A DNA stretch of 64,000 nucleotides from Pseudolysinimonas yzui (GTDB lineage Bacteria; Actinomycetota; Actinomycetes; Actinomycetales; Microbacteriaceae), in contig NZ_BNAI01000003.1 of the NCBI RefSeq assembly GCF_014653215.1, positions 287,066 to 351,065 on the forward strand. Direction: 5' to 3'. The notes under the pieces were generated by a model, which was not told the DNA's origin, did no database searches, and was given only the letters and a program-made list of their open reading frames with translations. Below are positions 1 through 64,000 of the stretch, piece after piece (the stretch's first letter is position 1; each line of letters opens with the position of its first letter). The position numbers were made by a program, and so were the translations under genes.

Positions 1-44
1 AGGAGTCACGCGTCTACCCGCCGGAATCCTGACATCACTCCGGG

Positions 45-959
45 ATGAGTCACGCAGCGCTGTACCACCGCACGGGGACACCCGACGTCCTCGTCGTCGA
101 GGACGTCGGCGACATCGAGCCGGGTGCCGGTGAAGTCGCCGTCCGGGTGCGGGCGGCCGGTCTGAATCCCGTCGACGCGAAGCTGCGGAGCGGATTCATC
201 CCGTCGGATGCCCCGTTCCCCCGCCGCATCGGCTCCGACCTCGCCGGAACGGTCGAGGCCGTCGGCCCGGGGGCCGCGTACGCCGACGGCACGCCGATCG
301 CGGTCGGCGACGAGGTCTTCGGGCGCGCGGCGGGTTCGATCGCCGAGCGCGTCGTCGCGCTCGCCTCCGAGCTCGCCCGGCGACCCGAGCGATTGGCAGG
401 AGAGGTGGCCGGCGGACTGAACGTGGCGGGCCTCACCGCGGTGTCGTGTCTTGCGACCGCGCCGATCGGGCCGGGTGACACGGTGCTCGTCGGCGGAGCC
501 ACCGGAGCCGTGGGCCTCCTCGTGTGCCAGTTGGCGCGGGCGGAGGGCGCGACGGTCTTCGGCACTGCAGCGCCGCGGAACCACGACTTCCTCCGCGCAA
601 TCGGGGTCCAGCCCGTCGCGTACGGCGCCGGACTCGCGGAGCGGGTCGCCCCGCTCGGCCGCGTCACGGCGGTGATCGACTGCCACGGTCGGGAGGCGCT
701 CGACGCGGGCGTCGCCCTCGGGGTGCCGGTCGACCGCATGGTGGCGATCGCCGCCTACGCCGCGCTCGACGAGCTCGGCGTTCTCAACGTCGAGCGGGCC
801 GCCCGCACGACCGCCAACCTCGCGAAACTGGGCGAGGCGATCGCGGACGGCCGACTCGTCTTCCCGGTGGCTGCCACGTTTACCCTCGACGAGGTCGCCG
901 CCGCGTTCCGCGCGCTCGAGTCCTCCCACCAGCCGGGCAAGATCGTCCTGCTGCCCTGA
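45..959 (+). CDS. Quinone oxidoreductase-like medium-chain dehydrogenase
   Basis: 304 aa, close to the usual length of zinc-independent MDR-family NADPH:quinone reductases. An N-terminal GroES-like fold carries GLNPVDAKLRSG (residues 39-50) and GSDLAGTVEAVG (63-74). The Rossmann nucleotide-binding loop GGATGAVG is at 150-157. No catalytic or structural zinc cysteines are visible, which fits a quinone or enone reductase rather than an alcohol dehydrogenase. It probably transfers hydride from NADPH to an unsaturated carbonyl or quinone in the cytoplasm; the substrate cannot be told. The ATG at 45 follows directly on CCGGG with no clear Shine-Dalgarno site. It converges on the aldehyde dehydrogenase downstream and may not belong to that unit. 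Confidence 0.85.
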   Translation: MSHAALYHRTGTPDVLVVEDVGDIEPGAGEVAVRVRAAGLNPVDAKLRSGFIPSDAPFPRRIGSDLAGTVEAVGPGAAYADGTPIAVGDEVFGRAAGSIAERVVALASELARRPERLAGEVAGGLNVAGLTAVSCLATAPIGPGDTVLVGGATGAVGLLVCQLARAEGATVFGTAAPRNHDFLRAIGVQPVAYGAGLAERVAPLGRVTAVIDCHGREALDAGVALGVPVDRMVAIAAYAALDELGVLNVERAARTTANLAKLGEAIADGRLVFPVAATFTLDEVAAAFRALESSHQPGKIVLLP

Positions 960-972
960 GTGGCGGCGACCG

Positions 973-2349
973 TCAGCCTTTCCAGATGGTCTTGAGGTTG
1001 CAGAACTCGCGGATGCCGGCGGCGGCGAGCTCCCGCCCGACACCGGAATCCTTCACGCCGCCGAAAGGCAGCTCCGGGTACGAGATCGTCATTCCGTTCA
1101 CGAACACCGCACCGGCGTCGAGGTTCTGGATGAACCACTCCTCGTCGTCGGCATCGTTCGTCCAGACCGCGGAGCTGAGGCCGAAGGTGGTGCCGTTGGC
1201 GATCGCCAGCGCCTCCTCGCGGTCGGCGACCCGGTAGACCGAGGCCACCGGGCCGAAGGCCTCCTCCCGGTAGATCCGCATCGCCGGGGTGATGCCGTCG
1301 AGCACCGTCGGCGTATAGAACCATCCCGCGCGGTCCGGCACGGTGCCGCCGGTGACGGCGGTCGCGCCCTGGGCGACGGCATCCGCCACCAGCCCGGCGA
1401 GCTCGTCGCGGCCCGACCGGGTCGCGAGCGGACCGACATCCGTCGTCTCGTCGAGCGGGTCGCCGACCGTGAGCGCCGCGACCTTCTCGGTGAAGAGGCG
1501 CACGAAGTCGTCGTAGACGTCGGTGTGCACGATGAACCGTTTCGCGGCGATGCACGACTGACCGTTGTTCTGGTTCCGCGCCGTGACGGCGACGGTTGCG
1601 GCCTTCTCGAGGTCGGCGCTCGGCAGCACGATGAAGGGGTCGGACCCCCCGAGTTCGAGAACGACGTGTTTCACCTCGGAGCCGGCGATCGACCCGAGGG
1701 AACGTCCGGCGGGTTCGGAGCCGGTCAGCGTCGCGGCCTTGACGCGGGGGTCGCGGAGCACGCGCTCGACCCCGGATGCCGGAATGAGCAGAGTGTGGAA
1801 GGCGCCGGTCGGGAAGCCGCCGCGCTCGAAGAGCGTGTCGAGGTAGAGCGCCGACTGCGGCACGTTGGAGGCGTGCTTGAGCAGGCCCGTGTTGCCCGCC
1901 ATCAGGGCCGGGGCAGCGAAGCGCAAGACTTGCCAGAGCGGGTAGTTCCAGGGCATGACCGCGAGCACGACACCGATCGGGGCGTATCGGGTGCCCGCCG
2001 CGGAGGCGTTGACCGCCGACGGATCGGCGAGCGCCTCGGGTGCCAGGAACTCTTCGGCGTGATCGGCGTAGAAGCGCATGCCCTTCGCGCTCTTGCGCAC
2101 CTCGGCGCGAGCCCCCGCGATCGGGCGGCCCATCTCGATCGTGATGAGACGCGCGAGCTCCTCGACCTCGTCGTCGAGTAGCTGGGCCGCGGCCCGCATC
2201 CACTCCGCGCGCTGGGCGAACGTCGTCGCGCGCAGGGCGTGGAATGCGGCGTCCGCGGCTGCGATCCGGCGCTCCACCTCGGCGTCGCTGTGGGGCTCGA
2301 ACGTCTGCTCGGTCTCGCCCGTGAACGGGTTGATCGTCGCGATGGCCAT
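973..2349 (-). CDS. NAD(P)-dependent aldehyde dehydrogenase, succinate-semialdehyde type
   Basis: 458 aa, the length of actinobacterial GabD1-type succinate-semialdehyde dehydrogenases. Aldehyde-dehydrogenase landmarks are present: PWNYP (oxyanion Asn about 135), general-base Glu about 232 in LELGGSDPF, and nucleophile Cys266 in NNGQSCIAAK. It oxidises an aldehyde to the acid with NAD(P)+ in the cytoplasm. Succinate semialdehyde is the likeliest substrate from family resemblance, but any short semialdehyde released by the adjacent catabolic genes is possible. The start is supported by GAGGAG about 7 nt upstream. It is transcribed away from the GntR gene, and its leader holds a perfect 10-bp inverted repeat that could be an operator. 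Confidence 0.88.
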   Translation of the reverse strand: MAIATINPFTGETEQTFEPHSDAEVERRIAAADAAFHALRATTFAQRAEWMRAAAQLLDDEVEELARLITIEMGRPIAGARAEVRKSAKGMRFYADHAEEFLAPEALADPSAVNASAAGTRYAPIGVVLAVMPWNYPLWQVLRFAAPALMAGNTGLLKHASNVPQSALYLDTLFERGGFPTGAFHTLLIPASGVERVLRDPRVKAATLTGSEPAGRSLGSIAGSEVKHVVLELGGSDPFIVLPSADLEKAATVAVTARNQNNGQSCIAAKRFIVHTDVYDDFVRLFTEKVAALTVGDPLDETTDVGPLATRSGRDELAGLVADAVAQGATAVTGGTVPDRAGWFYTPTVLDGITPAMRIYREEAFGPVASVYRVADREEALAIANGTTFGLSSAVWTNDADDEEWFIQNLDAGAVFVNGMTISYPELPFGGVKDSGVGRELAAAGIREFCNLKTIWKG

Positions 2350-2358
2350 GCGCTGCTC

Positions 2359-2387
2359 CTCGTCGAGTGAAGAAGTGACTCGACGAG
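2359..2387. promoter_or_regulatory. 10-bp perfect inverted repeat in the aldehyde dehydrogenase leader
   Basis: CTCGTCGAGT (2359-2368) and ACTCGACGAG (2378-2387) are perfect inverted arms around a 9-nt spacer. On the minus strand a TAGTCT -10 (2391-2386) sits against the upstream arm and the GAGGAG ribosome-binding site overlaps the other. The element could be an operator at the transcription start or an RNA hairpin that hides the Shine-Dalgarno site. No T-run follows, so it does not look like a terminator. Confidence 0.5.
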
Positions 2388-2456
2388 ACTACGTGGCGCG
2401 AAGGGGCGCCACAGCCGATAGCTGGCATACCCGCTGCGCTCTCGTCACGACGCTCG

Positions 2457-2468
2457 ATATTTGATATT
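2457..2468 (+). promoter_or_regulatory. AT-rich palindrome and candidate -10 of the GntR gene
   Basis: ATATTTGATAT (2457-2467) is an ATAT-N3-ATAT palindrome in an otherwise GC-rich region, 9 nt before the GntR ATG. GATATT (2463-2468) could be the -10, which would give a leaderless or nearly leaderless transcript because no Shine-Dalgarno sequence is visible. Its position suggests autoregulation by the encoded FCD-type repressor. This is inferred from position only. Confidence 0.4.
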
Positions 2469-2476
2469 CCTGGCAG

Positions 2477-3184
2477 ATGACCATTCACCGCCCGGCCCGC
2501 ATGGCCGATCAGGTCACCCGCGTCCTGCGCGATCGGATCGTCGACGGCACCCTTCCCGCGGGCTCCCGCATCGATATCGGCGAGACCGCGAACGAACTCG
2601 GTGTCAGCCCGACGCCCGTGCGCGAGGCGCTCGTGCAGCTCGAGTCGCTCGGACTGCTGACCCGCGAGCCGTACCGCGGCGCCGTCGTCGTGGGCATCGA
2701 CCTGAACCGCCTCGAGGAGGTCACGGCGCTCCGCATCGACCTCGAGGGTCGTGCCGCCGAACTCGGCGTCCCGCGGCTCAGTGACGCCGACCTCGAACGG
2801 ATGCGGGAGGTGCTCGGGCAGCTGGAACGCGGCTCCGACGACGCGGCCTTCTCGTTGGGACTGTTCAACGAACTCAACCGCGAGTTCCACTCGGTGATCT
2901 ATCGCGCGAGCGATTCGCCGACCCTCGTGCGACTCATCGACCTGCTGGGCGCCGAAGCCGATCGCATGCGACTCCATGTCGACGTCCGCGCCCCGTTCGC
3001 TGAGGCGTTCCACCGGCAGATCCTCGCCGGCTGCGAGCGCCGGGACGCGCCCGCGGTGGCGGCCGCGACGCGCCAGCACCTCCTCGAGGCGTACATCGCG
3101 ATGCGTCATGGCGACGACACGATCTCCCCCGGGATCCTCGCGGATGTGCTCAGCAGCACCGGAACCGAGGCCCGCCATGGGTAG
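2477..3184 (+). CDS. GntR-family regulator, FadR/FCD subgroup
   Basis: 235 aa. The N-terminal winged helix (about residues 8-72) contains IVDGTLPAGSRIDIGE and the recognition segment VSPTPVREALVQLESLGLL. It is followed by an all-helical FCD ligand-binding domain (about 80-220) with an FHSVIYRAS segment typical of the metal-binding subgroup. Such proteins are usually repressors released by a pathway intermediate. The stop overlaps the ATG of the next gene by 8 nt, so it is translated with the catabolic genes it probably controls. The AT-rich palindrome just upstream is the best candidate operator. Confidence 0.88.
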   Translation: MTIHRPARMADQVTRVLRDRIVDGTLPAGSRIDIGETANELGVSPTPVREALVQLESLGLLTREPYRGAVVVGIDLNRLEEVTALRIDLEGRAAELGVPRLSDADLERMREVLGQLERGSDDAAFSLGLFNELNREFHSVIYRASDSPTLVRLIDLLGAEADRMRLHVDVRAPFAEAFHRQILAGCERRDAPAVAAATRQHLLEAYIAMRHGDDTISPGILADVLSSTGTEARHG

Positions 3185-4184
3185 CGAGGGATTCGTCGCA
3201 GAACCTGCGACCCGCTTTCTCACCGACAGCGATGTCGCGGCACTCGCCGACTGGGACAGCGCCATCGCGGCGTTGCGCGCCGCGTATGCGCGCGCGGACG
3301 AGCCCACCGCCACTCCGGAACGGTCGGTGGCCGTGACGGCGACGGGGTGGCAGCGCACGATGCCGTCGGCGCCACCAGGTGCACGGTTCGCGGGATCGAA
3401 GACGATCACCGCGTCGATCGCGACCGGCCTCGTGAGCTACCTGATCACCCTCTTCGACCAGAACGACGCTCGCCTCGCTGCGCTGATCGACGGCAACCGC
3501 CTCACGGGCATCCGCACGGCGGCGACCGCCGCCGCCGCGCTCACGGCTCTCCTGCCGCGCCAGCCGATCGTCGCCGCCGTGGTGGGATCCGGGTTCGAAG
3601 CCCGCGCTCAGGTGCGGGCGGCATCGCGCGTCGCCGATCTCTCCTCGGTGCGGGTCAGCAGCCCCACCGCCGCCAACCGGGAGCGCTTCGCGACCGAGCT
3701 CGCGGCCGAGCTGGGACTCCCCGTCGTCGCCGTCGACTCCGCCGAAGCGGCGGTGCGAGACGCCGATCTCGTGCTGTGCGCCGCACGCTCGCGCGACGAG
3801 ACCCCGACCGTGTTCGCCGAATGGGTCGCCGACGACGCGACGATCGTCTCGGTCGGCTCGACGACCCCCGCCCAGAGGGAACTCGACCCGGCGCTCATCG
3901 GCCGAGCCGGCCTCGTCGTCGCCGATGCCCTCGCCGAGGTGCTGCACGACTCGGGCGACATGATCGCGGCGCGCGCCGCGGGGTTCGATCCCGACGTGGT
4001 CACGGTGTCCCTCCACGACCTCCTCGGCGGCCGCGTGTGCCGGCCGGCGTCGGGGATCGCCATCTACAAGTCCACCGGCTCGGGATTCCAAGACCTCGTG
4101 ATCGCCGAACTGCTCTACGAGCGCGCCGTCGAACGGGGCCTCGGCACACCGCTCCCGGTCGGCATCCTCACCATCCGCAAGTAA
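3177..4184 (+). CDS. Ornithine cyclodeaminase / mu-crystallin family protein
   Basis: 335 aa, typical length. The family hallmark FAGSKTITASIATGLVSY is followed by DGNRLTGIRTAATAAAAL, and a Rossmann segment VVGSGFEARAQVRAA binds NAD(P). Members deaminate and cyclise ornithine, reduce cyclic ketimines, or act as alanine or opine dehydrogenases. In this setting an imine-reducing or amine-removing step on a catabolic intermediate is plausible, but the substrate is unknown. The ATG at 3177 overlaps the GntR stop codon, which argues for translational coupling and rules out the longer upstream frame. Confidence 0.82.
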   Translation: MGSEGFVAEPATRFLTDSDVAALADWDSAIAALRAAYARADEPTATPERSVAVTATGWQRTMPSAPPGARFAGSKTITASIATGLVSYLITLFDQNDARLAALIDGNRLTGIRTAATAAAALTALLPRQPIVAAVVGSGFEARAQVRAASRVADLSSVRVSSPTAANRERFATELAAELGLPVVAVDSAEAAVRDADLVLCAARSRDETPTVFAEWVADDATIVSVGSTTPAQRELDPALIGRAGLVVADALAEVLHDSGDMIAARAAGFDPDVVTVSLHDLLGGRVCRPASGIAIYKSTGSGFQDLVIAELLYERAVERGLGTPLPVGILTIRK

Positions 4185-4216
4185 CCCACCTCACCGACAC
4201 GACCCCAGGAAGAACC

Positions 4217-5236
4217 ATGGCCAGCTACCAGAAGTCCGAGGCCCGCGAGTGGGCGCGGGAGCGCCTCATCGGTGCCGTCAACTGCACGATCCCGTCGTTC
4301 ACCACCGACCTCACCGCGATCAACGAGACCGGCATCCGGCACGACATCCAGCTGGCGAAGGAGCACGGCTTCCTCGGCACCCTCGGCGTCTCGGAGGTCA
4401 GCATCACCCTGCCCGAGTACCTCGAATTCCTCGCGATCTCGAAAGACGAGGGTGGCGACGGCTTCGTCGTCGTTCATCACGCGAGCTGGAGCACTCTCGA
4501 GCAGAACATCGAGGCCGTCAGGGGCGCGGAGGCGGCGGGGGCCGACCTCGTTCTGCTGTCCTACCCGCCGAACTTCTACCCGCAGAGCGAGCAGGAGATC
4601 TACGACTACACGAAGGCGGTCTGCGACGCGACGAATCTCGCGGTGATCCTCTTCCCGATGCTCCTCTGGGGATTCAGCCAGCGCATCCACCCCTCCGACA
4701 TCCCGACGCGCCTCATCCGCCGACTCCTCGACGACGTGCCGAACATCGCCGTCATCAAAGCCGAGGGCGGCTTCCCGAGCATCATGGGGATCATCGAAGC
4801 CCACCGGGTGTTCGGCGACGAGGTCGTCATCTCCTGCCCGATCGAGGGCGAGCTGCTGCCGCTCGGCCAGCTCATCCCGATTCAGCTCTCGGCGACGAGC
4901 GACCACGAGTTCTGGGGTGCGACGATTCCGCAGGCGATGAGACTGCTGGACGACGGCAGGTTCGCCGAGGTCACCGAGCTCTACTGGAAGATGCACCCGG
5001 CGAGAAAGGCGAAGGCCGCGATCGCACAGCAACTGAACGGTGGAGCATTCATCAACCGGCAGCTCTGGAAGTTCCAGGGCTGGCTGCAGGGCTACAACGG
5101 CGGGCCGTTGCGTCTGCCCACCCAGCGCATCCACGACCCGCAGATGGGCGCGCTCAAGAAGGGGCTCATCGACTCCGGGTACGAGCCGACGAGCGATCCG
5201 TTCAGCGCCTTCTTCGTGGGGCGCAACCCCGTCTGA
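4217..5236 (+). CDS. DapA-superfamily (dihydrodipicolinate synthase-like) lyase or aldolase
   Basis: 339 aa, about 40 residues longer than typical DapA. The Schiff-base lysine is clear: Lys181 in NIAVIKAEGG. The helper tyrosine that E. coli DapA carries in LYNVP is replaced: the equivalent segment reads ILFPMLLWG, with Phe146 in its place. The enzyme therefore probably performs a different class I aldolase or hydratase step from lysine synthesis, for example retro-aldol cleavage of a keto acid in the pathway encoded around it. AGGAAG about 6 nt upstream supports the ATG at 4217. It lies 32 nt after the cyclodeaminase homologue in the same direction. Confidence 0.82.
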   Translation: MASYQKSEAREWARERLIGAVNCTIPSFTTDLTAINETGIRHDIQLAKEHGFLGTLGVSEVSITLPEYLEFLAISKDEGGDGFVVVHHASWSTLEQNIEAVRGAEAAGADLVLLSYPPNFYPQSEQEIYDYTKAVCDATNLAVILFPMLLWGFSQRIHPSDIPTRLIRRLLDDVPNIAVIKAEGGFPSIMGIIEAHRVFGDEVVISCPIEGELLPLGQLIPIQLSATSDHEFWGATIPQAMRLLDDGRFAEVTELYWKMHPARKAKAAIAQQLNGGAFINRQLWKFQGWLQGYNGGPLRLPTQRIHDPQMGALKKGLIDSGYEPTSDPFSAFFVGRNPV

Positions 5237-5320
5237 TCCGATGCCTCCCATGCGCAAGAGCCCTGCCGCGGCGGGCGCGACGTGATTCAGGATGGGGCAA
5301 CGAGCAAAGGAGCCGCCGCG

Positions 5321-6088
5321 ATGCGATTCGTCGACCTGTCCATGCCCCTCGACGATGTGACCCCCGTCGACCCGGCCTTCCTCAGACCGAAGATCGAATA
5401 CAAGAACCACCTCGACACCGTCGAGGAGATGCGCGCGATGTACGGCATCCGGCCCGACCAGCTTCCGGAAGGTCAAGGCCTCGCGGCTGAGAACCTCACC
5501 CTCACGACGCACTCCGGAACCCACGTCGACGCCCCCTGGCACTACCACCCGACGATGAACAACGGCGAGCGCGCCTGGACGATCGACGAGGTTCCGCTCG
5601 ACTGGTTCTTCCGCCCCGGCGTGAAACTCGACCTGCGCCACCTCCCCAGCGGTCACCTCGTGACACCCGCCGAGATCGATGCCGCTCTCGCCGAGATCGG
5701 GCACGAGTTGCAGCCTCTCGATATCGTGCTCGTCCATACGGTCGCGGCGGATGCCTACGGCCGCGACGACTACATCGATACGGGGATCGGGTTCGGCCGC
5801 GAGGCGACCCTGCACCTCACCGGCAAGGGGGTGCGCGTGGTCGGCACGGACGCCTGGAGTTGGGACCTGCCGGTGAGCCTCAACCGGCAGCTCTTCGAGC
5901 AGACCGGCGACCCGTCGGTCGTCTGGGAAGGCCACAAGGCCGGCGCCGAGGTGGGGTACTGCCAGATCGAGAAGCTGCAGAACCTCGGCGACCTGCCCGC
6001 CACGGGCTTCACCGTCGCGTGCTTCCCCGCAAAGGTGCGGGGCGCATCCGCGGGGTGGACCCGAGCCGTCGCGATCTTCGACCACTGA
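5321..6088 (+). CDS. Cyclase-family metal-dependent hydrolase (kynurenine formamidase-like)
   Basis: 255 aa. The PF04199 signature HxGTHxDxPxH is intact as HSGTHVDAPWH (His64, His68, Asp70, His74), the divalent-metal site of arylformamidase and isatin hydrolase relatives. It hydrolyses an amide or cyclic amide/ester. In this cluster it may open a ring or remove a formyl group; the substrate is unknown. The start at 5321 is chosen because AAAGGAG lies about 9 nt upstream; an in-frame GTG further upstream lacks such a site. A second, divergent cyclase-family enzyme is encoded on the other strand at 9613-10581. Confidence 0.84.
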   Translation: MRFVDLSMPLDDVTPVDPAFLRPKIEYKNHLDTVEEMRAMYGIRPDQLPEGQGLAAENLTLTTHSGTHVDAPWHYHPTMNNGERAWTIDEVPLDWFFRPGVKLDLRHLPSGHLVTPAEIDAALAEIGHELQPLDIVLVHTVAADAYGRDDYIDTGIGFGREATLHLTGKGVRVVGTDAWSWDLPVSLNRQLFEQTGDPSVVWEGHKAGAEVGYCQIEKLQNLGDLPATGFTVACFPAKVRGASAGWTRAVAIFDH

Positions 6089-6171
6089 CCCGACTCGACC
6101 CGATCCGCGTATCAGCGAGAGCGATGACGGGGATCGGCAGGACCACCTTCCACCCTGAGGCCTCGCCTCCG

Positions 6172-6177
6172 TAGCGT
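6172..6177 (+). promoter_or_regulatory. Candidate -10 (TAGCGT) for the alpha/beta hydrolase
   Basis: The 138-nt gap 6089-6226 holds TAGCGT at 6172-6177, followed about 50 nt later by the hydrolase ATG with a GGAG Shine-Dalgarno site. It may give the hydrolase its own promoter. No convincing -35 was seen. Confidence 0.3.
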
Positions 6178-6226
6178 GTGAACGCGCGACGGTGCGAGCC
6201 GCGACGCAGCGAGCGGAGATCCCACA

Positions 6227-7396
6227 ATGTTCATGTACTTCCCCACCAACTACGTCTGGAGCATGGCCGCCGTCGGCGCGCTCAACAACGGCGGTTTCAT
6301 CGACGAGGTCGACCGGGCCTGCAAGCCCGTACTCGAGGCCTCGCAGAACGGCGACGACGTCGGCACCGAACTGCTCTACGACTCGTGGGCGGCGGTAGCC
6401 GACCGGCTCATCGCCTCGGCCGACGCGGATGTCACCCTGGGCCGAGTGATCAATGCCGGCGACAAGCTCTACCGCGCGAGCCTCTACACCTCGATGGCCG
6501 AGCGGCTCCAGTCGCCGCAGTGGGAGGGGCGCCGCGCCGCGTACCAGAAGTCGATCGACCTGCTGCTGCGCCACATCGAGCTCTCCGGCAGCCCCGTCAC
6601 GACCCTCGAGGTCCCCTACGAAGACACCAGTCTTCCGGCGTACTTCCACCCCGCCGACCCGGCCGCCGTGCCCGCGGGCACGAAGTCGCCGGTCATCATC
6701 CTCTGGAACGGGCTCGACTCGACGAAGGAGATGATGTACTACTCCAGCTACCCGCAGATGCTCGCCCGGCGGGGCATCGCGACCCTGATGGTCGACACCC
6801 CCGGATCCGGTGAGGCGTTGCGGATGCGCGGCCTCACTTCGCGGTACGACACCGAGGTCTGGGCGGCGGCGTGCGTCGACTACCTGGAGACGCGGGACGA
6901 CATCGACCCGAAGGCGATCGGCATCACCGGCTGGTCGCTCGGCGGCTACTACGCGCCCCGCGCCGCAGCCTTCGAGAAGCGCATCGCCCTCGTCGTCGCC
7001 TGGGGGGCCAACCACGACTGGGCCGAAGTGCAGCAACGTCGGCTGCAGCGCGAAGGCGAGAACCCGGTTCCGCACTACTGGAACCACGTGCAGTGGGTCT
7101 TCGGCGCCTCCTCGATGGACGACTTCATCGAGAAGACCAAGAACATGAGTCTCGACGGGGTGGTCGAGAAGATCACCGTTCCGTTCCTCATCACCCACGG
7201 CGCGAACGACCGGCAGATCCCGGTCGCCTACGCGCACCGGTCGGCCGAGCAGGCGGTGAACTCGCCCAAGCTCGAGTTGCGCATCTTCGACGAGCCCGAG
7301 GGCGGCACGGAGCACATCTCGATCGACAACATGCCCTACGTCGCCGCATTCGTCGCCGACTGGGTCGCCGAGACCTTCGCCGAACTGCGGCGCTGA
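6227..7396 (+). CDS. Alpha/beta hydrolase, FrsA / 2,6-dihydroxypseudooxynicotine hydrolase-like
   Basis: 389 aa with a helical N-terminal extension (about 1-140) before the hydrolase core, as in the 2,6-dihydroxypseudooxynicotine hydrolase group that cleaves C-C bonds next to a ring. The nucleophile elbow is GWSLGGYYA with Ser237. A candidate acid lies in THGANDRQIP and the likely histidine in EGGTEHISID. Its company of a ring hydroxylase, ring-cleaving dioxygenase and fumarylacetoacetase homologue fits C-C or amide bond hydrolysis of a ring-derived intermediate. Substrate unknown. Start: ATG at 6227 with GGAG about 10 nt upstream. Confidence 0.78.
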   Translation: MFMYFPTNYVWSMAAVGALNNGGFIDEVDRACKPVLEASQNGDDVGTELLYDSWAAVADRLIASADADVTLGRVINAGDKLYRASLYTSMAERLQSPQWEGRRAAYQKSIDLLLRHIELSGSPVTTLEVPYEDTSLPAYFHPADPAAVPAGTKSPVIILWNGLDSTKEMMYYSSYPQMLARRGIATLMVDTPGSGEALRMRGLTSRYDTEVWAAACVDYLETRDDIDPKAIGITGWSLGGYYAPRAAAFEKRIALVVAWGANHDWAEVQQRRLQREGENPVPHYWNHVQWVFGASSMDDFIEKTKNMSLDGVVEKITVPFLITHGANDRQIPVAYAHRSAEQAVNSPKLELRIFDEPEGGTEHISIDNMPYVAAFVADWVAETFAELRR

Positions 7397-7405
7397 CGCG
7401 TCAGA

Positions 7406-7443
7406 ACGGATCCGGGGACGCCACCACGCACCCCCGGATCCGT
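7406..7443. terminator. Symmetric hairpin between convergent genes
   Basis: ACGGATCCGGGG (7406-7417) and CCCCGGATCCGT (7432-7443) are perfect 12-bp arms around a 14-nt loop. The hairpin sits midway between the convergent hydrolase and FAH-family stops. There is no T-run on either strand, so it may be a bidirectional terminator of the GC-rich type or simply a 3'-end stabiliser. Confidence 0.55.
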
Positions 7444-7462
7444 GGACCTGGTGACTGCTCGG

Positions 7463-8458
7463 CTACCCCGCCGCGCGGGTGCGCGCCCGTGAGCGCGGCC
7501 GGGCCGGCGGGATGGCCGGGGTGACCCGCGACTCGCCGAGCACGTTGCGGATCTCACCGAGGCGCTCCACCCGGATGACGACCTCGTCGCCCGGAACCAG
7601 CGGAGCCGGCACGAGTTCGCCGGCGCGACCCCAGAGCTCGGCGAGGCACCCGCGCCCGGCGGTGCCCGAACCCAGCACGTCACCCGGAACGACCCGTGTG
7701 TCGCGGCTCGCGTAGGCGACAAGCTCCGCGAAGGGCCACCCCATGTTGCTGAGCAGGTCGGTACCGATCGTGACGCCGTTGACGAGAACCTCGACCTCGA
7801 GCTGCAGGAACCCTTCGGCATCGACCAGGTCGGCGACCTCGTCGGCCGTCACGAGCACCGGGCCGAGAGTGGTCGCGAAGTCCTTGCCCTTGGCCGGCCC
7901 CAGCTTCACCGCCATCTCACGGAACTGCACGTCGCGCGCCGACCAGTCGTTCATGATCGTGTAGCCGAAGATGTGGGCCCCGGCTTCGTCCGGCGCGAGG
8001 TGCGCGCCGTCGCGGCCCGGCACAGCGCCGATGACGGCGGCGACTTCGAGTTCGAAGTCCCGCTTCACCGACGCGGCCGGAAAGATGACCGGGTCACCGG
8101 TGGCGATCACGGAGTGCGGGTTGGTGAAGTAGAAGGTCGGGAACTCGTACCATTCCGCCGGAATGTTGCCGGTGCCGTCAGGCCCGGCCGTCATCCCTTC
8201 GACGTGTTCCTCGAAGGTCACGAAGTCACGGATCGTCGCGGGGCGCAGCGGCGGCAGCAGGGTGACGTCATCGAGGCGCACGGCCGCGTCGGTCAGCCCG
8301 GCTTCGACGTCGGCACCGATCTCGAGTGCCCGCGTGAGACCTGCCTCGAGAAGCTGCTGGATGCCGACGCCGGCCGGTAGCTCGCCGAGACGCTCGCCGA
8401 CCATCACCCCTTCGTGCACGGCAGGGTCGCCGGGCTGACGCCAGCGCGCGAACCTCAC
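7463..8458 (-). CDS. Fumarylacetoacetate hydrolase (FAH) family protein
   Basis: 331 aa. The C-terminal FAH fold shows the metal-binding acids in RDFELEVAAVIG and GYTIMNDWSARDVQ, then KGKDFATTLGP and the GSGTAGRG stretch. Family members hydrolyse or decarboxylate/isomerise beta-diketo and oxo-enol acids, including products of ring cleavage. GTG at 8458 is chosen because it overlaps the TGA of the upstream monooxygenase (GTGA) and because MRFARWRQPGD is a natural beginning for the family. The longer upstream frame reads as shadow sequence. It probably acts after the dioxygenase on the cleaved ring. Confidence 0.84.
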   Translation of the reverse strand: MRFARWRQPGDPAVHEGVMVGERLGELPAGVGIQQLLEAGLTRALEIGADVEAGLTDAAVRLDDVTLLPPLRPATIRDFVTFEEHVEGMTAGPDGTGNIPAEWYEFPTFYFTNPHSVIATGDPVIFPAASVKRDFELEVAAVIGAVPGRDGAHLAPDEAGAHIFGYTIMNDWSARDVQFREMAVKLGPAKGKDFATTLGPVLVTADEVADLVDAEGFLQLEVEVLVNGVTIGTDLLSNMGWPFAELVAYASRDTRVVPGDVLGSGTAGRGCLAELWGRAGELVPAPLVPGDEVVIRVERLGEIRNVLGESRVTPAIPPARPRSRARTRAAG

Positions 8459-9585
8459 GCGGGTACGCTCGCGAGCTCGGCGATCCGACCGATGAGCCCG
8501 GGAACATCCCCTTGCTCGTGGTTGAGCTGCCACCGCCCGAGCTGCAGGGACGCCTCGACGATCGTGCGCGCGCGCTCAAGCCGCCGGCGGGTGAACTCCT
8601 CCCACACCGCATCGTCGACCGTCGACTCCCGGGCGAGGATCTCGCACAGCACGAGCGCATCCTCGGTCGCCTGCGCCCCGCCTTGAGCGATGGTCGGCGG
8701 GCAGCTGTGGGCGGCGTCGCCGATCAGCACCACGCGACCGCGGTTCCAGGGGCCGTCGATGAGGTGTGAGGTGAACCAGGTGTAGTTCACTCGGGAGTCG
8801 GCGCCGAGGCTGTCGCGGATCTGGTTCCACGGCCCGCCGTAGGCGCGAGTGGCATCGCGCATGATCTCGACCGACTGCTCAGGGGTGAGCCCCGAGCGAT
8901 CCTGCTTGTCTTCGACGAGGTAGGCGTACATCATGTCTTCACTCGTCGGGCAGTAGCCCGCGATGTACATCGGTCCGCCGTAGTAGAGGTCGGTGCTCGT
9001 GACCTCGGCGGGCCGCGGCACGAACGCTCGCCAGATGCCCATGCCGGTGGGTTCCGGCTTGACGTCGATTCCCACCATCGAACGCACCGCCGAGTTGATG
9101 CCGTCGGCACCGATCAGCAGGTCGACCCGATCCGTCGTGCCGTCACTGAGCTTGATGTCGACGCCGTCCGCATCCTGGGTGAGCGATTCGATGGTGCGCC
9201 CGAAGTGCACGCGCGCTCCCAACTCGGTGGCTCGATCGAGCATGATCTGCGCGAGGTCGGGGCGGAACATGCCGGCAGCGGCGGGGAAGTCGGGGCCGCC
9301 GGTGCGCGCATCGGGGATGGTTGCGATGACGGTGGCGTCGGGCCCGGGAGCGCGGAGGGTCAGCACGTCCTGCGACCAACACTGCTTCTGCACCTCGTCC
9401 CAGATCCCGAGCCGGGCGAAGCTCCGCAGGGCGTTGCCCTGAAGAGTGATGCCCGACCCGAGAGCGGTCAGCTCCGGCTTGATCTCGTAGACATCGACGT
9501 CGACGCCGTCTTCTGCCAAGAGGATGGCGGCGGCAAGGCCGGCCATACCGGCTCCGGCGATGGCGACGCGCTGCACTGCGCTCAT
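8455..9585 (-). CDS. FAD-dependent aromatic hydroxylase (PHBH fold)
   Basis: 376 aa, standard for class A flavoprotein monooxygenases. The FAD dinucleotide motif GAGMAG (11-16), the central IGADG (158-162, FAD/NADPH motif) and LIGDAAHS (287-294, flavin ribityl contact) are all present in order. It would use NAD(P)H and O2 to hydroxylate an aromatic or pyridine-type ring, preparing it for the extradiol dioxygenase encoded divergently. Resemblance is to the 6-hydroxynicotinate / 2,6-dihydroxypyridine / salicylate hydroxylase families in general; substrate not determinable. Its stop overlaps the FAH-family start by 4 nt. Confidence 0.86.
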   Translation of the reverse strand: MSAVQRVAIAGAGMAGLAAAILLAEDGVDVDVYEIKPELTALGSGITLQGNALRSFARLGIWDEVQKQCWSQDVLTLRAPGPDATVIATIPDARTGGPDFPAAAGMFRPDLAQIMLDRATELGARVHFGRTIESLTQDADGVDIKLSDGTTDRVDLLIGADGINSAVRSMVGIDVKPEPTGMGIWRAFVPRPAEVTSTDLYYGGPMYIAGYCPTSEDMMYAYLVEDKQDRSGLTPEQSVEIMRDATRAYGGPWNQIRDSLGADSRVNYTWFTSHLIDGPWNRGRVVLIGDAAHSCPPTIAQGGAQATEDALVLCEILARESTVDDAVWEEFTRRRLERARTIVEASLQLGRWQLNHEQGDVPGLIGRIAELASVPA

Positions 9586-9612
9586 GGGGTATCCCTTCGG
9601 TGGTGGGTGCCG

Positions 9613-10581
9613 CTACTTGACGGCGATGGGGTTGACAGGTGAACCGACCGCGCCGGTGATGCGCAGCGGCGGAGCAGTGAGCAGGAAGTCCCAGCGGCCG
9701 TCGCCCGCACAATCGGCGGCCAGCTGATCGAAGTCCCACATCTCCCCGATGGTCAACCCCATGTTCGGGATGACCACCTGGTGGAGGGGCTGGAAGGCCT
9801 CGTCGAACTCGTTGGGCCGCACTTCGAAGCCCCAGGTGTCGGTCGCCACCGCAGCGACTTCCTTCGCGTGCAGCCAGCGGGCGGTCGTGAAGGACAGTCC
9901 CGCGCTCGGGCCGCCGGCGTACCCGTTCCAGCCCTCGCGTTTGGCGCGGGCCAGTCGGCCGGTGCGCACCAGCAGGATGTCGCCGCGGCCGACGCGCGCG
10001 CTCTCCCCCTGCGCCGCGATCGTCGCCTCGAGGTCGTCGACCGTGATCGGGTAGCCGTCCTCGAGCTCACCGTCGGCGCTCAGGTGACGCGCGACATCGA
10101 GCAGCACGCCGCGCCCGACGAGCTGGGATGCCATGTGCTCGATGCCGGTGACGAGGTCGCCTTCGCTCGTGACGACCTGCTCGGAGCGGCGGCCGTTCCA
10201 TGCCATCCCGTGGTCGAAGATGTGGCCCAAGCCGTCCCACTGGGTCGAGCACTGCAGGGGCATCGCGATGACGTCATCCGCACCGCCGATGCCATGCGGA
10301 AATCCCTGATTGCCGAGCGCCGCGTCGACCCCCGTGTCGGTCATCGTGTGCACCGGGTTGGTGCGACGGCGCCAGCCGGTCTGCGGGCCGTCGGTGTCGA
10401 ACGCCTGGGAGAGCGAGAAGGTCACGCCGCGGCGCACGAGGCCGGCGGCCTCGATGCGCTTGGTCTCGTCGAGAAAGTTGAGGGTTCCCAGAACGTCGTC
10501 GGGTCCCCAACGGCCCCAGTTGCGCACGTCGCGGACGACGCGCGCGATCTCGCCCTCGGCATCCGAGCGGTCCAGGGTCAT
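9613..10581 (-). CDS. Cyclase-family hydrolase, second subgroup
   Basis: 322 aa, longer than the formamidase-like paralogue at 5321. It lacks the strict HxGTHxDxPxH motif; the equivalent site reads STQWDGLGHIFDHG, the pattern of the other PF04199 subgroup (T-Q-x-D-G-x-x-H). It is probably a metal-dependent hydrolase acting on a lactone, lactam or enol of the pathway. The ATG at 10581 is supported by GGGGAGGAG about 6 nt upstream. First gene of the minus-strand run cyclase, hydroxylase, FAH-family enzyme, and divergent from the ring-cleaving dioxygenase. Confidence 0.82.
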   Translation of the reverse strand: MTLDRSDAEGEIARVVRDVRNWGRWGPDDVLGTLNFLDETKRIEAAGLVRRGVTFSLSQAFDTDGPQTGWRRRTNPVHTMTDTGVDAALGNQGFPHGIGGADDVIAMPLQCSTQWDGLGHIFDHGMAWNGRRSEQVVTSEGDLVTGIEHMASQLVGRGVLLDVARHLSADGELEDGYPITVDDLEATIAAQGESARVGRGDILLVRTGRLARAKREGWNGYAGGPSAGLSFTTARWLHAKEVAAVATDTWGFEVRPNEFDEAFQPLHQVVIPNMGLTIGEMWDFDQLAADCAGDGRWDFLLTAPPLRITGAVGSPVNPIAVK

Positions 10582-10683
10582 CGAGTTCTCCTCCCCGGGG
10601 ACCTCGCTGCGTTGCAAGCTACCGGGACTCCAGTGTCGATCTGGGTCGCCGCTTCCGGGAAGGCGCATTGGATGATGCCGACT

Positions 10684-10717
10684 ATCGGTGTCACCGATGG
10701 TCCACCTGAGTATCGGT
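10684..10717. promoter_or_regulatory. Palindrome in the divergent cyclase/dioxygenase promoter region
   Basis: The 243-bp gap 10582-10824 contains ATCGGTGTCACCGAT (10684-10698), a perfect 7-1-7 palindrome, and a further half-site TATCGGT at 10711-10717 matching the left arm with its preceding T. On the minus strand GATAGT (10686-10681) or GATACT (10713-10708) could be the cyclase -10, and either would be covered by a bound protein. A regulator of both arms of the catabolic island is the obvious candidate ligand. No good plus-strand -10 was found. Confidence 0.5.
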
Positions 10718-10824
10718 CTGAGGGATTCCAGGCATCGACGCCTCCGCGTTCCCCGGCACTCGATCCCGCGCGACAGTGGAGCCGACCGGGCACGGAGCCC
10801 GTCGCCGCGACCAGAGGATCGAAG

Positions 10825-11853
10825 ATGATCAAGTTGCTGTCCCACCTCGCCCACATCGAGATCACCTCTCCCGATGTCGAGGCGAGTGCGAAGTTCTACG
10901 AAGAGCAGGTCGGCCTGCGGGTTTTCGCCCGCGAAGGCGGCAAGGTGTACCTCCGCTGCTGGGGTGACTACTACAACTACTCCCTCGTCATCGCCCCGGG
11001 TGAGCAGCCCGCGCTGGGCGCGATGGCCTGGCGCACCTCGAGCCCTGAGGCGCTCGAGGAGGCGGCGAAGCGCATCGCCGCCGAAGGCATCGAGGTGCAG
11101 TGGTCGGATGACCGCCTGAGCCTCGGCAGGAGTTTCCGCTTCGTCGGCCCCTACGGCCACACGATGGAGCTGTTCTGGGACGTCGAGAAGTTCCACGGCA
11201 CCGGCGACCAGGCCTCGATCTACCCCGACCGCCCGGAGCGACGCAGTCGGCACGCGGTCGCGCCGCGCCAGCTCGACCATGTGACCGTAGCCGCCAGCGA
11301 CGTGCGCGGGATGGCCGACTGGTACAGCCGGGTTCTCGGCTTCCGCATCATGGCGTACACGGTGCTCGAAGAGGCACCGGTCACGGTCTTCACGGTCGTC
11401 ACGACGAACGAGAAGTCGCACGACCTCGGCATCGTGCTCGATGGCTCGAAGACCCCAGGCCGGATCAACCACTACGCGTTCTGGGTGGACACCCGCGAGG
11501 ACCTCCTCCAGGCGGCCGATGTGCTGATGGAGAACGGCACGAACATCGAGTACGGCCCGAGCATCCACGGCATCGGCGAGCAGAACTTCCTCTACTTCCG
11601 CGACCCGTCGACCATGCGTATCGAGGTCAACACGGGCGGCTACCGCAACTACGTGCCCGACTGGGAGCCGAACGTGTGGAAGCCCTCGCAGGGCCCGAAC
11701 AACTTCTACCGCAACTCGTCGATGCCGATGTCGATGACCGAGTCGTTCCCGCCCGCTGACCTGCCGTCGGCGACCGAGGAAGGCATCCACCCCGACACCC
11801 GTGAGGCGCTGCTCGGAAACATGAACCCCTACTCGGAGCACGGGCGCGGCTAG
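10825..11853 (+). CDS. Extradiol ring-cleaving dioxygenase (VOC superfamily, catechol 2,3-dioxygenase type)
   Basis: 342 aa with two vicinal-oxygen-chelate halves. The C-terminal half keeps the iron triad: His152 in QLDHVTVAASD, His216 in RINHYAFW and Glu267 in MRIEVNTGG. The N-terminal half (LAHIEITSPDVEASAKFYE) is the non-catalytic repeat. It would cleave a catechol-like ring next to the hydroxyls using O2 and Fe(II), giving a semialdehyde or oxo-acid for the FAH-family and hydrolase enzymes. The ATG at 10825 has AGAGGAT about 7 nt upstream; the upstream open frame runs through non-coding and opposite-strand sequence and was rejected. Confidence 0.88.
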   Translation: MIKLLSHLAHIEITSPDVEASAKFYEEQVGLRVFAREGGKVYLRCWGDYYNYSLVIAPGEQPALGAMAWRTSSPEALEEAAKRIAAEGIEVQWSDDRLSLGRSFRFVGPYGHTMELFWDVEKFHGTGDQASIYPDRPERRSRHAVAPRQLDHVTVAASDVRGMADWYSRVLGFRIMAYTVLEEAPVTVFTVVTTNEKSHDLGIVLDGSKTPGRINHYAFWVDTREDLLQAADVLMENGTNIEYGPSIHGIGEQNFLYFRDPSTMRIEVNTGGYRNYVPDWEPNVWKPSQGPNNFYRNSSMPMSMTESFPPADLPSATEEGIHPDTREALLGNMNPYSEHGRG

Positions 11854-12000
11854 CCCACGGGTATCGACCAGGCCGATTGCTGCTATCGCGGATCGGGCTT
11901 TCCAAAGGGCACAACGAGCGGCACCCTGGGCCGTGATCGCCCTGCACCCATGAAAGAGCGAGAGAGGCCTCCGGGCCACGTCGTCAAAGGAGACAACACC

Positions 12001-13161
12001 ATGCATCGTCAACCCCTGTTGCGTCGGGCCCTCGTGGCCGCCGCGTCAGCGACCATCGCGCTTCTCGCGCTGGCCGCCTGCACCACACCGGAACCCACCG
12101 AGACCGACCCGGGTGCCGGAGGCACCGACTCGGCGGCGCTGCTCGCCGAGGTCTACGCCGGAACCTTCCAGGCTCCCCCGACCGAGCCGGTCGAGCTCGT
12201 CGAGGGCCTGTCGCTCTGGCACGTCTCGTGTGGTGAGGCCAGCCCGACCTGCTCCACCCCCGCCGCCGCGACCCTGGCCGCCGCTGACGCGGTCGGCTGG
12301 GATGCCACCCTCTGCGACGGCAAGCTCAACCCCGAAGGCTGGGGCACCTGCGTCCGTCAGGGAATCGCCGCGGGCGTCGACGTGATCAGCCTCATCGGCG
12401 TCGACTGCGCGCCCATCGCGGGTCCGCTCACCGAGGCCGCCGAGGCGGGCATCATCACGATCGGCGTCGGAGCCAAGGACTGCGACCAGACCGGCGGTGA
12501 AGCCCTCTACTCGGCCGTGACCACCTACCTGCCCGACACCTCGTACGACGAGTGGTGGCTCAACGTCGGCGCGACGCAGGCCAAGTGGATCGTCGGCCAG
12601 AACGACGGTGCCGCCCAGGCGCTTCAGATCATCTTCCCCGACCCGGCGTTCGGCCCGATCATGGCCGCCGGCTTCGAGGAGGAGATGGCCAAGCACGAGG
12701 ACAGCTCCATCGTCGCGACGCTCGAGATCACCAACGCCGACTTCGCCGGTGGCACCTTGGTGTCGAAGTTCTCGACCGCGCTGCTCCAGAACCCCGACAT
12801 CAACTCGATCGTGGTTCCGATCGACGGATGGTTCCTCGCCGGACTCGCCCAGGCGATCGAGGCGTCGGGCCGCTCCGACGAACTCGCCGTGATCGGCGTG
12901 TTCGGTTCCATCCCGACCTTCGGCCTGATCGCCGAAGGCACCGGACAGGACGCAACCGTCACCTGGCCGAGCGAATGGGATGGCTACTCGGTGATCGACA
13001 CGACCCTGCGGGTCCTGGCCGAGCAGGAGATCCTGCCGACCGGTCTTGGAATCCAGGTGGTCGACGCGGAGCACAACCTCCCCGCACCCGGCACGCCGTT
13101 CAGTTTCGAACCTGCCGTCGACTTCCGCGCCGCCTACCTGGCTGCCTGGGGTCTCGAATAA
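12001..13161 (+). CDS. Sugar-type ABC transporter substrate-binding lipoprotein
   Basis: 386 aa. A lipoprotein signal peptide ends in the lipobox LALAAC with Cys27, so the mature protein is anchored outside the membrane. The body has the periplasmic-binding-protein I pattern (LNPEGWGTCVRQGIAAGVDV, IITIGVGAKDCDQ) of ribose/xylose-type receptors but carries extra cysteines. AAAGGAG about 9 nt before the ATG at 12001 decides the start. First gene of a three-gene importer. Its place directly after the ring-cleavage genes suggests the ligand is the substrate of that pathway rather than a sugar, but this is inference. Confidence 0.85.
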   Translation: MHRQPLLRRALVAAASATIALLALAACTTPEPTETDPGAGGTDSAALLAEVYAGTFQAPPTEPVELVEGLSLWHVSCGEASPTCSTPAAATLAAADAVGWDATLCDGKLNPEGWGTCVRQGIAAGVDVISLIGVDCAPIAGPLTEAAEAGIITIGVGAKDCDQTGGEALYSAVTTYLPDTSYDEWWLNVGATQAKWIVGQNDGAAQALQIIFPDPAFGPIMAAGFEEEMAKHEDSSIVATLEITNADFAGGTLVSKFSTALLQNPDINSIVVPIDGWFLAGLAQAIEASGRSDELAVIGVFGSIPTFGLIAEGTGQDATVTWPSEWDGYSVIDTTLRVLAEQEILPTGLGIQVVDAEHNLPAPGTPFSFEPAVDFRAAYLAAWGLE

Positions 13162-13164
13162 CCC

Positions 13165-14694
13165 ATGACGGTCCTGCCAGCGCTCGAAGCCTCCGGCGTC
13201 GTGAAGACGTTCGGCGGGACCGTCGCCCTTGCCGACGCGCACCTGCGCGTCGGCAAGGGCACCATCCACGCCCTGCTCGGCGGCAACGGTTCGGGCAAGT
13301 CGACGCTCATCAAGTGCCTCGCCGGCGTGTACCGGGCCGACTCCGGCCGGATCGTCGTGCACGGTGAGGAACGAGCGGCGGCCGATCAGACGCCCGCAGT
13401 CGCCCGGCGCTCCGGACTGCACTTCGTGCACCAAGACCTCGGGCTCTTTCCCCAGCTCAGCATCGCCGAGAACATCGCCCTCGACCGGGGGTACCCGACC
13501 GCACGGGTGCTCGGTGGTGTGCGCTGGTCCCGCCTCGAAGCCGATACCGCGGCCCTGCTCGAGCGTTTCGAGATCGCCGCGTCTCCTCGCACTCCGGTCG
13601 CGGCTTTGCGACCGAGCCAGCGCAGCCTGGTCGCCATCGCCCGCGCGCTCGCGGATGCCGGTGACGACGCCATCCTGATGCTCGACGAGCCGACGGCCAC
13701 CCTCGCCGAACACGAATCGCAGGAACTGCTCGCCGCGTTGCGCAAGCGAGCCAATCGCGGCCAGACCATCGTGCTGGTCAGTCACCGCTTCCCCGAGGTC
13801 CAGGGGGTCGCCGACGATGTGACGGTCTTCCGCGACGGCCGCGTCGCCGCGACCGACGCCATGAGCGAGATGCCCATCGACCGCCTCGTGGCCGCCATGA
13901 CGGGCGGCGCGGAGTTGCCTCATCCCGAGCGCACGGCCGTGCGAGCCGGGTCGGCCGAACGGTTGCGGATCACCGGGCTCCACGCCGGAGCACTCCGCGG
14001 AGTCGATCTCACCCTGGCCGCCGGCGAGATCGTCGGACTCGCCGGACTCGGTGGCTCGGGACGATCGAGCCTTCTGCGCACCGTCTTCGGGCGGCTCCCC
14101 ATCCGCGCCGGGTCCATGGAACTCGATGGCGCTCCGTACTCGCCCCATTCCGCCGCGCAGGCGATGGCTCTCGACGTGGCTCTCGTTCCGGAGGATCGGC
14201 TCGGCGAGGCCGCGTTCCTCGACCTGTCGGTGCGCGAGAACACGAGCATCACGGTGCTGAAGCGGTTCTGGCGGCGCCTGGCGATCTCACCGTCCGCGGA
14301 GCGGAGCTCGGCGGAGGCCCTGGTCGCCGCGTTCGGGATTCGGACGCCGGGGATCGAGACACCCCTCGGCTCGCTCTCGGGCGGCAACCAGCAGAAGGCG
14401 ATCCTCGCCCGGTGGCTGCAGCGGGCGCCGAAACTGCTGCTGCTCGACGAGCCGAGTCAGGGTGTCGATGTCGTCGCCCGTTCCGAGATCTCGGCGCATG
14501 TCGTCGCGGCCGCCGATGCCGGTGCCGGCGTGATCGTCGCCTCGTCCGACCTCGACGAGCTGTTCGCCTTGACGCACCGCATCGTCGTGCTTCGTGCGGG
14601 CCGCATCGTCGCCGATCTCACGACCTCGAGCACCACCCGCGACGAGGTCGCCCATTTGTCCATGCTCGATTCCGAGGAAGGGATCCCCACATGA
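13165..14694 (+). CDS. Ribose-type ABC importer, tandem ATP-binding protein
   Basis: 509 aa, two fused ABC domains as in RbsA/XylG. Domain 1 has Walker A GGNGSGKST (39-47) and Walker B ILMLDEPTA, but its signature reads ALRPSQRSLVAIARA instead of LSxGxxQ. Domain 2 has a degenerate Walker A (GLGGSGRSS) and an intact LSGGNQQKAILARWL signature with LLLLDEPSQGVD. One complete composite ATP site is therefore expected, as usual in this family. It starts 3 nt after the binding protein and its stop overlaps the permease start (ATGA). Confidence 0.88.
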   Translation: MTVLPALEASGVVKTFGGTVALADAHLRVGKGTIHALLGGNGSGKSTLIKCLAGVYRADSGRIVVHGEERAAADQTPAVARRSGLHFVHQDLGLFPQLSIAENIALDRGYPTARVLGGVRWSRLEADTAALLERFEIAASPRTPVAALRPSQRSLVAIARALADAGDDAILMLDEPTATLAEHESQELLAALRKRANRGQTIVLVSHRFPEVQGVADDVTVFRDGRVAATDAMSEMPIDRLVAAMTGGAELPHPERTAVRAGSAERLRITGLHAGALRGVDLTLAAGEIVGLAGLGGSGRSSLLRTVFGRLPIRAGSMELDGAPYSPHSAAQAMALDVALVPEDRLGEAAFLDLSVRENTSITVLKRFWRRLAISPSAERSSAEALVAAFGIRTPGIETPLGSLSGGNQQKAILARWLQRAPKLLLLDEPSQGVDVVARSEISAHVVAAADAGAGVIVASSDLDELFALTHRIVVLRAGRIVADLTTSSTTRDEVAHLSMLDSEEGIPT

Positions 14695-15671
14695 GCCAGC
14701 CCGTCACTTCGCGACGCACCCCCGTGGCCGAATGGGGCGAGCGCCTCGGCCTGCCGATTCTGCTCGCCGTCATCGTGCTGTTCTTCTCGGTGTTCCCCGC
14801 GAGCAGCCGCGCCTTCTTCTCGGTCGCCAACCTCACGATCGTGCTCGCAAATCAGTCGATCATCATGCTCGTCGCGATCGCCCTGATGTTCCCGCTGATC
14901 GCCGGCCACTTCGACTTCTCGGTCGGCGCGATGACGGTGCTGGCCGCCGTGGTCTGCGCCGGGACGAACGCGCAGATGGGCCTTCCCATCGCGGTCAGCA
15001 TCCTGCTCGCGATCGGCGTGGGGCTCGCCGTGGGTCTGGCGAACGGAGTCCTGGTGGCTCGGCTCGGCTTGAACTCGTTCGTGTCGACGCTGGGCGCCGC
15101 GACCCTCATCGGCGGCCTCATCCAGTGGTACACCGCCGGGCAGGCGATCATCGGCATCGACCCCGCGCTGCTGCAGTTCGGGTCGCGTCAATGGCTCGGC
15201 GTGCCGCGAGTGCTGTTCATCGTCATCGTCGTCGGCTTCGCGGCCTGGTACATCCTCGGCCACACCCCCTTTGGGCGATCCCTGTATGCGATCGGGTCGA
15301 ACCCCCGCTCCGCGGATCTGGTGGGCCTGCCGCGGATGCGCTACACCCTGTTCGCCTTCGCGATGTCGGGCCTCATCGCGGGGATCGCCGGCGTCGCCCT
15401 GACGGCGCGGACCGGAGGGGCCAACCCCGATGGGGGCACCTTCCTGCTGTTCCCCGCACTCGCAGCCGTCTTCCTCGGGGCGACGGCGATCATCCCGGGC
15501 CGGTTCAACGTCGTCGGCACCGTGATCGGCGTGCTCTTCGTCGCGGTGAGTGTGAGCGGGCTGACGCTCGCGGGGGCGCAGAGCTGGGTCGACGCGGTGT
15601 TCAACGGCGCGGCGCTGATCATCGCCGTGTTCGTCTCGAGTGTCCTGCGAAAGCGGCGCGCCGGATCCTAG
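14691..15671 (+). CDS. Ribose-type ABC importer permease
   Basis: 326 aa, RbsC-like (BPD_transp_2) integral membrane protein with about nine hydrophobic segments, including LPILLAVIVLFFSVFP and ITRALG-type cytoplasmic-loop sequence around GHTPFGRSLYAIGSNPRSADLVG. It forms the homodimeric channel for the importer with the preceding ATPase and binding protein. ATG at 14691 overlaps the ATPase stop as ATGA. Its TAG stop shares the tetranucleotide CTAG (15668-15671) with the stop of the convergent beta-lactamase-family gene. Confidence 0.86.
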   Translation: MSQPVTSRRTPVAEWGERLGLPILLAVIVLFFSVFPASSRAFFSVANLTIVLANQSIIMLVAIALMFPLIAGHFDFSVGAMTVLAAVVCAGTNAQMGLPIAVSILLAIGVGLAVGLANGVLVARLGLNSFVSTLGAATLIGGLIQWYTAGQAIIGIDPALLQFGSRQWLGVPRVLFIVIVVGFAAWYILGHTPFGRSLYAIGSNPRSADLVGLPRMRYTLFAFAMSGLIAGIAGVALTARTGGANPDGGTFLLFPALAAVFLGATAIIPGRFNVVGTVIGVLFVAVSVSGLTLAGAQSWVDAVFNGAALIIAVFVSSVLRKRRAGS

Positions 15672-16843
15672 GGTTTCGCGCCGACGACGGAGCGCAGTGC
15701 GTCGATGATGTGCGTCGCCCGCACGTCGTCGATCGCCTCCATCTGGGTGGTAAGGAACGCGAAGCCGACCTTCGCAGCCCGGTCGGCGAAGGCCACCTGA
15801 CCGCCCGCGCCGTCGTGACCGAAGGATGCCTCGCCGAGGTACCGCCGCGCCTCGGCGTCGAGCTGGAACCCCATCGCCCACCGCGGCCAGGGCGGCGGTG
15901 ACGGGAAGACCGGTTCCCCCTCGCTCTGCACGACGAGGGCTCGATCGAGCGTCGCGTCATCCAGCACGCGCACCCCGTCGGTGTCGGTCACCGTCGAGGA
16001 CCAGATCGCGGCGAGCGCCCGGGCCGTGGCGATGCCGCCGGCCCCGGGGATCTCCGCGGCGCGCACCGCCGGGTCGTTGAAGCCCTCGGCTTCCCCGACG
16101 AGGGTGCGCGGCAACGCGCCTCCCAGCGTCAGCGCGCGGGCGTTCCAGTCGATACCGGGCATCGGGTCGGCGTTCTGCTGCCCGACGAGCCGGGCGAGGC
16201 TGGCGCCGACCCGGAGGTGAGCCACCCGATGCGCCTCGGCAGCCGGGAGCCCGATCCAGGCGTCGGCGTGCAGCGGCGCGGCGAGCGTGCGCGCCAGGTA
16301 CTCGCCGACGTGCATCCCGGTGATCCGGCGGATCACCTCGCCGATCAGCCAGCCGTGGGTGATCGCGTGATAGGCGTACCCCGTTCCCGGCTGCCACAGC
16401 GGCTCCTGCCGAGCGAGAGCATCCGTGATCCTGCCCCAGTCAGCGAGGTCGGCGGTGATGAAGTCCTCGCGAGGCGCGGAGAGACCCGACCGGTGGGAGA
16501 GGATGTGGCGCACGAGCACGCCGCCCTTCCCCGCCTGCGCGAACTCGGGCCAGTACCGGGCGACGGGCGCGTCGTAGTCGAGGCGGCCCTCCTGCACCAG
16601 CCGCGCGGCGAGCACCGACATGATCCCTTTGCTGCACGAGAAGATCACCGTCGCGGTGTCGTCCCGCCAGGGCGAGCCGTCGCGGGCGTCGGCGATGCCG
16701 CCCCACAGGTCGACGACCGTCGCGCCGCGATGTCGCACGGCGAGCGCCGCTCCCATCTGCGGAAGCCCCGCGAAGGCCGCCACGAAGGCGTCGCGCACTC
16801 CCTCGAAGCCCGGGGCGATCTCGCCGTGGATCGCCACCGTCAT
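15668..16843 (-). CDS. Serine hydrolase, beta-lactamase / class C esterase family
   Basis: 391 aa. The SxxK nucleophile motif is SCSK (Ser69, Lys72) within ATVIFSCSKGIMSVLAARL, and a GYAYHAITHGW segment lies where the catalytic tyrosine of EstB-like esterases falls. HDGAGGQ near the C terminus matches the KTG-box equivalent (HxG). No signal peptide, so it is probably cytoplasmic and more likely an esterase or peptidase-like enzyme than a drug-resistance beta-lactamase. Last gene of the sugar operon; its ATG overlaps the upstream glycosidase stop (ATGA). It may remove acyl groups from imported sugars, which is inference. Confidence 0.83.
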   Translation of the reverse strand: MTVAIHGEIAPGFEGVRDAFVAAFAGLPQMGAALAVRHRGATVVDLWGGIADARDGSPWRDDTATVIFSCSKGIMSVLAARLVQEGRLDYDAPVARYWPEFAQAGKGGVLVRHILSHRSGLSAPREDFITADLADWGRITDALARQEPLWQPGTGYAYHAITHGWLIGEVIRRITGMHVGEYLARTLAAPLHADAWIGLPAAEAHRVAHLRVGASLARLVGQQNADPMPGIDWNARALTLGGALPRTLVGEAEGFNDPAVRAAEIPGAGGIATARALAAIWSSTVTDTDGVRVLDDATLDRALVVQSEGEPVFPSPPPWPRWAMGFQLDAEARRYLGEASFGHDGAGGQVAFADRAAKVGFAFLTTQMEAIDDVRATHIIDALRSVVGAKP

Positions 16844-17805
16844 CGAGCAACCTCGCGTTCCGCGTCGACCACCAGCGTCTCCCCCGCCCAGCTCAGGGGC
16901 AGCGGGTCGGACAACCTGCCGACGAACTCGCCGTCGCTGCCGATGTTCTCGAAGGCCAGCAGCATCCACTGCCCCGCCCGATCGCGGATCGCCCGGCCGC
17001 TGTAGTGCCGCTCGTCGAGCAGTCGGGTCGCCTCCCCGACCGGATAGCCGGCCGGGCCGGGCGCATCCGCGACCCAGATGCCCCCGCGTTCCCCTCTCGC
17101 GGCGCGCTCCCCCGCGAGGTGCGGGGTGTCACACGAGAACAGCAGCAGGGCGCGGCCGTCGATCTCGAGGTGCTGTGGAACCTCGAGGTGCATGAAACCC
17201 GCCCCCGGCGCGCTCGCCGGCGCGCGCACCGTCCAGGTCATCAGGTCGGCGGAGGTCGCGAGGCCGATGACGCCGCGGTCGACGAGATCGCCGTCGGCGC
17301 TGCGCGCGGTGACGAGCATCCGCCACTCGTCGCCCACCCGGAACACCCACGGATCACGCCACGCCTCCTCGCGCCAGGTGCCCGCGTCGAGGGTCTCGTA
17401 CCACCGGGGGTCGGCGACGACGATCGGCCCGGGCGCCTTGACCCAGGTGTGCAGGTCGCGCGAGGTCGCGACGCCGATCGTCTCGATGTTGGCGACGGAG
17501 TCGGCGGCGAGGAATCGCGAGCCGGTGTAGAACATCCGCCACACCCCGTCGTCGCCGCGCACCACCGAGCCCGTCCAGGTCGCCGAGCCGTCGAACCCGT
17601 AGGCGTCGCCGGGTCCGAGCACGGGGCCGTGGTCCTGCCAGGTGCACAGGTCGTCCGAGCTCGCGTGCCCGATGCGGGCGTGCCGGTGCCGCAGGTCGGG
17701 GTCGCCGAGTGACCGTGAGGCGTAGAGGTAGTAGAGGTGGAACCGCTCGCCGTCGTCGGCCAGCCAGAAGTCCCAGACCCAGTGGTCGGCGTGGACGAAG
17801 CTCAT
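16840..17805 (-). CDS. Five-bladed beta-propeller glycosidase (GH32/43/68 type)
   Basis: 321 aa. The three-acid signature of furanosidase propellers is visible: nucleophile/base Asp12 in HWVWDFW, the transition-state stabiliser in WRDPWVF (Arg150-Asp151-Pro152) and acid Glu208 in HLEVPQ. This pattern is shared by fructosidases (GH32/GH68) and arabinanases/xylosidases (GH43); I cannot choose between them. No signal peptide, so it acts on imported oligosaccharide. It follows the two permease genes by 50 nt and overlaps the hydrolase downstream. Confidence 0.8.
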   Translation of the reverse strand: MSFVHADHWVWDFWLADDGERFHLYYLYASRSLGDPDLRHRHARIGHASSDDLCTWQDHGPVLGPGDAYGFDGSATWTGSVVRGDDGVWRMFYTGSRFLAADSVANIETIGVATSRDLHTWVKAPGPIVVADPRWYETLDAGTWREEAWRDPWVFRVGDEWRMLVTARSADGDLVDRGVIGLATSADLMTWTVRAPASAPGAGFMHLEVPQHLEIDGRALLLFSCDTPHLAGERAARGERGGIWVADAPGPAGYPVGEATRLLDERHYSGRAIRDRAGQWMLLAFENIGSDGEFVGRLSDPLPLSWAGETLVVDAEREVAR

Positions 17806-17855
17806 GGTCGGTGTCTCGTTTCGTGGTTCGTTCGGCGCGAGCGCCGGCGTCGGCG

Positions 17856-18680
17856 TCAGCCCTTGACGGCGCCCTGCAAGAGGGCCTTGATGAACTGGCG
17901 CTGGAAGATCAGGAACACCACGATCGCCGGGGTGATGATGATGAGCGCGCCGGCGTTGAGGAGCGGGATGCTCGCGTAGTACTGCCCCTGGAAGAAGGTC
18001 AGCGCGCCGGCGACCGTGCGGTCGAGCGGATCCTGGATGAGGGCGACCGGCAGGATGAACTGGTTCCAGGTCCACAGGAACAGCAGGATCGCGAGCGCCG
18101 CGAGGGCGGGGCCGGCGAGCGGGATCTGGATGCGACGGAACTCCTGCCACACCGTCGCGCCATCCACCCGCGCCGCCTCGGAGAGTTCGGTCGGCACCCC
18201 GACGAAGTGCGCCCGCATCCAGGCGACGCTGAACGGCATGAACAGGCCGATGAGGGTGAGCCCGACGGCCCACGGGGTGTTCAGAAGGCCGAGCGACTTC
18301 ATGTGGTAGTAGATCGGGATGATGAGCGACTCGAACGGGATCGTGAGGCCCGCGACGAACAACAGCAGCAGGAAGCGGCTGCCGCGGATGCGCAGGTTGC
18401 CGAGCGCGTAGCCCGCCATGGTCGCGATGAGCAGGCTCGCCGGTACGACGATGAGTACGATCACGAGGCTCGAGCGCATGAGCTGCCAGACGTGCCCCGC
18501 CTCGAACGCCGTCACGAAGTTCTGCCACTGCGGGTCGCTCGGCCAGACCAGGCCGGTGGGGTTGCGGTCGGCCGGCTGGAGGGCGGCCGAGAGCATGCTG
18601 ACCAGCGGCAGCACGGTCACGAGGAGCACGACGATGAGCACGATCCGGCCGACGACCGCCTCGGTGCGATTGCCGATCAC
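17856..18680 (-). CDS. MalG-type sugar ABC permease
   Basis: 274 aa, about six membrane spans. The cytoplasmic EAA-type loop ELSEAARVDGATVWQEFRRI (about residues 166-185) contacts the shared ATPase. It pairs with the MalF-type permease upstream; no ATPase is encoded in this operon, so a genome-wide MsiK-like ATPase probably energises it. GTG at 18680 overlaps the upstream stop as GTGA, which fixes the start. Confidence 0.88.
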   Translation of the reverse strand: MIGNRTEAVVGRIVLIVVLLVTVLPLVSMLSAALQPADRNPTGLVWPSDPQWQNFVTAFEAGHVWQLMRSSLVIVLIVVPASLLIATMAGYALGNLRIRGSRFLLLLFVAGLTIPFESLIIPIYYHMKSLGLLNTPWAVGLTLIGLFMPFSVAWMRAHFVGVPTELSEAARVDGATVWQEFRRIQIPLAGPALAALAILLFLWTWNQFILPVALIQDPLDRTVAGALTFFQGQYYASIPLLNAGALIIITPAIVVFLIFQRQFIKALLQGAVKG

Positions 18681-19657
18681 GAGCTCTCCTTCGACAGGCG
18701 CTGGATCGGGATGACGACGATCAGCACGAGTGCCATGAGCACGATGCCGAACGCCGAGGCGAGCCCGACGTCGCTCTGGGTGAATCCGATGCGGAAGATC
18801 GACAGCCCGGGAACCAGGGTCGCCCGACCCGGTCCGCCCTGGGTCGAGGTGTAGATGATGTCGAAGCTGCTGAGCGCGGCGATCACGGTGATGGTGATGA
18901 GCACCGCGATCTGCTGACGCAGCCCCGGGATCGTGATGGTGATGAACTCCCGGAACCAGCCGGCCCCGTCGAGTCGCACCGCCTCGTAGAGCGAGGCGTC
19001 GATCTTGCTGATGCCGGTGAGCAGCAGCACGGTGCACAGGCCGGTCAGCACCCACGATCCGATGAGCCCCACCGCGGGGAGGGCGGTGCCGTAGTCGGCG
19101 AGCCACGGCCGGGTGATGCCGCCGAGACCGACGGCGGAGAGGATCTGATTGACCGTTCCGGTCTGCGCGTACATCCACGACCAGGCGATGCCGGCGGCAG
19201 CGAGCGGGATGATCTGCGGCAGGAAGAGGATCGTCTGCGAGACCGTCGAGAAGACGCCCGCCCGGATGTTGCGGATGAGCGTCGCGAGCACCAGGCCGGT
19301 GCCGACCGGGATGACCGTGAAGAAGATCACCAGCACGAAGGCGTTGCGGATGGCGGACAGCATCTCGCGGTCGGTGAACACCCGCAGGTAGTTGTCGACG
19401 CCGACCCAGGTCGAGGCGCCGACCCCGTTCCAGTCGTAGAACGAGTACTGCACGCCCTGGATGAACGGGACGAGCACGAAGAAGCCGTAGGCGGCGAGGG
19501 CCGGTGCGATCATCAGCACGCCGGCGAGGGGTCCCCGCCGGGTCGCCTTGCGAGCGACCCGGCGAGGGGCAACCGCGGACGTCGCCGGAGGTGAGTCCGC
19601 ATCGCCGCCCGAGTGGGACACCGCCCCGATGGCGCCGCCGCGGTTGCCGGCAGACAT
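18677..19657 (-). CDS. MalF-type sugar ABC permease
   Basis: 326 aa. A Ser/Arg-rich cytoplasmic N terminus precedes about six membrane segments starting at GPLAGVLMIAPALAAYGFFV. The EAA loop reads SLYEAVRLDGAGWFREFITI. It forms the importer channel with the MalG-type partner. Its ATG shares one base with the binding-protein stop (TGATG), so the operon is translationally coupled. Confidence 0.88.
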   Translation of the reverse strand: MSAGNRGGAIGAVSHSGGDADSPPATSAVAPRRVARKATRRGPLAGVLMIAPALAAYGFFVLVPFIQGVQYSFYDWNGVGASTWVGVDNYLRVFTDREMLSAIRNAFVLVIFFTVIPVGTGLVLATLIRNIRAGVFSTVSQTILFLPQIIPLAAAGIAWSWMYAQTGTVNQILSAVGLGGITRPWLADYGTALPAVGLIGSWVLTGLCTVLLLTGISKIDASLYEAVRLDGAGWFREFITITIPGLRQQIAVLITITVIAALSSFDIIYTSTQGGPGRATLVPGLSIFRIGFTQSDVGLASAFGIVLMALVLIVVIPIQRLSKESS

Positions 19658-21006
19658 CAGCCGCCGATCTCTTGCTCGTAGAACGCCTGGACGCGCTCGA
19701 CGAACTCCTGTCCGGTGATCTGACCGGTCACGAGCAACTGGGATTCGGGGATGATCGAGCCGGCGTAGATGCCGGCCGTGGTGTTGGCCATGAAGTCGAC
19801 CTGACCGTTCTCGGCACCGATCGTGGCGCTCATCTCCAGCGCCTTCTCGATGAGCGAACCGGGCTCGACGTCGGGCAGCGGCAGCGACGGGTCGCCACCG
19901 GGCGAAGCGCCGGTCACGTCGACGATGATCTGCCGGGCGACCGGATCGGTGTGGATCCAGTTGAGGAAGTACACGATCTCGTTGAGGTTGTCCGAGCCCG
20001 CGGCGACGGAGAACGAGTTCGCGGCCCCCATCGCGACGTGATCGCCGCCTTCCTCGACCGGCGGCACGAGGAAGAAGGTCACGTCGTCACCGAGCGCCTC
20101 CTGGTACCCGGCTGCCGCCCAGTTGCCGTTGAAGGTGAACAGGCCTTCGCCCTCCGAGAAGCGGGTCACAAAGGTGAAGTAGTCGATCGCGTTGATGTCC
20201 GACGGGAAGTAGCCGGCATCCGCCCACTCCCGCACCAGCTCCGCGCCTTCGACGGTGCCGGGCTGGTCGTAGCTGGCGCCCGGCTCGTTGAACATCCACG
20301 ACATGAACTCGTCCTTGTCGACGAACTGGTTCATCGCGGCCTGCACCACGAAGTTCACGACGCCGTCGGAGTCACCCGCCATGATCGGCAGCACCCCGGC
20401 ATCCTTCGCGATCTGCATCTGCTCTTCGAACTCCGCCATGGTCTCCGGCGGGGCGTCGATTCCCAGCTCGTCGGCGAGGGCCAGGTTCATGAAGATGCCG
20501 GTCACCGAGTAGCCCAGACCGAGCTGGTAGAGCGATCCGGAACCGCGCACGCCGTCATCCGTCATGCGCAACGGTGCGAGCTGCGACGCCGGCCAGGCGT
20601 CCCAGCCGTAGGCGTCGAAGTACGGGTCGAGGTTGGCGAGCAGGCCGTCCTTGACCGTGTCGCCGATGGTGGGGAGACGGATGAGGTCGGGCGGGTTGTC
20701 ACTGGCCAGCAGGCGCGGCGCGTTCGCGGTGAGGTTCTGGAACGTGTCGCGGGTGATCTCGAAGGTGACGTTCGGGTGCTGCTCGGTGAACGCCGCCGCG
20801 AGCTCGTCGGTGACCGGGAAGCCGGTCTCGTCGGCGATGGTCAGGACGACCTCTTCGTCGGTGAGCTCGGTGCTCACGTCGACGCTTTCGGTCGGTCCCG
20901 CGGTGCCGCCGGGGGCGCAGCCCGCGAGGGTGAGGCCGGCGACCGCGATGAGTGCTGCGGCGGCGACCGGCGAGCGCCCGAAGCGGGCACGTCGGAGTGT
21001 TGCCAT
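19657..21006 (-). CDS. Extracellular sugar-binding lipoprotein (family 1 solute-binding protein)
   Basis: 449 aa. The lipoprotein signal peptide ends in LTLAGC (Cys30), followed by a flexible Gly/Thr/Glu stretch. The mature part has the long family 1 (MalE-type) layout, with INAIDYFTFVTRFSEGEG and WAAAGYQEALGDD in the middle region. AAAGGAG about 8 nt upstream supports the ATG at 21006. First gene of an operon running to 15668 that also encodes two permeases, a propeller glycosidase and a serine hydrolase. A divergent LacI-type gene and two matching operators flank its promoter. Confidence 0.9.
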   Translation of the reverse strand: MATLRRARFGRSPVAAAALIAVAGLTLAGCAPGGTAGPTESVDVSTELTDEEVVLTIADETGFPVTDELAAAFTEQHPNVTFEITRDTFQNLTANAPRLLASDNPPDLIRLPTIGDTVKDGLLANLDPYFDAYGWDAWPASQLAPLRMTDDGVRGSGSLYQLGLGYSVTGIFMNLALADELGIDAPPETMAEFEEQMQIAKDAGVLPIMAGDSDGVVNFVVQAAMNQFVDKDEFMSWMFNEPGASYDQPGTVEGAELVREWADAGYFPSDINAIDYFTFVTRFSEGEGLFTFNGNWAAAGYQEALGDDVTFFLVPPVEEGGDHVAMGAANSFSVAAGSDNLNEIVYFLNWIHTDPVARQIIVDVTGASPGGDPSLPLPDVEPGSLIEKALEMSATIGAENGQVDFMANTTAGIYAGSIIPESQLLVTGQITGQEFVERVQAFYEQEIGG

Positions 21007-21040
21007 GTCTGACTCCTTTGTCGTTCGTGTCGGTACAGGG

Positions 21041-21060
21041 GTGCTAAATGGTTTCAGCAC
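21041..21060. promoter_or_regulatory. LacI-type operator 1 (at the transcription start)
   Basis: GTGCTAAATGGTTTCAGCAC is a 20-bp imperfect palindrome (14 of 20 positions symmetric). Its 16-bp core has the same length as operator 2 and shares GCT.AAT.G..T.AGC with it. It covers the predicted transcription start of the sugar operon. Confidence 0.6.
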
Positions 21061-21064
21061 CCTC

Positions 21065-21094
21065 ATCATTCGCCGTCGCGGTCGATTCTGTCAA
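21065..21094 (-). promoter_or_regulatory. Promoter of the sugar-uptake operon
   Basis: On the minus strand a perfect TTGACA (21094-21089) is followed after 18 bp by AATGAT (21070-21065), which matches TATAAT at four of six positions. It is bracketed by the two LacI-type operators, so repressor would cover both ends of the promoter. Confidence 0.6.
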
Positions 21095-21111
21095 GCTGAA
21101 TCGAATTAGCT
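21094..21111. promoter_or_regulatory. LacI-type operator 2 (upstream edge of the -35)
   Basis: AGCTGAATCGAATTAGCT is an imperfect palindrome with the central CG typical of LacI/GalR operators. Its centre is 52 bp from that of operator 1, close to five helical turns, so both face the same side of the helix. It touches the first base of the -35. Confidence 0.6.
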
Positions 21112-21166
21112 GCCAAGCTCTCACTGGTTCAATGATCCGTGACGACGGAGCTGGCGGGAGGGTGAG

Positions 21167-22192
21167 ATGGCACAGAAGCGGGTGACGCTGGCGGATGTCG
21201 CGCGCCGAGCCGGCCTGTCGACGTCTGCCGCCTCGATGATCCTCAACGGCCGGCCCGACACCCGCCTCTCCCAGGACGCCCACGACCGGGTCAACGCGGC
21301 GGCCGCCGAACTCGGCTACCGGCCCAACATCGCCGCGCGCGGGCTGCGCACCGACAAGACGCACACCATCGGCTTCGTCTCCGACCTCGTCGCGAGCACC
21401 CGATTCGCGAGCGGGCTGATCAAGGGCGCCCTCGAGGCGGCCGAGAAGGCCGAGCACGTGGTGCTCGTCGCCGAGACCGGCGGCGAGCCCCGGCGTGAAG
21501 AGGAGGCGATCGCCGCGCTGCTGGACCGCCAGGTCGACGGGATCATCTTCGCGACGATGCGGGCGAGGGAGCTCTTCGTGCCGGAGCTTCCGAGCGCGAC
21601 GACGGCCGTCATGCTCAACGCGACGAACCCCCGGTACACCGACTCGGTGCTCCCCGACGAGCTGGTCGGCGGCCGGGCCGCCGTCGAACTGCTGCTCGCG
21701 GCCGGCCATCGTGACGGCATCGCCCTGATCGGCCAGAGCGATGCCGCCGAACGCGACGTCTTCCGGTCGGAGACCGTGTCGCGACGGGTCGCCGGCATCC
21801 GCGAGACCCTGCGCGAGAACGACCTGCGGTTCGTCGCCGAAGAGTCGATCTGGCTCTGGGAGCCCGAGAACGGCTACGAGGCCACCCTGCGGCTCCTGAC
21901 CGCGGACCCCGGCATCCGGGCACTCATCTGCATGAACGACCGCCTGGCCTTCGGCGCCTACCAGGCGGCCGCCGAACTCGGTCGCCGCATTCCGGCCGAC
22001 CTCTCGATCGTGTCGTTCGACAACGACGAGATCGCCGCCTACCTGCGCCCCGGGCTCACCACCGTCGCACTCCCCCATGAGGAGATGGGGCGCCGGGCCG
22101 TCGAGATCCTGCTCACCGGCGAGCCCTCCGGTCAGACGCTGGTGCCGATGCCGGTCATCGTGCGGGACTCGATCGCTCCGCCCGGGGAGTAG
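21167..22192 (+). CDS. LacI-family transcriptional regulator
   Basis: 341 aa. The helix-turn-helix VTLADVARRAGLSTSAASMI (residues 6-25) is followed by the hinge region and a periplasmic-binding-protein-like effector domain (ALICMNDRLAFGAYQAAAELG). GGGAGGGTGAG just upstream supports the ATG at 21167. Divergent from the sugar operon, with two LacI-type operators in the 160-bp gap, so it almost certainly represses that operon and is released by the imported sugar. The effector is not identifiable. Confidence 0.92.
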   Translation: MAQKRVTLADVARRAGLSTSAASMILNGRPDTRLSQDAHDRVNAAAAELGYRPNIAARGLRTDKTHTIGFVSDLVASTRFASGLIKGALEAAEKAEHVVLVAETGGEPRREEEAIAALLDRQVDGIIFATMRARELFVPELPSATTAVMLNATNPRYTDSVLPDELVGGRAAVELLLAAGHRDGIALIGQSDAAERDVFRSETVSRRVAGIRETLRENDLRFVAEESIWLWEPENGYEATLRLLTADPGIRALICMNDRLAFGAYQAAAELGRRIPADLSIVSFDNDEIAAYLRPGLTTVALPHEEMGRRAVEILLTGEPSGQTLVPMPVIVRDSIAPPGE

Positions 22193-22254
22193 CCCGCCGG
22201 AACGGTGATCGGAATCGCTTCGACGCCCCCCGCCGTGAGGTGGGACATGTGATG

Positions 22255-22260
22255 TATGCT
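22255..22260 (+). promoter_or_regulatory. Candidate -10 (TATGCT) of the enolase-superfamily gene
   Basis: TATGCT at 22255-22260 in the 111-nt gap after the LacI-family gene would start a transcript about 37 nt before the ATG at 22304. No matching -35 seen. Confidence 0.35.
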
Positions 22261-22303
22261 GTTTGCGGCTGCGATCGGCGCGCCGAGGACCGTCGAAGGT
22301 GAC

Positions 22304-23464
22304 ATGAAGATCACGGGGTACCGCATCCTGCGTTCCTTCCACGACTGGGGGCGCCCGGTCGGCGACGTCAACGGCTACATCGAGTCGGGCCTCACCCCGG
22401 TGCCGGTCGTCCTGGTCGACACCGACGACGGCCTCACCGGGGTCGGCATGGGTTCCGATCACGACATCGACCGCATCTTCCCCGCGATCGAAGGCGAAGA
22501 CCCGCGATCGGTCAGCGCGCTCTACGACCGGATGCTCGCGCAGGTCTTCAAGGCTGGTCACTCGGGTGCGACCTTCGGAGGCATCGGCACGCTCGACATG
22601 GCTCTGTGGGATCTCAAGGCCAAGGCGGCGGGCGAACCCCTGTGGCGGCTGCTGGGCGGGCGCGACCGGTTCGTCGCCGGCTACGCCTCGGGTCTCGACA
22701 TCGCCCTCGACGACGACCGGCTCGCGGCCTGGTACGCCACGATGGCCGCACGCGGCTTCACGAGCGGCAAGCTCAAGGGCGGCCGCGACATCCCCGCCGA
22801 CATCCGCCGGCTCGGCATCATCGCCGACGCCCTCCGCGTCAACACCCCGAACCCGGCGCTCATGCTCGACGCCAACGAGTCGTGGAACCTCAAGCAGGCG
22901 GTTCGGCACGTGAGCGCGGTCGAGGCGGTGCACGACCTCACCTGGATCGAGGAGCCGCTGCGCCGCTGGGACGCCGGCGGCCATGCCCGGCTCACACGAT
23001 CGATCCGGGCGGCCGTGGCCACCGGCGAGAACCTGACCGGGCTCGAGCAGTACGGTCCCCTCTTCGACGCCGGTGCCGTCGACGTGGTACAGGCCGGCAG
23101 CGTCTGGGGGATCACGCACTTCCTGCGCGTCGCCTACGCCGCGCACAGTCGCGACCTGCCGATGAGCCCCGTCGGACTCACCGGCAACAACGCGGTGGCG
23201 CACGCGGCCGCCGCCATCCCCAACCACCTCTCGGCCGAGGTGCAAGACCTCGGCGCACCGTTCGGCATCACGGTCGATCAGGAGTTCGCCGACGGCGGCA
23301 TCGTGCTCGGCGACACCCCGGGGGCGGGGGTGTCGATCGACGAGGCGGCGATCCAGAAGCGCACCGCCGCCGCCGACTGGCTCGTCACCGAAGGTCCGCA
23401 CGTACGGCCGAAACGGGCGGGGCTGCAACTGGTGGCCGACCCTCCGCCCGCCCTTCTGGGCTGA
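22304..23464 (+). CDS. Mandelate racemase / muconate lactonizing enzyme family protein (enolase superfamily)
   Basis: 386 aa. The KxK catalytic pair lies in SGKLKGG (Lys156, Lys158). Metal ligands are Asp189 in LMLDANESW, Glu216 in WIEEPL and Glu242 in ATGENL. Sugar-acid dehydratases, epimerases and racemases share this layout. In a sugar locus next to a FadR-type regulator, dehydration of an aldonate to a 2-keto-3-deoxy acid is the likeliest reaction. Start ATG 22304 follows GAAGGTGAC; an ATG 48 nt upstream adds 16 residues without family character. Confidence 0.85.
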   Translation: MKITGYRILRSFHDWGRPVGDVNGYIESGLTPVPVVLVDTDDGLTGVGMGSDHDIDRIFPAIEGEDPRSVSALYDRMLAQVFKAGHSGATFGGIGTLDMALWDLKAKAAGEPLWRLLGGRDRFVAGYASGLDIALDDDRLAAWYATMAARGFTSGKLKGGRDIPADIRRLGIIADALRVNTPNPALMLDANESWNLKQAVRHVSAVEAVHDLTWIEEPLRRWDAGGHARLTRSIRAAVATGENLTGLEQYGPLFDAGAVDVVQAGSVWGITHFLRVAYAAHSRDLPMSPVGLTGNNAVAHAAAAIPNHLSAEVQDLGAPFGITVDQEFADGGIVLGDTPGAGVSIDEAAIQKRTAAADWLVTEGPHVRPKRAGLQLVADPPPALLG

Positions 23465-23478
23465 CCGATCGCGCGCCC

Positions 23479-23484
23479 TACACT
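23479..23484 (+). promoter_or_regulatory. Leaderless promoter -10 (TACACT)
   Basis: TACACT (23479-23484) lies exactly 7 nt before the ATG at 23492, so transcription would start at or next to the start codon. No Shine-Dalgarno sequence precedes that ATG. Confidence 0.55.
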
Positions 23485-23491
23485 GAATCGC

Positions 23492-24262
23492 ATGACCGAA
23501 GCGGCCGGCGCGGGCGACGGGCGACGCCCCGTGCTCGTCGCGTCTGCCGGTCGCGTCCCGCCCGCCCGGCTGGGCGTCGCGGTCGTCGCCGACCTCGTCG
23601 CCGCGATCATCACCGGCGTTCTCGAGCCCGGCGAGGTGTTGCCGCCCGAAGGCGAACTCAGCCAGCAATTCGGCGTCTCGCGCACCGTCATCCGGGAGTC
23701 CGTCAAGCGGATCGAAGAGAAGGGTCTGGTTGTGGTGGCGCAGGGGCGCGGCACGACCGTCAACCCCCCGAGCATGTGGAACGTGCTCGACCCCGTCGTG
23801 CTGTCGGCGATGGTCGATCACGACGACTCGCTCGGCGTGCTCGATGAGCTCTCGATCGTGCGCGGCAGCCTCGAGGCCTCGATGGCTCGGGCCGCCGCCG
23901 CGAGCCAGACCCCGGAACGAACCGCCGCACTGCAGGCCGCGTTCGACGACACGCGCCACCGCATCGACGACTTCGAGGCGTACAACCAGGCCGACGCCGA
24001 CTTCCACTACCTGATCATGGAGCAGTCGGGAAACCGTCTCGCCGCCAACATCACCCGCATCCTGTTCGCCCGCGCGCGGGAGAGCGCCCGCTTCATCGGC
24101 ACCCCGGGACCGGAAGCGTTGCGCGTCACCCTCGACGAACACCAGGCGATCCTCGAAGCGATCACGCGCGGCGACGGTGAGGCCGCCGCTCAGGCGATGC
24201 GCGACCACATCGCGAAAGCCTGGGCTCGCCGCCGGCCGACGAATCCCCGCACCGGCGCCTGA
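23492..24262 (+). CDS. GntR-family regulator, FadR/FCD subgroup (sugar-acid type)
   Basis: 256 aa. Winged helix at about residues 27-95 with EVLPPEGELSQQFGVSRTVI and RIEEKGLVVVAQGRG, then an FCD domain with DADFHYLIMEQSGN and a helix DEHQAILEAITRGDGEAA. The layout resembles DgoR/LldR-like repressors of sugar-acid genes and fits control of the dehydratase just upstream. It ends only 6 nt before the 3' end of the convergent tRNA-Gln gene. Confidence 0.87.
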   Translation: MTEAAGAGDGRRPVLVASAGRVPPARLGVAVVADLVAAIITGVLEPGEVLPPEGELSQQFGVSRTVIRESVKRIEEKGLVVVAQGRGTTVNPPSMWNVLDPVVLSAMVDHDDSLGVLDELSIVRGSLEASMARAAAASQTPERTAALQAAFDDTRHRIDDFEAYNQADADFHYLIMEQSGNRLAANITRILFARARESARFIGTPGPEALRVTLDEHQAILEAITRGDGEAAAQAMRDHIAKAWARRRPTNPRTGA

Positions 24263-24268
24263 CCGACT

Positions 24269-24341
24269 GCTCCGCCCCCAGGATTCGAACCTGGACCTAA
24301 CGGCTCCAAAGGCCGTCGTGCTGCCGTTACACCAAGGCGGA
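24269..24341 (-). tRNA. tRNA-Gln (anticodon TTG)
   Basis: 73 nt on the minus strand. The acceptor stem TCCGCCT/GGGCGGA, the anticodon arm ACGGC-CTTTGGA-GCCGT with anticodon TTG, and the T-arm CCAGG-TTCGAAT-CCTGG all pair. Discriminator base is G, as in bacterial tRNA-Gln. The 3' CCA is not encoded. It reads codon CAA and, by wobble, CAG. No attachment-site duplication or integrase was seen beside it. Confidence 0.93.
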
Positions 24342-24404
24342 TCGCGTTCCCGCGGTGCGGGGCGCCGATCTAGCTTGCCAGGCTCGGCGCGCAATACTGG
24401 ACGG

Positions 24405-24896
24405 GTGCCCGCTTCCGACGAGGTCGACCGCATCGTCGACGCGTGGTCGCGCGAACGTCCCGACATCGACTTCACGCCGTTGCAGGTGCTGTCGCGGGTC
24501 GACCGCCTCGCCCGCCACCTCGATCGGTCGCGTCGTTCGGCGTTCACCTCCTCGGGTCTCGAGCCGTGGGAGTTCGACGTGCTCGCGGCGCTGCGCCGCG
24601 CGGGTGACGCCGCCCAGCTGAGCCCGAAGGCGCTCCTGCAGCAGACCCTCGTCTCGAGCGGCACGATGACGAACCGCATCGACCGGCTCGTCGATCGCGG
24701 GCTCGTCGAACGCCACACCGACCCGCACGACGGTCGCGGAGTGCTCGTCGTGATGACCGACGCCGGGCGGCGGCAGGTGGATGCCGCGATCTCGGTGCTC
24801 GTCGCCGAGGAGGCCGAGATGCTCGCGGGCCTGTCGAAGGCCGACCAGGAGCGGCTGAGCGGCCTGTTGCGGAAGCTCAGCCTCGACTTCGACTAG
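24405..24896 (+). CDS. MarR-family regulator
   Basis: 163 aa. The winged-helix core runs FDVLAALRRAGDAAQLSPK, SSGTMTNRIDRLVDRGLVER and the wing HTDPHDGRGVLVVMT with the DxRxxxV-like signature. No Shine-Dalgarno precedes the GTG at 24405; AATACT (24393-24398) lies 6 nt upstream and would give a leaderless transcript. It ends 2 nt before the P450 gene in the same direction, so control of that P450, and perhaps of the nearby beta-lactone-like operon, is plausible. Confidence 0.86.
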   Translation: MPASDEVDRIVDAWSRERPDIDFTPLQVLSRVDRLARHLDRSRRSAFTSSGLEPWEFDVLAALRRAGDAAQLSPKALLQQTLVSSGTMTNRIDRLVDRGLVERHTDPHDGRGVLVVMTDAGRRQVDAAISVLVAEEAEMLAGLSKADQERLSGLLRKLSLDFD

Positions 24897-24898
24897 CC

Positions 24899-26164
24899 AT
24901 GCCTGTCGCCGAAGATCTCGACGCGCCTCCCCGGGAGCGGCGGCTGTCTCTCTGGCGCGACGGAATCGGTGACGGGGCCGCCGCCCACGAGCACCGGCTG
25001 CTGTCGGCCGCCCGCCCCGCGCTCCCGCTGCTCAACTGGCTCGGCCAGTTCGCGAACCCGATCATGAGAGTGCCGGGTCTCGGCTGGATCACCGCCGACC
25101 CCCGCACGGCGCGCGCCCTGCTCAACGACCCGGAGCACCTCACGCTGCTCTCCGAAGGCGGAGTCGGCCACCTCTGGGCGCAGATCCTGGGCGACTGGGT
25201 GCACGACCTGTTCGACGGGCCCGGGCATCACGACCTGCGCACCCGCAGCCGGGAGCTGTTCACCGAGAAGACGTCGGCCGCGTTCGTGACCCGGGCCTGG
25301 GGTGCTCGCCTGGCGGAGGCCCGGGCCTCCTTCGAGGCCGGCGAGGAACTCGACCTCGCCGACCTGTCGCGGGTGCTCGTCGGGCACATGGTCGTCACGC
25401 TGCTCGGCCTCCCGATCGAGAGCGGCCGCGGGGATGACGCCTACCGCGAGATCTTCGCGACCGGCGAGCAGCTGGCATCCATCGCCCTCGGCACGACCGC
25501 CGACACCACCCTCCCTCCGCAGAAGATCGCGGTGGCCCGCGAGATCGTCGAACGGCTCACCGCCCACATCGGCGACGCGTTCGGAACCGCGCATCCCGAC
25601 ACGATCATCGGCCGCTGCCGCGAGATCGGCCTCACCGTGCAGCAGACCCAGGGCCTGTCGACCCTGCTGATGGTCGCCGGCACCGAGACGGCCGCCTCGG
25701 CGATGGCACGCACCGCCGCCCTGCTGTTCGACTCCGGCGAGCAGCACCGGCTGCTCGCGATGCCCCAGCACCGGGATGACGCCATCCGTGAGGCGCTGCG
25801 CGTCACCAGCCCGGCGCCTCTCATCGGGCGCTCCGTGCTCGCCGATCTCGACGTCGCCGGCCGGCGGCTGCGGGCCGGCGAACGCGTCATGGTGCTGACC
25901 TGGACGGCGAACAACCTCGCCGGTCCGTACCGGATCGACCGCCCGTACCTTCCTCAGCACCGCCAGTTGTGGTTCGGCGCCGGACGGCACCTCTGCCTCG
26001 GCGGCCCCCTCGCCCGGGCCGAACTCGGCGCGATCGTCGACCTGCTGCTGGGCGACGGGCGGCCGTTCCGGGTCGTCGAGCGCCGCTACGGCCGCAAGGT
26101 GCTCATCCCCGCCTACTCCTCGCTCGTCGTTCAGAAGGACCGCGGGCCCCGGAGAGAGGAGTAG
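24899..26164 (+). CDS. Cytochrome P450
   Basis: 421 aa soluble bacterial P450. The I-helix oxygen-binding segment is MVAGTETAAS, the K-helix ExxR is EALR, and the haem-ligand loop FGAGRHLCLGG places the axial thiolate at Cys366. Needs ferredoxin partners not encoded here. Its N-terminal stretch (PLLNWLGQF...IMRVPGLGWI) resembles that of the P450 inside the OleA-like operon, so the two are probably paralogues acting on related lipid-like substrates. Translationally adjacent to the MarR gene. Confidence 0.9.
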   Translation: MPVAEDLDAPPRERRLSLWRDGIGDGAAAHEHRLLSAARPALPLLNWLGQFANPIMRVPGLGWITADPRTARALLNDPEHLTLLSEGGVGHLWAQILGDWVHDLFDGPGHHDLRTRSRELFTEKTSAAFVTRAWGARLAEARASFEAGEELDLADLSRVLVGHMVVTLLGLPIESGRGDDAYREIFATGEQLASIALGTTADTTLPPQKIAVAREIVERLTAHIGDAFGTAHPDTIIGRCREIGLTVQQTQGLSTLLMVAGTETAASAMARTAALLFDSGEQHRLLAMPQHRDDAIREALRVTSPAPLIGRSVLADLDVAGRRLRAGERVMVLTWTANNLAGPYRIDRPYLPQHRQLWFGAGRHLCLGGPLARAELGAIVDLLLGDGRPFRVVERRYGRKVLIPAYSSLVVQKDRGPRREE

Positions 26165-26173
26165 GTTTCTCCA

Positions 26174-27538
26174 GTGCAGTTGAGCGGCCGCGTCGCGGTG
26201 GGAAAGCGCAGCCGTCGGCGTTTTCATCCGGCGCAGGTGATCTTCGTCGCCTTCGCGGTGTCCGCGCTCGCCGGCACCGGGCTCCTCCTGCTGCCGATCG
26301 CGAAGGCCGGCCCGGGCGGAGCGACCTGGGTGGAGGCACTCTTCACCGCCGTCTCCGCGGTCGCCGTCACCGGGCACGTCGTCGTCGACACCCCGACCTA
26401 CTGGACGCCGTTCGGGCAGGTCGTGATCCTCGCCCTCATCCAGCTCGGCGGTCTCGGGGTCATGACCTTCGCGACCTTCGTCGGCGTCGTGGTCGTGCGC
26501 CGCCTGTCGTTCCGGTCGCGCCTCAACACCGCGACCGAGACGAAGGCGCTCGGCCCCGGCGAGGTGCGCGGCCTCGTGCTCGGAGTCGTGCGGGTGTCGC
26601 TGCTCGTCGAAGGCGTCGTCGCCGTCATCCTCGCGCTGCGCTTCGCACTCGGCTACGGCTACTCCCCCGGTGAAGCGATCTGGCTCGGCGTCTTCCACGG
26701 CGTCTCGTCGTTCAACAACGCCGGATTCGCCCTGTTCAGCGACTCGATGATCGGGTTCGTCAGCGACCCGGTGATCAGCCTGACGGTGTGCGCGTCGATC
26801 ATCCTCGGCGGTCTCGGATTCCCGGTGCTGTTCGAACTGCGCAAGCGCTTCCGGCGCCCCCTGCTGTGGAGCATGAACACCCGCCTGGTTCTCGCGTTCA
26901 CCGTCGCCCTGCTCGTGCTCGGCACCCTCTTCATCACGGCACTCGAATGGAACAACCCCGCGACGCTCGGCGACCTCGCCTGGCACGACCGCATCCTCGC
27001 CGGCTTCTTCCAGTCGGTGCAGACCCGCACCGCCGGGTTCAACTCGGTCGACATCAGCCAGCTCAACGGCGCCACACTGCTCGGGATGGACGCGCTGATG
27101 TTCATCGGCGGCGGCCCGGCCGGAACGGCGGGCGGCATCAAGGTCACCACGTTCGGCGTGCTGCTGTTCATCCTGATCGCCGAAGTGCGCGGCGACGCCG
27201 TCGTCAACGTCTTCGGCAAGCGGCTCTCGCGCGCCGTGCACCGGCAGGCGATCGCCGTCGTGCTCGTCTCGGTGGCCCTCGTCGTGGTGAGCACCATCGC
27301 GATCATGATCATCAGCGGACTCGACCTCGACCGCGTGTTGTTCGAGACCATCTCGGCGTTCGGCACCGTGGGACTCTCCACCGGGATCACGGCGTCGCTG
27401 CCGGTTCCCGCCCAGCTCATCCTGGTGCTGCTGATGTTCCTCGGCCGGCTCGGCCCCATCACGTTCGCCACCGCGCTCGCGCTGCGTCCGCGGTCGATCC
27501 TGTATCAACTCCCGAAAGAGAGGCCCATCATTGGCTAG
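26174..27538 (+). CDS. Trk/Ktr potassium uptake channel subunit
   Basis: 454 aa, KtrB/TrkH type. Four pore loops each keep the filter glycine: SAVAVTGH, SSFNNAGFAL, QTRTAGFNS and AFGTVGLSTG. About eight to ten membrane segments. It imports K+ (with Na+ in Ktr systems) under control of the cytoplasmic RCK protein encoded next. GTG at 26174 starts 9 nt after the P450 stop; the stop lies inside the start region of the partner gene. Confidence 0.9.
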   Translation: MQLSGRVAVGKRSRRRFHPAQVIFVAFAVSALAGTGLLLLPIAKAGPGGATWVEALFTAVSAVAVTGHVVVDTPTYWTPFGQVVILALIQLGGLGVMTFATFVGVVVVRRLSFRSRLNTATETKALGPGEVRGLVLGVVRVSLLVEGVVAVILALRFALGYGYSPGEAIWLGVFHGVSSFNNAGFALFSDSMIGFVSDPVISLTVCASIILGGLGFPVLFELRKRFRRPLLWSMNTRLVLAFTVALLVLGTLFITALEWNNPATLGDLAWHDRILAGFFQSVQTRTAGFNSVDISQLNGATLLGMDALMFIGGGPAGTAGGIKVTTFGVLLFILIAEVRGDAVVNVFGKRLSRAVHRQAIAVVLVSVALVVVSTIAIMIISGLDLDRVLFETISAFGTVGLSTGITASLPVPAQLILVLLMFLGRLGPITFATALALRPRSILYQLPKERPIIG

Positions 27539-28232
27539 TTCTCGTAAGACAGGGCAACGCGGCGACATGGGGCGCATCGCCGCCGCCGACTCGGTCGCCG
27601 TCATCGGTCTGGGCCGCTTCGGTCGCGCACTCGCGCTCGAACTGATGGCGAGCGGCACCGAGGTGCTCGGCATCGACGCGAGCGAAGACATCGTGCAGGA
27701 CCTCAACGGCCAGCTCAGTCACGTCGTGATGGCCGACTCGACGAAAGAAGACGTGCTGCGTCAGCTCTCGGTTCACGAGTTCGACCGCATCGTCGTCGCG
27801 ATCGGTAGCGACGTGCAGTCCAGCATCCTCACCACCTCCCTGCTTTTGTCGTTCCGGCCCCAGCATCTCTGGGCGAAGGCCGTCAACGACGCTCACGGCC
27901 GCATCCTCGAGCAGCTCGGCGTGCAGCACGTCATCTACCCCGAGAAGGAGATGGGCAAACGCGTCGCCCACCTCGTGCGCGGCTCGATGCAGGACTACCT
28001 CGAGATCGGCGACGACTTCGCGCTCGTGAAGACCAAGCCGAGCGCGCGGTTCGTCGGCACACCCCTCGGGCAGCTCGGCATCCGCGCGGAGCACGGCGTG
28101 ACGGTCACCGCCGTGAAGCACGCCGGCGAGCGCTGGACCTACACGACCGCCGACACGGTGCTCGCGCCCGACGACGTCATCCTGGTGGCCGGCGAGACCC
28201 GCAAGGCGGAGGCGTTCGGCCAGCTCCGCTGA
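27531..28232 (+). CDS. Trk/Ktr regulatory subunit (RCK, NAD-binding)
   Basis: 233 aa. RCK-N Rossmann loop VIGLGRFGRALA (about 23-34) with the acidic nucleotide ligand in EVLGIDAS, then an RCK-C domain from about residue 145. It gates the channel subunit upstream in response to nucleotides. The TTG at 27531 is preferred because AGAGAGG lies 7 nt upstream and it overlaps the channel gene's stop; an internal ATG at 27567 is the alternative. Confidence 0.88.
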   Translation: MASSRKTGQRGDMGRIAAADSVAVIGLGRFGRALALELMASGTEVLGIDASEDIVQDLNGQLSHVVMADSTKEDVLRQLSVHEFDRIVVAIGSDVQSSILTTSLLLSFRPQHLWAKAVNDAHGRILEQLGVQHVIYPEKEMGKRVAHLVRGSMQDYLEIGDDFALVKTKPSARFVGTPLGQLGIRAEHGVTVTAVKHAGERWTYTTADTVLAPDDVILVAGETRKAEAFGQLR

Positions 28233-28236
28233 GGCA

Positions 28237-29151
28237 TCACCAGCGCTCGGCGCCCTCGAGCGTCGTCGGGGTGGGGCGGTAGCCGAGGCGGGTGCGGGCG
28301 GCCGTGAGGTCGAGGGTGCGCTCCATGCCCACCTGACTCACGGCGTAGCGGGTGAGGGCGGGGCGCCGACGGCGGATGCGGGCGGCCGTCTCGAGGGATG
28401 CCGCGAGGGCGAAGGCCGACCGGTACGGGATCGACGCGATGCGCACCCGCATCCCACGGCGCGTGAACACCTCGCGTAGCACGGCGGCGAGCACCACCGG
28501 GGAGTCGTCGGCGACGTTGTAGGTGCCGCGCGGGGTGCCTGCGTCGAGCGCGCGTCGCACCGCGAGCACGAGGTTGTCGATGTGGGTGAGCGAGTGCCGC
28601 ACCTCGGCGCCCTCGGGCAGCACGAGCCGTCCCCGCCGCACCCCCGCCAGAAGCCGGGGCAGCAGGGTCGTGTCACCGGGGCCGTAGACGGCGTGCGGGC
28701 GCAGGATGACGGCATCCGTTCCCGCGAGTTCGAACTCGGCGAGCGTCTTCGACTCCGAGTAGGTCGAGAGGAATCGCCGCACCGGCGCCGCCGACTCGGG
28801 CACGTCGATGTTGGGCACGAACGCGTCGTACACGCTCGACGTCGACAGGTGCACGATGCGCGCCCCCGGGAAGCTGCGCACCACCGTGCGCGTGCCGTCG
28901 CGGTTCGCCTTCAGGGCCGCGGCGAGGGGCGCCCAGTCGTCGGCGAGCGCCGCGCAGTGCACGACCGCCTCGAAGTCGCGGTCGGCCCGCAGCGGACCGC
29001 TGTCGAGATCCCAGTACCGGTACCGGGCCCGCGGGTGCGACCAGCCCCCCGCCTGCCGTCCGAATCCGACGACCTCGTGGTCGGCATCCGCGAGCGCCGT
29101 CGCCACGGCACCGCCGATGAACCCGCTCGCTCCGGTCACTGCGATCCTCAC
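28237..29151 (-). CDS. OleD-like NAD(P)-dependent reductase (extended SDR / epimerase fold)
   Basis: 304 aa extended short-chain dehydrogenase: Rossmann GASGFIGG (7-14), catalytic Ser in HLSTSSVYD and YxxxK as YSESK. Segments LRPHAVYGPGDTTLLPRL, SLTHIDNLV and the C-terminal RLGYRPT match what I remember of OleD, which reduces the 2-alkyl-3-keto acid made by OleA to a beta-hydroxy acid. It is the last gene of a five-gene coupled operon with OleA-like and OleC-like genes; GTG at 29151 overlaps the upstream stop (GTGA). Without that context it would be called only an NAD-dependent epimerase/dehydratase. Confidence 0.75.
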   Translation of the reverse strand: MRIAVTGASGFIGGAVATALADADHEVVGFGRQAGGWSHPRARYRYWDLDSGPLRADRDFEAVVHCAALADDWAPLAAALKANRDGTRTVVRSFPGARIVHLSTSSVYDAFVPNIDVPESAAPVRRFLSTYSESKTLAEFELAGTDAVILRPHAVYGPGDTTLLPRLLAGVRRGRLVLPEGAEVRHSLTHIDNLVLAVRRALDAGTPRGTYNVADDSPVVLAAVLREVFTRRGMRVRIASIPYRSAFALAASLETAARIRRRRPALTRYAVSQVGMERTLDLTAARTRLGYRPTPTTLEGAERW

Positions 29152-30788
29152 GACAGGCTCCGGGCGATCCCGGCGACGGCGGCACGGTCGAGTTTGCGCG
29201 AACGCCCGGCCCGCGGCAGCTCGGGCACCGCGACGACGAGGTCGGGCAGCGCCCCGGCGTCGATCAGTCCCGGCAGGGCGCGCGCGACGGCGCGGGCGAC
29301 GGGATGCGACGAGTCGGGATGCGCGGGCGGATCATCGGGGACGACGAGCACCACGATGCGGTCGTCGCCGATCGCGTCGGGCACTCCCGTCATGACCGCT
29401 TCGCGCACGCCCGGGAGGCCGGCGATCACCGGCTCGTAGAGTCCCGGGTACACGTTCTGCGTGCCGCGGATGAACATGTCCTTCTTGCGCCCGAGCAACA
29501 CCAGCTGGTCGCCGTCGAGACGCGCGAGGTCGCCGGTGCGCACCTCCGCCAGCGGGGGTTCGCCGAGATACCCCGCGGCGAGTCCCGGGCCGCTGAGCAC
29601 CAGCTCCCCGGTGTCGAGACGGGCGCGCACACTCGGCACCAGACGCCCTGCGTAGTCGCCCTCGGCGTCGCGACGCGCCAGCTTCTCGGCGCCGTCGGCG
29701 ATCGCGACAGGCAGGATCTCGGTCATCCCGTACACCGCACGGATCGTGACCCCGGGAAAGCGGGCGAACGCGCGCTCCAGCAGCGGGCGCAGCACCGGCG
29801 CTCCGCCGAGGATGAGCGTCTCGAGCCGCAGCGGGGCGAGGTGCGGGGCGTCGTCGAGCAGCCGCAGGATCGCGTCGAGCGCCGCCGGCGGGGTGAACAG
29901 CACCTCGGCGTCGGGCAGCAGCCCGAGGTAGCGCTTCGGCGACGCCCCCGGGTCGAGGCCGGGAGTCGGCATGATCCAGTGCGCGCCCGCGATGAGCGCC
30001 GGGATGCCGACCATCAGCTGGTCGGTGACGACGCGTTGGCCGGCGCGCATGCTCGAAGCCGCGACATCCGCGAGCCCGGCGCCGAGCGACCCGCGGGTGT
30101 GCACCACGGCCCGGGGCGCGTCCGTCGTGCCCGACGTGAACACGATCAGCGCCTCGTCGGACTCTCGCCCACCCGTGGGTTGAGGAGCGCCCGGCGCAGC
30201 CGGACGCGTCTCGAAACCGTCCCCGGGGTAACCCACCGGCGGGGTTTCGAGACGCGTCGCCCTTCGGGCGGCGCTCCTCAACCCGCGGACTGGGAGGGCG
30301 CCTCTGGGCACACCCGGAAGCCAGGGGCCGACGTAGAGGTGGCGGGCGTCGGGGACGAGGCGGGCGTAGGGGGCGAGATCGAGCCCGCGCCGCCGGGCGA
30401 GCGGACGCAGGGGGCCCGACGACCCGAAGTAGAGGAGCGACTCGGCGGCGACCCACTTCGGGGCGGCGAGGGCGGTGCGGGCTCGGAACAGCGCCTCCCC
30501 GGCCCCGGGGTCGGCGAACACGACGGTGCCGCCGGCGAGCACGATGGCGAGCGCGAGGATGACGGCATCCGGTCCCGGGCGCACCGAGAACAGCACGCGG
30601 TCGCCGCGCTGCATCCCTTCGGCCCGCAAGCCGGCAGCCGTCGACCGGATCGCGGCACCGAGTTCTGCGTAGGTGTGGGTTTCGAGACGCGTCCGCCGAA
30701 GGCGGGCGCTCCTCAACCCGCGGGTGACCGCTGCCGCCGATCCGTGCCGATCGCAGGCGGCGAGCACGGCATCCAGAAGGTCGGTCAT
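29148..30788 (-). CDS. OleC-like adenylate-forming enzyme (candidate beta-lactone synthetase) with repeat-derived inserts
   Basis: 546 aa ANL-superfamily enzyme. P-loop IVFTSGTTDAPR (215-226), A5 motif YGMTEILPVAIADG, A7 RTGDLARLDGD, hinge GRKKDMFIRGTQNVYP and C-terminal Lys in GRSRKLDR are present. The LPVA after the A5 Glu matches remembered OleC sequences, which close beta-hydroxy acids to beta-lactones. Three 42-bp palindromic repeats are translated in frame as residues 24-37, 169-182 and 191-204; the last two lie just before the P-loop. Flanked by OleD-like and P450 genes with 4-nt overlaps. An ordinary acyl-CoA ligase is the alternative. Confidence 0.75.
   Translation of the reverse strand: MTDLLDAVLAACDRHGSAAAVTRGLRSARLRRTRLETHTYAELGAAIRSTAAGLRAEGMQRGDRVLFSVRPGPDAVILALAIVLAGGTVVFADPGAGEALFRARTALAAPKWVAAESLLYFGSSGPLRPLARRRGLDLAPYARLVPDARHLYVGPWLPGVPRGALPVRGLRSAARRATRLETPPVGYPGDGFETRPAAPGAPQPTGGRESDEALIVFTSGTTDAPRAVVHTRGSLGAGLADVAASSMRAGQRVVTDQLMVGIPALIAGAHWIMPTPGLDPGASPKRYLGLLPDAEVLFTPPAALDAILRLLDDAPHLAPLRLETLILGGAPVLRPLLERAFARFPGVTIRAVYGMTEILPVAIADGAEKLARRDAEGDYAGRLVPSVRARLDTGELVLSGPGLAAGYLGEPPLAEVRTGDLARLDGDQLVLLGRKKDMFIRGTQNVYPGLYEPVIAGLPGVREAVMTGVPDAIGDDRIVVLVVPDDPPAHPDSSHPVARAVARALPGLIDAGALPDLVVAVPELPRAGRSRKLDRAAVAGIARSLS
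30177..30218 (+). repeat. 42-bp palindromic repeat, copy A
   Basis: Arms GGGTTGAGGAGCGC and ACGCGTCTCGAAACC enclose a core CCGGC-gca-GCCGG that can form its own hairpin. On the minus strand it encodes codons 191-204 of the OleC-like protein (GFETRPAAPGAPQP), exactly 14 codons in frame. It is opposite in orientation to copies B and C. Confidence 0.9.
30243..30284 (-). repeat. 42-bp palindromic repeat, copy B
   Basis: Arms identical to copy A when reverse-complemented (GGTTTCGAGACGCGT and GCGCTCCTCAACCC), but with core CGCCC-ttc-GGGCG. Encodes codons 169-182 (GLRSAARRATRLET). Copies A and B are head to head with 24 nt between them, together a 108-bp inverted repeat. Confidence 0.9.
30678..30719 (-). 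repeat. 42-bp palindromic repeat, copy C
   Basis: Same arms as copy B, with core CCGCC-gaa-GGCGG. Encodes codons 24-37 of the OleC-like protein (GLRSARLRRTRLET), again exactly 14 codons. Confidence 0.9.
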
Positions 30789-31933
30789 GACCGCTCCACG
30801 ACGAGCGAGGCGTAGGAGGGGATGAGCACGCCGCGCGACGGGCGACGCGACACCACGCGCAGGGTGGGGGTGCCGAGCAGGGCGTCGAGGGTGAGCCGGA
30901 TCTGCGCCATCGCGAGCGGCGCCCCGAGGCAGAAGTGGCTGCCGGCCCCGAACCAGAGCTGCTTGAGCTGTGCGGCGGGGTTGGTCGCCGGATCGAATTC
31001 GCCGAGCGCGCGGTTGGCCCAGTACGTGCCGAGCAGGATGCGCTCCCCCGGCCGCACCGCGACTCCCCCGATCGTGCGCGGCTGCACGACCGACCGCAGC
31101 ATCATCGGCGACGGGGTGGTGACGCGCAGTCCTTCGGCGACCGCCGCATCCACCTGCTCCGGCGAGGCCGCGAGCCGCGGCAGCCAGCCCGAGTCGATGA
31201 GGATCGCGGCGAGCCGCGGCACGTACGACACGATCGTCTCGGTGCCGGTGAGCACGAACGCGCCGACCGCCCCGAGGGCTTCGCGTTCGTCGAGGCCGAG
31301 CGCCCGCATCCGCCCCGGCACGGTCGACTCGTCGCCCGCGTAGGCGCGTCGCGCGTGCTCCCCCAGTTCGGCGAGGATGCCGCGCGCGATCCCGAGCTGA
31401 CGGGGCGTCAAGCGCGGGCGGGCGAGGGTGACGAAGCCCGTCACCCGCGACACCCGGGCGAACAGCTCGTCGTCGATGACCCGTTCGTCGAGCCCGACCA
31501 GGCGCGCGATCACCGCGGAGGCGCCGCGCCGGGAGTGCGCGACCAGGTCGACCCGCTCGCCGCGGGCGAGTGCATCGGCGAGGTCCCGGGTCGCCGCGCC
31601 GAGGCTCTCGGCCACCAGGGCGTCGACGAACGCCGGGGCGAACAACGGGCCGAGCTTGCGCCGCAGCGCCGCATGCTCGGCGCCCTCCATGTTGAGCAGC
31701 ACGCTCGGGCCGAGCACCGGCGTCCAGAGGTCGCTGGGCGCCCCCGGCCCGTTCTTGGTGAACCCCTCCGTGTCGAGGAGGGTCGCCCGCAGCAGGTCGG
31801 CGTCCTTCACCAGCACGCCGAGCCCCGGGATGCGGCGCACGGGTGAGCGGATCGCCGACAGCAGCGGAAAGGCGATCGGATGCGCGGCGCGCAGCACGCG
31901 CTGCTCCCACCGGGTGGCCGACGCGATGCTCAT
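30785..31933 (-). CDS. Cytochrome P450 of the OleA-like operon
   Basis: 382 aa, compact. I-helix FVLTGTETIVS, K-helix EGLR (ExxR), haem loop FGAGSHFCLGAP with Cys335 as axial ligand. The N terminus (HPIAFPLLSAI...RRIPGLGVLV) resembles the P450 at 24899-26164. Situated between the glycosyltransferase and OleC-like genes with 4-nt overlaps on both sides, it probably hydroxylates or desaturates the alkyl chain of the operon's product. Redox partners are not encoded here. Confidence 0.88.
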   Translation of the reverse strand: MSIASATRWEQRVLRAAHPIAFPLLSAIRSPVRRIPGLGVLVKDADLLRATLLDTEGFTKNGPGAPSDLWTPVLGPSVLLNMEGAEHAALRRKLGPLFAPAFVDALVAESLGAATRDLADALARGERVDLVAHSRRGASAVIARLVGLDERVIDDELFARVSRVTGFVTLARPRLTPRQLGIARGILAELGEHARRAYAGDESTVPGRMRALGLDEREALGAVGAFVLTGTETIVSYVPRLAAILIDSGWLPRLAASPEQVDAAVAEGLRVTTPSPMMLRSVVQPRTIGGVAVRPGERILLGTYWANRALGEFDPATNPAAQLKQLWFGAGSHFCLGAPLAMAQIRLTLDALLGTPTLRVVSRRPSRGVLIPSYASLVVERS

Positions 31934-32712
31934 CTGATGTCCACGTGCTCCGGGCGGTAGGCGTGATCCTTGTACCAGAGCAGGGTGTTCTTCAACCCCC
32001 AGGCGCGCACCCGACGGGATGACCCGTAGACGACGACATCCGATCGGCGGGCGTAGGCGCGGGTGAGGCGGCGCACGGCGTTGACGAGGGCGCGATCCTC
32101 GTGCACGTCTTCGATTCGCGTGCGCGGGAACCCGCCTGCCGCGACATACAGCTCGGCGGTGATGCCGACGTTGCAGCCCGCCGCCATCAGGTACGGCCCG
32201 AGATACTCGGGGCCGCGGTTGCCGGGGCGGATGCGGCCGAACGCCTCGGCGAGGTGCACGGCACCGCGCAACGCGAGTCGGGTCAGCCAGCCCACGCCTT
32301 CGTCGCGGCGCGGTACGAGTTCGCCGCCGACGAGACCGAGGCCACGGCCGCCCTGCGACGACGGCGTCAGCGACCGGCGGATCGACGCCGTCCAGTCGGC
32401 GCGCGGCAGGCAGTCGGCGTCGGTGCGCGCGAGCAGCGTCGCCCCCGCGGCGATCGCGGCGCGCATCCCCGTGTCGGCTGCCGCGCCGGTGCCCTTCTGC
32501 GGCTCGTCGATCACCCGCCACCGGGTCAGCCCGCGCTCGACGATGAACGAGCGGATGACGTCGCCCGACCCGTCGCGCGACCCGTTGTCGACGAACACCG
32601 CGTCGAAGTCGGCATCCCGTTGCCCCGCGAGCGCCTCGAGGGTGGGACGGATGCCGGCCGCCTCGTCGTACACCGGCACCACGACGGCGAGGGTCCCACC
32701 ACGATCGGCCAC
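31930..32712 (-). CDS. Family 2 glycosyltransferase
   Basis: 260 aa GT-A fold. VVVPVYDEAAGIRPTLEAL opens the nucleotide-sugar site, RTDADCLPRADW carries the DxD-type metal motif, and EDVHEDRALV contains the likely base. No membrane anchor is evident. Between OleA-like and P450 genes in a coupled operon, it may glycosylate the hydroxylated lipid product; donor sugar unknown. GTG at 32712 overlaps the upstream stop (TAGTG). Confidence 0.83.
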   Translation of the reverse strand: MADRGGTLAVVVPVYDEAAGIRPTLEALAGQRDADFDAVFVDNGSRDGSGDVIRSFIVERGLTRWRVIDEPQKGTGAAADTGMRAAIAAGATLLARTDADCLPRADWTASIRRSLTPSSQGGRGLGLVGGELVPRRDEGVGWLTRLALRGAVHLAEAFGRIRPGNRGPEYLGPYLMAAGCNVGITAELYVAAGGFPRTRIEDVHEDRALVNAVRRLTRAYARRSDVVVYGSSRRVRAWGLKNTLLWYKDHAYRPEHVDIR

Positions 32713-33716
32713 TAGAGCCGCACCACCATGAGACCGAGGGAGATGCCGCCGGCGAGGCCGATCATCAGCACGAGCGACCCGGGGCCGATCATGCCGCTCT
32801 CGCGGGCGAGCCGCAGTTGCAGCGGCAGGGTCGCCGAGGCGATGTTGCCGTGCTCGGCGACCGTGATGACGGTGCGGTCGTCGCGCACCCCGAGCCGGTC
32901 GAAGATCGGACCCAGGTAGGGCAACGCCACCTGGTGGATGGCGACGAGGTCGAAGTCATCCATCGTGTAGCCGGTCTCGCGCAGCATCCGCATCACCGGC
33001 TCGGGGCCCAATTCGAGGAACGCCCTCTGCAGCCCCGCGCCGTCCATGTGGAAGTAGGCGGCATCCGGATCGTGGGTGCGCATCGTGCCGCCGCCCGGCA
33101 GGGTGCCGACCGCCCAGTGCCGCGACTCGGCGAAGAACCGCGACGCCCGGATGCCCGCCTCGGGATCGTCGGAGGCTTCGAGCACGACCGCGGCGCCGGC
33201 ATCCCCCATCACATACCCGGGGAACGACGGCAGGAACTGGGCCGGATCGCCCAGCCGCCAGCGCACCGACACCGACGTCTTCTCGCCGCTCGCGACGAGC
33301 ACGCGACGGTATTGCCCGGTGCGGATGAGGGCGTCGGCGACCTGCATGCCGTTGAGCACCGAGTTGCAGGCGTTCTTCACGTCCATGACGGGAGCGGTGA
33401 GGCCGAGTTTCGCGGCGACGATGTGACTCGTGGCCGGTTCGACGAGGTCTTGTGCGGCGGCGGTGAACAGCACGAGGTCGATGTCGCCCGGGCTCTCGTC
33501 GAGCGCCTGCCGCGCTGCCGCCACCGCGAGATCGGAGGCCTGCCAGTCATCCGGGGCGATGTGCACGCGCTCCACCCCGGTCATGCGTGAGATCAGGCCG
33601 GTCGCCAGTCGCATGCCGGGGTTCTCGGCTTTCAGGCGCTGCTCGGTCTCGGCGGTGGCCCTCACCCGCTCAGGAAGGTGCACCCCGAGTGCGGCGATTC
33701 GGGTCGACGCGGACAT
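32712..33716 (-). CDS. OleA-like beta-ketoacyl synthase III homologue (thiolase fold)
   Basis: 334 aa. Catalytic Cys117 in VKNACNSVLNGMQVA, His261 in AIHQVALPYL and Asn291 in AEHGNIASATLP form the KAS III triad. Glu93 in DLVEPATSHIV sits where OleA carries the glutamate donated across the dimer for head-to-head Claisen condensation of two acyl-CoAs, which plain FabH lacks. Expected product: a 2-alkyl-3-ketoacid for the OleD-like and OleC-like enzymes. First gene of the operon; the ATG follows a TAGGCT -10 by 7 nt, so it is probably leaderless. FabH-like starter synthase is the alternative. Confidence 0.78.
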   Translation of the reverse strand: MSASTRIAALGVHLPERVRATAETEQRLKAENPGMRLATGLISRMTGVERVHIAPDDWQASDLAVAAARQALDESPGDIDLVLFTAAAQDLVEPATSHIVAAKLGLTAPVMDVKNACNSVLNGMQVADALIRTGQYRRVLVASGEKTSVSVRWRLGDPAQFLPSFPGYVMGDAGAAVVLEASDDPEAGIRASRFFAESRHWAVGTLPGGGTMRTHDPDAAYFHMDGAGLQRAFLELGPEPVMRMLRETGYTMDDFDLVAIHQVALPYLGPIFDRLGVRDDRTVITVAEHGNIASATLPLQLRLARESGMIGPGSLVLMIGLAGGISLGLMVVRL

Positions 33717-33723
33717 CGACGCG

Positions 33724-33729
33724 AGCCTA
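33724..33729 (-). promoter_or_regulatory. Leaderless promoter -10 (TAGGCT) of the OleA-like operon
   Basis: TAGGCT on the minus strand (33729-33724) lies exactly 7 nt before the ATG at 33716, the same hexamer and spacing as at metG. It would give a transcript starting at the start codon. Confidence 0.55.
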
Positions 33730-33796
33730 GCGGCCCCGGGTCACGGCCGAGGCCCGCGGCCGGCCGACTGCGCAGGTTGCCATCGCCGTTTCCCCG

Positions 33797-35170
33797 TCAA
33801 AGGGGCACGGTCATGCCGGTTGTCGGCTGGGGGCGGGGCGGTGTCGTTCGTCTTCGGAGTCTGGCGGCGGCTCGGGATCGGGCGGGCATCGGGATGGGTC
33901 GCTGGTCGAGGTCAACAGAGCGGGGTGGGATGGCGGCGAATCCGTGGACGGGATCTCGGTTGATGGTCCATCCGTTGTCGTGGATGAGCATGTGGTGGTG
34001 TCGGCAGAGGAGGAGTCCGTCGCGGGTGTCGGTCGGCCCGCCGTGTTTCCAGGGGATGCGGTGGTGGGCTTCACACCAGGAGGCGGGGCGGTCGCAGTCG
34101 GGGAAGCGGCATCCGCCGTCGCGGGCGGCGAGCACGTCGCGTTGCTTGGCGGAGAACAGGCGACGCGTCACTCCGAGTCGGAGGGGTTCGCTGTCGTCGG
34201 CGAAGTGGATGGGGACGATGCCGGTGTCGCAGATGTGTTGTTCGGCGGTGGGGATCGAGATGGCTTCGGTCTGGTCGTGGATGAATGCCGGTCCGCGGCG
34301 TTCGCGCAGGTCACGGTCGGTGACCAGCACCCGCACCGCGTGACGGCGGGCGCCGAGCAGTCGGCCGGGGTCGGCTTCGGTGCCGATGCGGATCAGGTCG
34401 ACGAAGGTGTCGAGGGCGATCTGCCCGAGGCTGCGCTCGTCGGCCGCCAGTTTCTCGGCCCGTGCCTGCTGTTCGGCGTCGACGAAACGGGGTCCGCCAC
34501 GCCGGGGTGAGGTGGCGGCGTCGTAGGCAGCCGACACGATCGCGGCCGATGCCGGGTCGAGCAGCCCGGAGAGGTGGGTCATCCCGTCGGAGAGGGGAGT
34601 GAGGGTGAGGTATCGCTTGTCGCGCAGCATCCGCTCCCGATCCCGCACCCCCGCGGTGTCGAGGTCATCACGCAGTTCCCGGGCCCGCGCCGCGAGCTTC
34701 TCGACCGTCATCGTCGGCGCCAACAGCGCCAGCTCGGTGGCGGCGTCGGCGAGATCATCCGCCGCGACATCCTCCGTGGGGGATCCCAACCCGGCCTTGA
34801 TGACGTCGGCCTTCACCACCGACACCCGCCCCGAAGCGACCTCGGTGCCGACCGCTGCGAGCCACGGGTCGGCATCCACCGTCAGCAGTTGCCCGACACG
34901 CACCAGCGTCTGCGACTCCCGCTTCGAGACCCCCGACACCTGCTCCACCAACTTCTCGGGCGTGCCCGCGCCGAGGCGTTGGGCGAGACCGCCGAAGCCG
35001 TCTTCCCGCCGGGAACGATGCTTCACCTCCGCCGCGAACGACCCCAGCGACGCCTCCACCAGTCGCCGCAACTCACCCAACTCACGGGCACCCGTCAGCA
35101 GCGCGTCATCATCGAGCACCCGAGGGTCAGCCGCCAGCCACGAGGCCAGACCGGGGGCGGAAGAAGACAT
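33797..35170 (-). CDS. DUF222 / HNH endonuclease-domain protein (13E12-repeat type)
   Basis: 457 aa. A long helical DUF222 region (about 25-330) precedes a C-terminal HNH motif: CRFPDCDRPASWCEAHHRIP followed by WKHGGPTDTRDG and LLCRHHHMLIH, with two zinc-type cysteine positions. Such genes occur in many copies in actinobacteria and resemble the mycobacterial 13E12 family. Function is unproven; DNA cleavage is inferred from the motif. An imperfect LexA-type box lies 20 nt upstream, matching the known SOS control of mycobacterial 13E12 genes. ATG at 35170. Confidence 0.88.
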   Translation of the reverse strand: MSSSAPGLASWLAADPRVLDDDALLTGARELGELRRLVEASLGSFAAEVKHRSRREDGFGGLAQRLGAGTPEKLVEQVSGVSKRESQTLVRVGQLLTVDADPWLAAVGTEVASGRVSVVKADVIKAGLGSPTEDVAADDLADAATELALLAPTMTVEKLAARARELRDDLDTAGVRDRERMLRDKRYLTLTPLSDGMTHLSGLLDPASAAIVSAAYDAATSPRRGGPRFVDAEQQARAEKLAADERSLGQIALDTFVDLIRIGTEADPGRLLGARRHAVRVLVTDRDLRERRGPAFIHDQTEAISIPTAEQHICDTGIVPIHFADDSEPLRLGVTRRLFSAKQRDVLAARDGGCRFPDCDRPASWCEAHHRIPWKHGGPTDTRDGLLLCRHHHMLIHDNGWTINRDPVHGFAAIPPRSVDLDQRPIPMPARSRAAARLRRRTTPPRPQPTTGMTVPL

Positions 35171-35189
35171 ACCCCCAGTGAAGCAACAC

Positions 35190-35205
35190 TCGAACGCATG
35201 TACTA
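35190..35205. promoter_or_regulatory. Degenerate SOS (LexA) box
   Basis: TCGAAC-GCAT-GTACTA matches the actinobacterial LexA pattern TCGAAC-N4-GTTCGA fully in the left half and at four of six positions in the right half. It is placed to repress the HNH gene. The mismatches make it a weak call. Confidence 0.4.
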
Positions 35206-35295
35206 GATAGACGAACCATTCTCAGGATAAGTCGCGCGCAACCACCCTGTGGAGGACTCGACGGCCGCCCATCGACGGATGGCTGGCGACCCCGC

Positions 35296-35301
35296 TACGC
35301 T
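35296..35301 (+). promoter_or_regulatory. Leaderless promoter -10 (TACGCT) of the DUF2207 gene
   Basis: TACGCT ends 6 nt before the GTG at 35308, with no Shine-Dalgarno site between them. Confidence 0.55.
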
Positions 35302-35307
35302 CGCGAC

Positions 35308-37229
35308 GTGAAAGCACCTCACGCTGCCCGCGCCCTTCTCGTCGCCGTCGGAGCGCTCATCCTCGTCGCCGCCGGAACCGCACCTGCCGCAGCAGACCCG
35401 CACGACGGCCCCGACGCTCCGCCGGTCGTCGCGCTCGACGCGGCCGGCAGCGGGGTCGACGACTTCGAGTTCGCGTCGTTCGACGCGGTCTACGAGCTCT
35501 CGCGGGATGGCAGCGGCCGCTCGCAGCTGCACACCGTCGAGACCCTGGTCGCCGTGTTCCCGGAATACGACCAGAACCGGGGCATCCGCCGAGCGCTGGT
35601 GACGGACTACAAAGGCCACAGCACGAGCATCGACATCGTGTCGGTCACCGACGGCAACGGAGTGCCGCGCCCCTACGAGGTGACCGGCGACGGCGAGTTC
35701 ACGCTCGTCACGATCGCCGTGCCGCAGGGGCAGTACGTGCACGGCGAGCAGACCTACGTCATCGAGTACACGCAGTCGGATGTCACCTCGACCGAGACCG
35801 ACCTCGCCGACGGCGTCACCCGCGACGAGTTCTACTGGGACACGAACGGCACGGGCTGGGCTCAGCCGTTCGGCGAGGTCAGCGCGACCATACGGGTGCA
35901 CGCCGACCTCGTTCCGGCGCTCACGGGTGAGGCGTTCTGTTACTACGGCTACGAGGGCTCCAGCGATCAGTGTGAGATCGACAACGACGGGGATGGCGAG
36001 TTCAGCGCGACGGTGCGCGACCTGTTCGCGTACCAGAACATGACGCTGGTGATCGCGTTCGAGGAGGGCACCTTCGCGGGGGCGCCGTTCTGGGCGTACG
36101 TGCCGATCCTGGCCCTCATCGCTGCGGCGCTCGTGCTGTTCGGGCTCATCTTCGCGCTCGTCGTGCGGTTCGTCTTCTGGCGCGACGCCAAAGGGCGCGG
36201 CATCGTCATCGCCCAGTACGAGCCGCCCGCGGGGCTCAGCATGATGCTGGCGGCGAACATCGCCGGCAACCCGAAGAAGGGGATGGCGGCGACGATCGTC
36301 GACCTCGCGGTGCAGAAGAACCTGCGCATCATCGAACACGATCAGGGCTGGAGCAAGGTCTTCGGCGTGCAGAAGCTGTCGAGCGCCGACCTCGCCCCCG
36401 ACGAACAGCGCGTGATGGGTGCGCTGTTCTCGGTCAACCCGTTCTCGATGGGCGGCCTTCTTCCCGGGCTCAAGAACCTGCTGTCGCTCGGCGGCAGCAC
36501 ACCCCCGCCGGCGGCGGACGCCAACGGCGAGGTGCGCTGGCTCACCAAGGGCGACACGGTGCTCGGGCAGCAAGTCGTCGCGCTCACCAAGTCGATCGAG
36601 CGCGAGGCCGAGGCGGGCGGGCTGCGCCGCAAGCCGTCGTGGCGGCCCATGCTCATCGTGGTCGGCGCCATGGTGCTGGCGGGCATCCTGCTCCTCATTC
36701 AGACGATCGTCGGCGGCGAGAGCGAGATCTCGATCATCACCGGGGTCGTCGGCTTGAACGCCGTGCCGTGGATCGCGATCTTCGCCGCCGGCATCCTCAC
36801 CCGCCGTCGCCCGCTCACGAGTAAAGGGGCGGAGCTGAAGGAGCACCTCGACGGATTGCGCGAGTTCATCCGCGTGGCCGAGGCCGACCGGCTGCAGATG
36901 CTGCAGAGCGTCTCGGGAGCGGAACGCATCAGCACCTCCGACACGACGGCGATCATCAAGATCTACGAGAAGCTGCTGCCCTACGCCGTGATCTTCGGGC
37001 TCGAGAAGCAGTGGGCCGAGGAGATCGCCAAGTACTACGACACGAACCCGCCCGACTGGTACTCGGGCCCGAGCGGCTTCCACGTGGCCGCGTTCGCGGC
37101 CGGCATCAGCACGCTGTCGTCGAGCGTCTCGACCTCGTACGCCAGCTCGTCGGGGTCGTCGTCGAGCGGTGGTGGCGGTGGCGGCGGTTCGTCAGGCGGT
37201 GGCGGCGGCGGCGGCGGCGGAGGCGGCGT

Positions 37230-37233
<4 letters not shown>
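35308..37233 (+). CDS. DUF2207 membrane protein with Ser/Gly-rich tail
   Basis: 641 aa. Signal peptide to about residue 32 (LVAAGTAPAAA), an extracytoplasmic DUF2207 domain, a membrane span at about 262-288 (WAYVPILALIAAALVLFG), a cytoplasmic region, and two further spans near 450-500. The end is a low-complexity Ser/Gly tail (final ~30 residues) of the kind seen in other DUF2207 proteins. Function unknown; probably an envelope protein. Its TAG stop shares CTAG (37230-37233) with the stop of the convergent ABC-F gene. Confidence 0.85.
37162..37230 (+). repeat. GGT/GGC simple-sequence tract coding Ser/Gly tail
   Basis: A run of GGTGGC/GGCGGC triplets interrupted by serine codons encodes the C-terminal glycine tail of the DUF2207 protein. 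Such tracts are prone to length change by slippage. Confidence 0.75.
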
Positions 37234-39032
<1,799 letters not shown>

Positions 39033-39038
39033 CCTTCG

Positions 39039-39048
39039 AGCGTAACGT
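39039..39048. promoter_or_regulatory. Symmetric bidirectional -10 for ABC-F and MOSC genes
   Basis: AGCGTAACGT reads TACGCT on the minus strand (39044-39039; 6 nt to the ABC-F ATG) and TAACGT on the plus strand (39043-39048; 7 nt to the GTG at 39056). The two hexamers share the central TA step. Both transcripts would be leaderless and start within about 25 bp of each other. Confidence 0.6.
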
Positions 39049-39055
39049 TGTGCGG

Positions 39056-39562
39056 GTGAAGCAGATCGCCGTCGAGATCGTCGCGCTGCTCGCCTCACCG
39101 GTGCACCGCTACGAGGGTCGGCCCGGTGATGGTCCCGCCCCTGCTCCCGATGACGAGCTGCGCGACCACCTTGAACTCCGCGCGGGGCTCGGCATCGTCG
39201 GCGACCGGTACTTCAACCAGCCCGCCCACCGGGCGTCATCCGTCACGATCCAGGCGGTCGAGGCACTGGAGGCCGTCGCCGCCGAGCTGGGCATCGCGGT
39301 GCCGGGCCTGCGCCAGACGCGCCGCAACATCCTGCTGCGGGGCGTGGATGTCGACGCCCTCGCCCGCACGACGTTCAGTCTCGACTCCGGCGAGGGTGAG
39401 ATCCGGTTCGGCGACGCACGCCCGGCGAATCCGTGCGCCTGGATGAACACCGCCATCGGCGAGGGTGCTCACCGCGCGCTGCGGCGTCGGGGCGGGGTGC
39501 GCACGGGGCCCCTGGACGACGGGGTGCTGCGCCTCGGCCCGGCCGTGCTGCGCGTCAGCTGA
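39056..39562 (+). CDS. MOSC-domain protein
   Basis: 168 aa. MOSC-type features: HLELRAGLGIVGDRYF, RRNILLRGVDVDAL and the conserved cysteine in RPANPCAWM. MOSC domains handle sulfur or reduced nitrogen substrates with molybdenum cofactor or PLP chemistry; the role of stand-alone forms is unclear. GTG at 39056 is preferred because a TAACGT -10 lies 7 nt before it; GTG at 39050 would add two residues. Its stop overlaps the convergent acyl-CoA ligase by 8 nt. Confidence 0.82.
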   Translation: MKQIAVEIVALLASPVHRYEGRPGDGPAPAPDDELRDHLELRAGLGIVGDRYFNQPAHRASSVTIQAVEALEAVAAELGIAVPGLRQTRRNILLRGVDVDALARTTFSLDSGEGEIRFGDARPANPCAWMNTAIGEGAHRALRRRGGVRTGPLDDGVLRLGPAVLRVS

Positions 39563-41048
39563 AGCGGTTGCGCAGGTCGAGCTTCTTCACCTTGCCCGAC
39601 GCCGTGCGCGGGAGTTCGTCGACGACGACGACGTTCTTCGGGATCTTGTAGCGCGCGATCCGGCCGTTCAGGTGCTCCGCCAGGCGTTCGGTGGTCAGCT
39701 CGGCCCCCTCGCGCAGGGTCACGACCGCCCACGGCGTCTCGCCCCAGCGCTCGTCGGGAATGCCGATCACCGCGGCTCCGGTGACCTCGTCGAGCCCGAG
39801 GATGAGGTCTTCGACCTCGGCGGGGTAGATGTTCTCACCGCCCGAGATGATCATGTCCTTGAGCCGGTCGGCGACGAAGAGGAAGCCCTCGTCGTCGAAC
39901 GACCCGAGGTCGCCGGTGCGGAACCAGCCGTCGGGAGTGAACGCCTCCGCGGTCGCCGCCGGGTTGCCGTGGTACCCGGGGGTGACGTTCGGCCCGCGCA
40001 CCTGGATCTCGCCGATCTCGCCCGGTTCGAGCACCTCGCCGTTCTCGCCCACCACCCGCACCTCGGTGAAGAAGTGCGCCTGGCCGGCCGAGCCCATCTT
40101 CGCGCGGGTGCGCGTCGCCGGCAGGTAGGTCGCGCCGGGCGACGTCTCGGTCATCCCGTAGCCCTGCGAGAACGACAGCCCGCGGGCCTCGAAGGCTTCG
40201 AGCACCCGGGTCGGCACCGGCGAGCCGCCGCAGGTCAGCTTCCCGAGCGTCGAGAGGTCGGTGCTCGCCCAGTCGGGATGCTCGGCCATGAACTGGTAGG
40301 TCGTCGGCACGCCGCTCAGCATCGTGACGCCGTGCTCTTCGATGAGCCGCAGGGCACGGCCCGCGTCGAACGCTCGCTCGAGCACGACGGTGGCGCCCTT
40401 GAGCAGCACGGGCAGCAGCCCCATGCCGAGGGAGGCGGCGTGGAACAGCGGCGAGATCACGAGGGCGACGTCGGTCGAGACGATGTCGGCGTCGATGATC
40501 GTGTTGAGCGCGTTCCAGGTGAGGTTGCCGTGGGTGAGCACCGCCCCCTTCGGGCGCCCCGTGGTTCCCGACGTGTAGAGGATCGCGGCGGGGTCGTCGA
40601 GACCCACCCCCGGCGTTTCTGGTGCCGGTTCGACGGCGGCGAGCGCCGCATCCGCGTCGGCGCCGACCACGATCCGAGGGAGGTCACCGGCCGCCTCCGT
40701 GGCGACGGCGCTCGAGCGGTCGTCGTGCACGAGCAGGCGCGCGCCGCTGTCGGCGAGGATGTAGGCGACCTCGGGTGCCGCGAGCCGGGTGTTGACCGGC
40801 ACGAACACGACACCGACCCGGGCCGCCCCGAACAGCACCTCGACGAACGCGGGCTGGTTCTCGCCGAGGAACGCGATGCGCTCGCCGCGGCCGATCCCGC
40901 GTGCGGTCAGAACGGCGGCCCAGCGTGCCGCGCGATCGGCGAGTTCGCGGTAGGTCACCTGCTCGCCGTCGCCGTGCACGAGCGCGACGACATCTCCCGA
41001 GGTCGCGGCTCGAGTGGTCAGCCAGGAGCCGATTCCACGGTTCTGCAT
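39555..41048 (-). CDS. Acyl-CoA / carboxylate-CoA ligase (ANL superfamily)
   Basis: 497 aa. P-loop ILYTSGTTGRPKGAVLTHGN, A5 YGMTETSP, A7 WFRTGDLGSFDDEG, hinge DRLKDMIISGGENIYPAEVE and C-terminal catalytic Lys in RTASGKVKKLDLR. It activates a carboxylate with ATP and CoA. Downstream member of the minus-strand run SDR, amidohydrolase, acyl-CoA dehydrogenase, MaoC, ligase, so it probably activates the acid handled by that pathway. Unlike the OleC-like paralogue at 29148, it has no repeat inserts. Confidence 0.88.
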   Translation of the reverse strand: MQNRGIGSWLTTRAATSGDVVALVHGDGEQVTYRELADRAARWAAVLTARGIGRGERIAFLGENQPAFVEVLFGAARVGVVFVPVNTRLAAPEVAYILADSGARLLVHDDRSSAVATEAAGDLPRIVVGADADAALAAVEPAPETPGVGLDDPAAILYTSGTTGRPKGAVLTHGNLTWNALNTIIDADIVSTDVALVISPLFHAASLGMGLLPVLLKGATVVLERAFDAGRALRLIEEHGVTMLSGVPTTYQFMAEHPDWASTDLSTLGKLTCGGSPVPTRVLEAFEARGLSFSQGYGMTETSPGATYLPATRTRAKMGSAGQAHFFTEVRVVGENGEVLEPGEIGEIQVRGPNVTPGYHGNPAATAEAFTPDGWFRTGDLGSFDDEGFLFVADRLKDMIISGGENIYPAEVEDLILGLDEVTGAAVIGIPDERWGETPWAVVTLREGAELTTERLAEHLNGRIARYKIPKNVVVVDELPRTASGKVKKLDLRNRFS

Positions 41049-41088
41049 GGGTCCCTCCTCGTCGAGGTGCTGTCGTCAGCCGCGAAGC

Positions 41089-41541
41089 TCAGGCGTAGAA
41101 ACGGTACAGGCCACGCGCGACGACGGCAGGCTTCGTGCCGCCCTCGACCTCGATCGTCTGGTCGACGGTGAGCTGGTAGCCGCCCGGCACCTCTTCGACC
41201 TCGGCGATGACGCCCTTCATGCGGATGCGGGAGCCGACCGGAACGGGCGCCGGAAAGCGCACCTTGTCGAGGCCGTAGTTGACCCGCGTCGTGACCCCGG
41301 TGACGTCGAAGAGCTCGGTCCAGAACGGGATGGCGAGCGACAGGGTGAGGAAGCCGTGCGCGATCGGCCCGCCGAACGGCCCGTCTTTCGCCTTCACCGG
41401 GTCGACGTGGATCCACTGGTGGTCGTCGGCGGCGTCGGCGAACGTGTTGACCTGCTCCTGGGTGATCTCGCGATACTCCGAGTAGCCGAGGTCGGTCCCC
41501 GCTGCGCTGCCGAGCTGGCTGTAGTCGAGGGTGATGGTCAT
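41089..41541 (-). CDS. MaoC-family (R)-enoyl-CoA hydratase
   Basis: 150 aa hot-dog fold. The hydratase-2 motif with catalytic Asp and His is DDHQWIHVD, followed by GPIAHGFLTLSL. It adds water to an enoyl-CoA, consistent with the acyl-CoA dehydrogenase and ligase beside it. ATG at 41541 preceded by AAGGAG about 6 nt upstream. Confidence 0.9.
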   Translation of the reverse strand: MTITLDYSQLGSAAGTDLGYSEYREITQEQVNTFADAADDHQWIHVDPVKAKDGPFGGPIAHGFLTLSLAIPFWTELFDVTGVTTRVNYGLDKVRFPAPVPVGSRIRMKGVIAEVEEVPGGYQLTVDQTIEVEGGTKPAVVARGLYRFYA

Positions 41542-41576
41542 GGTGCTCTCCTTGTGGATCGGATGGATGCGGTGGG

Positions 41577-42740
41577 TCAGCGGAACGCGCTCAGGCCGGT
41601 GATGCCGCGACCCACGATGAGCGCGTTGATCTCGTGGGTGCCTTCGTAGGAGTAGACGGCCTCGGCGTCGGCGAAGAACCGGGCGAGCCGATGCTCGAGC
41701 AGGATGCCGTTGCCGCCGGCGACCTCACGTCCGAGCGCGACCGTCTCGCGCAGCCGGGCCGCCGTCCACATCTTCGCAAGCGCTGAATCCTCGTCGCTCG
41801 ACAGGCCGGCGGCCTGGCGTTGGGTCAGGCGCACGACGAGGGCGAGGGATGCCGTGAGGTTGCCCAGCATCGTCGCGAGCTTGGACTGCACCAGCTGGAA
41901 TCCGCCGATCGCCCGCCCGAACTGTTCGCGCTCGCGCACGTAGGCGACGGCCGCCTCGTAGGCGCCCGCCTGTGCGCCGACCGCGATCCAGGCGACGTCG
42001 GCGCGCATCGCTCCGAGCATCCGCGCGACGTCGGCGAAGGTGCTCACCCGCGCGAGCCGGGCCGATTCCGGCACCCGCACGCCGACGAGCTGGATGTCGG
42101 AGTTCTGCACGATGCGCAGCGCGATCTTGCCGGTCATCGTCGTCAGGGTCAGTCCCGGGGCATCGCGCGGCACGAGGAACGCGCCCACCCCCTCCTCGGT
42201 GCGGGCGAAGACGACGATGACGTCGGCGAGTACCGCGCCGCCGATCCAGCGCTTGCGGCCGTCGATGACCCAGTCGTCGCCGTCGCGGCGTGCCGTCGCC
42301 TGCATGCCGCGCGCGATGTCGGAGCCGTGGTCGGGTTCGGTGAGCGCGAACGCCCCGCGCAACTCGAACGATCGGATGCGGGGGGCGAGGTCGGCGACCT
42401 GCGCCTCGGACCCGCCGAGTTCGACACTCGTGCGGAAGAGCCCCGACTGCCCGTTGTAGAACGTCGCGACCGAGACGTCGGTGCGCGCCAGTTCGAAGTT
42501 GCGGAACCCCCGGTAGAGCGCGTGGCCGGCATCCGTCGCCCCGCCGAACTCGGGGGGGTCCATCAGCCGCAGGTCGGCGAGCGGCGCGATGATCTGCTCG
42601 GGAAAGGTGGCGCGTTCCCAGTGCTCGGCGACGAGCGGCTCGACCCGGGTGTCAAGCACGGCGCGCAGCCGGGCGAGGGCTGCGCGTTCGGCGTCGTCGA
42701 GCAGGTCGGCGAAACCGTAGGGGTCGTGGCCGGTCGTCAC
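41577..42740 (-). CDS. Acyl-CoA dehydrogenase, glutaryl-CoA dehydrogenase-like
   Basis: 387 aa flavoenzyme. FALTEPDHGSD (FAD/substrate loop), DVIVVFART and the C-terminal YSYEGTHEINALIVGR with the catalytic Glu in the position used by glutaryl- and isobutyryl-type dehydrogenases. It oxidises an acyl-CoA to the enoyl-CoA hydrated by the MaoC protein. GTG at 42740 begins 1 nt after the amidohydrolase stop. Confidence 0.88.
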   Translation of the reverse strand: MTTGHDPYGFADLLDDAERAALARLRAVLDTRVEPLVAEHWERATFPEQIIAPLADLRLMDPPEFGGATDAGHALYRGFRNFELARTDVSVATFYNGQSGLFRTSVELGGSEAQVADLAPRIRSFELRGAFALTEPDHGSDIARGMQATARRDGDDWVIDGRKRWIGGAVLADVIVVFARTEEGVGAFLVPRDAPGLTLTTMTGKIALRIVQNSDIQLVGVRVPESARLARVSTFADVARMLGAMRADVAWIAVGAQAGAYEAAVAYVREREQFGRAIGGFQLVQSKLATMLGNLTASLALVVRLTQRQAAGLSSDEDSALAKMWTAARLRETVALGREVAGGNGILLEHRLARFFADAEAVYSYEGTHEINALIVGRGITGLSAFR

Positions 42741-42741
42741 G

Positions 42742-43623
42742 CTAGAGGCCCAGCAGGCGGATGGCGTTGTCGCGCAGGATCTTGCGGGTCACCTTCTCGT
42801 CGAGCCCGTGTGCCGCGAAGTCGTCACGCCAGCGCGTGGGGTGCAGCACGGGGTAGTCCGAGCCGAACAGCACGCGATCCTGCAGGTAACTGCGCGCGGC
42901 ACGCACCAGGTTCTCGGGGAAGTACTTCGGCGACCAGCCGGAGAGATCGATCCAGACGTTCGACTTGTGGGTCGCGATCGAGAGGGCCTCGTCTTGCCAC
43001 GGCACCGACGGATGCGCGAACACGATGTCGAGGTCGGGGAAGTCGCCGGCGACGCCATCGAGCAGCATCGGGTTCGAGTAACCGAGCCGGAACCCGCCGC
43101 CACCGCGGGTGCCCGCGCCGATGCCGGTCTGCCCGGTGTGCACGAGCATGGGCACCCCGAGTCGCGAGAACTCCGCATAGAGCGGGTAGTACGCCTCGTC
43201 GGAGGGGTCGAAGCCCTGGACCGTGGGATGCAGTTTGAACCCGCGCACCCCGCTGTCCTCCACCAGGCGTCGCGCGAGTTCGACGGCATCCGCCCCGGTG
43301 CGCGGGTCGACCGACCCGAACGGGATGAGCACGTCGGCGTTGCGGGTGGCCCCGCGCGCGATCTCGGCGCTGTCGATCGGCTGATGCCCGAGTCCCGTGC
43401 GCGCGTCGACCGTGAACACGACGGCTGCCGACTTCAGCTCGCGGTAGAGGTCGGCGATCGCGTCGAGCGTCGGCAGGCCGTCGGACTTGAAGTACTTCGC
43501 TGCCGCCTCGGCGAGTGCATCCGGCAACGACAGGTGCCCGTGGTCGTCGATCTCGATGTGCACGTGCACGTCGAGGGCGTCGAGGCTCTCGATGTCGAGC
43601 CGGGGCTCGTACCGCTCGGTCAT
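42742..43623 (-). CDS. Amidohydrolase-family 2 metal enzyme (decarboxylase/hydrolase type)
   Basis: 293 aa TIM-barrel. Metal ligands: HxH in DVHVHIEID, His in FAHPSVPW and Asp in FGSDYPVLHP; GFKLHPTVQGF lines the pocket. Family 2 includes ACMSD and resorcylate decarboxylases as well as hydrolases, so decarboxylation of an aromatic or unsaturated acid is possible. Lies 14 nt after the SDR gene in the same operon. Confidence 0.82.
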   Translation of the reverse strand: MTERYEPRLDIESLDALDVHVHIEIDDHGHLSLPDALAEAAAKYFKSDGLPTLDAIADLYRELKSAAVVFTVDARTGLGHQPIDSAEIARGATRNADVLIPFGSVDPRTGADAVELARRLVEDSGVRGFKLHPTVQGFDPSDEAYYPLYAEFSRLGVPMLVHTGQTGIGAGTRGGGGFRLGYSNPMLLDGVAGDFPDLDIVFAHPSVPWQDEALSIATHKSNVWIDLSGWSPKYFPENLVRAARSYLQDRVLFGSDYPVLHPTRWRDDFAAHGLDEKVTRKILRDNAIRLLGL

Positions 43624-43637
43624 GGGGTCGGGCCCGT

Positions 43638-44570
43638 TCAGGAGGCCGCGGGCTCGCGGCGCAGCTCGTCGGGCAGCGGCGGGAACGACTCGCCGATGCT
43701 CTGCAGCCGGTCGCCGAACAGCCCGGCGAAGTCGTCGACGAGGGCTTCGTAGGTCCAGCCGCCGTCGCGGTACTCGGTCGCGACCGGCTCCGGGTGGCTC
43801 CAGATCTGCACCCGGTCGCCGCCGATTCCGATCGCCTGACCGGTCACGCCCGCGGCCGCGTCGGAGGCGAGGTAGGCGATGAGCCCGGCGACGTCGTCGG
43901 CCGTGCCGAAGCCGAGGTCGTGACGGAAGAAGGCGGGCATCGGCTCGCCCGCGGCATCCGCTTCGACCGCGGCGGCGAAGTACGGCACCGTGGCGGTCAT
44001 CCCCGTCGCGGCCACCGGGATGACGGTGTTGACGGTCACCTCGGCCTTCTTGAGTTCGAGCGCCCAGGTGCGCGCCATGCCGACGATGCCGGCCTTCGCG
44101 GCCGCGTAGTTGGTCTGGCCGAAGGTGCCGCGCTGCCCGGTCGGCGACCCGATGCAGATGATGCGCCCGCCGTGCCCGGCCTCGCGGAAGTGGGTCGCTG
44201 CGGCTCGTGCGCAGGTGAAGGTGCCGCGCAGATGCACGTTGACGACGCGGTCGAAGTCGTCGTCGCTCATCTTCCACAGCACGGTGTCGCGCAGGATGCC
44301 GGCGTTGGTGACGAGGATGTCGAGGCGCCCGAAGTTCTCGAGCGCGGCGGCGACGAGCGCGTCCGCGGTCTCGGTGCTGCCGACCGGCGCGACCACGGCG
44401 ACGGCCGAACCGCCGTCGGCGGTGATCGTCGCGACCGCCGCCTCCGCGGCGGCGGCATCCACGTCGTTGACGACGACCGACGCACCCTGCCGGGCCAGCT
44501 CCCGCGCGTACGCGAGGCCGAGACCCTGTCCGCTGCCGGTGACGATGGCGGTCTTTCCTGCGAGCGACAC
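43638..44570 (-). CDS. Short-chain dehydrogenase/reductase
   Basis: 310 aa. Rossmann TGSGQGLGLA, structural NAG in VTNAGILRD, and catalytic Ser (IGSPTGQ) with YxxxK as YAAAK. The C-terminal extension of about 55 residues after GIGGDRVQIW is longer than classical SDRs and resembles the 17-beta-hydroxyacyl/MFE-type. GTG at 44570 is chosen since AAAGGAG lies about 8 nt upstream; an ATG 33 nt earlier would swallow that site. First gene of the catabolic operon; a candidate PaaX site lies in its leader. Confidence 0.86.
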   Translation of the reverse strand: MSLAGKTAIVTGSGQGLGLAYARELARQGASVVVNDVDAAAAEAAVATITADGGSAVAVVAPVGSTETADALVAAALENFGRLDILVTNAGILRDTVLWKMSDDDFDRVVNVHLRGTFTCARAAATHFREAGHGGRIICIGSPTGQRGTFGQTNYAAAKAGIVGMARTWALELKKAEVTVNTVIPVAATGMTATVPYFAAAVEADAAGEPMPAFFRHDLGFGTADDVAGLIAYLASDAAAGVTGQAIGIGGDRVQIWSHPEPVATEYRDGGWTYEALVDDFAGLFGDRLQSIGESFPPLPDELRREPAAS

Positions 44571-44608
44571 GATTGCTTCTCCTTTGGAGCCGGGTTGTGT
44601 CACGACGG

Positions 44609-44660
44609 GACATTCATGACATCTGCGAGTACATCATGCAGAGTGAATGTCATGCATGTC
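44609..44660. promoter_or_regulatory. Candidate PaaX operator upstream of the SDR operon
   Basis: ACATTC (44610-44615) and GAATGT (44645-44650) are inverted, 29 nt apart. They are part of longer inverted arms GACATTCATGACAT (44609-44622) and ATGTCATGCATGTC (44647-44660), 13 of 14 matching. E. coli PaaX binds TGATTC-N26-28-GAATCA, a similar layout. Confidence 0.55.
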
Positions 44661-44710
44661 AATGGCGCCGTCGTGCGCCGATGGGTGGCATCGGAAGGGA
44701 CGGGCGACCG

Positions 44711-45655
44711 CTACGCGACGAGGCGCGTCCAGTCGGAGACGGCGCGACGTTCGACCGAAGCCGCCAGGGCCGGGTCGCTGCGCGCGACCACCGACCGCAC
44801 GTGCGCGGTCGCGAGATCGCCGAGAGCGTCGTGGGTCTCCAGGAACAGGTCCCGGGCCCGCTCGCGCGGCCAGTCCGGCGGCAACAACGCGGCGGGCAGA
44901 TTCGGGTCACCGCTGGCCAGATCGAGCCAGGCCTCCAGCAACCGAGTGCGCTGCACCAGGGCGCTCACCGGCGACGCGTCGGCGTGGGTGAGCAGCTCCC
45001 GCGCCAACGTCGTCTGCTCGATCACGTCGTGGTAGGCCTGAGCGAGCTGCTCGAGGTTCCACGCGTTCTGGGGCAGCCGGGTCGGCGACGCGGAGTCGGC
45101 GACGGTCGCCTGCAGCGCCGTCGCTTCGACGCCCAGCGCGACCAGCTCACGCACGGCATCCTCGTGCCGGTCGTGCGGGCAGATCCAGACCTCGTCGTAG
45201 AGGGGCGCGAAGCCGAGCCAGCCGAGCCGGTTGCGCGCCGCGACCCGCAACGATCGGCTGTTCTCGGGGATGCTGAACGCGACGACGCTCCACACCCCCG
45301 CCCAGTCGTCGGTGGGGCCACCGAAGTCGATGATCCGACGGCTCGCGTCGGTCAGGATCTGCTGGGTTCGCCGGCTCGTGCGGTACGACGTCGTGCGGCC
45401 GGCCTTCGACGACTTCAGCAAGCCGCGTTTGACCATCCGACTCAGCGCGGCACGAGCTGCGGCGTCGTTGACCCCGAAGTCTCCGAGCAGACTCACCAGA
45501 GCGGCCGAGGGAAAGCCGCCCGGCGATTCGAGCCAGTAGTCGCCGAACAGCATCAGGAGCAGGCTCGGCGGCGAACCGCGGCGGGTTCCCGCGACGCGCA
45601 GGCCGCGCGCCCTCCGCGAGTCGCCGCCCTCACCGCCGCTGGTCATAGGCGCCAT
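44711..45655 (-). CDS. paaX: PaaX-family transcriptional repressor
   Basis: 314 aa. N-terminal winged helix (LLLMLFGDYWLESPGGFPSA, then AARAALSRMVKRGLLKSSKAG), the PaaX central segment WSVVAFSIPENSRSLR with LGWLGFAPLYDEVWICP, and a helical C-terminal domain. PaaX repressors respond to aryl- or acyl-CoA thioesters, which fits the downstream CoA operon. ATG at 45655 gives MAPMTSGG; the ATG at 45646 is equally possible as neither has a clear Shine-Dalgarno. A TACAAT -10 (45737-45732) lies within the flanking candidate operator. Confidence 0.85.
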   Translation of the reverse strand: MAPMTSGGEGGDSRRARGLRVAGTRRGSPPSLLLMLFGDYWLESPGGFPSAALVSLLGDFGVNDAAARAALSRMVKRGLLKSSKAGRTTSYRTSRRTQQILTDASRRIIDFGGPTDDWAGVWSVVAFSIPENSRSLRVAARNRLGWLGFAPLYDEVWICPHDRHEDAVRELVALGVEATALQATVADSASPTRLPQNAWNLEQLAQAYHDVIEQTTLARELLTHADASPVSALVQRTRLLEAWLDLASGDPNLPAALLPPDWPRERARDLFLETHDALGDLATAHVRSVVARSDPALAASVERRAVSDWTRLVA

Positions 45656-45715
45656 TGTGACACGCACCCCCTTCGCGCCGACCACGGGGTTCTTCGTCGA
45701 CACATTGACATCCTC

Positions 45716-45757
45716 GACATTCGTACTGCAGATTGTAGGTATTAGTGTCATGAATAA
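45716..45757. promoter_or_regulatory. Candidate PaaX operator between paaX and the ABC importer
   Basis: GACATTC (45716-45722), then 29 nt, then GAATAA (45752-45757): the same left half and spacing as the site upstream of the SDR gene. It covers the TACAAT -10 of paaX and lies about 75 nt before the importer ATG. Confidence 0.55.
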
Positions 45758-45830
45758 CCGCCGACCGTCTGGTTGAGACGGTCGGCCCGCCACCCAGCAT
45801 CTCCCTTCAATGAAGAAGAAAGGTCCTGTC

Positions 45831-46805
45831 ATGAACCGCAGCACACTCCTCGGCGGCCTCGCGTTCGCCACAGCCCTCGCCCTCGTCGGCTGCACCGACT
45901 CCGGCGCACCCTCCGAGCCGACCGACGCCGGCCCCGGCGAGACCTATCAGGTGCGCGTCGCCGCCCTCCCGATCGCCGAGACCGGGGCCATCTGGGCCGC
46001 GCTCGATGCGGGCATCTTCGAAGAGCACGGCATCGAGCTCGAGATCCTCCCCGCCCAGGGCGGCGCGCAGGCGATCCCGGCCCTCGTCGCCGGCGACATC
46101 GACTTCGCGATCGGCCAGCCGATGGGCCCGTTCCGGGCTGCGCTCGGCGGCGAAGAGGTGCGCATCCTCAGCAACTACGCCAACAGCCTCGCGAGCGGCG
46201 ACGGCGACGTGAACTCCGTGGTCGCGAGCGCCGCGAGCGGCATCACCTCGTGGGCCGACCTGTCGGGCAAGACCGTCTCGGTCAACAGCCTCGGCGCTGC
46301 CGGTGACCTCACGATCCGAGCTGCCGTCGAAGCCGACGGCGGAGACCCGAGCACGATCGAGTTCGTCGCCGTCGCCTTCCCCGACGTCCCCGCCCAGATC
46401 GAGGCCGGCACGATCGACGCCGCGTGGGTCCCCGACCCGTTCCGCGGCATGGTCGTCGGCGCCGGCGGCACCGACCTGGGTGGCCCCTACCAGGCGACCA
46501 TCCCCGGTCTCACCGTGCTGACCAACTTCACGCTGCAGAGCGTCATCGACGAGCAGCCCGAGATGGTCGCGGCCTGGACCGAGGCCCTCGCCGCCGCACT
46601 CGAGTACGCCGCGTCGAACGAGGATGCCGTGCGGGCCGCGATCGCGACCAACCTCGACATCCCCGAGGAGGCTGCCGCAGGCATCGTGCTGCCCGAGTTC
46701 ACCGCCGACCTGAGCAACGCGGGTCTCGAGGACCTCGTCGCCCTGGCGATGGAGTACGCCTACTTCGAGACCGAGCCCGACCTGGCAACGATCGTCGTTC
46801 AGTAG
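45831..46805 (+). CDS. ABC transporter substrate-binding lipoprotein (NMT1/SsuA type)
   Basis: 324 aa. Lipobox LALVGC with Cys21; mature protein has the nitrate/sulfonate/taurine-type fold (LDAGIFEEHGIELEILPAQG, GDIDFAIGQP). AAGAAAGG about 9 nt upstream supports the ATG at 45831. Divergent from paaX, so its ligand is probably the acid degraded by the SDR-to-ligase operon. Confidence 0.86.
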   Translation: MNRSTLLGGLAFATALALVGCTDSGAPSEPTDAGPGETYQVRVAALPIAETGAIWAALDAGIFEEHGIELEILPAQGGAQAIPALVAGDIDFAIGQPMGPFRAALGGEEVRILSNYANSLASGDGDVNSVVASAASGITSWADLSGKTVSVNSLGAAGDLTIRAAVEADGGDPSTIEFVAVAFPDVPAQIEAGTIDAAWVPDPFRGMVVGAGGTDLGGPYQATIPGLTVLTNFTLQSVIDEQPEMVAAWTEALAAALEYAASNEDAVRAAIATNLDIPEEAAAGIVLPEFTADLSNAGLEDLVALAMEYAYFETEPDLATIVVQ

Positions 46806-46868
46806 CACCCGATGGTGGTCCGGGATCGACCGGTCCCGGACCACCGACCTGACCGGAAGGTTCGTGCG

Positions 46869-47648
46869 ATGAGGCGACGACTGCGGCCCGTGCTGCTCGG
46901 CCTGGCTGGCGTGGTGGTGTTCCTCGCGCTGTGGCAGCTCGCCGCCACAGTCGGCTGGGTGAACGGCAAGTACGTTCCGCCGCCGACCGAGGTGTTCGCC
47001 TCCCTCGGGCGCATGATGCTCGACCTGCACTACTGGCGCACGATCGGCAACACCCTCACGACCTGGGCGATCGGCCTCGTCATCGCGGGCGTCGCCGCCC
47101 TCGCGCTGGGTACCGTGATCGGCCTCATCCCGTTCCTCCGCCGCTACACCCGCTCCACGGTGGAGTTCCTGCGCCCGATCCCGTCGGTCGCGATCATCCC
47201 GCTCGCGATCCTGATGTTCGGATACGACCGCGAGGCGTCCCTCGTCATCGTCGTGTTCGCGACGTTCTGGCAGATCTTCATCCAGGTGCTCTACGGCGTC
47301 GCCGACGTCGACCCCGTCGCGCGCGACACGCAGCGGAGTTTCGGCCTCTCGGCACGGTCACGGTTCGTGCACCTCGTGCTGCCGACGGCGCTGCCCTACA
47401 TCATGACCGGCATCCGCCTCGGCGCGACCGTGGCCCTCATCCTCACCGTCACCGGCGAACTCCTCATCCAGGTCGACGGCATCGGACGTCTGCTCACCCA
47501 GCGGGGGACCGCCGCCGACTACGCCGGCGTCTACGCCCTCGTCGTGTCGGCCGGGCTTCTCGCGCTCGTCATCAACACGTTGGTGCGGATCATCGAACGT
47601 CGCGTTCTTGCCTGGCACGAATCGGTGCGAGCGGAGGTCGTGCTGTGA
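46869..47648 (+). CDS. ABC importer permease 1 (SsuC/TauC type)
   Basis: 259 aa, about six membrane spans, with the EAA-like cytoplasmic loop around DTQRSFGLSARSRFVHLVLP. ATG at 46869 has GGAAGG about 9 nt upstream. Overlaps the start of permease 2 by 4 nt (GTGA), indicating a heterodimeric channel. Confidence 0.87.
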   Translation: MRRRLRPVLLGLAGVVVFLALWQLAATVGWVNGKYVPPPTEVFASLGRMMLDLHYWRTIGNTLTTWAIGLVIAGVAALALGTVIGLIPFLRRYTRSTVEFLRPIPSVAIIPLAILMFGYDREASLVIVVFATFWQIFIQVLYGVADVDPVARDTQRSFGLSARSRFVHLVLPTALPYIMTGIRLGATVALILTVTGELLIQVDGIGRLLTQRGTAADYAGVYALVVSAGLLALVINTLVRIIERRVLAWHESVRAEVVL

Positions 47649-48472
47649 GCGCCCCCGCCGTGACCCGCCGTCTGCTTCCGGCGTCGGCGACCCGTCGCCT
47701 CCCCCGCTGGCTCGACGGCCTGCTCGAAGCGGTGGGGCTGCCGCTCGTGCTGCTCGTCCTGTGGGCGCTGTCGGCACTCGTGGCCCCCAACCGCTACTTC
47801 CCGGCACCCTGGCGCATCGCCGAGGCGTTCGTGAAGACCTGGGTGGGCGAGTCGTTCTTCGTCGACGTGCTGCCGAGCATCGGGCGCCTGCTCGTCGGAC
47901 TGGCCCTCGCGATCGTGATCGGCATCGCGGTCGGCCTCCTCATCGGCTCGGTGCGCTGGCTGCGGCAGTTCGTCGAGCCCGTGTTCGAGTTCTTCCGCGC
48001 CGTGCCGCCGCCGATGCTCGTGCCGCTGCTCGCGATCACGCTCGGAATCGGCGACACGGCGAAGATCGCGGTCATCGTCGCCGGCGCGGTCTGGCCGATC
48101 CTCCTCAACACCGTGGAAGGCGTCCGCGCGGTCGACGCGGTGCAACGGGAGACGGCGACCTCGTACCAGCTTTCGACGGTGCAGCGCGTGGTCTACCTCA
48201 CGCTGCCGAGTGCCGCCCCCCAGATCATGGCCGGCATCCGCCAGTCGCTGTCGATCGCCATCATCCTCATGGTGATCTCGGAGATGACGAACTCCTCGTC
48301 GGGGCTGGGCCTGCGGATCACCTTCTTCCAGCAGAACTTCCAGATCCCCGAGATGTGGAGCGGCATCGTGCTGCTCGGGTTCATCGGCATCGCGCTCGCG
48401 CTGCTGTTTCAGATCGCCGAGCGCCTCGTGCTCGGGTGGTATCGCGGCCTGAAGGAGACCGAACGTGCCTGA
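47645..48472 (+). CDS. ABC importer permease 2 (SsuC/TauC type)
   Basis: 275 aa, about six membrane spans; cytoplasmic loop ETATSYQLSTVQRVVYLTLP. GTG at 47645 overlaps the permease 1 stop. Partner of permease 1; having two different permeases is less common in this family, where homodimers are usual. Overlaps the ATPase gene by 8 nt. Confidence 0.87.
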   Translation: MSAPAVTRRLLPASATRRLPRWLDGLLEAVGLPLVLLVLWALSALVAPNRYFPAPWRIAEAFVKTWVGESFFVDVLPSIGRLLVGLALAIVIGIAVGLLIGSVRWLRQFVEPVFEFFRAVPPPMLVPLLAITLGIGDTAKIAVIVAGAVWPILLNTVEGVRAVDAVQRETATSYQLSTVQRVVYLTLPSAAPQIMAGIRQSLSIAIILMVISEMTNSSSGLGLRITFFQQNFQIPEMWSGIVLLGFIGIALALLFQIAERLVLGWYRGLKETERA

Positions 48473-49283
48473 CCAGAACCCTTCCCCGACCGCCATGCTG
48501 CGGGTCGAAGGCTTGCAGAAGTCGTACGGCGACTTCGTTGCGCTGCAGAACATCTCGTTCACCGCCAAGCAAGGTGAACTGGTCTGCATCGTCGGGCCCT
48601 CGGGTGCCGGCAAGACGACACTGCTGAAGTGCATCGCAGGCCTGCTCGCCCCGAGCGGCGGCATCGTCGAACTCGACGGCGAAGCCATCACCGGGCCCCC
48701 GAAGAAGATGGCGGTCGTCTTTCAGGAGTACGGTCGCAGCCTCATGCCGTGGATGACGGTGCGGCGCAACGTCGAGCTTCCGCTGCTGCGCACGACCCCC
48801 AAAGCCGAACGCCGCCATCTCGTCGACACGGTTCTCGAATCAGTGGGACTGAGCGCCGCGGGTGACAAGTACCCCTGGCAGCTTTCGGGCGGCATGCAAC
48901 AGCGCGTCGCGATCGCGCGGGCCGTCGCGTACAGCCCGGAGGTGCTCATCATGGACGAGCCGTTCGCCTCCGTCGACGCACAGACCCGCGCCGACCTCGA
49001 GGACCTCGTGCGTTACATCTGGAAGAAGTTCGGAGTCACCGTGCTCTTCGTGACGCACGACATCGACGAATCCGTGTACCTCGGTCAGCGCGTGATCGTG
49101 TTGTCGATGACGCCGACGATCGTGCAGGAAGATCTCACGATCGACCTTCCCGAGGATCGCGATCAGCTCAACACCCGAGCCCTGCCCCGGTTCACCGAGC
49201 TGCGCACGCACGTGTACGAACAGATCCAGCGGGCGAAGCGCGACAGCGAGCGGCGACCCGACGCCGAGTCGCCCGCGGCCTGA
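48465..49283 (+). CDS. ABC importer ATPase (SsuB/TauB type)
   Basis: 272 aa. Walker A GPSGAGKTT, Q-loop VVFQEYG, signature LSGGMQQRVAIARA, Walker B VLIMDEPFASVD and H-loop FVTHDIDE in order. Powers the importer encoded by the three preceding genes. GTG at 48465 overlaps the permease stop. It converges on ispE 12 nt away. Confidence 0.9.
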   Translation: MPDQNPSPTAMLRVEGLQKSYGDFVALQNISFTAKQGELVCIVGPSGAGKTTLLKCIAGLLAPSGGIVELDGEAITGPPKKMAVVFQEYGRSLMPWMTVRRNVELPLLRTTPKAERRHLVDTVLESVGLSAAGDKYPWQLSGGMQQRVAIARAVAYSPEVLIMDEPFASVDAQTRADLEDLVRYIWKKFGVTVLFVTHDIDESVYLGQRVIVLSMTPTIVQEDLTIDLPEDRDQLNTRALPRFTELRTHVYEQIQRAKRDSERRPDAESPAA

Positions 49284-49295
49284 GGACCACCGAAC

Positions 49296-50231
49296 TCAGT
49301 CGGGAACGATGCGGGCGCCGTGCACGGGGCCGGTCGCGCGAACGACGTTGAGCTGCGCCGCCGAGAGGGCGATCTGCAGCTCGAGCGCGCCATCGAGGTC
49401 CGCCGCGAGGAACGCCACCGTCGGACCCGACCCGGAGACGATCCCGGCGAGGGCGCCGTTGCGTTCGCCGGTTTCGATCACCTTCGCGAGCGAGGGTTCG
49501 AGGTGCAGCGCCGGGGCCTGCAGATCGTTGTGCATCGCGGCCGCGAGCATCCGCGCATCTCCCGCCCGCAACGCCTGCAACACGTCGGTGCCGACCGTCG
49601 GCGCGGGGTTCGCGGGAGCCACCTCGTCGGCGTGCCGGGCGCGATGATCGTCGAGCTCGCGGTAGACGGCGGGCGTCGACAACCCGAAGTCGGCGATCGC
49701 GAGCACCCACTGGAACGTGCCCTGCGCGAGAGCGGGCGAGAGCTCGTCGCCGCGCCCGGTGCCGATCGCCGTTCCCCCGGTGATCGCGAACGGCACGTCG
49801 GCGCCGAGCTGGCGGGCGAGGTCGAGCATCTCGTCACGCGGCAGCTCGGTGCCCCAGAGCGCGTCGCAGGCGAGAAGGGTCGCGGCGGCATCCGCCGAGC
49901 CCCCACCCATGCCGCCGGTCACCGGAACGTGCTTCTCGATCTCGATGCGTGCGCCCCCGCGGTAGCCGGTGCGCTCCGCGAGCAGCTTCGCGGCGCGCAC
50001 CGCGATGTTGGTGTCGTCGAGGGGGACGCGGCCGAGTTCGACGCTTCCGGTCATCCCGACGCTGAAGAACTCGGCCTCGCTCACTCGCACGTCTTCGTAC
50101 AGCGACACCGCCTGGTAGGCGATGGCGACGTCGTGGTAGCCGTCGGCCTGCAGCGCGCCGACCTCGAGGTAGACGTTGATCTTGCCGGGAGCCCGCACAT
50201 GCACGGAGCGCGGTACGGCCCGAGAGATCAT
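49296..50231 (-). CDS. ispE: 4-diphosphocytidyl-2-C-methyl-D-erythritol kinase
   Basis: 311 aa GHMP kinase of the MEP isoprenoid pathway. Substrate Lys in [17 protein letters not shown] loop [17 protein letters not shown], and GSGPTVAFL near the C terminus. It phosphorylates CDP-methylerythritol. Placed after rsmA as in other actinobacteria. TAGAGT (50243-50238), which contains the rsmA stop codon, lies 6 nt before the ATG and may be a leaderless -10; the GGAGGA abutting the ATG is too close to act as a normal Shine-Dalgarno. Confidence 0.95.
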
Positions 50232-50237
50232 TCCTCC

Positions 50238-50243
50238 ACTCTA
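50238..50243 (-). promoter_or_regulatory. Candidate -10 (TAGAGT) of ispE, containing the rsmA stop codon
   Basis: The rsmA stop TAG (50243-50241) is the first half of TAGAGT, which ends 6 nt before the ispE ATG. Confidence 0.45.
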
Positions 50244-51062
50244 AGCTCGGGCGATCCTCAGAAAGTCCGCCACGGTGAGCTGTTCGCCCCGACGTGTCGG
50301 GTCGACCCCGGCGGCCTCCATCCGGGCGGATGCGGCGGCGGAGCCGCCGAGCACCTCGGCGAGTGCCTGCCGCAGCATCTTGCGGCGCTGCCCGAACGCG
50401 GCGTCGACGAGCGCGAAGGTGCGCACCCGCTCCTCCTCGGTGCCGGGGCGCTCGGCTCGTTCGAAAGCCACGAGGATCGAGTCGACGTTCGGCACGGGCC
50501 AGAACACCTGTCGGCTGACGTTGCCGGCGGTCGACCAGCGGCCGTACCAGGCGGCCTTGACGCTCGGCGACCCGTAGACCTTCGACCCGGGCGTCGCGGC
50601 GATGCGCTGCCCGACCTCCGCCTGCACCATCACCAAGGCGGTCTCCAGCGACGGCACCGTCTCGAGCAGGTGCAGCAGCACGGGCACCGAGACGTTGTAC
50701 GGCAGATTCGCGACGAGTCGGCGGGGTGCCCCCGGGATGTCGACCCGCAGCGCGTCACCCGTGACGACCGCGAGCGGCGCCCCCGGTGCGAGCGCCTCGA
50801 CGGTGTGCGGCAGCAGGTCGGCGAGCCGGCTGTCGATCTCGACGGCCGTCACCCGCGCGCCGGCTTCGAGCAGTCCGAGGGTGAGCGACCCGAGCCCGGG
50901 GCCCACCTCGAGCACCTCGTCGCCGGCCTCCACCCGAGCCGTCTTCACGATTCTGCGCACCGTGTTGCCGTCGACGACGAAGTTCTGGCCGAGCTTCTTC
51001 GTCGGCTGCAGGTCGAGTTGCGCGGCGAGGTCGCGGATCTCGGCGGGGCCGAGCAGCGCCAC
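50241..51062 (-). CDS. rsmA: 16S rRNA (adenine1518-N6/adenine1519-N6)-dimethyltransferase
   Basis: 273 aa KsgA/Dim1 family. KKLGQNFVVDGN at the N terminus, SAM loop EVGPGLGSLTLGL and catalytic NLPYNVSVP. It dimethylates two adjacent adenines near the 3' end of 16S rRNA during small-subunit maturation. GTG at 51062 overlaps the tatD stop by one base (TAGTG). Confidence 0.95.
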   Translation of the reverse strand: MALLGPAEIRDLAAQLDLQPTKKLGQNFVVDGNTVRRIVKTARVEAGDEVLEVGPGLGSLTLGLLEAGARVTAVEIDSRLADLLPHTVEALAPGAPLAVVTGDALRVDIPGAPRRLVANLPYNVSVPVLLHLLETVPSLETALVMVQAEVGQRIAATPGSKVYGSPSVKAAWYGRWSTAGNVSRQVFWPVPNVDSILVAFERAERPGTEEERVRTFALVDAAFGQRRKMLRQALAEVLGGSAAASARMEAAGVDPTRRGEQLTVADFLRIARA

Positions 51063-51994
51063 TAGGGCGCCTCGGCAGGGCGGTCGATCGGATCGGTCGG
51101 GGTGTCGACCGAGTTGTCGTCCCACCGGCCGTAGACGGCTTCGGTGTTGGAGGAGATCTGTGCGGCGAGCATCGACACGTCGGTGCCGAGGTGCTCGGCC
51201 ATGAACCGCAGGGTGTGCGGCAGCAGATACGACGAGTTGGGCCGCCCGCGCCACGGCATCGGGGTGAGGTACAGGGCGTCCGTCTCGATGAGGATGTTGG
51301 CCCGCGGGATCGTCTCGAGGGCTTCGCGCAGCGCTCCCGCGTTCTTGAAGGTGACGGTGCCGGCGAACGAGAGGAACCACCCCGAGTCGGCGACCTCCTT
51401 CGCGAACTCGGCATCGCCCGAGAAGCAGTGGAACACGGTGCGTTCCGGCGCACCGACCCTCCGCAGCACCCGCAGAACGTCGCGGTGCGCGTCGCGGTCG
51501 TGGATCTGCAGGGCGAGGTCGTGCTCTTTCGCGATCGCGATGTGCGCCTCGAACGAGCGGATCTGCGCATCCCGGCCGTCTTCGCCGGTGCGGAAGAAGT
51601 CGAGCCCCGTCTCACCGATGGCCCGCACCCGGGGACGCGTCGCGAGCTCGGCGATTCCGGCGAGGTGCTCGTCGAGCAACCCCTTCGCCTCCAGGTCGGG
51701 CGCCTCGTTGGGATGCAGCGCCACCGCCGCGAGCACGCGCGGCTCGTGCGAGGCGACCTCGGCGCTCCACCGCGACGTCTCCAGGTCGGTGCCGACCTGC
51801 ACGACCCCGCGCACCCCGACGCTCGACGCCCGATCGAGCTGCTCTTTGAAGTCGAGCGAGCTCGCCCCGTCCTCGATCTCGAGGTGCGTGTGGTTGTCGT
51901 AGATCGGAACCACCAGCGGCACCGGCAGCGGCGGGTAGTCCGCGACCAGTTCGTCGGGACCCCGCTCGCGGGACCGCAGGAAGGCGTCCGTCAC
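51062..51994 (-). CDS. tatD: TatD-family metal-dependent deoxyribonuclease
   Basis: 310 aa TIM-barrel hydrolase. Metal ligands in DNHTHLEI, GETGLDFFRT, FHCFSG and IETDALYL. Known members have 3'-5' DNase or RNase quality-control activity. GTG at 51994 overlaps the metG stop as GTGA. The unusual long N terminus before the first metal motif (about 30 residues) is retained because the overlap fixes the start. Confidence 0.92.
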   Translation of the reverse strand: MTDAFLRSRERGPDELVADYPPLPVPLVVPIYDNHTHLEIEDGASSLDFKEQLDRASSVGVRGVVQVGTDLETSRWSAEVASHEPRVLAAVALHPNEAPDLEAKGLLDEHLAGIAELATRPRVRAIGETGLDFFRTGEDGRDAQIRSFEAHIAIAKEHDLALQIHDRDAHRDVLRVLRRVGAPERTVFHCFSGDAEFAKEVADSGWFLSFAGTVTFKNAGALREALETIPRANILIETDALYLTPMPWRGRPNSSYLLPHTLRFMAEHLGTDVSMLAAQISSNTEAVYGRWDDNSVDTPTDPIDRPAEAP

Positions 51995-53550
51995 GTCGCA
52001 GCTGCCTCGATCTCGATACGCGGGAAGAGCGGATCGAGCGACGCCACCGTTCCCCCGCCCGGGCGGTCCCAGGCACGGTCGACGCGCTGCTCGAGCAGCG
52101 CCCCGGACTCGCCGAGCGCCGCCCAGAGCTTCGCCGTCGCCTGGGGCATGACGGGCGAGTACAGCACCGCGAGGGTGCCGACCCCGTGCGCCAGCGTCGC
52201 GAGCACCTGGTCGAGGCGCTCGGCCTGGGCCTCGTCCTTGGCGAGCACCCACGGCGCCTGCTCGGTCACGTACCCGTTGAGCGCATCGACGAGGGAGCCG
52301 ATCGCGGCGATCGCCTCATGGATCGCGAGCTCACCGATTGCCGCATGGGCGGCATCCGTCACGTTCTTCTCGAGGTCGGTGATGGCGACATCCCGGGGGG
52401 CATCGGGAACGACCCCGCCGCGGTACTTCTCGAGCATCGCGATGACCCGTGACGCGAGGTTTCCGAAACCGTTCGCGAGTTCCGCCTGGTAGCGCGCCGA
52501 CAGGTCCTCCCACGAGAACGAGCCGTCCTGCCCGAAGGTGATCGCCGAGAGGAAGTAGTAGCGGAAGGCGTCGGATCCGAAGACATCCGTGATCTGATGC
52601 GGCGCGATGCCGGTGAGCTTCGACTTCGACATCTTCTCGCCGCCGACGAGCAGCCAGCCGTGCCCGAAGACGCGCGCCGGCACCGGCAGGCCCGCGGCCA
52701 TGAGCATCGCCGGCCAGATGACGGCGTGGAACCGGGCGATGTCCTTGCCGACGATGTGCACGGCGGGCCAGCGGCGGCGGAAGGTCTCGGTGTCGGCGCC
52801 CCAGCCGACGGCGGTCGCGTAGTTGAGCAGCGCGTCGAACCAGACGTAGACGACGTGTGTCGGATCCCACGGCACCTTGATGCCCCAGTCGAAACTCGAC
52901 CGCGAGATCGACAGGTCTTCGAGCCCCTGTTTGACGAACTGGATGATCTCGTTGCGCACGCTGTCGGGCTGCACGAAGTCGGGCTGCTCCTCGTAGAGCC
53001 GCAGCAGGGCATCCCCGAAGTCGCTCATGCGGAAGAAGTAGTTCTTCTCGCTGAGGATCTCGACCGGCCGGGAGTGGATCTTGCAGACGTACTGGCCGGC
53101 GAACTCGCCCTCCTCAGGCAGGTCGAGGTCGTCGAGCTGCTTGTACTCCTCGCAGCCGACGCAGTAGTACCCCTCGTACTCGCCCTCGTAGATGTGGCCC
53201 TCGTCGTAGAGCTGCTGCAGGAACTTCGCGACGGCGGTCTCGTGCCGCTCGTCGGTGGTGCGGATGAAGTCGTCGTTCGCGATGTCGAGGGTGTCGAGCA
53301 CGGGGAGCCAGGCCTCCGCGACGAGCTTGTCGGCCCAGGCCTTCGGACTCACGCCGTTGGCGGCGGCGGTGCGCTCGATCTTCTGCCCGTGCTCGTCGGT
53401 TCCGGTGAGCAGCCAGGTGTCGTCGCCCGCCTGCCGGTGCCAGCGCGCGAGCACGTCCGCCGCGACCTCCGTGTACGCGTGCCCGATGTGGGGCACGTCG
53501 TTGACGTAGAAGATCGGCGTCGTGATGTAGAACCGGCCGGGCTGAGACAC
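51991..53550 (-). CDS. metG: Methionyl-tRNA synthetase
   Basis: 519 aa class I synthetase. ATP motif HIGH in VPHIGHAYTEV, KMSKS in GEKMSKSKLTG, and zinc-type CVGCEEYK with C-terminal partner segment. No C-terminal EMAP/tRNA-binding domain, as in the shorter bacterial form. GTG at 53550 follows a TAGGCT -10 (53563-53558) by 7 nt, so the message is probably leaderless. Confidence 0.96.
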   Translation of the reverse strand: MSQPGRFYITTPIFYVNDVPHIGHAYTEVAADVLARWHRQAGDDTWLLTGTDEHGQKIERTAAANGVSPKAWADKLVAEAWLPVLDTLDIANDDFIRTTDERHETAVAKFLQQLYDEGHIYEGEYEGYYCVGCEEYKQLDDLDLPEEGEFAGQYVCKIHSRPVEILSEKNYFFRMSDFGDALLRLYEEQPDFVQPDSVRNEIIQFVKQGLEDLSISRSSFDWGIKVPWDPTHVVYVWFDALLNYATAVGWGADTETFRRRWPAVHIVGKDIARFHAVIWPAMLMAAGLPVPARVFGHGWLLVGGEKMSKSKLTGIAPHQITDVFGSDAFRYYFLSAITFGQDGSFSWEDLSARYQAELANGFGNLASRVIAMLEKYRGGVVPDAPRDVAITDLEKNVTDAAHAAIGELAIHEAIAAIGSLVDALNGYVTEQAPWVLAKDEAQAERLDQVLATLAHGVGTLAVLYSPVMPQATAKLWAALGESGALLEQRVDRAWDRPGGGTVASLDPLFPRIEIEAAAT

Positions 53551-53557
53551 GTGCTTC

Positions 53558-53563
53558 AGCCTA
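53558..53563 (-). promoter_or_regulatory. Leaderless promoter -10 (TAGGCT) of metG
   Basis: TAGGCT ends 7 nt before the GTG at 53550; same hexamer and spacing as at the OleA-like gene. Confidence 0.55.
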
Positions 53564-53583
53564 GCTTTCGCGCCCGCGTGTTA

Positions 53584-53642
53584 CTGAGGCGTCGAAAAGG
53601 GTCGCTCTGAAGCCAAGGATCCGACCACTTTCGACGCCTCAG
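53584..53642. repeat. Long imperfect hairpin overlapping the rsmI stop codon
   Basis: CTGAGGCGTCGAAA (53584-53597) pairs perfectly with TTTCGACGCCTCAG (53629-53642); after two mismatches GGTCG/CGACC extends the stem, leaving a 17-nt loop. The rsmI TGA (53641-53639) is inside one arm. There is no T-run. It separates rsmI from the metG promoter and could be a terminator/processing element or a member of another repeat family. Confidence 0.6.
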
Positions 53643-54460
53643 GAACCCTTCGCGCGGATGGCCGCCTCGTACAGGTCACGTGAGGACAGGCCCGTGGCGG
53701 CGGCGACATCGGCGGCGGCCTCTTTCAGGCGGATGCCGTCGGCCGCCAGCTCGAGGACCGTCGCGACCGCGGCATCCCGGCTCATCGTCGCGGCGGCGGC
53801 GGGAGCGCCCTCGACGACGATGACGATCTCGCCGCGTGCGCCGTCGGCGTAGCGTTCGGCGAGTTCGGCGAGCGTGCTGCGGGCGACCTCTTCGTACAGC
53901 TTGGTCAGCTCGCGGCAGACGGCGGCCCGGCGGTCGGCGCCGAACACCGTCGCGAGGTCGGCGAGGGCGTCGCCGATGCGATGCGGCGACTCGAAGAAGA
54001 CGAGGGTGCGGGTCTCGGTGGCGAGCGGGGCGAGCGCGGCGACGCGGCCCTTGCGCGGCAGGAAGCCCTCGAAGGCGAAACGGTCGGTCGGCAGGCCGGA
54101 GAGGGCGAGGGCCGTCAGCACGGCACTCGGCCCGGGCAGGGCGGTCACCTGCACCCCCGCGTCGATCGCGGCGGCGACGAGCGCGTAGCCGGGGTCGCTC
54201 ACGGTCGGCATGCCGGCATCCGACAGCACGAGAACATCCTCGGTGCGGGCGAGTTCGACGAGTTCGGCGGCGCGCTCCCGTTCGTTGTGCTCGTGCAGCG
54301 CGACCAGCTTCGGCCGGTTCTCGATGCCGAGCCCGCGCAGCAACTGCACCGTCACCCGGGTGTCCTCGGCGGCGATCGTGCCGACGCGTTCCAGCGTCTC
54401 CACGAGCCGCCGTGACGCGTCGCCGAGGTTGCCGATCGGCGTCGCCCCGAGAATGATCAC
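53639..54460 (-). CDS. rsmI: 16S rRNA (cytidine1402-2'-O)-methyltransferase
   Basis: 273 aa. SAM-dependent fold with ATPIGNLGDASRRLVETL, AAEDTR, SDAGMPTVSDPGY and ALPGPSAVLTAL. It 2'-O-methylates C1402 of 16S rRNA. GTG at 54460 with AGAGG about 9 nt upstream. Adjacent to metG as in other actinobacteria and divergent from the mannosyltransferase with only 30 bp between the two starts. Confidence 0.94.
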   Translation of the reverse strand: MIILGATPIGNLGDASRRLVETLERVGTIAAEDTRVTVQLLRGLGIENRPKLVALHEHNERERAAELVELARTEDVLVLSDAGMPTVSDPGYALVAAAIDAGVQVTALPGPSAVLTALALSGLPTDRFAFEGFLPRKGRVAALAPLATETRTLVFFESPHRIGDALADLATVFGADRRAAVCRELTKLYEEVARSTLAELAERYADGARGEIVIVVEGAPAAAATMSRDAAVATVLELAADGIRLKEAAADVAAATGLSSRDLYEAAIRAKGS

Positions 54461-54478
54461 GCCCCATCCTCTCGCGCA

Positions 54479-54484
54479 TACGAT
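54479..54484 (+). promoter_or_regulatory. Leaderless promoter -10 (TACGAT) of the mannosyltransferase
   Basis: TACGAT ends exactly 6 nt before the GTG at 54491; no Shine-Dalgarno is present. Confidence 0.55.
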
Positions 54485-54490
54485 TCTGGG

Positions 54491-56047
54491 GTGACGCAAC
54501 TCGAGCTGCCGGGATCGCGGCTCGACGACTGGTGGACCCGGGTGCAGAGCACGGAGGCCGCGCGACGCGCGTGGCGCTGGGGCGGGCCAGCCGTCGTCAC
54601 CGCGGTGGCCGCGGCGACGCGGCTGATCGGGCTCGGGCATCCCGGGTCGCTCGTGTTCGACGAGACCTACTACGTGAAGGATGCCTACACCCTCTCGCAG
54701 CTCGGTTACGAGGGCAGCTGGCCGGCCGACGCGAACACCGCGTTCAACGCCGGCGACCCGTCGGGGTACCTCAGCGGGGCGTCGTTCGTCGCGCATCCCC
54801 CGGTCGGCAAGTGGATCATCGCCGCCGGGATGGCGCTGTTCGGCGCCGACGATCCGTTCGGCTGGCGCGTCTCGGTCGCGATCGTCGGCATCCTGCTCGT
54901 CGTGCTCACAATGGGCGTCGCGCACCTGCTGTTCGCCCGCCCCCTGCTCACGGTGATCGCCGGCGGGCTGCTGGCGATCGACGGCAACGCGATCGTGCTG
55001 AGCCGGGTCGCGCTGCTCGACACGATGCTCGCCTTCTTCGCCCTGCTCGGCGTGCTGTTCGTGGTGCTCGACCGGGGGTTCGCGAAACGTCGGCTCGCCG
55101 CCCACGTCGCCGCTCGCGGCACGACGGGCTGGGGCCCGGCCCTCTTCTGGCGGCCGTGGCTGCTGGCGGCATCGATCGCCTTCGGCCTCGCGACGGGGGT
55201 GAAGTGGAGCGGCCTCTACTTCCTCGCGATCTTCGGCGTCTACGTCGTGGTGGGCGAACTGCTGCTGCGCCGGCAGGCAGGCATCGAGTTCTGGGCGACC
55301 GGCGGCATCCTCAAACAGGCGCCGGTGACCTTCCTGCTGCTGGTGCCGCTCGCCGCGGCCGTGTACCTCGTCTCATGGACGGGCTGGTTCGTCACCGACG
55401 GCGGCTACCACCGGCACTGGGTCGAGGGCGGCGGTGAGGCGTGGACCGGGGGGCTGGCCTGGGTGCCGACCGCGTTCCAGAACTGGTGGCACTACGAAGC
55501 CGCCGTGTACACGTATCACGTCGGCGAGAGCAGCCCGCACGGCTACCAGTCGAACCCGCTCACCTGGCTGTTCCTGGTGCGGCCGACGAGCATGTTCTAC
55601 CAGGGCTTCTCCGACGGCAGCGTGCAGACGATCCTCGACATCGCCAACCCGCTCATCTGGTGGGCGGCGACTGCGGCGGCCTTCTGGCTCGTCGTTCGCG
55701 TGGTGCAGCGCCTGCGGCGGCGGGAACCCGTCGCGACCGAGGCGCTCATCCTCACCGGCATCGCCGCGGGCTACCTGCCGTGGCTGCTCTACCTCCACCG
55801 CACGGTGTTCAGCTTCTACACGATCGCGTTCGAGCCCTACCTGATCCTCGCGCTCACCGCCGCCCTCGGGATGCTGCTGGGCACCGCCGCCGACCCCGAA
55901 TCACGACGCACGGTCGGCATCCGCGCGGTCGGCGTCTTCCTCGGCGTCTGCGTCCTGCTGAGCCTGTTCTTCCTGCCGATCTGGACCGGGATGTCGGTGC
56001 CCGACTGGTTCTTCCGCATCCACCTGTGGCTGCCGTCGTGGTTGTGA
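54491..56047 (+). CDS. Protein O-mannosyltransferase (GT39, Pmt type)
   Basis: 518 aa integral membrane GT-C enzyme with about ten spans. The first extracytoplasmic loop carries the catalytic acidic pair in LVFDETYYVKDAYTL, and the C-terminal PMT region has RTVFSFYTIAFEPYL. It transfers mannose from polyprenyl-phosphate-mannose to Ser/Thr of secreted proteins. The two membrane proteins encoded directly downstream have Thr/Pro-rich stalks and are natural candidate substrates, which is inference. Confidence 0.93.
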   Translation: MTQLELPGSRLDDWWTRVQSTEAARRAWRWGGPAVVTAVAAATRLIGLGHPGSLVFDETYYVKDAYTLSQLGYEGSWPADANTAFNAGDPSGYLSGASFVAHPPVGKWIIAAGMALFGADDPFGWRVSVAIVGILLVVLTMGVAHLLFARPLLTVIAGGLLAIDGNAIVLSRVALLDTMLAFFALLGVLFVVLDRGFAKRRLAAHVAARGTTGWGPALFWRPWLLAASIAFGLATGVKWSGLYFLAIFGVYVVVGELLLRRQAGIEFWATGGILKQAPVTFLLLVPLAAAVYLVSWTGWFVTDGGYHRHWVEGGGEAWTGGLAWVPTAFQNWWHYEAAVYTYHVGESSPHGYQSNPLTWLFLVRPTSMFYQGFSDGSVQTILDIANPLIWWAATAAAFWLVVRVVQRLRRREPVATEALILTGIAAGYLPWLLYLHRTVFSFYTIAFEPYLILALTAALGMLLGTAADPESRRTVGIRAVGVFLGVCVLLSLFFLPIWTGMSVPDWFFRIHLWLPSWL

Positions 56048-56123
56048 GAATCCTGTAACACGCCTGGAACTTGACACGTCCTAGACTCTCGGGCGGGGGG
56101 ACCAGCTCGAGACAGGACCCCCG

Positions 56124-59100
56124 ATGTCGCGCCGCCGCACCCTTGCCGGCCTTACGGCCCTCACTGCCCTCACCGGAACGCTCGTGTTCGCCGGCGCCAT
56201 CGCCGCGAACGCGGATGGCGGCCTCGAGTTCGCCCCCGCTCTCGAGAACCTCAACACCCCGTGGACGAACTCGGGTTTCGAGTTCTCGGGCACCTCGACC
56301 AACGGCGGCGACCCGACGGTGACGGTGTGGGATGACGACGGGGAAACGCAGCTGTGCTCCGCGCCGGTCGTGGCGAACGCCTGGTCGTGCACGACGGCGA
56401 ACCCGCTGCCGGTCGGCCCGCACTCGTACACGGCGACCCAGGCCATTCCCGACCTCCCCCCGGTTCAGGACGTCGTCGCGATCTACGTCATCCCTTCCGC
56501 CCCGACGTACGACAACGCCAACCCCTACGTGATCGACGAAGATGCCGAGGCCTTCTTCTCCGGCGACACCTCCGCGCCGGACTCGGTCATCCAGGTGACC
56601 GTCGACGGGATCACCCCGTCGTGCACGACCCCGAACATCCCGGCCCCGGGCGACTGGTCCTGCTCGTTCTCGACCGCCGGGGTCGCTCCAGGCGAATACA
56701 CGATGCGGGTGCGGCAGACCACCGGGCCGTACTGGAGCGAAGCATCGGGTCCGCTGATCATCACCGACACCGTCGACTTCTTCATCACGTCGCCGGTGAC
56801 GGCGCTCGCGGGTTCGGGCTTCACCATCTCGGGTACCGCCGACTCCGACGACACCTCCGCCATCGACGTGCGTCTCGGCACCGAGGTCACCGGCGACCTG
56901 CTCTGCTCGGCGACGTGGGAGGCGGGCGCCTGGTCGTGCGACGCCTCCCCCCTCACCCCGGGTGACTACGCCCTCACCGCCTGGCAGGCCACGCGCACCT
57001 CACCCACCGTGCCGCTCAGCGTGCTGGTTCCCGCACCCGAACTCGACGTCCCGCTGAACTGGACGATCGACGCCGGCGACGACGCCGCCTACTCCGGCCT
57101 CACCACCTACCCGAACGTCGACGTGCTGATCGACGTCGAAGGGTGGGGCTTCTGTCAGACGGACGGGCCCTTCGCGACTCCCGGCACGGCGTGGCAGTGC
57201 CCGATCTCGGCACCGCCGGTGGGCAGCTACGCCGTCTCGATCCGCCAGTTCATCTCCGGCTCACCGAGCCAGACCCTCGAAGGCACGCTGACGGTGCAGC
57301 CCGCGCTGCAGATCACCGTCCCCGGCGGCGATGTCGTCTGGACCGCGGGCGACTTCCTCGCCGTGTCGGGCACCTCGCCCTCGAACGATCAGATCGACGT
57401 CTCCCTCGACGGCGACTTCGGCACCCCGGTGTGCACGATCGCGGCACCCGTCCCCACCGACTGGACCTGCCCGGGGATCGCCGTCGACCCCGGCCCCCAC
57501 ACGTTGACGGCCAGCCAGTACCTGCAGAACGACGAGGTCGTCGCCTTCGACGTGCTGCTGCCGGCCCCCGACCTTCCGGGTACCTTCAGCTTCGAACCGG
57601 GCACGGCGAATGCCACCGTCGCCGGCACGCGCGCCTACGACGCCTCGACCCGGGTGACCGTTTTCGAGGACTACGGGGAGGGCGTCGGGCCCGAGCTGGC
57701 GACCACCACCTGCCCGCAGGGTCTCGCCGGCACCTTCACCTGCGTGCTCGACCTGTCGTCGCTCGCCGTCGGCACCTACATCGTGCGCGTCGAACACTTC
57801 CTGCCCGGTCAGCCCGAAGTACTCGCGGAGTACTCCGAGACCTACCTCTCCATCGAGTCGGGCGACTACACCGGCCCGGTTCTCGGTTGCACGTTCCAGC
57901 CGAGCGGCGTGACGATCTCTGCGGCGGCGCCGACGAACATCGGGATCTACACCCTCGTCCCCTCGATCGACGACGCCGGCTGGGCGCTGGCCGCACAGGG
58001 GTACTGCGGCGGAAGCGCCGGATACCGCGACGACTCCGTCGACCTCTGGGATGACACGCCCCTCGGCGGTGAGGGCGGAGCCGGCTGCACGACCGCGGGC
58101 TGTGTGCTGACCGACCTGGCGCCGGGGATCTACGAGGTCTACTACTCCGGCGCCGAGGGTGAGACGGAGGGCACCGGCTCGTTCGACTACCTGTTCCGCG
58201 TGCCCGAGACCCCCACCGCCGTCGCGGCGAGCGCGGGCAACTCGGTCGCCCTCTCCGGCGCCGCCACGGCCGGTGATCTCGTCCGCGTCGTCGGCGGATC
58301 GGGCGCGACCCTGTGTCAGACGACGGCGAACGGCGCCGGCGCCTGGGCGTGCGGGTTCGCCGCCTCGACCGAGACCAGCGCCCGCGCGATCAGCGTCGAT
58401 CCCCAGTCCGGCGGTCTGTCGGCCTACTCGGCGAGCCACAGCATCCCGGTCTTCGTCGCGCCGGTCACGCCGCCGGTCACGCCGGTGACGCCCGGGCCGC
58501 AGCTCCCCACGCTCGTGCAGTGGCTGCTGAACTTCGACGGCGACCTGATGAACCTGAAGCCCGGCGACACCTTCTCGATGACGATCGAGGGGATGCCGGC
58601 CGGCTGGGGCATCGAGGTCGTCATCCACTCGACGCCCCGCAGCCTCGGCACCGCGGTTGCGACGGGGGGCCCGCAGACGCTGGAGTTCACGGTGCCCGAC
58701 GACATCGAGTCGGGCGATCACCGCATCGAGGTCATCGCCACGACCCCGCTCGGCACGAGCTACTACGAGAACGTCGACGCCCGAGTGATCGGCGGCGTCG
58801 ACCCCGTCGCGGAGGACGAACCGGAGGAGGCGACCGACGGCTCGACCTCGACCGGTTCCGGTGGTCCCGGCACGGGCGACCGCAGCAACCCGGCGGCCCC
58901 GAGCGCGCTCACCGATTCGATCGCGCCGCTCGCGCAGATCGTCGACAACCCGGTGACGATCGCGATCGCGGGCGGCCTCGCCCTCGCCCTGCTCTTCCTC
59001 GTCGCCCTGCCGACGGAGTTGCTCAACTCGTCGCTGTCGTCGAACAGCTCGCGTCTCGGGCGGGTCTACGGCACCGTCGACCGGGCGATGACGCGGGCGC

Positions 59101-59879
59101 AGGACTGGCTCATCCGATTCACCCGCTCGCGGGCGATCGCCGCCGGGCTGCTCGTCGTGCTGGTGGCGATCATCTACGGCTTCGTCGACCCGGGTTTCGG
59201 GTTCGACATCGTGTCGCTACGGCTCGTGCTGTCGCTCGGGATCGCCTTCTTCCTGCTGAGCTTCGTGGCGTCGTGGATCTCCGGTCTCATCATCCGGAGG
59301 GCGTGGGGCGCGATCGGCGTCGTCGCGATGCAGCCGACGATCATCCTGTTCGCCGTCGTCGGTGTCATCGTCGCGCGCATCCTCGAGTTCTCGCCCGGCT
59401 TCCTCGTCGGCGTCGCGATCGGGCTCGAGCTGCTGCAGGCGAGCAAGCAGGTGAGCGCGCGCGCCGTCTTCGTGCAGATCGGCGTCGTGACCGGGCTCGC
59501 CCTGGCGGCGTGGATCGTCTATTCGCTCTTCACCCCCGGCAACGACTTCGCCGGGATGCTGGTCGAGGACACCATGGTCGCGGTGACCGCCGAGGGACTC
59601 ACCGGTGCGCTGATCGCGGTGTTCCCGCTCAAGTTCCTCGACGGACGCGAACTCTGGGAGGTGTCGAAGCGGCTCTGGGTCGGTGCCTTCCTGCTGGTGG
59701 CGGTCGCCTTCGCGCTGCTCGTGCTGCCGACGGCGATCGCGGGCACGGATGTCGCCGACTACGGCGTCTGGCTGCTCGTCTTCGCGGTGTTCGGTGGGCT
59801 GTCGCTCGCCGTGTGGCTGATCTTCGTCCGCGCCGATAAGCGGGCAGCCGTAGCCGAGAAGGAGGATGTCGACGCGTAG
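56124..59879 (+). CDS. Large secreted/membrane protein with Ig-like repeats and a C-terminal multi-span domain
   Basis: 1251 aa, not a family I can name. Signal peptide to about residue 31, then roughly eight 85-100-residue beta modules (about 34-778), most with a C...WxC cysteine pair such as WSC, WQC or WTC. A Pro/Thr linker (779-796), a further beta domain, a Glu/Gly/Ser linker, then a domain of about eight membrane spans (940-1235). Its IVARILEFSPGFLVG and LKFLDGRELWEVSKRLW segments recur in the next gene's product. Probably a surface adhesin or sensor anchored by the membrane domain. ATG 56124 with AGGA about 7 nt upstream. Confidence 0.8.
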   Translation: MSRRRTLAGLTALTALTGTLVFAGAIAANADGGLEFAPALENLNTPWTNSGFEFSGTSTNGGDPTVTVWDDDGETQLCSAPVVANAWSCTTANPLPVGPHSYTATQAIPDLPPVQDVVAIYVIPSAPTYDNANPYVIDEDAEAFFSGDTSAPDSVIQVTVDGITPSCTTPNIPAPGDWSCSFSTAGVAPGEYTMRVRQTTGPYWSEASGPLIITDTVDFFITSPVTALAGSGFTISGTADSDDTSAIDVRLGTEVTGDLLCSATWEAGAWSCDASPLTPGDYALTAWQATRTSPTVPLSVLVPAPELDVPLNWTIDAGDDAAYSGLTTYPNVDVLIDVEGWGFCQTDGPFATPGTAWQCPISAPPVGSYAVSIRQFISGSPSQTLEGTLTVQPALQITVPGGDVVWTAGDFLAVSGTSPSNDQIDVSLDGDFGTPVCTIAAPVPTDWTCPGIAVDPGPHTLTASQYLQNDEVVAFDVLLPAPDLPGTFSFEPGTANATVAGTRAYDASTRVTVFEDYGEGVGPELATTTCPQGLAGTFTCVLDLSSLAVGTYIVRVEHFLPGQPEVLAEYSETYLSIESGDYTGPVLGCTFQPSGVTISAAAPTNIGIYTLVPSIDDAGWALAAQGYCGGSAGYRDDSVDLWDDTPLGGEGGAGCTTAGCVLTDLAPGIYEVYYSGAEGETEGTGSFDYLFRVPETPTAVAASAGNSVALSGAATAGDLVRVVGGSGATLCQTTANGAGAWACGFAASTETSARAISVDPQSGGLSAYSASHSIPVFVAPVTPPVTPVTPGPQLPTLVQWLLNFDGDLMNLKPGDTFSMTIEGMPAGWGIEVVIHSTPRSLGTAVATGGPQTLEFTVPDDIESGDHRIEVIATTPLGTSYYENVDARVIGGVDPVAEDEPEEATDGSTSTGSGGPGTGDRSNPAAPSALTDSIAPLAQIVDNPVTIAIAGGLALALLFLVALPTELLNSSLSSNSSRLGRVYGTVDRAMTRAQDWLIRFTRSRAIAAGLLVVLVAIIYGFVDPGFGFDIVSLRLVLSLGIAFFLLSFVASWISGLIIRRAWGAIGVVAMQPTIILFAVVGVIVARILEFSPGFLVGVAIGLELLQASKQVSARAVFVQIGVVTGLALAAWIVYSLFTPGNDFAGMLVEDTMVAVTAEGLTGALIAVFPLKFLDGRELWEVSKRLWVGAFLLVAVAFALLVLPTAIAGTDVADYGVWLLVFAVFGGLSLAVWLIFVRADKRAAVAEKEDVDA

Positions 59880-59891
59880 CGGGTGATCGGC

Positions 59892-59911
59892 GGGTGAGAG
59901 AACTCTCACCC
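59892..59911. terminator. Hairpin after the Ig-repeat gene
   Basis: GGGTGAGAG (59892-59900) and CTCTCACCC (59903-59911) are perfect arms with only AA between; an 8-bp stem with a GAAC loop is realistic. No T-run follows, so terminator function is tentative. It lies 13 nt after the stop. Confidence 0.4.
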
Positions 59912-60044
59912 CCGCGAAACACTGCGCTAACACGGGGCCGCCAAGATGAGGACACCCCGTTTTTCCCGCGGAGCGTTTCTGCTTACCCCAGGCGCGTGCC
60001 GCGTCCCCTTTCATCGCGTTACCCCAACCCGCATTGGACCCGAC

Positions 60045-61778
60045 GTGCCTGAAATCCGACTCCTCGCGCGCCCGATCGTCGCCGCTCTCGCGCTGCTCCT
60101 CGTCGTGCTCGCCGCAACGCTCCTCGCCACCACCTCGAGCGCCCGTGCGGCGGTCTCGATCTCCATCTCGCCCGCCGTGGTGCATGCCGACAGCGCCATC
60201 ACGATCTCGGGATCGAAAGACCCCGCCGGCACGGTGACGGTCGCCCTGCGGCCCCCGGGTGCGACCTGGATCGCGCTCGCCTGTTCCGGGACGGGCGCCG
60301 GGTCTGCCGCCTGGTCCTGCGCCGCGCCCGGGGGGCCGCGGCATCTCGGCAACCACCAGATCCAGGTGAGCGAGACGGTCGGCGACGTCACGTCGGTGGC
60401 GACCGCGAAGTTCGAGGTGGTGCCGCTCGCCGTGGGTGGCGCGGTCGCCCCGCCGCCGCCTCCCCCGCCGACCCCCACCCCGACGGTGACGCCGACTCCG
60501 ACGGTCACGCCCACCCCGACGGTCACCCCCACCCCGACTCCGAAGCCGACGTCGACCGCGGTGCCGAACGGGCCGCCCACCGGCGGCAAGCCCGAGGCCG
60601 ACCCCGACGAGGAGCTCGAGACCTTCGCCCTGCCCGAGGAGTCTCCGACGCCGACCCCGGGCATCACTCCGGTCGCGCTCGCCGACCCGGTCGCGGCCGA
60701 CCCGCAGACGCCTGCGTCCCCGCGGCCCGCGTCGTCCGTCGGCGACGACCCCGCGGCCCCGAGCGTGCTCAACGAAGCGGTCACGACGATCCAGGACATC
60801 TTCAAGAATCCGCTCACGGTCGCCGTGGCGGCCGGCATCGGCGGCCTCATCCTGCTGCTCGTCGCGATCCCCGCCAACATCCTGGACGCGACGATCGAGG
60901 CGAACTGGGACCGCATCCGCGCCCCCTTCACCCGGCTGGTGCGGTTCGGCGACCGGGTGCGTGCGCTCACCGCGAAGCTGCCGCGATTCCCGTTCCCCGC
61001 GCCGCTCGTGATCATCCTGGCGACGGTCGCGTTCGGGTTCTCGAACCCCGAATTCGGCGTCGACGCGACCTCGCTGCGCATGACGCTCGCCCTCGCGCTC
61101 GGCCTCATCCTCGTCGTGCTCGTGCCCACCACGATCACCCGCATCATGATGGGTCGGCGCTGGCACGTGCCCGCGCAGATCGTGGCCCGGCCGGGTGCCT
61201 TCGTGCTGGCCCTGCTCGGTGTGCTGGCGTCGCGCACGATCGGATTCAGCCCCGGCATCCTCGTCGGTCTCGTCCTCGGACTCGAGCTGGCCCGCAGCGC
61301 GCGCGCCGAAGACCGCAACCGGGCCACGGCGATCCGGCTGACCGCGACCCTCGGCATCGCCCTCGCCGCCTGGCTCGGCTATTCCGCCCTGCACGGGTTG
61401 TGGAGCGGCAGCGCACCGGACGTGCTCGGGCAGCTCACCCTCGAGACGCTCGGGGCCGCCGCATCCGAGGGGCTCGCCGGCGTCATGGTCGCGATCCTGC
61501 CGGTGACGTTCCTCGAGGGCCGCGAGCTGTTCGACGACGCCAAGGGCCGCTGGCTGGCGCTCGCGATCCCCGCGACGTTCGCCTTCGCCCTCATCGTGCT
61601 GCCGACGGTGACGACCGCCGACGGTCCGCAGCAGCCGATCGGGCTCTGGATCGGGGTGCTGGTCGGGTTCAGTCTCCTGGTCGCGGCGATCTGGCTGACC
61701 TTCCGGATCCTCGATGCGAGGGAGGCGAAGCGCGAGGCGGCTCGTAGCACAGAGAAACACGCGGTGGAGGCCGGATAA
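60045..61778 (+). CDS. Ig-domain membrane protein, short paralogue of the preceding gene
   Basis: 577 aa. Signal peptide (LARPIVAALALLLVVLAATL), one beta module with the same cysteine spacing (ACSG...AWSC), a Pro stretch and PTPTVT repeats, a Glu/Pro linker, then the same roughly eight-span domain (about 253-560) with ASRTIGFSPGILVG and VTFLEGRELFDDAKGRW. It is the 1251-aa protein with one module instead of about eight. GTG at 60045 is chosen since the signal peptide follows directly; an ATG at 59946 would place 33 odd residues before it. Confidence 0.78.
   Translation: MPEIRLLARPIVAALALLLVVLAATLLATTSSARAAVSISISPAVVHADSAITISGSKDPAGTVTVALRPPGATWIALACSGTGAGSAAWSCAAPGGPRHLGNHQIQVSETVGDVTSVATAKFEVVPLAVGGAVAPPPPPPPTPTPTVTPTPTVTPTPTVTPTPTPKPTSTAVPNGPPTGGKPEADPDEELETFALPEESPTPTPGITPVALADPVAADPQTPASPRPASSVGDDPAAPSVLNEAVTTIQDIFKNPLTVAVAAGIGGLILLLVAIPANILDATIEANWDRIRAPFTRLVRFGDRVRALTAKLPRFPFPAPLVIILATVAFGFSNPEFGVDATSLRMTLALALGLILVVLVPTTITRIMMGRRWHVPAQIVARPGAFVLALLGVLASRTIGFSPGILVGLVLGLELARSARAEDRNRATAIRLTATLGIALAAWLGYSALHGLWSGSAPDVLGQLTLETLGAAASEGLAGVMVAILPVTFLEGRELFDDAKGRWLALAIPATFAFALIVLPTVTTADGPQQPIGLWIGVLVGFSLLVAAIWLTFRILDAREAKREAARSTEKHAVEAG
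60471..60546 (+). repeat. 18-bp tandem repeat encoding PTPTVT
   Basis: About three units of a CCGAC-GGTSAC-type 18-mer encode a Pro-Thr-Pro-Thr-Val-Thr stalk between the beta module and membrane domain. It is preceded by a run of proline codons. Confidence 0.8.
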
Positions 61779-61781
61779 TCT
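61776..61781 (+). promoter_or_regulatory. Leaderless promoter -10 (TAATCT) of metY, containing the upstream stop codon
   Basis: The TAA stop of the membrane-protein gene is the first half of TAATCT, which ends 6 nt before the metY ATG at 61788. Confidence 0.5.
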
Positions 61782-61787
61782 GGCCGG

Positions 61788-63134
61788 ATGCCAGTTTCTC
61801 CCGACGACGCCGCTTCGTCTCCCGCCGACTCGCACGCCGAAACGCACACCGACCGCAACTACGGGTTCAAGACCCGGGCCATCCACGCCGGCAACATCCC
61901 CGACGCGGTGAGCGGTTCGCGCGCGCTGCCGATCTACCAGTCGAGTGCGTTCGTCTTCGACGACACGGCGGATGCCGCTGCCCGCTTCGCCCTGCAGAAG
62001 TACGGCAACATCTACAGTCGGCTGGCGAACCCGACGGTCGCCTCGTTCGAGGAGCGCATCGCGAGCCTGGAGGGCGGCCTCGGCGCCGTCGCCACGGCAT
62101 CCGGCCTCGGCGCGGAGTTCATCACCTTCGCCTCGCTCGCCGGCGCCGGCGACCACATCGTGTCGGCCGCGTCTCTCTACGGCGGCTCGGTCACCCAGCT
62201 CGACGTCACCCTGCGGCGCTTCGGCGTCGAGACGACCTTCGTCGCCGGCACGAACCCCGAGGACTACGCGGCGGCGATCACCGACAAGACGAAGCTCATC
62301 TTCACCGAGTCGGTCACCAACCCGTCGGGTGACATCGCCGACCTCGAGGGTCTCGCCGATGTCGCGCACGCGCACCACCTGCCGCTCATCGTCGACTCGA
62401 CCGTCGCGACCCCCTACCTCAACCGTCCGATCGAGTGGGGGGCGGATGTCGTCATCCACTCGGCCACGAAGTTCCTGGGCGGCCACGGCACGACCCTCGG
62501 CGGCGTCGTCGTCGAGTCGGGCCGGTTCCACTGGGCGAACGAGCGCTTCCCCCTGTTCGACACCGAGGTCGCCCACTACGGCGGGCTGAACTGGCACGGC
62601 AACTTCGGCGAGTACGCGTTCCTCACCCGGCTGCGCGCCGAGCAGTTGCGCGACATCGGCCCGGCCCTCTCCCCGCACTCGGCGTGGCTGCTCGCGCTCG
62701 GCGTCGAGACGCTGCCGTACCGCATGCAGGCGCACGTCGACAACGCCCGCGCCGTCGCCGAATGGCTGGATGCCGACCCGCGCATCGGCTTCGTCAACTG
62801 GGCGGGCCTGCCGCAGCATCCGCACTTCGAGCGCGCCAAGAAGTACTTGCCCAAGGGTCCGGGCTCGGTGTTCTCGTTCGGGGTGAAGGGCGGCCGCGCC
62901 GCGGGTCAGACCTTCATCGAGAGCGTCAACCTCGCGTCGCACCTGGCGAACATCGGCGACGCGAAGACCCTCGTCATCCACCCCGGCTCGACGACGCACG
63001 CCCAGCTCACCGAGCAGCAGCTGGTGGATGCCGGCGTGCAGCCGGGCCTGGTGCGCATCAGCGTCGGCATCGAGGATGTCGAGGACATCATCGCCGACCT
63101 CGACCAAGCGCTCGCCGCCGCGGTGAAGGGATAA
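61788..63134 (+). CDS. metY: O-acetylhomoserine sulfhydrylase / aminocarboxypropyltransferase
   Basis: 448 aa PLP enzyme of the Cys/Met metabolism family. Schiff-base Lys228 in HSATKFLGGHG; YSRLANPT and ESVTNPSGD line the cofactor site; GLNWHGNFGEYAFL distinguishes the sulfhydrylase branch. It makes homocysteine from O-acetylhomoserine and sulfide. The first 25 residues are disordered-looking. Followed by a CoA-binding protein gene 7 nt after its stop. Confidence 0.92.
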   Translation: MPVSPDDAASSPADSHAETHTDRNYGFKTRAIHAGNIPDAVSGSRALPIYQSSAFVFDDTADAAARFALQKYGNIYSRLANPTVASFEERIASLEGGLGAVATASGLGAEFITFASLAGAGDHIVSAASLYGGSVTQLDVTLRRFGVETTFVAGTNPEDYAAAITDKTKLIFTESVTNPSGDIADLEGLADVAHAHHLPLIVDSTVATPYLNRPIEWGADVVIHSATKFLGGHGTTLGGVVVESGRFHWANERFPLFDTEVAHYGGLNWHGNFGEYAFLTRLRAEQLRDIGPALSPHSAWLLALGVETLPYRMQAHVDNARAVAEWLDADPRIGFVNWAGLPQHPHFERAKKYLPKGPGSVFSFGVKGGRAAGQTFIESVNLASHLANIGDAKTLVIHPGSTTHAQLTEQQLVDAGVQPGLVRISVGIEDVEDIIADLDQALAAAVKG

Positions 63135-63135
63135 T
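63130..63135 (+). promoter_or_regulatory. Candidate -10 (GATAAT) containing the metY stop codon
   Basis: GATAAT spans the metY TAA and ends 6 nt before the ATG at 63142. An upstream GAAGGG at a long spacing is the alternative reading (Shine-Dalgarno in an operon). Confidence 0.4.
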
Positions 63136-63141
63136 CGGAAC

Positions 63142-63726
63142 ATGCCTACTGCGACTGCCGATGTCGATCTCGAGACCGTCCACCTCACGAACGGCCTCAC
63201 CTGCGACATCCCGGCCTCCTCGCCGCTCGCGAAGCTGCTGAAGAGCAAGCGCACCTGGGTCGGCCCGTCGGCGCAGGATCGCCTGAAGATCCTGCAGAAG
63301 GCGAAGACCGTCGCGATCGTCGGCGCCTCGCCGAACCCGGCGCGTTCGTCGTTCTTCGTCGCGACCTACCTCAAGCAGTCGAGCGACTACGAGCTGTACT
63401 TCGTCAACCCGAACGCCGACGAGATCCTCGGGCAGAAGGTCTACAAGTCGCTCGCCGACCTGCCGGTGGTGCCCGACATCGTCGACGTCTTCCGCAAGGG
63501 CAGCGACATCCCCCAGGTGATGGATGAGGCCCTGGCGATCGGCGCGAAGACCGTGTGGGTGCAACTGGGCATCTGGAACGAGGAGGCGGCGTACTACGGC
63601 GAGTCGAAGGGACTCACCGTCGTGATGGACCGCTGCATCAAGGTCGAGCACGCCCGCTTCCACGGCGGCCTGCACCTGCTCGGCTTCGACACCGGTCAGA
63701 TCACCGCGCGCAAGACCCTCCGCTGA
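63142..63726 (+). CDS. CoA-binding domain protein
   Basis: 194 aa. Rossmann CoA-binding fold (YccU type): KTVAIVGASPNPARSS, YFVNPNADEILGQKVY, VDVFRKGSDIPQVMDEAL and VVMDRCIKVEHARFHGG with a conserved cysteine. Role undefined; often encoded next to homocysteine synthases, as here, suggesting a link to sulfur amino acid or CoA status. Confidence 0.88.
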   Translation: MPTATADVDLETVHLTNGLTCDIPASSPLAKLLKSKRTWVGPSAQDRLKILQKAKTVAIVGASPNPARSSFFVATYLKQSSDYELYFVNPNADEILGQKVYKSLADLPVVPDIVDVFRKGSDIPQVMDEALAIGAKTVWVQLGIWNEEAAYYGESKGLTVVMDRCIKVEHARFHGGLHLLGFDTGQITARKTLR

Positions 63727-63734
63727 CCCTGCCG

Positions 63735-63764
63735 GGTAATCCGTCACACATGCGACGGATTACC
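63735..63764. terminator. Hairpin after the CoA-binding protein gene
   Basis: GGTAATCCGTC (63735-63745) and GACGGATTACC (63754-63764) form a perfect 11-bp stem with an 8-nt loop, 8 nt after the stop. No T-run, so a GC-rich or Rho-aided terminator at best. Confidence 0.5.
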
Positions 63765-64000
63765 GGGACCTGCGCGCTTGAATTGGCGGATTAGTGCCAC
63801 CGCGAGTCCCCGCACATTACGGATCGTGTCAGGCGGGTTCCCGGTGCGGCGGGACGCGCCGTTAGCGTGGCTCTCAGTGTCAGGGTGACATTGCCGCGTT
63901 GCGGTGGTTGGCTCCTGATCACTGGGTGTCTGGCTCTTAGCGTGGGTGCCGCCTTCGGGCTGGCGAGCATGCGTTTTGCCGACGCCCGGTGTGATGGACC
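63765..64000. other. Non-coding end of window with repeated promoter-like hexamers
   Basis: No convincing gene. CGGATTA recurs at about 63786 and TAGCGT appears twice in similar context (63863-63868 and 63938-63943), 75 bp apart. These may be promoter -10 elements for a gene that begins beyond the window. Confidence 0.35.

Follow-up and report, generated by a model that had tools for sequence, protein, structure and literature searches.

An operon of OleA-, OleC- and OleD-related genes in Pseudolysinimonas yzui and its possible role in making a glycosylated alpha-alkyl-beta-hydroxy lipid

Related gene sets

Smith et al. 2020 (PMC7064751) describe an Actinoplanes atraurantiacus cluster in which oleACD is accompanied by a glycosyltransferase and a P450, in a genome that lacks OleB; a glycosylated, hydroxylated beta-lactone was predicted as its product. 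The paper also names the nocardiolactone and lipstatin producers as having oleACD without oleB, and the corresponding nlt and lst clusters are in this respect (OleACD-type genes, no OleB) like the locus described below. Searches of the open-licence PMC literature turned up nothing closer to our cluster than PMC7064751. The window analyzed here, a 64,000 nucleotide stretch of the Pseudolysinimonas yzui genome, has the same five kinds of genes as the A. atraurantiacus cluster and likewise comes from a genome in which OleB was not detected, a likeness at the level of the published gene kinds. An earlier note on this DNA had taken the gene set to be one not previously known, and that novelty must be rejected, since the set was already published in 2020. 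The window differs from the A. atraurantiacus cluster in its extra P450 and MarR genes, and its ligase signature argues against OleC chemistry.

The nine oleA-oleBC-oleD operons of Micrococcales that were read (L137-L141, L143, L144, L146 and L148) resemble the window in that one strand encodes an adenylate-forming enzyme together with an OleD-type reductase and an OleA-type ketosynthase that has the catalytic Glu. Unlike the window they have no P450 or GT2 gene between these genes, and a long OleBC-type protein (identified by a scan in L140 and by length and position in the others) occupies the place of the window's ligase; the hinge residue is His in the OleC part of each of the nine, which is not so in the window ligase. 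Seven sets with a TIGR02304 F390 synthetase-related protein (L029-L033, L037 and L038) are also similar, with ketosynthases and P450s that are 53-61% and 54-65% identical, respectively, to those of the window and an OleD-like reductase in the locus, but they carry an F390/PaaK-type ligase in place of the window's and no GT2 of its family.

Organization and conservation of the operon

The minus-strand cluster at 28237-33716 consists of five overlapping genes, KS, GT2, P450a, LIG and RED, whose stop-to-start junctions are TAGTG, ATGA, ATGA and GTGA. These open reading frames and junctions agree with the single five-gene operon proposed in the earlier note, as does their co-conservation; all five genes recur in this order on one strand in 64 of the 80 related loci, where the median gap between them is -4 bp, and this excludes a chance arrangement. 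This gene order is common to several actinobacterial families, and among the carriers of the operon are Streptomyces strains and also Arthrobacter, in which it is placed within the ribosomal spc operon; hosts for laboratory work are thus available.

The GT2 gene (31930-32712, minus strand) encodes a 260 aa glycosyltransferase (Pfam PF00535, Glycos_transf_2) with a TDADC motif that is present in 69 of the 74 family GT2 proteins; a PDB sequence search with it returned two chondroitin synthase chains and nothing else. P450a (30785-31933, minus strand; 382 aa; Pfam PF00067, p450) has the heme Cys motif, which is found in 76 of 76 P450a proteins. A second P450 gene, P450b (24899-26164, plus strand; 421 aa, heme Cys present), belongs to the operon locus, since 48 of the 80 loci have relatives of it in the vicinity of the operon. 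It adjoins a gene for a MarR-family regulator (24405-24896, plus strand; Pfam MarR_2) with relatives in 6 of the 80 loci. This pair of genes (24405-26164) was not mentioned in the earlier note.

The ketosynthase

The KS gene (32712-33716, minus strand) encodes an OleA-like ketosynthase III of 334 aa (Pfam ACP_syn_III and ACP_syn_III_C). Its Cys117 (codon at 33366-33368, minus strand), His261 and Asn291 triad and OleA-type Glu93 (codon at 33438-33440, minus strand) are all at the positions previously given for them. The triad is present in 80 of 80 family KS proteins (79 loci and the window, with L071 left out as it was missed by the ORF caller), and Glu93-Pro94 in 79 of them, the remaining one having a gap there. 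The Glu-Pro pair is also invariant in the KS alignment that includes four canonical OleAs; among the OleAs aligned in PMC7064751, Glu117-Pro of the X. campestris protein is common to all but two. In a tree with 27 of the 80 family KS proteins, a comparison that the earlier note had proposed, KS falls on the OleA side and not with FabH (starred branch, 99/97); OleA is on a long branch there, and the tree shows this grouping and not an exact sister relationship.

It is very improbable that KS is instead a FabH-like user of malonyl-ACP whose resemblance to Ole proteins is superficial. KS does score slightly higher on PRK09352 (160 bits, cut-off 249) than on PRK09258 (146 bits, cut-off 285), and FabH entries rank before OleA in Foldseek. 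Against this stand the conserved Glu93-Pro94, the starred grouping with OleA and the VIA-align ranking, in which OleA is first by a small margin; the five canonical or near-canonical OleA rows in the KS folding alignment may tilt this ranking. A Xanthomonas oryzae entry named FabH scores 40.2 there and other KSIII entries at most 39.6, with five ligand-bound or mutant OleA entries at 37.8-38.5. In addition, a related KS (36% identical) lies within the oleBC-oleD operon of L148. On the first three grounds a plain FabH was ruled out. One Micrococcales OleA exceeds the PRK09258 cut-off with 451 bits; as KS misses it, we call KS OleA-like and not OleA.

The only KS match in the window genome at E 1e-20 is the operon KS itself. 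The nlt and lst clusters use two OleA-like subunits, and by this description the window operon, with one KS, is set apart from them.

The reductase and the absence of OleB

The RED gene (28237-29151, minus strand) encodes a 304 aa NAD(P)-dependent reductase (Pfam Epimerase) that is OleD-like, as had been noted. Its best NCBIfam models are those of OleD (113-115.8 bits on NF042422 and 109.1 on a second OleD model; the next gives 72.4). These scores lie below the 280-325 bits that the canonical OleDs of the nine oleA-oleBC-oleD operons reach on NF042422, and those nine proteins are likewise under its 580-bit cut-off.

No OleB match was found at E 1e-6 in the window genome (a 22-contig draft, 98.43% complete) with a search that was positive in two control genomes (G160, 9.6e-68; G046, 2.9e-98). 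An OleB hidden elsewhere in this draft genome is rejected by that search, and the earlier note, which had reported the gene missing and proposed looking genome-wide, was right on this point. Of 19 operon carriers searched, the window genome included, a true OleB is present in one and 18 are without it. The accompanying claim that the lactone would survive in the absence of OleB does not follow; with the OleC identity of LIG weakened, as discussed next, the missing OleB is not enough to establish it.

The ligase and the lactone step

The LIG gene (29148-30788, minus strand) encodes a 546 aa adenylate-forming enzyme (Pfam AMP-binding and AMP-binding_C), and the A10-block Lys is present in the alignment rows inspected. 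That this ligase is OleC-like, as earlier proposed, is correct in part: it contains TEILPVA and groups with OleC, but it lies outside the OleC clade and is without the His hinge, and the Xanthomonas OleC model gives it 58.6 bits (NCBIfam cut-off 900). One Micrococcales OleBC scores 278.5 there, also below the cut-off; such cut-offs were dropped as a sole criterion because canonical Micrococcales OleC and OleD fail them too. When an OleC domain was searched against PDB sequences at E 1e-20, the sole matches were two chains of feruloyl-/fatty-acyl-CoA synthetase.

Both ligase trees sampled subsets of the 70 family ligases and 31 OleCs. With 24 family ligases and 9 OleCs, LIG falls with OleC (support 93/87). 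With 14 and 18, respectively, the OleC clade is starred (99) and holds no family ligase, and the family ligases are its sister (SH-aLRT 83, unstarred). Judged by sequence, LIG is sister to OleC but outside the OleC clade. The possibility raised earlier, that LIG belongs with ordinary acyl-CoA ligases, was checked against L095, an acyl-CoA ligase encoded in the same genome, and the topology uniting the two was rejected (p 0.015). The affinities of KS, LIG and RED suggest descent from an oleACD set.

The A8 loop of LIG is GRKKDMFIRGTQNVYP (29445-29492, minus strand). In 69 of the 70 family ligases A8 has Asp or Glu together with N(I/V)YP, a CoA-ligase-like loop that occurs in 0 of the 31 OleCs; the OleC hinge is His in 30 of the 31 and Asp in L185. 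The OleC signature is that of 31 OleCs found by similarity, a set without the nlt and lst enzymes.

These features bear directly on whether the product is a glycosylated, hydroxylated beta-lactone, for which KS would condense, RED reduce, LIG close the lactone, and the P450s and GT2 decorate an end product that persists without OleB. Such a product is a real if uncertain possibility, somewhat short of an even chance. The grouping of KS with OleA and LIG with OleC, the OleD-like RED and the 18 of 19 carriers without a true OleB are consistent with it, and Smith et al. 2020 (PMC7064751) predicted the same for this gene set. The lactone step is its weak link, because LIG lies outside the OleC clade and, in place of the OleC hinge signature, shows Asp/Glu in an A8 loop like that of CoA ligases; its low OleC model score and the replacement of LIG by an F390/PaaK-type ligase in seven loci also argue against it.

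OleA products without partner enzymes lose CO2. If the KS product did so here it would give a ketone or secondary alcohol, LIG might supply an unusual acyl-CoA, a role that its A8 loop and missing OleC hinge would allow, and the operon would make a glycosylated long-chain secondary alcohol. This is improbable, as RED is OleD-like and lies beside the other four genes in those 64 loci, and OleD reduces the acid (PMC7064751).

The LIG gene also contains three in-frame copies of a palindromic repeat that the earlier note did not mention, one at an N-terminal site (30677-30719, minus strand) and two in opposite orientations at a linker site (30242-30284, minus strand; 30177-30219, plus strand). Aligned homologues place the N-terminal copy inside the LIG coding sequence. 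Among the open-licence PMC papers listed, none concerned the palindromic element in this family.

The predicted product and its significance

We favor, at a probability just under even, a hydroxylated, glycosylated alpha-alkyl-beta-hydroxy fatty lipid as the product of the operon, with LIG likely forming an acyl-CoA thioester and not a beta-lactone. KS would condense two acyl-CoAs head-to-head, and RED would reduce the resulting beta-keto compound, giving a beta-hydroxy acid. LIG may activate a carboxylate, that of an incoming fatty acid or of the beta-hydroxy acid, by way of an adenylate to a CoA ester, P450a and P450b may hydroxylate the chain, and GT2 could attach a sugar to the hydroxyl so made.

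Several observations weigh against this lipid. KS is under both NCBIfam cut-offs, with FabH first in Foldseek and a small VIA-align margin; LIG falls with OleC in both trees and its union with L095 is rejected, which favors the lactone; and one OleC, L185, has an Asp hinge. There is no acyltransferase among the operon genes that could consume the CoA ester. Finally, the A. atraurantiacus OleA, the only tested OleA from such a gene set, hydrolyzed an ester, condensed none of the acyl-CoAs tried and gave little stable protein (PMC7064751).

More tentatively, the operon family might be a separate Ole branch whose OleC-related ligase has retained thioester chemistry, or never gave it up; fatty chains condensed head-to-head would then be channeled into a class of glycosylated, mycolate-like alpha-alkyl-beta-hydroxy lipids of actinobacteria and not into olefins or beta-lactones. 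The inference that has been drawn from OleACD without OleB to a beta-lactone is unsafe for the KS-GT2-P450-LIG-RED family, given the CoA-ligase-like A8 loop seen in the 70-ligase comparison and in none of the 31 OleCs. What is at stake is whether these actinobacteria make a new class of glycolipid or a glycosylated beta-lactone.

Operon structure and relation to known clusters

The window belongs to a draft genome (G000; 3.08 Mb in 22 contigs, 98.43% complete) and carries five minus-strand genes that overlap stop-to-start, an observation of the earlier note that the window ORFs confirm. Pfam and NCBIfam models identify a ketosynthase III (KS, 32712-33716), a family 2 glycosyltransferase (GT2, 31930-32712), a P450 (P450a, 30785-31933) and an AMP-forming ligase (LIG, 29148-30788); the last gene encodes an extended SDR (RED, 28237-29151) whose top-scoring NCBIfam model, at 115.8 bits against a cut-off of 580, is OleD. 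The general Ole reading proposed earlier holds for KS and RED by likeness, but both fall below curated cut-offs. The closest named KS loci are from Microbacteriaceae, and the first named LIG relative is from a Pseudolysinimonas MAG. Directly upstream of KS, and also on the minus strand, is a DUF222/HNH endonuclease gene (33797-35170). In another locus (L148, 3855-8532), an oleA-oleBC-oleD operon encodes a KS that falls between canonical OleA and the window family.

The gene set had also been thought not to be known, and that statement fails because PMC7064751, in its part on Actinoplanes atraurantiacus, describes OleA, a glycosyltransferase, OleC, a P450 and OleD in a genome without OleB. These are the same gene kinds as in the window operon, likened here by the published description of gene kinds, and this kind of cluster is thus already in print. 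The product predicted there is a glycosylated, hydroxylated beta-lactone; the A. atraurantiacus OleA, of which little stable protein was obtained, hydrolysed p-nitrophenyl hexanoate and condensed none of the acyl-CoAs tried (PMC7064751).

Conservation of the locus

Among the best 80 of 123 confirmed related loci, 64 keep the order of all five genes on a single strand (tblastn with the window proteins), with a median distance of -4 bp between called genes at each of the four junctions; judging by record titles, Micrococcales, Pseudonocardiales and Streptomyces are among the hosts of these complete loci. KS itself is uncommon, with matches at E 1e-50 in 12 of 150 Microbacteriaceae genomes and in 2 of 296 genomes phylum-wide, the window genome counted in both. 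Eight Streptomyces loci (L075, L080, L085, L087-L091) have the operon embedded in a longer cluster with a flavin monooxygenase-like gene, two unassigned genes, PurF, a fatty acyl-AMP ligase, an ACP, a DUF6506 protein and a second P450 (P450b), plus a PurM-like gene in six of the eight (contents scanned in L085 and assigned by clustering in the others). In six Arthrobacter/Paenarthrobacter loci (L077, L081, L084, L092, L093, L094) the operon lies within the ribosomal spc operon, with SecY/adenylate kinase genes to one side and, to the other, a gene for an M24 peptidase that is probably map.

In the window, P450b (24899-26164, plus strand) is distinct from P450a, stands beside a MarR gene (24405-24896, plus strand) and is separated from RED by two plus-strand genes. 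Its relatives occur near the operon in 48 of the 80 loci (26 upstream on the opposite strand, 14 downstream on the opposite strand, and eight, all Streptomyces, upstream on the same strand); MarR relatives occur in six. The heme Cys motif is present in 76 of 76 P450a and 43 of 44 P450b sequences.

Variant loci with a different ligase

Half of the 16 incomplete loci (L029-L033, L037, L038, L046; Herbiconiux, a Microbacteriaceae, Psychromicrobium and Agromyces) have KS and P450 without GT2 and LIG; the other eight, five of them on stretches shorter than 12 kb, lack at least one gene. In seven of the variant loci (all except L046), where no LIG was found, the KS/P450 pair is accompanied by genes of one family related to F390 synthetase (TIGR02304 at 336 bits in L029, cut-off 251.9; the others by family membership), and so an activating enzyme recurs with KS, from another ligase family. 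For the Herbiconiux type, the scanned genes of L029 included no recognisable glycosyltransferase; Agromyces L038 and L046 have two other glycosyltransferase-like genes directly upstream of KS (in L038 one is HpnI-like at 95 bits and the other MGT-like at 69 bits, neither reaching its cut-off). Five variant loci (L029, L030, L032, L033, L037) also have an SfLAP gene (PF11139 in L029, the rest by family), which a family search found neither in the window nor in the remaining loci, and Psychromicrobium L031 has an additional 761-aa gene resembling PRK06849 (203 bits, cut-off 406). In L149 (706-4718), from a genome of the same bacterial family as the window, an OleD-like gene, another gene, a ligase gene that by eye looks F390-type and the gene of a KS lacking the OleA glutamate stand together, perhaps another adenylation-KS-reductase cassette.

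The ligase and the search for OleB

LIG scores 58.6 bits with the Xanthomonas OleC model, 104 with PRK09274 and 111 with a general acyl-CoA ligase model, and one Micrococcales OleBC scores 278.5, 347 and 133, respectively. In trees the sister group of LIG is OleC, at modest support (93/87 in one, SH-aLRT 83 in another, where 18 OleCs form their own starred clade); a topology uniting LIG with L095, an acyl-CoA ligase of the same genome, was rejected (p 0.015). The OleC comparison set was found by similarity, with no characterised members and without NltC or LstC; 30 of its 31 sequences carry a hinge His in the A8 region (L185 has Asp), and an N(I/V)YP loop is absent from all 31. The family ligases have Asp/Glu at this position, where the Asp serves as hinge residue, plus R(G/K)..N(I/V)YP in 69 of 70; the one that departs is a 280-residue fragment. 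In L095, too, the residues here are Asp and NIYP. A review states that in aryl-CoA ligases the pantetheine tunnel interacts with motif A8, and that the A10 lysine is a key catalytic residue (PMC8388817). From the A8 region we read LIG as probably still equipped for thioester formation. The beta-lactone reading of the earlier note stays open, somewhat weakened. A separate, unlinked AMP-binding, acyl-CoA ligase-like gene (39555-41048) is the genome's top match to the OleC model (96.4 bits, far below cut-off).

Two sites in the LIG gene (30177-30284 and 30677-30719) hold in-frame copies of a palindromic repeat, GGGTTGAGGAGCGCC - stem loop - GACGCGTCTCGAAACCC, and homologous ligases have matching peptide repeats, variable in number, at the same sites; LIG residues 190-204 are modelled at pLDDT <50. 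The 16 matches of the repeat in the window genome comprise three in LIG and two in other called ORFs; the remaining 11 fall outside any called ORF. The repeat is reminiscent of the Rickettsia palindromic elements, which insert into genes.

A search of the window genome with the OleB portion of L140 gave no match at E 1e-6, and both positive controls (G046, G160) were detected. The 19 carriers searched include three variant-set genomes (G026, G196, G197) and one (G137) counted through GT2, P450, LIG and RED; ten gave no match and in eight the matches were weak, at most 78.8 bits; G043 alone has a true OleB (324.6 bits), with an OleD match about 2 kb away on that contig. This analysis adds that 18 of these 19 carriers lack a true OleB and that gene order is broadly and strictly conserved, together with the second P450, the signature of the ligase and the substitute ligase.
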